Source of the DNA: Desulfobacterales bacterium
GTDB taxonomy: Bacteria; Desulfobacterota; Desulfobacteria; Desulfobacterales; JAUCGF01
Reading direction: 5' to 3'
Assembly: GCA_029940345.1 (NCBI GenBank)
Contig: JAOZRC010000047.1
Coordinates: 1 to 15,364, forward strand
DNA length: 15,364 nucleotides
Made by a program: the position numbers and the translations under genes. The notes below the pieces were generated by a model, which did not search any database, had not been told where the DNA came from, and saw only the letters and a list, made by a program, of their open reading frames with translations. Positions 1 through 15,364 of the stretch are shown in pieces (positions within the stretch are counted from its first letter, which is position 1; each line of letters opens with the position of its first letter).

Positions 1-79
1 CACTCCTCTTCTAAAAATAGGTAAGTTATTTTGCCCACATTCCTAATAGTATCTTGTATAAATTTTTTAGTCGCGTTTT

Positions 80-128
80 GGCATCCTTCATTTTACCCAG
101 AAAGCGGTTTACACTTTACCAAGGAGTG
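80..128. repeat. Left end of a GGCATCCTTCA-family palindromic element (copy A, partial)
   Basis: The end motif GGCATCCTTCA (80-90) is followed by a GGTTTACACTTT block (106-117) and GGAGTG (123-128). These three blocks occur in the same order in the copies near 10141, 10466 and 15107. No matching right arm (TGAAGGATGCC) is visible before the next gene, so this is a half element or an eroded copy. It lies directly upstream of the gene starting near 228. Confidence 0.6.
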
Positions 129-227
129 TAACCGGCAAATCAAAAATGCCCGCGTTTGCTCAAAAATACGCCGAAGAATATTTCAACATGACAAATTAAC
201 CTCTAAATCAGGTCAGTGTGTTCACCG

Positions 228-1286
228 ATGGATAAAAAAATCTCATTATTGAAATCAATTAAATACGGCTGGCTCATCAGCATATTTTTGCTCACTGTCA
301 TTTGCCTGGTTCCGTCCAATACACTGCATTGCGATGATCACCTGTTTTCTCCTTATATCGAAGACCATCCCAATGGCCGCATTGATTGGGATAACGGCTT
401 CATCTTCGGTGTGGGGCGAGGCTATTTACATCTGAATAACGGATCTAAAAACAGGGCGTTGCGAGCCGCACGGGTGATGGCGCTTCAATCTATCCTCAAG
501 ATCGCCGCCGGCGTGCGCTTGGATGCCCAAAATACGCTGGCAACACTGGGAGGCGGAAAAGTTGTGGTTCATTTGCAGGCCTTGATCCGACATAAAGAAC
601 ACAAAACAATTTTAGTGAAAAATATCAAACAGCCCTATTTTGAAGTCACCTTGCAGGCGCCTGTCAAGGGGGTTGAAGGCTTGACCTCCAGACTGTTAAT
701 AAAACTGAAATCCATGCAGGCAGACTGGCGTGCTTATCCACGCAAACCCCTAAATCGCAAGGACGGGGGGAAAAAAATGGCGGGTCAAACCTTCCTGGTG
801 TTAGATGCCCGCAACTTACCATCTGGCGAACGCATCAAACCAGCCCTGTTTCCAGAAATTATCAGTTCCGAAGGTGAAATAGTATACCATATAAATAACG
901 TGCAGGAAACCGCGCTGATCAAAAAGGGCATGGTCCGCTATGTCGAGTCTGCTAAGTCCCGGAAGCAATTCAGCCGAAATCCGGGCTTGAAAGATGATAT
1001 CCTTGTCCTTGTTGATCAATTTTTGGGGACACCGAAGGTTTATGCCGCCGAAGGTAAGAAAAGAAAAAAACGGCGTAAATTTATTGTTGCCGAGGTAAAG
1101 CAAGCTAGAGGACTGAACAAAACAAATCTGGTTATCAGTGCGTCCGACGCCAATCAGATAAAAGACCAAAACCAAGCTAGCCAAATACTACAACAATGCC
1201 GTGTTATCGTCGTGGTGTCCAGCCCTATCGGCGGTATTGAAGGGTCGCTTTCTCCTTACATCGCATCTGCGTCCCCCAATGATTGA
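228..1286 (+). CDS. Exported LPP20/FlgT-like domain protein of unknown role
   Basis: The protein has about 352 residues from the ATG at 228. An in-frame GTG at 216 would add four residues, and neither start has a convincing Shine-Dalgarno. Residues ~10-33 form a hydrophobic Sec signal peptide. The Cys after it (TLHC) does not fit a lipobox, so it is probably soluble or periplasmic, not a lipoprotein. The segment FGVGRGYL...KNRALRAARVMALQSIL matches the LPP20/FlgT N-terminal pattern of a glycine-rich turn plus an Ala/Arg-rich helix. The C-terminal half shows a VLDARNL-PALFPEI block, a KKRKKRRK basic stretch and an ISASDANQI...CRVIVVV ending. I recall this combination in delta-proteobacterial LPP20-family proteins that resemble flagellar assembly protein FlgT. 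No flagellar or envelope partner adjoins it, and a terminator follows at 1493. The domain call is fairly secure; the function is unknown. Confidence 0.7.
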   Translation: MDKKISLLKSIKYGWLISIFLLTVICLVPSNTLHCDDHLFSPYIEDHPNGRIDWDNGFIFGVGRGYLHLNNGSKNRALRAARVMALQSILKIAAGVRLDAQNTLATLGGGKVVVHLQALIRHKEHKTILVKNIKQPYFEVTLQAPVKGVEGLTSRLLIKLKSMQADWRAYPRKPLNRKDGGKKMAGQTFLVLDARNLPSGERIKPALFPEIISSEGEIVYHINNVQETALIKKGMVRYVESAKSRKQFSRNPGLKDDILVLVDQFLGTPKVYAAEGKKRKKRRKFIVAEVKQARGLNKTNLVISASDANQIKDQNQASQILQQCRVIVVVSSPIGGIEGSLSPYIASASPND

Positions 1287-1380
1287 CATAATAGTGTTAA
1301 GGTGTCAGATTTCGATGTTCAACAGCAATGCCCTGAAACCCGAACACTGACATCTGAAACAAAAAAAATGAGGCCTTTCG

Positions 1381-1539
1381 ATGATCCGTCTTCCCATTCA
1401 GCCCGGTGATATGGTTGAAGTGGAGATTGAAAAATCGGTGTTTTACGAAATCCGGTGGTTGAAGAACCCATCTGTCAATAAACAACCTTTCGGACCGGCG
1501 CAATCGCCGGTCTTTTTTTGCGTTTGTGGAATTGCGTGA
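1381..1539 (+). CDS. Possible small ORF (52 aa) running into a terminator, doubtful
   Basis: An ATG at 1381 is preceded by GAGG eight bases upstream and opens a 52-codon frame beginning MIRLPIQPGDMVEVEIEKSV. The first ~32 residues look protein-like, but the last third is encoded by the terminator hairpin and T-run (1493-1519), which is unusual for a genuine gene. I do not recognise it. It could be a chance frame or the remnant of a longer gene cut short by the terminator sequence. Confidence 0.2.
   Translation: MIRLPIQPGDMVEVEIEKSVFYEIRWLKNPSVNKQPFGPAQSPVFFCVCGIA
1493..1519 (+). terminator. Rho-independent terminator
   Basis: A perfect 8-bp stem (GACCGGCG at 1493-1500, CGCCGGTC at 1505-1512) closes a CAAT loop and is followed by seven T residues. 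It is oriented to end plus-strand transcription from the LPP20-like gene. The same stem and T-run recur at 10714-10740 with a CAAG loop. Confidence 0.85.
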
Positions 1540-1602
1540 AAATTCTGCGCCGTTTATTAAGGTAAAAGTTTATTTTTTATGAATCGCCGCCCCAAATAAA
1601 TC

Positions 1603-1631
1603 TTGAAATCTAATCACATCTTTTATAAGAT
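1603..1631 (+). promoter_or_regulatory. Candidate sigma-70-type promoter for the glycan genes
   Basis: TTGAAA (1603-1608) and TAAGAT (1626-1631) are separated by 17 bases in an AT-rich stretch between the terminator and the glycosyltransferase start. This would give a leader of roughly 160 bases. The -10 box matches only four of six consensus bases, so it is a candidate only. Apart from this site and the terminator, I see nothing else in 1540-1799. Confidence 0.3.
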
Positions 1632-1799
1632 AATCGGATTAATCTGAATTAAATGGTCGTATCATTTAATGATGCTATTTGTATAGGGCAGTTTACTGCA
1701 TTGAATTTGCGGTAGCAACAGGGTTTCATGGTTTTTTATGATCAGGCCTGTATTGAATAAAAACATCGTAAAGTCATCCGAAACAATTTTAATAAATCT

Positions 1800-2474
1800 A
1801 TGATCACCGTTATTATTCCAACATTAAACGAAGAAGTCACCATCGAACGCATAATAGAGGGCTGCAAGCCCTATACCAATGAAATTATCGTTGTCGACGG
1901 CCACTCACATGATCGCACCCGGCAACTCGCTCGTAAAATGGGTGTAAAAGTCATTCTTGACCAACAAAAGGGCAAAGGCGAAGCGTTGCGCAATTCCATC
2001 CGTCATGCCAATGGCGATATTATTGTTTTCATTGATGCGGATGGCTCGCATACGCCGTCTGAAATACCAAAATTGGTGCAGCCCATTTTGAAAGGCGATG
2101 CCGACCACGTCACCGGCTCTCGGCTTATCGGCGGGTCTAGCGAACTGCACGGGGGGTTTGATGAATGTTTCCGGCTGATGGGAAGCTCCTTTATTACGGC
2201 ATGTATCAACTGGAAATTCAAGATCAGTTTAAGTGACAGCCAAAACGGTTTTCGCGCGATTCGGACCGACGTGATCCGGCAGCTTGATTTGAAAGAAAAC
2301 ATCACCACCATTGAGCAGGAGATGATTATCAAGACCCTACACCGCGGATTTCGCATGGCCGAAGTCCCTTCCCATGAGCATAAAAGGGTGGCCGGGTATT
2401 CCAAAATCAGCCTGCAAAAAGTTTGGTTCAGGTATATATACAGCTTAATCAAATATCTTTTTCTTGCAAAATAA
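1800..2474 (+). CDS. GT2 family glycosyltransferase (polyprenyl-phosphate sugar synthase-like)
   Basis: This 224-residue protein begins with the GT-A signature ITVIIPTLNEE, then IIVVDGHSHDRT (residues 29-40), the DxD metal/nucleotide-sugar site FIDADGS (D79, D81), a VTGSRL block near residue 106, and SDSQNGFRAIR near 154. This order is typical of the dolichol-phosphate mannose synthase (DPM1) subgroup of GT2. That subgroup moves a sugar from a nucleotide donor to a polyprenyl phosphate on the cytoplasmic face. It lacks the C-terminal membrane helices of DPM fusions. The start is fixed by the family N-terminus, although no Shine-Dalgarno is visible. Its stop abuts the next ATG. Two GT-C enzymes that normally consume polyprenyl-phosphate sugars lie downstream, which supports a supply role; acceptor and sugar are inferred. 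Confidence 0.85.
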   Translation: MITVIIPTLNEEVTIERIIEGCKPYTNEIIVVDGHSHDRTRQLARKMGVKVILDQQKGKGEALRNSIRHANGDIIVFIDADGSHTPSEIPKLVQPILKGDADHVTGSRLIGGSSELHGGFDECFRLMGSSFITACINWKFKISLSDSQNGFRAIRTDVIRQLDLKENITTIEQEMIIKTLHRGFRMAEVPSHEHKRVAGYSKISLQKVWFRYIYSLIKYLFLAK

Positions 2475-3920
2475 ATGAAAATACTCCTGCTAAATCCGCC
2501 CGGATACGAAAACAGGGCATTCATTCGCGAAGGGCGCTGCAACCAGGAACAAGGTGTGTGGGCCACCCTCTGGCCGCCGATTACCCTGGCAACCGCTGGC
2601 GCTATCCTTGAAAATGCCGGGCATAACGTAACGATACTGGATTGCGCCGCCCAGGAAATCCATACGGATGCGCTGCTCAACCGGATCCGTGCCGGCGGAT
2701 TCGGCTTAATCGCCTGGTCTGCGGCCACGCCTTCCATCGACAGCGATCTGGCCCTGGCCAACGCCATAAAAGCAATTGATTTACCCTTACAAAATCAAGC
2801 GAAAACGGCTGCCCTGGGAACTCATGTTAGCGCCTTGGCGGAAGAATCCTTGCGAATGACCGCCGGTCTTGATTTTATCATCAGAAATGAGCCTGAAAAG
2901 ACGCTGGCGGATTTAGCTGAGTGTCTGGATAAAGGACTTGAAATTAATGATATCCAGGGATTGAGCTATCAAACCGGGGATGGTCAGATAGTACACTGTC
3001 CGTCACGTCCTTTTATCACCGAACCTGGCCAGCTTCCTTATCCGGCATGGCATCTTCTGGATCTGGAAAAATATAAACTCCCCTTGAGCGGAGATAAATT
3101 TCTCATGCTTGCACCGGTGCGCGGCTGTCCTTATGGCTGCATCTTTTGTTCCGCCCGAACTTACTACGGCAAACAACTTCGAAAAATTCCCCCTGCCAGG
3201 ATGATTGCGGAAATCGCCTATAATATACAGCGGTTTGATATACACCAGTTTTTTATATGGGCGGATACATTCACGGCGGACAGAGATTATGTTGAGCGGT
3301 TTTGTACGGAAATTCATAAAAAAGGTTTGAATATCGCCTGGACCTGTAACAGCCGGGTGGACACTGTTGACCAAGACCTTTTATATATGATGGCCGACGC
3401 CGGTTGCTGGATGATCAGTTATGGCATTGAATCGGGCAGTCAAAAAATTTTAAACCAGGTTCAAAAAAAAATAACCCTGTCGCAGGCCCGCAAAGCAGTT
3501 AAATTGACGAATCTGGTGGGCATCATGGCTGCCGGGCATTTCGTTTTGGGGCTTCCGGGTGAAACTAAAGAAACAATGCAAAAAACGCTTCAACTGGCGT
3601 TGGATCTGGAACTGAACATCGCTCAGTTTTATTGTGCGGTCCCCATTCCCGGCGCTCCCCTTTATAATATCGCTCAGCGTCGGGGGTGGATTGAAGCCAA
3701 GCAGGATTTTGTCCCTTATGAGCAATTTCGTCAGGATAACGCGGTGATGGATTTGCCGGGGCTTGCACCCGCTGTCGTAAATGCCTTTCGTAAAAAATGT
3801 TTTATGCGTTTTTATTTAAGACCCAGGCAGCTTTTAAAAATGCTGGGGCTGCTAAAGGGGGCGAACCTGACAGATATTTTAAAGGGGGGCCTTAGATTTA
3901 TTCGCTGGGCAAATTCATAA
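2475..3920 (+). CDS. B12-binding-domain radical SAM protein
   Basis: The protein has 481 residues. The N-terminal ~170 residues (MKILLLNPPGYEN start, then alternating hydrophobic strands) fit a cobalamin-binding Rossmann domain. The radical SAM core starts near residue 210 with the [4Fe-4S] motif CX3CX2C (C218, C222, C225 in RGCPYGCIFCSA). It continues with YGIESGSQ and FVLGLPGETKE, the usual glycine-rich and SAM-contacting strands. The C-terminal ~90 residues are helical and basic, as in the BchE/HpnR-like group. Known relatives include methylases and C-C bond-forming enzymes acting on lipids, sugars or tetrapyrroles. The substrate cannot be read from sequence. The ATG follows the glycosyltransferase stop with no gap, so the two are probably translationally coupled. 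Context suggests modification of a glycan or its lipid carrier, which is inference. Confidence 0.88.
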   Translation: MKILLLNPPGYENRAFIREGRCNQEQGVWATLWPPITLATAGAILENAGHNVTILDCAAQEIHTDALLNRIRAGGFGLIAWSAATPSIDSDLALANAIKAIDLPLQNQAKTAALGTHVSALAEESLRMTAGLDFIIRNEPEKTLADLAECLDKGLEINDIQGLSYQTGDGQIVHCPSRPFITEPGQLPYPAWHLLDLEKYKLPLSGDKFLMLAPVRGCPYGCIFCSARTYYGKQLRKIPPARMIAEIAYNIQRFDIHQFFIWADTFTADRDYVERFCTEIHKKGLNIAWTCNSRVDTVDQDLLYMMADAGCWMISYGIESGSQKILNQVQKKITLSQARKAVKLTNLVGIMAAGHFVLGLPGETKETMQKTLQLALDLELNIAQFYCAVPIPGAPLYNIAQRRGWIEAKQDFVPYEQFRQDNAVMDLPGLAPAVVNAFRKKCFMRFYLRPRQLLKMLGLLKGANLTDILKGGLRFIRWANS

Positions 3921-3942
3921 CCTGTTTCCACCTACCTTTTAG

Positions 3943-4097
3943 GGCCCCGGCGACAAATAATTCCACCGCTTACTTGTCTTTTGGCCCGTCTACTGCGTTA
4001 CATCCACCGTCACATATCCTGATATGCAACGGCGGATGTGCCTTGTAGACGAACCTGAATCCGGCGTAATCGGGTGGAATTATTTATCGCCGTGCCC
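3943..4097. repeat. Nested palindromic element (~155 bp) between two glycan genes
   Basis: Outer arms 3943-3967 and 4073-4097 are inverted repeats (GGCCCCGGCGACAAATAATT start, about 22 of 25 positions pair). Inside lies a second, imperfect palindrome from 3987 to 4051, with CGTCTAC at its left edge and GTAGACG at its right edge, meeting at 4019-4020. The element begins 23 bases after the radical SAM stop codon. It has no T-run, so a classical terminator role is unlikely. It encodes no plausible protein. A non-autonomous mobile or REP/MITE-like repeat is the best reading. Confidence 0.7.
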
Positions 4098-4138
4098 CTT
4101 AATCAAAACGCTTTTAATGTTCAGCGGAAGGCGCTATT

Positions 4139-4298
4139 GTATCTTATTCAAATTCAATAGTAATTATGGAGTGCGAAAGTTAAGCAGAGCGGAGGAACGG
4201 AGCGGAATGGTCTTTCGCAATATAACTTTGCGAAAGACCGTTTCGCTTAACTTTCGCACTCCGGATTTATATTTAGCCATATTTTTTGAATAGGATAC
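4139..4298. repeat. Nested palindromic element (~160 bp) with GGAGTG/CACTCC core
   Basis: Outer arms GTATCTTATTCAAAT (4139-4153) and its near-inverse (4284-4298, 13 of 15) enclose a perfect 18-bp pair (4168-4185 with 4245-4262, GGAGTGCGAAAGTTAAGC). That pair encloses a perfect 12-bp hairpin (4209-4220 with 4228-4239, GGTCTTTCGCAA) around a 7-base loop. The middle also has a short internal duplication (GCGGAGGAACGGAGCGGA). It ends 32 bases before the carbamoyltransferase ATG, so its hairpins would sit in the leader of that gene's mRNA. The GGAGTG/CACTCC borders are shared with the GGCATCCTTCA family. Confidence 0.8.
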
Positions 4299-4330
4299 GA
4301 GATATTCTCATCTAAAAACAGATACGAACT

Positions 4331-6019
4331 ATGAAAATACTGGGTATATGGGACGGGCATGATTCCGGGGCGGCATTGATTGAAAGAGACAAAATCCTGT
4401 TTGCCGTCAATGAGGAGCGTCTGACCCGCCGAAAACTTGAAATCGCATTTCCGGTAAACGCAATACAGGCATGTCTTCAATTTACGCAAACGCCGACACA
4501 CGCCATCAGGGAAATTGCCGTTACCACTACTGACCCCGCCAAAACGCTCACCCGGATGTTCCCATCTCTTAAAGAAGAATATTACATGATGCGCCGGAGA
4601 AAAAAAGGCCCTTCCAAATTTATGGCCATCAAAAAGAGATTTAAATATAGGTTTACGGAATACCCCCCATCTTTCGTAACCCGCCGAATCAGCGAATTTT
4701 TTGTAAAACGGCAATTAAACAAAATCGGTCTTCAAAATTTTCGCCTGCATTTCACAGACCATCACCACAGCCATGCGGTGGCCGCGGCTTTTTGCAGCGG
4801 CTTTGATACGGCCCTGGTCATCACTTTAGACGGTGTAGGCGATGGGCTGTCCGGCTCTGTTTCAGTTTTTAAAAATGGTAAATTGAAACGAATAGCGTCA
4901 CTTTGTGCCAGCCATTCCCTGGGGATTTTTTTTGAGCATGTCACCAACCTGATGAATATGCGCGAACTTGAGGATGAGGGCAAGGTTATGGCGCTGGCCA
5001 ATTTTGCCTTTCCGGTTGATGACGCTTCAAATCCCATGACAGATCTGATTCGGGTGAAAGATTTCACCATACGCTGCCGCTATAATTCGCTAACCATGTA
5101 TACGGTTCTCAAAAATATTTTCTGGCGCTATCCTTCAGAACAATTTGCCTATATGGCGCAAAGAACCCTTGAAGTCAAAATCCTTCATCTGGTTAAAAAC
5201 GCACTGGATGCCACCGGTCTTGATCAGCTTTGTTTAGCTGGCGGCATTTTTTCCAATGTTAAAATCAATCGCCTGCTGCGGCTTGATTCGCGTGTAAAAA
5301 GTTGTTTTGTATTTCCCCACATGGGCGATGGCGGATTAGCACTCGGAACCGCTATGGCCGTCAATTACAAGTTACATCATATCAGTCAAATCAGCATGCC
5401 TGACCTCTTTCTGGGCCATGACTATTCCGATGAACAGATTGCGGCGACACTTAAAAATAGCGGACTCCGATATCTGAAAAGTACGGATATTGCCTTTGAA
5501 GCCGCCCGCCGCATTGCCGCTGGGGCGATTGTGCTGTGGTGCCAGGGACGCATGGAAGCGGGGCCGCGCGCGCTGGGCGCACGCTCCATTTTGGCGCGTC
5601 CTGATTCCATATCGATTAAGGATACGCTCAATCTTCGTTTAAAAAAACGGGTCTGGTACCAGCCCTTCTGCCCGTCCATTTTGGAGGAAGATGCCCATGC
5701 CATTCTTGCAGACTACGATGGTGTTCCCAACCCGTTTATGACCATGGCCTATATGGTGCGCGAGGAGCAACGCAAGCATCTGTGTGGTGTGATCAACGTG
5801 GACGGCTCCTGCCGTCCGCAGATCGTCGGTGCTGAAAACACCCTTTTCAGAAATCTTCTGACGACTGTTAAAACTTTGACGGGACGCGGCATTGTTCTTA
5901 ACACCAGTTTAAACATCCACGGCGAGCCGCTGGTATGTTCCCCGGCGGATGCCGTTCAAACGCTGTCGGATGCCGGCGCTGATTACCTGGCCATCGGTAG
6001 CTTTATGGTAAGACGGTGA
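4331..6019 (+). CDS. NodU/CmcH-type O-carbamoyltransferase
   Basis: The length of 562 residues is normal for the family. The N-terminal ASKHA-like half shows GIWDGHDSGAAL (H10, D11), NEERLTRRK (27-35), a histidine cluster DHHHSHA near 143-150 expected to bind metal, ITLDGVGDG, and EDEGKVMALA. The C-terminal YrdC-like half carries GRMEAGPRALGARSIL near 405, WYQPFCPSIL, and LNTSLNIHGEPLV near 522, where most relatives have NTSFN. The family first activates carbamoyl phosphate with ATP to carbamoyl-AMP, then transfers the carbamoyl group to a hydroxyl. Known acceptors include Nod-factor sugars and antibiotics. Here it sits among glycosyltransferases, so a sugar hydroxyl of a surface glycan or glycolipid is the likely acceptor (inference). 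No clear Shine-Dalgarno precedes the ATG. The next gene begins one base after its stop. Confidence 0.92.
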   Translation: MKILGIWDGHDSGAALIERDKILFAVNEERLTRRKLEIAFPVNAIQACLQFTQTPTHAIREIAVTTTDPAKTLTRMFPSLKEEYYMMRRRKKGPSKFMAIKKRFKYRFTEYPPSFVTRRISEFFVKRQLNKIGLQNFRLHFTDHHHSHAVAAAFCSGFDTALVITLDGVGDGLSGSVSVFKNGKLKRIASLCASHSLGIFFEHVTNLMNMRELEDEGKVMALANFAFPVDDASNPMTDLIRVKDFTIRCRYNSLTMYTVLKNIFWRYPSEQFAYMAQRTLEVKILHLVKNALDATGLDQLCLAGGIFSNVKINRLLRLDSRVKSCFVFPHMGDGGLALGTAMAVNYKLHHISQISMPDLFLGHDYSDEQIAATLKNSGLRYLKSTDIAFEAARRIAAGAIVLWCQGRMEAGPRALGARSILARPDSISIKDTLNLRLKKRVWYQPFCPSILEEDAHAILADYDGVPNPFMTMAYMVREEQRKHLCGVINVDGSCRPQIVGAENTLFRNLLTTVKTLTGRGIVLNTSLNIHGEPLVCSPADAVQTLSDAGADYLAIGSFMVRR

Positions 6020-6020
6020 T

Positions 6021-7751
6021 ATGCAAAGAATAAAATGCGTAAATATTATAAGTATCGTGATTCTCTATTGTATTGTCCTGGCCGGTATTTTTGTCTGGGG
6101 ATATGCTTATGACAACTGGCATTTGAAAGCGCAGTTAAAATGGGCCGCGCCGTTGATTTTGGAGATCAATTTCTTTTTGATTCTGATCGGTGTTATTATC
6201 AATCGGGGTGCGTTCAAAACAGAAATTCAGACGATTTCTAAAAAAACACGCATACTGGCGCTTGTACTTGCATTGACAGGCGTTCTATTGGCCCTCTGCG
6301 TGGCCCCGCGCACCCATCGCATCTTTTATGATGAGGACATCTACCTGAATATCGGTCAAAATATCGCCGAGCTAAAACGTGCCGGCATGTGTAATGAAGG
6401 TGAAATTATTTACGGCGAATACCGCTGCCGCCAACTGGAATACAATAAAGAACCGAATGGATGGCCCTTTCTGATCAGCATTCTTTTCAGGATTTGCGGT
6501 CCTTCCCACGGAGCCGCTTTTCTATTGAACAATATCATCTGGGGTGCCTCCGTAATGGTGGTGTTTTTCATCGGCTGGCTGCTTTTCAGAAATGAAACTG
6601 CTGCTCTGTTCGGTGGGCTCATGTTTGCCTTTATCCCCGAAGGCCTCCGCTGGGCCAACACTACCAGCGCCGAACCCGCCAGCGCCCTCTTCGCGGGTCT
6701 TGCGCTGCTATCCATGCTTGTTTACATAAGGCATACCGGCGTCAAACCGCTTTTTTTGGCGACCGTGCTTTTGGCTTTTGCCATCCAGTTTCGACCAGAG
6801 TCCGGTTTGATTATGCTACCGATGGCAATCGCTTTGATCACAATGGCAAAAAACACGCTACGACAGCCAAAAACCTATCTGTTCATACTGCTGCTGTTGA
6901 TCTTAATCGCGCCCCATCTGATTCATCTTTATGCCGTCAAAGCGGAAGGATGGGGCGCGCCGGATGGGGCCAAATTTGCCTGGCGCTATTTTCATGGCAA
7001 CTTTTCGGTGAACGCACTTTTCTATTTAAAAAATAGCCGGTTCGCAGTAATTGTCACCCTCTTTTTTTTTATTGGCCTGGGAATGCCGCTCATTACTCAC
7101 GATCCCGGCACCTCCAAACCGGTTTTCAAACAATTTATCTGGAAAGCAAAGGCGATTCTGCTGGCATGGTTTTTGGCTTTCTGGGGCATATTTATCTTTT
7201 TTTACGCCGGCAGCTACAATTACGGCGCCGATGTCCGTTTTTCATTACTATCTTACATGCCCATCACCATAACAGCCGGCCTCGGCGCGGCAACAATCAT
7301 TCACCAGGGCCGCCTGAAACTGAATTGGGGTTGGCTTCCTTACGGTTTGTTATCACTTATTCTCCTGCAGTCACTCTCTTTTTTCCCGTATATCCGGACG
7401 GTGTCCCAAGAAGCCTGGGCGGCGCGTTATGATCACAAATACGCGGAACGAATGGTGCATCTGCTGCCGTCTCACTCCCTGGTACTGACCCATAATCCCA
7501 ATATGTTCCTGCTTTGGGGGCAAAGTGCGGCGCAGGCGTCATTGGCCACCAATAATGAAGCGCAAATCAAACATTTATTTGGACGGTTCAAAGGCGGTCT
7601 TTATTTCCACTACAACTTCTGGTGCAACGTGCAGGATCCGCTGCAACAGTCTTTCTGCCAAAAAATTCTGGACAGCTATCGCACCAAGCTAATCATCTCT
7701 TTCAGTGAGCGGAACTACAAATACGCCCTGTATCAAATTGAACTCAAATAG
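6021..7751 (+). CDS. GT-C family glycosyltransferase (PMT/ArnT-like), polytopic membrane protein
   Basis: The 576-residue protein has about 12 hydrophobic segments, starting with residues ~7-28, 43-60 and 78-95. The loop after the third segment holds RIFYDEDIYLNIGQNIA (D104, E105, D106), the acidic pair expected at a GT-C active site. NKEPNGWPFLISI (142-154) resembles the conserved Lys-Pro block of the PMT_2/ArnT group. Two Cys in the first external loop (C124, C136) could form a disulfide. A soluble C-terminal tail of about 120 residues ends the protein. Such enzymes use polyprenyl-phosphate sugars on the periplasmic side of the membrane. The gene starts one base after the carbamoyltransferase stop, implying one transcript and coupling. 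Acceptor unknown: lipid A, other glycolipid, glycan or protein are all possible. Confidence 0.8.
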   Translation: MQRIKCVNIISIVILYCIVLAGIFVWGYAYDNWHLKAQLKWAAPLILEINFFLILIGVIINRGAFKTEIQTISKKTRILALVLALTGVLLALCVAPRTHRIFYDEDIYLNIGQNIAELKRAGMCNEGEIIYGEYRCRQLEYNKEPNGWPFLISILFRICGPSHGAAFLLNNIIWGASVMVVFFIGWLLFRNETAALFGGLMFAFIPEGLRWANTTSAEPASALFAGLALLSMLVYIRHTGVKPLFLATVLLAFAIQFRPESGLIMLPMAIALITMAKNTLRQPKTYLFILLLLILIAPHLIHLYAVKAEGWGAPDGAKFAWRYFHGNFSVNALFYLKNSRFAVIVTLFFFIGLGMPLITHDPGTSKPVFKQFIWKAKAILLAWFLAFWGIFIFFYAGSYNYGADVRFSLLSYMPITITAGLGAATIIHQGRLKLNWGWLPYGLLSLILLQSLSFFPYIRTVSQEAWAARYDHKYAERMVHLLPSHSLVLTHNPNMFLLWGQSAAQASLATNNEAQIKHLFGRFKGGLYFHYNFWCNVQDPLQQSFCQKILDSYRTKLIISFSERNYKYALYQIELK

Positions 7752-7756
7752 TAAAA

Positions 7757-9316
7757 TTGTACAAAGCCATTATTATCGAAATCAAACTTCATGCCTGCAT
7801 CAAAGGCAACTTTGCCAAAAAACGCCGTACCTGCCGCAAACACCTTGGCATCGTGCTTATTCTTATTCTTGCTATAACGATACGAATGATCTATTTCGTT
7901 GGCTTCGGTCTCGGCGATGACACAGGCTATTTCACTTTAACCACCCAAATTTTGAACGGGCATTGGGTTTCATACACCTATCTGAACCAATACGCCTACA
8001 GGCCGCTCCTCCTTTTAAGCACCGCGGGATCTTTCAAACTGTTCGGAATCAACGAATTTGCCTTTATCCTCCCTGTTTTGCTGGCATCCGCTGGAAGCAT
8101 AATTGTTGCTTACCATCTTGGTAAGTTGCTGTCAGACCATAAGGAGGGCATGATGGCGGCACTCGCTCTGGCGATCTATCCATTTAATGTTTTCAATTCG
8201 GTCACCTATGACAATGATGTGATCATTGCCTTTTTCATGGGAATAGTGATGCTTTTCTTTTTGAAAGCCAGGCGGATGGAATTATCAAAGCAACCTATAT
8301 ATTATATCTTTGCAGGATTTTTTCTTGTCATCGCCTATCTTTTTAAAATGACCTCGCTACTCCTGCTCGGGGTGATAGGCTTAATCACACTGATCGAAAC
8401 AGTCTGGTACAGAAAAAATTTAAAACAGCTGTGGTTTTACGCTTCCTTTATGCTCTTTTTTTTCATAGTCCTTTGTTTTTACAAATTACAGACGGGGGAA
8501 TTTCTACGGCATTTTTACGCGGAAAAGATTTACTATGACACATACATTCCAGATTACTATCTGACGGGAAACTTTAATGTAAAACAGATGCTTCTCCATT
8601 ATCCGCACTATATGTTCAGGAAATCAGTCTTTGGTGAGGTAAATTTTTTTCAGTTCGGTCTCTATTTTTACTTCTTTCTGCCTGCCTTGCTTATTCTGCT
8701 GTGGAAAAATGCAAACCGAGGATACAGCCTCTTGCTGCTTTGGTGGTTCTTTCTCCTGTTTTTTTGGCTTGAGTTCATGCCAAGCAATTGGGACCCGTAT
8801 TATTTGCCAATTCCGCGACAGGAAAGGTATTTAGAAATTATCACTCTCCCGATAGTCCTTACAATCGGCTGGTTTTCAGCTTGGATTGTTCGTAGGTCCC
8901 GAACCGCTTTTATTTTAATGGTCGTTGTGCTGATTTCCACTTCCCTGTATAATACGCACATCCGGCATACGTTTGTGAATGATTCCATAGCTGATTTAAA
9001 GCGCGCCTCAAAATGGCTTTGCGATCAGAAGGCCAAGCAGGTTTATGTGGATATTCCGGCGTGGCCCCACATTTTCTTTTTTACATACGGTTGTCACATA
9101 AATGTGCAACGATTTGATGATATCCATAAAAGGAAACCCGACCAAGGGGCTTATATCTTATCCGGTGGAAGCAGGATATATCTGTGGGATGATCGTTTGA
9201 TCAGAACAATAGACGATGCATCGATTGGGTGTAATCTTACTAAAATTATGGAATACACGGAAAGACTGACGCCGAAACGAAAAGGGCCGCTGGAAATATT
9301 TCGCTGTGATGACTGA
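7757..9316 (+). CDS. Second GT-C family glycosyltransferase (PMT-like), polytopic membrane protein
   Basis: The 519-residue protein shares its general plan with the preceding gene but not its detailed sequence. It has a basic N-terminus, a first membrane segment near 30-48, then GFGLGDDTGYF with the acidic pair D54-D55 in the first external loop. About nine to eleven further hydrophobic segments follow, then a soluble tail of ~125 residues containing KASKWL-like and IPAWPHIFFFTYGC stretches. The frame opens with TTG at 7757, five bases after the previous stop. No Shine-Dalgarno is visible, and the next in-frame ATG (codon 44) would cut into the first membrane helix, so TTG by coupling is the best guess. 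The role is presumed to be transfer of a lipid-linked sugar outside the membrane. It is likely the last gene of the group. Confidence 0.75.
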   Translation: MYKAIIIEIKLHACIKGNFAKKRRTCRKHLGIVLILILAITIRMIYFVGFGLGDDTGYFTLTTQILNGHWVSYTYLNQYAYRPLLLLSTAGSFKLFGINEFAFILPVLLASAGSIIVAYHLGKLLSDHKEGMMAALALAIYPFNVFNSVTYDNDVIIAFFMGIVMLFFLKARRMELSKQPIYYIFAGFFLVIAYLFKMTSLLLLGVIGLITLIETVWYRKNLKQLWFYASFMLFFFIVLCFYKLQTGEFLRHFYAEKIYYDTYIPDYYLTGNFNVKQMLLHYPHYMFRKSVFGEVNFFQFGLYFYFFLPALLILLWKNANRGYSLLLLWWFFLLFFWLEFMPSNWDPYYLPIPRQERYLEIITLPIVLTIGWFSAWIVRRSRTAFILMVVVLISTSLYNTHIRHTFVNDSIADLKRASKWLCDQKAKQVYVDIPAWPHIFFFTYGCHINVQRFDDIHKRKPDQGAYILSGGSRIYLWDDRLIRTIDDASIGCNLTKIMEYTERLTPKRKGPLEIFRCDD

Positions 9317-9602
9317 TTCTCGGTGGGCATCTTATTCAAATCATATGGTGTTATCGTAGCCGTTCATTCCTTCCCCTAAATGGAACGGCATGGGATTTGC
9401 ATTTTAGCCCATTAGTCTGTAGTTCGGGTTACGCTTCGCTAACTCGACCTGCGAATTTTTCAACCGCACAGGTCGACAATGCGACCTGCGTGATTGACAT
9501 AAAATGTAGGGTGGGCAGCGTTTTTTTAACCTGTACGGTTCATACCTGATGACAGCGCAAAGCGACATACTCCGTTAAATGAAACCGCTTTTGCCCACCG
9601 GT
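9317..9602. other. Non-coding stretch with repeat fragments
   Basis: No believable gene is seen. It contains a weak inverted repeat GCCGTTC/GAACGGC (9359-9365, 9383-9389) without a T-run, and a TCGGGTTACGCTTCGCTAAC segment (9424-9443) of a kind common in dispersed bacterial repeats. A short hairpin CAGGTCG/CGACCTG lies at 9469-9475 and 9482-9488. ATGTAGGGTGGGCA (9504-9517) is identical to the end of the element at 13723. No clear terminator for the GT-C gene is visible. Confidence 0.5.
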
Positions 9603-9641
9603 TTATATCGATACGGCAGGCATTGCCGACAAAGATCTGTG
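9504..9641. repeat. Degenerate copy of the GTAGGGTGGGC repeat family
   Basis: It starts with ATGTAGGGTGGGCA (9504-9517) and contains TGCCCACC (9592-9599). It ends with a 35-base segment (9607-9641) that matches 10609-10643 at 32 of 35 positions. The same modules, GGTGGGCAT.GCCG and CTTTGTCGG, occur in the element at 13723-13901. The right edge lies inside the coding relic that starts at 9806 and supplies its last codons. Confidence 0.6.
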
Positions 9642-9806
9642 ACCTGCGGCAGGTCCTGCGAATTCGACGGTTTCAACAGCCGGCTTCCCCTTATGCCGTT
9701 CAAAAGTGACTGGCCCGAACACGTTAAATTCGGCAGCACGGACATAACCTGTAAGAATGCCTATCATAAAAATAAGCCCGGCGATATTCAAAATTTTTCT
9801 TTGCAT
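9603..9806 (-). pseudogene. 5' fragment of an exported protein gene, cut off by a repeat
   Basis: The start at 9806 is chosen because AAGGAGGAG lies just upstream, a very strong ribosome binding site; a longer frame from 9866 would begin inside the terminator hairpin. The first ~24 residues (MQRKILNIAGLIFMIGILTGYVRA) are a classic signal peptide with cleavage near YVRA-AEF. The next segment, EFNVFGPVTFERHKGKPAVETVEF, resembles the mature N-terminus of large secreted surface proteins that I recall from delta-proteobacteria (FGP.TF.R..GKP pattern). From about residue 50 the frame is encoded by a dispersed repeat (9607-9641 and adjoining bases), and it stops at 67 residues. The rest of the gene is not found leftwards. 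A promoter, cyclic-di-GMP riboswitch and terminator precede it. The family assignment is tentative; the truncation is directly seen. Confidence 0.6.
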
Positions 9807-9850
9807 CTTCTCCTCCTTTTCAGTGATTGACAGACACTTGAAATACAAAC

Positions 9851-9880
9851 AAAAAAAGCCCGGCAAAAATATTGCCGGGC
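9851..9880 (-). terminator. Intrinsic terminator between riboswitch and the truncated gene
   Basis: A perfect 9-bp stem (9858-9866 with 9872-9880, GCCCGGCAA/TTGCCGGGC) has a 5-base loop. Read on the minus strand it is followed by seven T residues (9857-9851). It lies 45 bases before the start codon at 9806 and about 110 bases after the GEMM aptamer. It could therefore be the expression platform of the riboswitch, or simply end read-through from the operon to the right. Confidence 0.8.
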
Positions 9881-9989
9881 TTTAAAAACGTTGTAATATA
9901 GGGAAAGGTTACAGAAGCTGATGATATATATATATGGCTGTATCAGATATAGGACGGGTATGATGAAGGGATTGAAAACAGCTTTTCAT

Positions 9990-10072
9990 TTTCAGTAACC
10001 TCGCTATCCGGGTGTCTGTCCCGGACCGAAAGTTTTGCGTCCCTGTCTTGCGACAGGTTTGCCTTTGTCGGT
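9990..10072 (-). ncRNA. Cyclic di-GMP-I (GEMM) riboswitch aptamer
   Basis: Read on the minus strand, the class I cyclic-di-GMP aptamer modules appear in order. GGCAAACC (10063-10056) comes first. P2 has a 5-bp stem CTGTC/GACAG closed by a GCAA tetraloop (10056-10043). GGGACGCAAA follows at 10043-10034. P3 has a perfect CCGGG/CCCGG stem (10024-10020 with 10012-10008). GATAGCGAGGTTACTG (10008-9993) is the 3' junction, matching the canonical GGUAGC.GGGUUACC. The GNRA loop of P2 is the element that docks into P3 in this family. Downstream on the same strand lie a terminator and the start of an exported protein, the usual setting for these switches. Outer P1 pairing looks short, so the exact ends are approximate. 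Confidence 0.9.
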
Positions 10073-10106
10073 TGAAGCCGGTGTCTGTTTATGCTACAAG
10101 CAATAA

Positions 10107-10134
10107 ATTATAGTTTGTATGCAAAAATTGTGCG
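10107..10134 (-). promoter_or_regulatory. Promoter for the GEMM-controlled transcript
   Basis: A perfect TATAAT (10112-10107 on the minus strand) lies 35 to 40 bases before the riboswitch aptamer. A weak -35 candidate, CGCACA (10134-10129), is 16 bases upstream. Transcription would start near 10100. The -35 side lies a few bases from the edge of the palindromic element starting at 10141. Confidence 0.5.
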
Positions 10135-10140
10135 ATATTT

Positions 10141-10279
10141 GGCATCCTTCATTTTCCGCTTAACACTTTAAAGGAGTGCTGAACCAAAGGTTTAGCGTTT
10201 ACGCTGGCCTTTGCTAAACCTTCGGTTCAGCACTCCCCATGAAAGTGTAAACTACTTTTAAGCTATTATGAAGGATGCC
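10141..10279. repeat. Complete GGCATCCTTCA-family nested palindrome (copy B, 139 bp)
   Basis: Perfect terminal inverted repeats GGCATCCTTCA (10141-10151) and TGAAGGATGCC (10269-10279) flank the element. Sub-terminal arms pair as well: CTTAA.ACACTTT on the left, and AAAGTGTAAACTACTTTTAAG on the right. The core is a hairpin with a 24-position stem and one mismatch (10173-10196 with 10213-10236, starting GGAGTGCTGAACC) around a 16-base loop. No protein is encoded. It looks like a small non-autonomous mobile element. Confidence 0.85.
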
Positions 10280-10465
10280 CGATATTTCAAAGTCTATTTT
10301 TCATCGAAATATAACACGCTGTATTTTCATATAAAAACTTTTTATTTTTGTCATCGAGAATACCTGCGGCAGGTGTCAGCCACACAGAAATGTGACATTT
10401 TTTGTATTTTTCATGACAATAATTGTTACAATCGACGAGTGGGCGGACTTTTCATAGGAATTTTT
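10280..10465. other. AT-rich spacer between two palindromic elements
   Basis: I see no gene, RNA or convincing terminator here. It carries CCTGCGGCAGG (10371-10381), a sequence also present within the relic region near 9645-9655, in an otherwise AT-rich background. Confidence 0.4.
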
Positions 10466-10608
10466 GGCATCCTTCAATTTGCCTTAAAAGTGGTTTACAC
10501 TTTTCTTCGAAATGCCAAACTTACAGGTTGGCGGTTGATAAGCAGCTATGCTGGTAACTGCCAAACTGTAAGTTTGGCACTCCGTTTTTAAAGTATAAAC
10601 CGTTTTTT
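10466..10608. repeat. GGCATCCTTCA-family nested palindrome (copy C, right end replaced)
   Basis: The left end GGCATCCTTCA (10466-10476) and the block CCTTAAAAGTGGTTTACAC are present. The core hairpin begins with a perfect 13-bp pair TGCCAAACTTACA (10513-10525 with 10567-10579), continues imperfectly inwards to a 24-position stem, and ends with CACTCC (10579-10584). The right sub-terminal arm (AAAGTATAAACCG) remains, but the expected GAAGGATGCC end is absent. Instead, the segment at 10609 belonging to another repeat family begins. The core sequence is unrelated to that of copy B. Confidence 0.75.
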
Positions 10609-10682
10609 ATCGAAACGGCAGGCATTTCCGACAAAGATATGTGCTTTGTACACCGGTTTTTTCCGGCAATGCCCACCTGCAA
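10609..10682. repeat. Fragment of the GTAGGGTGGGC repeat family
   Basis: The first 35 bases (10609-10643) match 9607-9641 at 32 positions. GGCAGGCATTTCCGACAAAG and the downstream CCGGCAATGCCCACC form an imperfect hairpin, like the better-preserved one inside 13723-13901. It abuts copy C directly, as if one repeat had inserted into or recombined with the other. Confidence 0.55.
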
Positions 10683-10713
10683 CCTTCTGCGAAGATGAAT
10701 AAGCAATATTTCA

Positions 10714-10740
10714 GACCGGCGCAAGCGCCGGTCTTTTTTT
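10714..10740 (+). terminator. Intrinsic terminator, convergent to the bam cluster
   Basis: An 8-bp stem (GACCGGCG 10714-10721, CGCCGGTC 10726-10733) with a CAAG loop is followed by seven T on the plus strand. It sits two bases from the 3' end of the minus-strand DUF35 gene. Read on the minus strand the trailing tract (TGAAATATTGC) is poor in T, so the good orientation faces transcripts coming from the left, where no gene is found. It may act in both directions with unequal strength. Confidence 0.65.
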
Positions 10741-10742
10741 CG

Positions 10743-11174
10743 CTACGCTTTTTGAAACGTATAAGTCAGTTGTCCGTTTTTAGTTTCAGTCACAACCGCC
10801 TTCATATTCATATCCACCTTTAATGCATCTGATGGAACTGAGCCGTCGATGCGTCCAAACACTTTAAAATCGCCGAAATCCACCAAGGCGATGGTATAAG
10901 GCAGATCAGCTTTAAAACCGGAAGGCGCATATTTCAGCGCACTGTAACTTACCAGTTTCCCGGCGCCGGTCACTTCGAACCACTCCATATCACTGTCCAG
11001 CGAATGATAGCAATCCGCCCGTGGAGGGAAAAACTTCACGCCGCAGGTTTTGCAGCGAGCGCCCATTAATTTACCCTGTTCCAGATAATCAATAAAATCG
11101 TTCACACGCGTTACATCCGTGAAACTCACGGTTCCGAATTTGTTAAACCGCGCATCTATTTCCTTTTTGGCCAT
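10743..11174 (-). CDS. DUF35 Zn-ribbon/OB-fold protein, thiolase partner
   Basis: The length of 143 residues is normal for the family. Residues ~35-60 are the rubredoxin-like zinc ribbon (C41, C44 in ARCKTCG; C55 in FPPRADC). Residues ~64-140 are the OB-fold with the typical EWFEVTGAGKLVSYSAL and DFGDFKVFGRIDG strands. The usual second CxxC is degenerate: where relatives read CPxC, this protein reads CYHS, leaving three Cys and a His (H57) as possible ligands. DUF35 proteins bind SCPx/archaeal-type thiolases and HMG-CoA synthase and shape or bridge the CoA pocket. The ATG follows the thiolase stop after two bases and has GGAGAG upstream, partly inside the thiolase end, so the pair is coupled. 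BbsA of the benzylsuccinate pathway is a known example of such a thiolase subunit. Confidence 0.88.
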   Translation of the reverse strand: MAKKEIDARFNKFGTVSFTDVTRVNDFIDYLEQGKLMGARCKTCGVKFFPPRADCYHSLDSDMEWFEVTGAGKLVSYSALKYAPSGFKADLPYTIALVDFGDFKVFGRIDGSVPSDALKVDMNMKAVVTETKNGQLTYTFQKA

Positions 11175-11176
11175 AA

Positions 11177-12346
11177 TTAATCTCTCCCTAAAATGGTAAC
11201 GTGTCCGTACAGGCCGACCCCACCAATGTTATGCACCAGACCGATAGCCGGGTCCTTTACCTGGATTTCACCTGCTTCACCGCGTAATTGAAGAACAACA
11301 GTTCTGATTTGGGAACCGCCCGTGGCTCCGATCGGATGTCCTTTGGAAAGCAAGCCACCGTCAACATTCACCGGAATGCGGCCCTCTTTATACGTTTCTT
11401 TGGAACGAATCAAGGCCGCACCTTCACCCGGTTTGGCAAACCCTAAATTTTCATACGCCATAATTTCGGCGATGGTGAAACAATCATGAACTTCGGCCAC
11501 ATCAATATCCTGGGCAGTGACGCCGGCCATTTTATACGCTTGTTGCGCGGATTGTTGCGCTACGGCCAGACCGTGCAGTTGATCACGTCCGGCCATGTTC
11601 ACCGGTGCCGAAGCTGAACCTAAGCCCTTTATCCAAATCGGTTTAGAGCTTAACGCCTTGGCCTTATCTTCACTGGCAACAATAATACAGGAACTGCCAT
11701 CCGCATTGGCGCAGCAATCGCCGCCTCGCAACGGCGAGGCCACAGGACCGCCAACAAATCCTTCGGTTTCTTCAAATTGTTCCATTGTAATCTGTTTGCG
11801 AAACACGCCTTTTTCATTCAGGGGGCCGTAAGTGGCGGCTTTCACGCGCACAGCGGCCAGGTCTTCAAGCGTTGTGCCGTATTTGGCCATGTGCGCCTGG
11901 GCGTGCATCGCGTAATAGGCGGGCATCATGGTTCCAAAAGGAGATTCCCATTGGATGTCCGCGCCGCGCCCCATACGTTCCTGCGATTCGGCTGAAGAAA
12001 GCTGTGACATGATTTGAAATCCCAAAACCATGACCACATCGTGCAGACCGGATTTGACCAGGGAATAGGCCAATTTTAGCCCCGTACTGCTGGAAGCGCA
12101 CAGCGATTCAGCATAAAACGTCGGCTGCGGATTCAATCCCAGGTACTCGGCTATCACACCGGCCGGTGAGCGTTGTTTATCATATTCGGGCGCTGAACAC
12201 ACAACTGTGGCGTCGATGGCGTCAACACCGATTTGGGCGTCTTGCATCGCTTCTTTAAAACCCTCAAAGGCCAGTTCGCGGACAGACCCCGGGTAGGTGC
12301 GCACAAATTTGCTTTGTCCCACGCCGATAATTCCGACTTTACTCAT
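11177..12346 (-). CDS. SCPx/archaeal-type thiolase (acyl-CoA acetyltransferase) of the bam cluster
   Basis: The protein has 389 residues. The nucleophile is C83 in AESLCASSSTG. HDCF (H288) is the SCPx-type motif, and GHPIGATG (H337) is the conserved catalytic His loop. Where classical thiolases carry the second catalytic Cys (CxG) near the C-terminus, this one has HNIGGVG (N373), as in archaeal and SCPx-related thiolases that work with a DUF35 partner. That partner follows two bases downstream. The start has AAAGGA about seven bases upstream. Placed after the ring-opening hydrolase, the enzyme could cleave 3-oxopimeloyl-CoA to glutaryl-CoA and acetyl-CoA. A benzoylsuccinyl-CoA or other aromatic side-chain thiolase role, as for BbsAB, is an alternative. 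Substrate assignment is inference from context. Confidence 0.88.
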   Translation of the reverse strand: MSKVGIIGVGQSKFVRTYPGSVRELAFEGFKEAMQDAQIGVDAIDATVVCSAPEYDKQRSPAGVIAEYLGLNPQPTFYAESLCASSSTGLKLAYSLVKSGLHDVVMVLGFQIMSQLSSAESQERMGRGADIQWESPFGTMMPAYYAMHAQAHMAKYGTTLEDLAAVRVKAATYGPLNEKGVFRKQITMEQFEETEGFVGGPVASPLRGGDCCANADGSSCIIVASEDKAKALSSKPIWIKGLGSASAPVNMAGRDQLHGLAVAQQSAQQAYKMAGVTAQDIDVAEVHDCFTIAEIMAYENLGFAKPGEGAALIRSKETYKEGRIPVNVDGGLLSKGHPIGATGGSQIRTVVLQLRGEAGEIQVKDPAIGLVHNIGGVGLYGHVTILGRD

Positions 12347-12409
12347 TCTTTTTTCCTTTCGTTATTTTGCAACTTTGGAGCTTGTCTCTCACTTCGGCTA
12401 TTTTAATCA

Positions 12410-12484
12410 AACCACGAAATACACGAAACATACGAAAAGAGATTGAATAATATATTTTTCGTGTGTTTCGTGTATTTCGTGGTT
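12410..12484. repeat. Long palindrome between bamA and the thiolase gene
   Basis: Two 29-base arms (12410-12438 and 12456-12484) are inverted copies with one mismatch. The left arm starts AACCACGAAATACACGAAAC, the right ends with its inverse TTTCGTGTATTTCGTGGTT, and the loop is 17 bases. It fills the 191-base spacer between two genes read in the same direction. There is no T-run typical of a terminator on the minus strand. I recall AACCACGAAATACACGAAA palindromes as frequent in sulfate-reducer genomes. It might tune expression or mRNA decay between the genes. Confidence 0.8.
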
Positions 12485-12537
12485 AAAAAACAGGGCTGCC
12501 TCTAGCTTCGGCGATTAGAACAATGATCCCCCGAATT

Positions 12538-13677
12538 TCAAGATTCTTTGGGTTCTCCCAAAACTTCCGCAAACATATCATCATTCCAAAGCTTGGATTG
12601 CTCAATGTTTTGACGGAATTTTATAAAATCAATCGTATCCTGTCCGGTTATTCTTTTGGTATTGAAAGCGCCGAAACCTAAAAATGCTTCTCCGCTCATA
12701 TTGGCAGCCAGCCAGTGGCGGTTGTCATTTTTGGTTGTGTCCCAGAAAAATTTCTTCTTCTGCCGAATGCTATCCAAAGATTTCGTAAGGCAACCGGGAA
12801 ACAGGTTGGCAAATTGCCATATAATCTGATCGGTTTCTTTATCTAAAAGCTCAAAATCTGCATCAGCTTGATGCTTTCTGACCAGCGCGCGAGCTTCTTT
12901 TAACGCAGCGCCCTTTTTAAATTCACCATAAACGATCTCCCCGTCATCAATAAATTGCTCGGTTTCAATCATGGGATTGCGCACCCATTGGCCATCAATT
13001 TTTAACACCGGTACGACCTTGCTGATAAGCGTTTTGAATTTCATTTTATAGGCCGACCACATTTCACAGGAGATGCAGCTCCACATCGCATCTTCAATAC
13101 TGAGATACCAAGGCAGAAAATCACTTGAACCGCCAACCGCCGCCGAACCATGACGCGGCCCGGCCTGTCCGAAAATCGCCAAATCCGAAGTCACGGTCAG
13201 ATCACAGGCCATTCCGATCTCCTGGCCGCCAGCCACGCGCATCCCGTTGACACGGTTAATGACCGGTTTTTTGCATGCCAGGATTGAGTCCACCATGTGA
13301 TTGAAAAGTTCCATGTACTGGCCGTATTCGTCTGGGCGCTGACTGTAGAATTCGCTGTATTCCTTGGTGTTGCCGCCCGTGCAAAACGCATAGGGGCCTG
13401 TGCCGGTAAACACCACAGCAATGATGCTGCGGTCAAGTGAGGCGTTTTCCATGCCGGCAATCACACCTTTCACCATGTCGGTCGTATAAGAGTTGTACTG
13501 TTTCGGATTGTTTAAACGAATATGGGCGACATATAATCTGTCAACCACTTTGTCGTCAGGACCTTTTAAAGGTCGTTTTTCATAAACAACACAGGGGGCT
13601 TCCGTTCCCCAGTGGACATCCGTATGTAATGAGTGATCTTTGCGTTCATTGTCTCGTGGCATCCATTCTAAAGCCAT
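12538..13677 (-). CDS. bamA: 6-oxocyclohex-1-ene-1-carbonyl-CoA hydrolase
   Basis: The 379-residue protein of the crotonase superfamily has the length of known BamA/Oah enzymes. It performs water addition to 6-oxocyclohex-1-ene-1-carbonyl-CoA and hydrolytic opening of the ring to 3-hydroxypimeloyl-CoA, a hallmark of the anaerobic benzoyl-CoA pathway. Visible crotonase features are AHIRLNNPKQYNSYTTDM (51-68), the oxyanion-hole segments CTGGN (99-103) and GMRVAGGQE (145-153), and the BamA-specific stretch QAGPRHGSAAVGGSSDFLPWYL (171-192). A C-terminal helical extension contains LFPGCLTKSLDSIRQKKKFFWD. The start ATG has AAGGAG seven bases upstream. It lies between the dehydrogenase that makes its substrate and a thiolase. 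This gene is a widely used marker of anaerobic aromatic degradation, so the assignment is strong. Confidence 0.95.
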   Translation of the reverse strand: MALEWMPRDNERKDHSLHTDVHWGTEAPCVVYEKRPLKGPDDKVVDRLYVAHIRLNNPKQYNSYTTDMVKGVIAGMENASLDRSIIAVVFTGTGPYAFCTGGNTKEYSEFYSQRPDEYGQYMELFNHMVDSILACKKPVINRVNGMRVAGGQEIGMACDLTVTSDLAIFGQAGPRHGSAAVGGSSDFLPWYLSIEDAMWSCISCEMWSAYKMKFKTLISKVVPVLKIDGQWVRNPMIETEQFIDDGEIVYGEFKKGAALKEARALVRKHQADADFELLDKETDQIIWQFANLFPGCLTKSLDSIRQKKKFFWDTTKNDNRHWLAANMSGEAFLGFGAFNTKRITGQDTIDFIKFRQNIEQSKLWNDDMFAEVLGEPKES

Positions 13678-13722
13678 ATTTTATCTCCTTGCTTAATTAA
13701 TTGATATGTATAGTTGAATTGT

Positions 13723-13901
13723 ATGTAGGGTGGGCATCGCCGGAGACCAACCCTGAGATATAACGCCAGTCTTTGTCGGCGATGCCCACCGTTTCAAATA
13801 AAACCGGTGGGCAAAGGCTGTTGCTTTTAAAGAGGTGCGCCACTTTGCCTGATTATCTGTTATAAACTTAGGTGAATGCCAAAACGTTGCCCACCCTACA
13901 T
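13723..13901. repeat. GTAGGGTGGGC-family palindromic element (179 bp)
   Basis: Perfect 14-base terminal inverted repeats, ATGTAGGGTGGGCA (13723-13736) and TGCCCACCCTACAT (13888-13901), flank the element. Inside the left half is a perfect 14-bp hairpin (13729-13742 with 13777-13790, GGTGGGCATCGCCG). AAACCGGTGGGCAAAG follows. It fills most of the 268-base gap between bamQ and bamA. Fragments of the same family lie at 9504-9641 and 10609-10682. No protein is encoded. Confidence 0.8.
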
Positions 13902-13945
13902 ATAATCGCAACCATACAGGTTGAAATTTATTGATTAAAGAAAAA

Positions 13946-15055
13946 TTAGAAATCAGGCGTCAGCACAATGCGTTTCGCGGGCGCGCCTTTGCTATGCACC
14001 TCTTCAAACGTTTCAACAATACTGCTCATCGGGCGTGTTTCCACAAAAGCATCCAGCTTAATCTGGCCGTTTAAAACCATATTTAATACAATCGGATAGT
14101 ATTCGGGCAAACATCCCCAGGTTCCCAAAATATCCGCATCAAAAGCCATCAGACGGCTGATGGAATATTCCACCTTAGCCATACCGAAACCGATGATGAT
14201 CAACTTACCCACAAAGCTTAACAGGGACAACCCGATCTCTTGTCCGGGCTTAACGCCGGTAACTTCAAATATTTTCCACCCAAAACCGGGCAAACCGTTG
14301 GCTTTACAATACGATTTAAACTCCTTAGAAACAGTGCGAGCGTCTTTACCGGTAGAATTAATCGTAAAATCAGCACCGTATTGCAACGCTCTTTCCAAAC
14401 GTTCGCTGTTAATGTCGATACCGACCACGGTTCCTGCGCCCAACGCTTTGGCAATCTGTCCCATAAATTGTCCGACGCCGCCAGCGATACCGATGACAAC
14501 CACATTGTCGCCCGGTTGCAAGTCGGCCCTTTTAGCAGCTTGGTACGGAGTTGTACCGGCGTCAGCGATTATAGATAGGTGGCTTAATTCAAAGTTCCCC
14601 CTGTTTTTGATTTCACATAGATCAATGCCAGGAACCGGAATATGACTTGAGAAACCGCCGTAAATACCGATGCTGTTGCCCGGCATTTTCTGGGAAAGAC
14701 AGCGATTGCCTCTTCCCGTTTTGCATAGAATACATTTCCGGCAAGGCATAACTGCCGGAATAAGGACTTCCTTGCCAATCCAGTTTTTATCGCCGGCAAC
14801 GACAGTGCCGGATATTTCATGACCCAATGTCAGGGGTGGTTTGGCCACGGTGGGAACGCCATCATAGAAAAAGCCCAGATCGGTATGGCAAACACCGCAA
14901 CCCGCGATTTCCACTAAAACCTCATCCGGTTTTAATTCAGGAACGGCAATTTCGGTTTTTTCGATTCGGCCAGGAGTGACTTCACCGGTTTTCCTATTTT
15001 TTAAAGTAGGTTGGGTCATCTGCCATGTAAGGATTTTATCAGGTGCTGCCGCCAT
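13946..15055 (-). CDS. bamQ: 6-hydroxycyclohex-1-ene-1-carbonyl-CoA dehydrogenase
   Basis: This is a 369-residue zinc-dependent medium-chain alcohol dehydrogenase. It oxidises 6-hydroxycyclohex-1-ene-1-carbonyl-CoA to the 6-oxo compound with NAD+, supplying BamA. Catalytic-zinc residues are in GCGVCHTD (C56) and LGHE (H79, E80). The structural-zinc cysteines are C105, C108, C111 and C119. The nucleotide-binding loop is GIAGGVG (189-195), and D214 at the end of the following strand favours NAD+ over NADP+. The stretches FYDGVPTVAKPPLTLGHEIS and SQKMPGNSIGIYGGFSSHIPVP are those I recall as specific to Had/BamQ. AAGGAGG precedes the ATG. It is the first gene of the visible minus-strand cluster; ring reductase and dienoyl-CoA hydratase genes may lie elsewhere. 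The symbol had is used for the Thauera enzyme. Confidence 0.93.
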   Translation of the reverse strand: MAAAPDKILTWQMTQPTLKNRKTGEVTPGRIEKTEIAVPELKPDEVLVEIAGCGVCHTDLGFFYDGVPTVAKPPLTLGHEISGTVVAGDKNWIGKEVLIPAVMPCRKCILCKTGRGNRCLSQKMPGNSIGIYGGFSSHIPVPGIDLCEIKNRGNFELSHLSIIADAGTTPYQAAKRADLQPGDNVVVIGIAGGVGQFMGQIAKALGAGTVVGIDINSERLERALQYGADFTINSTGKDARTVSKEFKSYCKANGLPGFGWKIFEVTGVKPGQEIGLSLLSFVGKLIIIGFGMAKVEYSISRLMAFDADILGTWGCLPEYYPIVLNMVLNGQIKLDAFVETRPMSSIVETFEEVHSKGAPAKRIVLTPDF

Positions 15056-15106
15056 ATTTTGCCTCCTTCTGTTTAAACATTATTTCGTAAAAGAATTATC
15101 AGAAAT

Positions 15107-15201
15107 GGCATCCTTCATTTTGTGCCTAAAGCAGTTTAAACTTTTCGCTGGAGTGTTGCGAATTAACTTGTTCTTATGTTTAGCGTTGAACGAAGGATGC
15201 C
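15107..15201. repeat. GGCATCCTTCA-family element (copy D, 95 bp, reduced core)
   Basis: Ends GGCATCCTTC (15107-15116) and GAAGGATGCC (15192-15201) are inverted repeats. The left block GCAGTTTAAACTTTT and GGAGTG (15150-15155) are kept. The right CACTCC and right sub-terminal arm are missing, so the core hairpin has been lost by an internal deletion. It sits 52 bases upstream of the bamQ start, inside the likely leader. Confidence 0.7.
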
Positions 15202-15254
15202 TCATAAAGTGCAAGTCACGATTAAAAATAACTACATTTTAGCTACAATGTAAC

Positions 15255-15283
15255 TATTTAGGGAAAGAAATCACTGATGTCAA
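15255..15283 (-). promoter_or_regulatory. Candidate promoter for the bam cluster
   Basis: On the minus strand a perfect TTGACA (15283-15278) is followed after 17 bases by TAAATA (15260-15255), a poor -10 match. If used, the leader would be near 190 bases and would include the copy D palindrome. No other stronger candidate is seen between 15056 and the window end. The rest of 15202-15364 shows no recognisable gene. The last 15 bases (GTAGGTTGGGTTGAG) look like the start of a common dispersed repeat. Confidence 0.3.
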
Positions 15284-15364
15284 GAAAAACTGCTAATGCG
15301 GCAATAAAATATATGGCTACCAACATAAGCTGGGACACTAAATGTAGTCGTAGGTTGGGTTGAG

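Follow-up and report, generated by a model that had tools for sequence, protein, structure and literature searches.

The window analysed here, the whole stretch of 15,364 nucleotides from a metagenome-assembled genome (MAG) of a Desulfobacterales bacterium, carries on its minus strand a c-di-GMP-I (GEMM-I) riboswitch aptamer at positions 9990 to 10072, followed downstream by an intrinsic terminator, a ribosome-binding site and the start of a reading frame that ends in a repeat. Upstream of the aptamer, and likewise on the minus strand, lies a cluster of bam genes, the last of which ends some 670 nt away from it. Between positions 1800 and 9316 the window encodes a carbamoyltransferase and two PMT_2 genes as recognized by Pfam, as well as a glycosyltransferase-like gene and a B12-binding/radical-SAM-like gene, both assigned by eye. 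In G001, the sole congener compared, the bam cluster is syntenic, with a nucleotide identity of about 90%, and the long homology stops at 10744, the last bam gene; comparison of the rest of the window with the 19-kb G001 stretch yielded no alignment besides repeat matches and a 95-bp match of 1393-1485, and the last PMT_2 gene had no match in G001 at E ≤ 1e-20. G001 possesses eight RF01051 matches, none of which lies on its bam contig, C26. The bam cluster was considered as client of the riboswitch and rejected, as it is positioned upstream of the aptamer and is syntenic in the congener on a contig without an RF01051 match; its adjacency to the riboswitch is incidental.

The RF01051 (c-di-GMP-I) covariance model matched the segment 10072..9990 of the minus strand with 71.0 bits, as compared to a family cut-off of 35, and with a whole-genome E-value of 1.5e-13, which excludes a chance origin. 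The first-pass annotation, which had read a c-di-GMP riboswitch on the minus strand from the letters alone and had proposed this Infernal run as its check, is thereby borne out. When all 139 RF01051 matches with E ≤ 0.001 in 58 genomes (host included) were ordered by E-value, the window aptamer ranked 34th, and it is therefore a normal member of the family rather than a decayed copy; a match over the cut-off was present in 36 of these 58 genomes. In a cmscan of the entire window, RF03167 (c-di-GMP-I-GGC) matched the same minus-strand segment, 10072..9990, with 65.5 bits (cut-off 59, E 7.7e-14) and was the single match of the window at gathering scores, after one overlapping match of the same clan had been set aside. 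Alignment and sequence inspection located GGCAAACC, a GCAA-capped P2, GGGACGCAAA and the GGUUAC junction. Thus, GGCAAACC, P2 and GGGACGCAAA stand among the core modules listed earlier, while the P3 stem described as perfect is so only in its distal part (CCGGG/CCCGG), its proximal part being imperfect as judged by eye from the cmscan alignment. The window RNA genuinely belongs to an established class of riboswitches.

Three residues were mapped through the structure line of the cmscan alignment, namely a G at 10063, 5' of a paired GC, an A at 10036, 3' of the partner of this GC, and a C at 9995 within the GGUUAC junction. We take these positions to be G20, A47 and C92 of the known structure and regard them as the probable ligand contacts. 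In excerpts of two published studies, nucleotide 20 is described as the selectivity residue (PMC6274999; PMC6456294), and an exchange of A to G at this nucleotide is described as converting one cGAMP-selective GEMM-Ib riboswitch to c-di-GMP (excerpts of PMC6456294). On the basis of G20 and this A-to-G effect, c-di-GMP is predicted to be the ligand of the window aptamer. Six GGDEF matches, one of them with an internal stop, were found in the host genome.

The region 3' of the aptamer had been described as gene-less; this does not hold, since a ribosome-binding site, AAGGAGGAG (9810..9818, minus strand), and an ATG at 9806, located at +184 after the aptamer, open an ORF of 67 codons (9806..9603, minus strand). 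The aptamer thus occupies the 5' leader position of a gene that is truncated in this assembly: codons 1-49 (9806..9660) match the N-terminal end of a protein of 569 aa, and the remainder of the frame reads into a repeat. Using the first 51 residues of the remnant ORF as query against 291 genomes of the order (E ≤ 0.1), matches were obtained in the host and in 16 other genomes. The best of these others, in G120, reached an E-value of 2.5e-8 with 55% identity over 38 aa, the remaining matches having E-values of 2.4e-4 or worse. Scanning 11 of the 16 other matched loci with Rfam detected a c-di-GMP-I aptamer just upstream of the match only in G120 (66.9 bits). This locus, L118, is the record of the Desulfobacteraceae MAG isolate S20.Bin143 (100% match) and carries an intact gene of 569 codons, the ATG of which is located at +188 after the aptamer. 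The suggestion of the first-pass annotation that the gene served by the riboswitch is broken is therefore supported by an intact homologue behind a matching riboswitch in one relative. The L118 protein has a signal-peptide-like start and a region with an FGP motif and appears repeat-rich by eye; a 554-residue stretch of it gave only a sub-threshold Pfam match to Glucodextran_B (23.6 bits, cut-off 27). At L119, a second homologue from a gammaproteobacterial MAG with 33% identity, no riboswitch was found. Between the window and L118, the aptamers share 72 of 84 aligned positions and the regions of the ribosome-binding site 26 of 34, whereas the flanking spacers are identical at 35 of 65 (54%) and 84 of 164 (51%) positions, values inside the range of shuffled sequences of the same spacers (mean 48% and 46%, maximum 61% and 53%). 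These identities indicate that the two units are homologous, with the aptamer, the ribosome-binding site and the protein start as the parts that were kept.

Upstream of the aptamer, a sigma-54-type promoter box, TCGCACAATTTTTGCA, was found at 10120..10135 (minus strand), which agrees with the consensus at 10 of 12 positions and scores at p 0.010 against 200 Markov-resampled sequences. A sigma-54 promoter has GG at -24, separated by 10 nt from GC at -12; here, the GC and the spacing are kept and the -24 element reads CG. The box aligns with the similarly placed TGGCGCAATTTTTGCT of the relative, within an upstream block matching between the two loci (TCGCACAATTTTTGC as compared to TGGCGCAATTTTTGC); the relative's box likewise keeps 10 of 12 positions, and its score was reached by none of 200 resampled sequences. 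The first-pass annotation had placed the riboswitch's own promoter at a TATAAT (10107..10112, minus strand). While its position 35-40 nt upstream of the aptamer was correctly given, its role as a promoter is not supported: no -35 partner is present within the rules of the promoter scan, for which reason a sigma-70 promoter was rejected here, and the hexamer probably overlaps the start expected from the sigma-54-type box. The sigma-54-type box is hence more likely to be the promoter than the TATAAT, although this assignment is weakened by the fact that one of the two -24 G bases is missing and that 10 of 12 positions correspond to only p 0.01. Boxes of this quality precede three of the five transcription units in the host genome (window included), three of seven in G001 and four of 29 loci from other relatives, some of the latter lying inside tandem arrays where the upstream stretch is another aptamer. 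Within this sample, sigma-54-type boxes before these riboswitches are accordingly frequent in the genus and rarer outside it. A literature search for a c-di-GMP riboswitch joined to a sigma-54 promoter found no paper, and one on GEMM riboswitches and RpoN in Geobacter gave a single genome paper. The counts suggest that some c-di-GMP riboswitches of the genus stand behind sigma-54-type promoters, in which case regulation at the promoter may be followed by a second control at the riboswitch.

A young MITE of 139 bp (10141..10279) is inserted against the -24 box. The element has terminal inverted repeats, is present as many near-identical short copies and is flanked by a target-site duplication, CGATATTT, at 10133..10140 and 10280..10287, the eighth base of which was assigned by eye. 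In the host genome it matches at least 27 other places at 92% identity or more (40 of 598 candidates scored), and 17 of the 20 copies inspected show an exact 7-bp duplication and three show none, an eighth base being visible by eye in several. The matching duplications on both sides of the MITE support the assembly on this side of the locus. Moreover, both duplication copies carry the CG, so that the -24 CG predates the insertion, unless a full box never existed at this site. Any enhancer sites located further upstream would have been shifted by about 147 bp through the MITE. A more diverged repeat related to this element lies at 10466-10602 of the window, its best four copies elsewhere in the host genome having 82-84% identity.

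Between the aptamer and the ribosome-binding site, 106 nt from the former, lies an intrinsic terminator consisting of a 12-bp stem followed by TTTTGTTTGT (9855..9883, minus strand). The segment 10109..9845 was folded thermodynamically, either free or constrained for the 20 consensus aptamer pairs. Under the constraint, the mean pairing probability of the aptamer pairs rose from 0.49 to 0.86, while that of the terminator was 0.96 in the free state and 0.97 with the constraint. Switching by the terminator thus found no support in the thermodynamic model, and no anti-terminator was seen.

The cause of the gene's truncation may be sought in the repeat at its junction. For repeat E3 (9478..9641, boundaries approximate), scoring of 40 of 221 candidates gave at least 43 other matches in the host genome, which span 57-165 bp and are 69-81% identical. 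Seven other E3 copies all keep, in some form, a terminal part that is absent from the window copy, and the gene remnant starts exactly where this part is missing. A clean insertion of the repeat into the gene is unlikely, because the window copy lacks its own end at the junction. The simplest reading is that the gene beyond about codon 49 was probably removed by a deletion or rearrangement that reached into E3. Dating the truncation by the age of E3 was rejected, since the E3 copy is itself cut and an old repeat can be reached by a young deletion. A search of the host genome with the 554-residue stretch of the L118 protein (E ≤ 0.01) detected no piece besides the remnant itself; the host assembly is a MAG of 1024 contigs and 93% completeness, and the body of the client gene could consequently sit in a gap. 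A further E3-type copy is located at 13770-13921, between two bam genes, and has 72% identity to the copy at 9478-9641.

The four other riboswitch units of the host genome precede ORFs with signal-peptide-like starts, as judged by eye. In the unit on contig C786 (L016:2128-2663), the aptamer reaches only 38 bits and is followed by an ORF of 71 aa, whose three best matches in G001 are frames of 291 (the closest, 77%), 948 and 809 aa; a dockerin-like stretch follows in frame after the stop, as seen by eye, and this client, too, looks truncated. Truncated clients therefore seem to be present in two of the five units of the host genome, of which the C786 unit has a weak aptamer and the window unit a strong one. 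This pair fits a course in which the gene is lost first and the aptamer decays later, the window copy representing the younger loss, although the low score at C786 could have other causes. If so, one genome may display an earlier and a later stage of such decay, and the two units could help to estimate the survival time of an aptamer that has lost its client. The unit on C314 (L013:2323-2398; 66.4 bits with RF03167) is followed by an ORF that comprises at least 1142 aa and is PKD-like by eye. Its terminator appears, from inspection of the sequence, to be built from the 3' end of the aptamer, so that ligand binding should prevent termination (ON switch). This aptamer and one of the copies on C384 (L014:4167-4243) have an A at the mapped position 20, that is, the cGAMP type. 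The C384 copy scores under both cut-offs, with 22.7 and 22.3 bits, and precedes a G20 copy (64.6 bits) that itself lies before a PEP-CTERM-like ORF.

Head-to-tail arrays of GEMM-I aptamers were observed in relatives, with six aptamers at L120:391-907 (G010:C109:690-1206), five at L121 (G018:C75), four each at L122 (G018:C79), L123 (G039:C102) and L124 (G021:C1), and three at L125 (G046:C110). All members exceed the RF01051 cut-off except the third in G046 (31.1 bits), and overlap removal by cmscan leaves 4, 3, 2, 4, 3 and 1 aptamers for L120 to L125, respectively. Downstream of five of these six arrays lie ORFs that encode 152-169 aa and contain a Q[ASG]G[IF] motif. For c-di-GMP-I, 347 doublets and 12 triplets are given in excerpts of PMC9481103, in which no mention of arrays of four or more was found.

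We propose that the locus is the 5' leader of a lost gene, of which the aptamer, the terminator, the ribosome-binding site and the first codons remain after truncation, and assign this reading a probability of roughly 0.78. Following this, a canonical c-di-GMP-I aptamer would be transcribed leftward, probably from the sigma-54-type promoter, and c-di-GMP would once have controlled a large secreted protein, as the arrangement in the Desulfobacteraceae MAG suggests, until a deletion or rearrangement ending inside the repeat took away the coding sequence beyond about codon 49. Should transcription still be initiated, mostly a leader RNA of about 255 nt reaching to the terminator would be expected, and some read-through would allow a 67-aa peptide to be made. 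The aptamer is predicted to be competent to bind, and its output would be a terminated leader RNA and little else, to which we attribute no current function; the switch has probably lost its job. Against this reading, the terminator and the ribosome-binding site are undamaged and the 49 codons contain neither stop nor frameshift, so that the unit may still be in use. Under this reading, the locus is a clear case of a riboswitch that outlived its gene.

Alternatively, in line with the second possibility raised by the first-pass annotation, selection might have kept the aptamer after the loss of the gene as a stand-alone, ligand-responsive short RNA ending at the terminator. This would agree with the undamaged aptamer (71.0 bits, 34th of 139), with the strong terminator 3' of it and with the weak aptamer (38 bits) of the C786 unit, whose client likewise looks truncated; however, an intact aptamer is equally explained by a recent truncation. 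Folding provided a further argument in the form of an anti-aptamer helix between AGGUUACUGAA and UUCUGUAACCU, which prevails in the free state (P 0.98) but disappears once the aptamer pairs are constrained. This helix was rejected as a switching element, since 53 of 2000 Markov-resampled spacers do as well and the relative shows no such helix beyond chance, its value being reached by 962 of 2000. Moreover, in the folding model the terminator is unaffected by the aptamer, the promoter box is imperfect and the MITE abuts it. Retention of the aptamer by selection is thus unlikely, and slightly more doubtful still is the fuller version in which the aptamer, the sigma-54-type promoter and the terminator all outlasted the gene and were kept as an independent small RNA of about 255 nt that responds to ligand. 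That the switch still acts on the 67-aa ORF to yield a short secreted peptide is similarly improbable: the frame is open and has kept its ribosome-binding site, start codon and signal-peptide-like N-terminus, but the last 18 residues come from beyond the homology and run into the repeat, the one riboswitch-linked match belongs to a long protein, and the matches outside G120 have E-values of 2.4e-4 or worse. An assembly artefact, in which the true gene continues and the contig was misjoined inside the repeat, is very improbable despite the fragmented MAG (1024 contigs, 93% complete), the position of the junction at a multi-copy repeat and a congener whose bam locus lacks the riboswitch side and in which the last PMT_2 gene is unmatched (E ≤ 1e-20), given that the E3 matches seen elsewhere share only 69-81% identity with the window copy, presumably too different for the usual short-read mis-join, and that a search of all contigs gave no additional fragment of the gene.

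The reading as the leader of a lost gene may finally be set against known systems. With the RF01051 class, the window shares the core elements, the c-di-GMP-type residues and the position 5' of the start of a secreted-protein gene; it differs in that the client here comprises only about 49 codons and in that the terminator is separate from the aptamer and without predicted switching. As for c-di-GMP-I-GGC (RF03167), the window copy lies over the cut-off (65.5 as compared to 59 bits), whereas it has an A, the residue taken as A47, at model position 37, where the consensus is G, and RF01051 scores 5.5 bits more. This consensus G is presumably the middle G of the name 'GGC'; if so, the window copy looks like the plain c-di-GMP-I type by its position-37 A. 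The GEMM-Ib (3',3'-cGAMP) riboswitches of Geobacter have the same fold and order of parts as the window RNA, in which, by contrast, residue 20 is a G. A further counterpart is the L118 unit of the Desulfobacteraceae MAG S20.Bin143, which has a similar aptamer, near-equal spacing, a related promoter box and ribosome-binding site and a homologous protein start; in contrast to the window, its gene is intact, its -24 box has the full GG, and no canonical terminator is listed between aptamer and gene.
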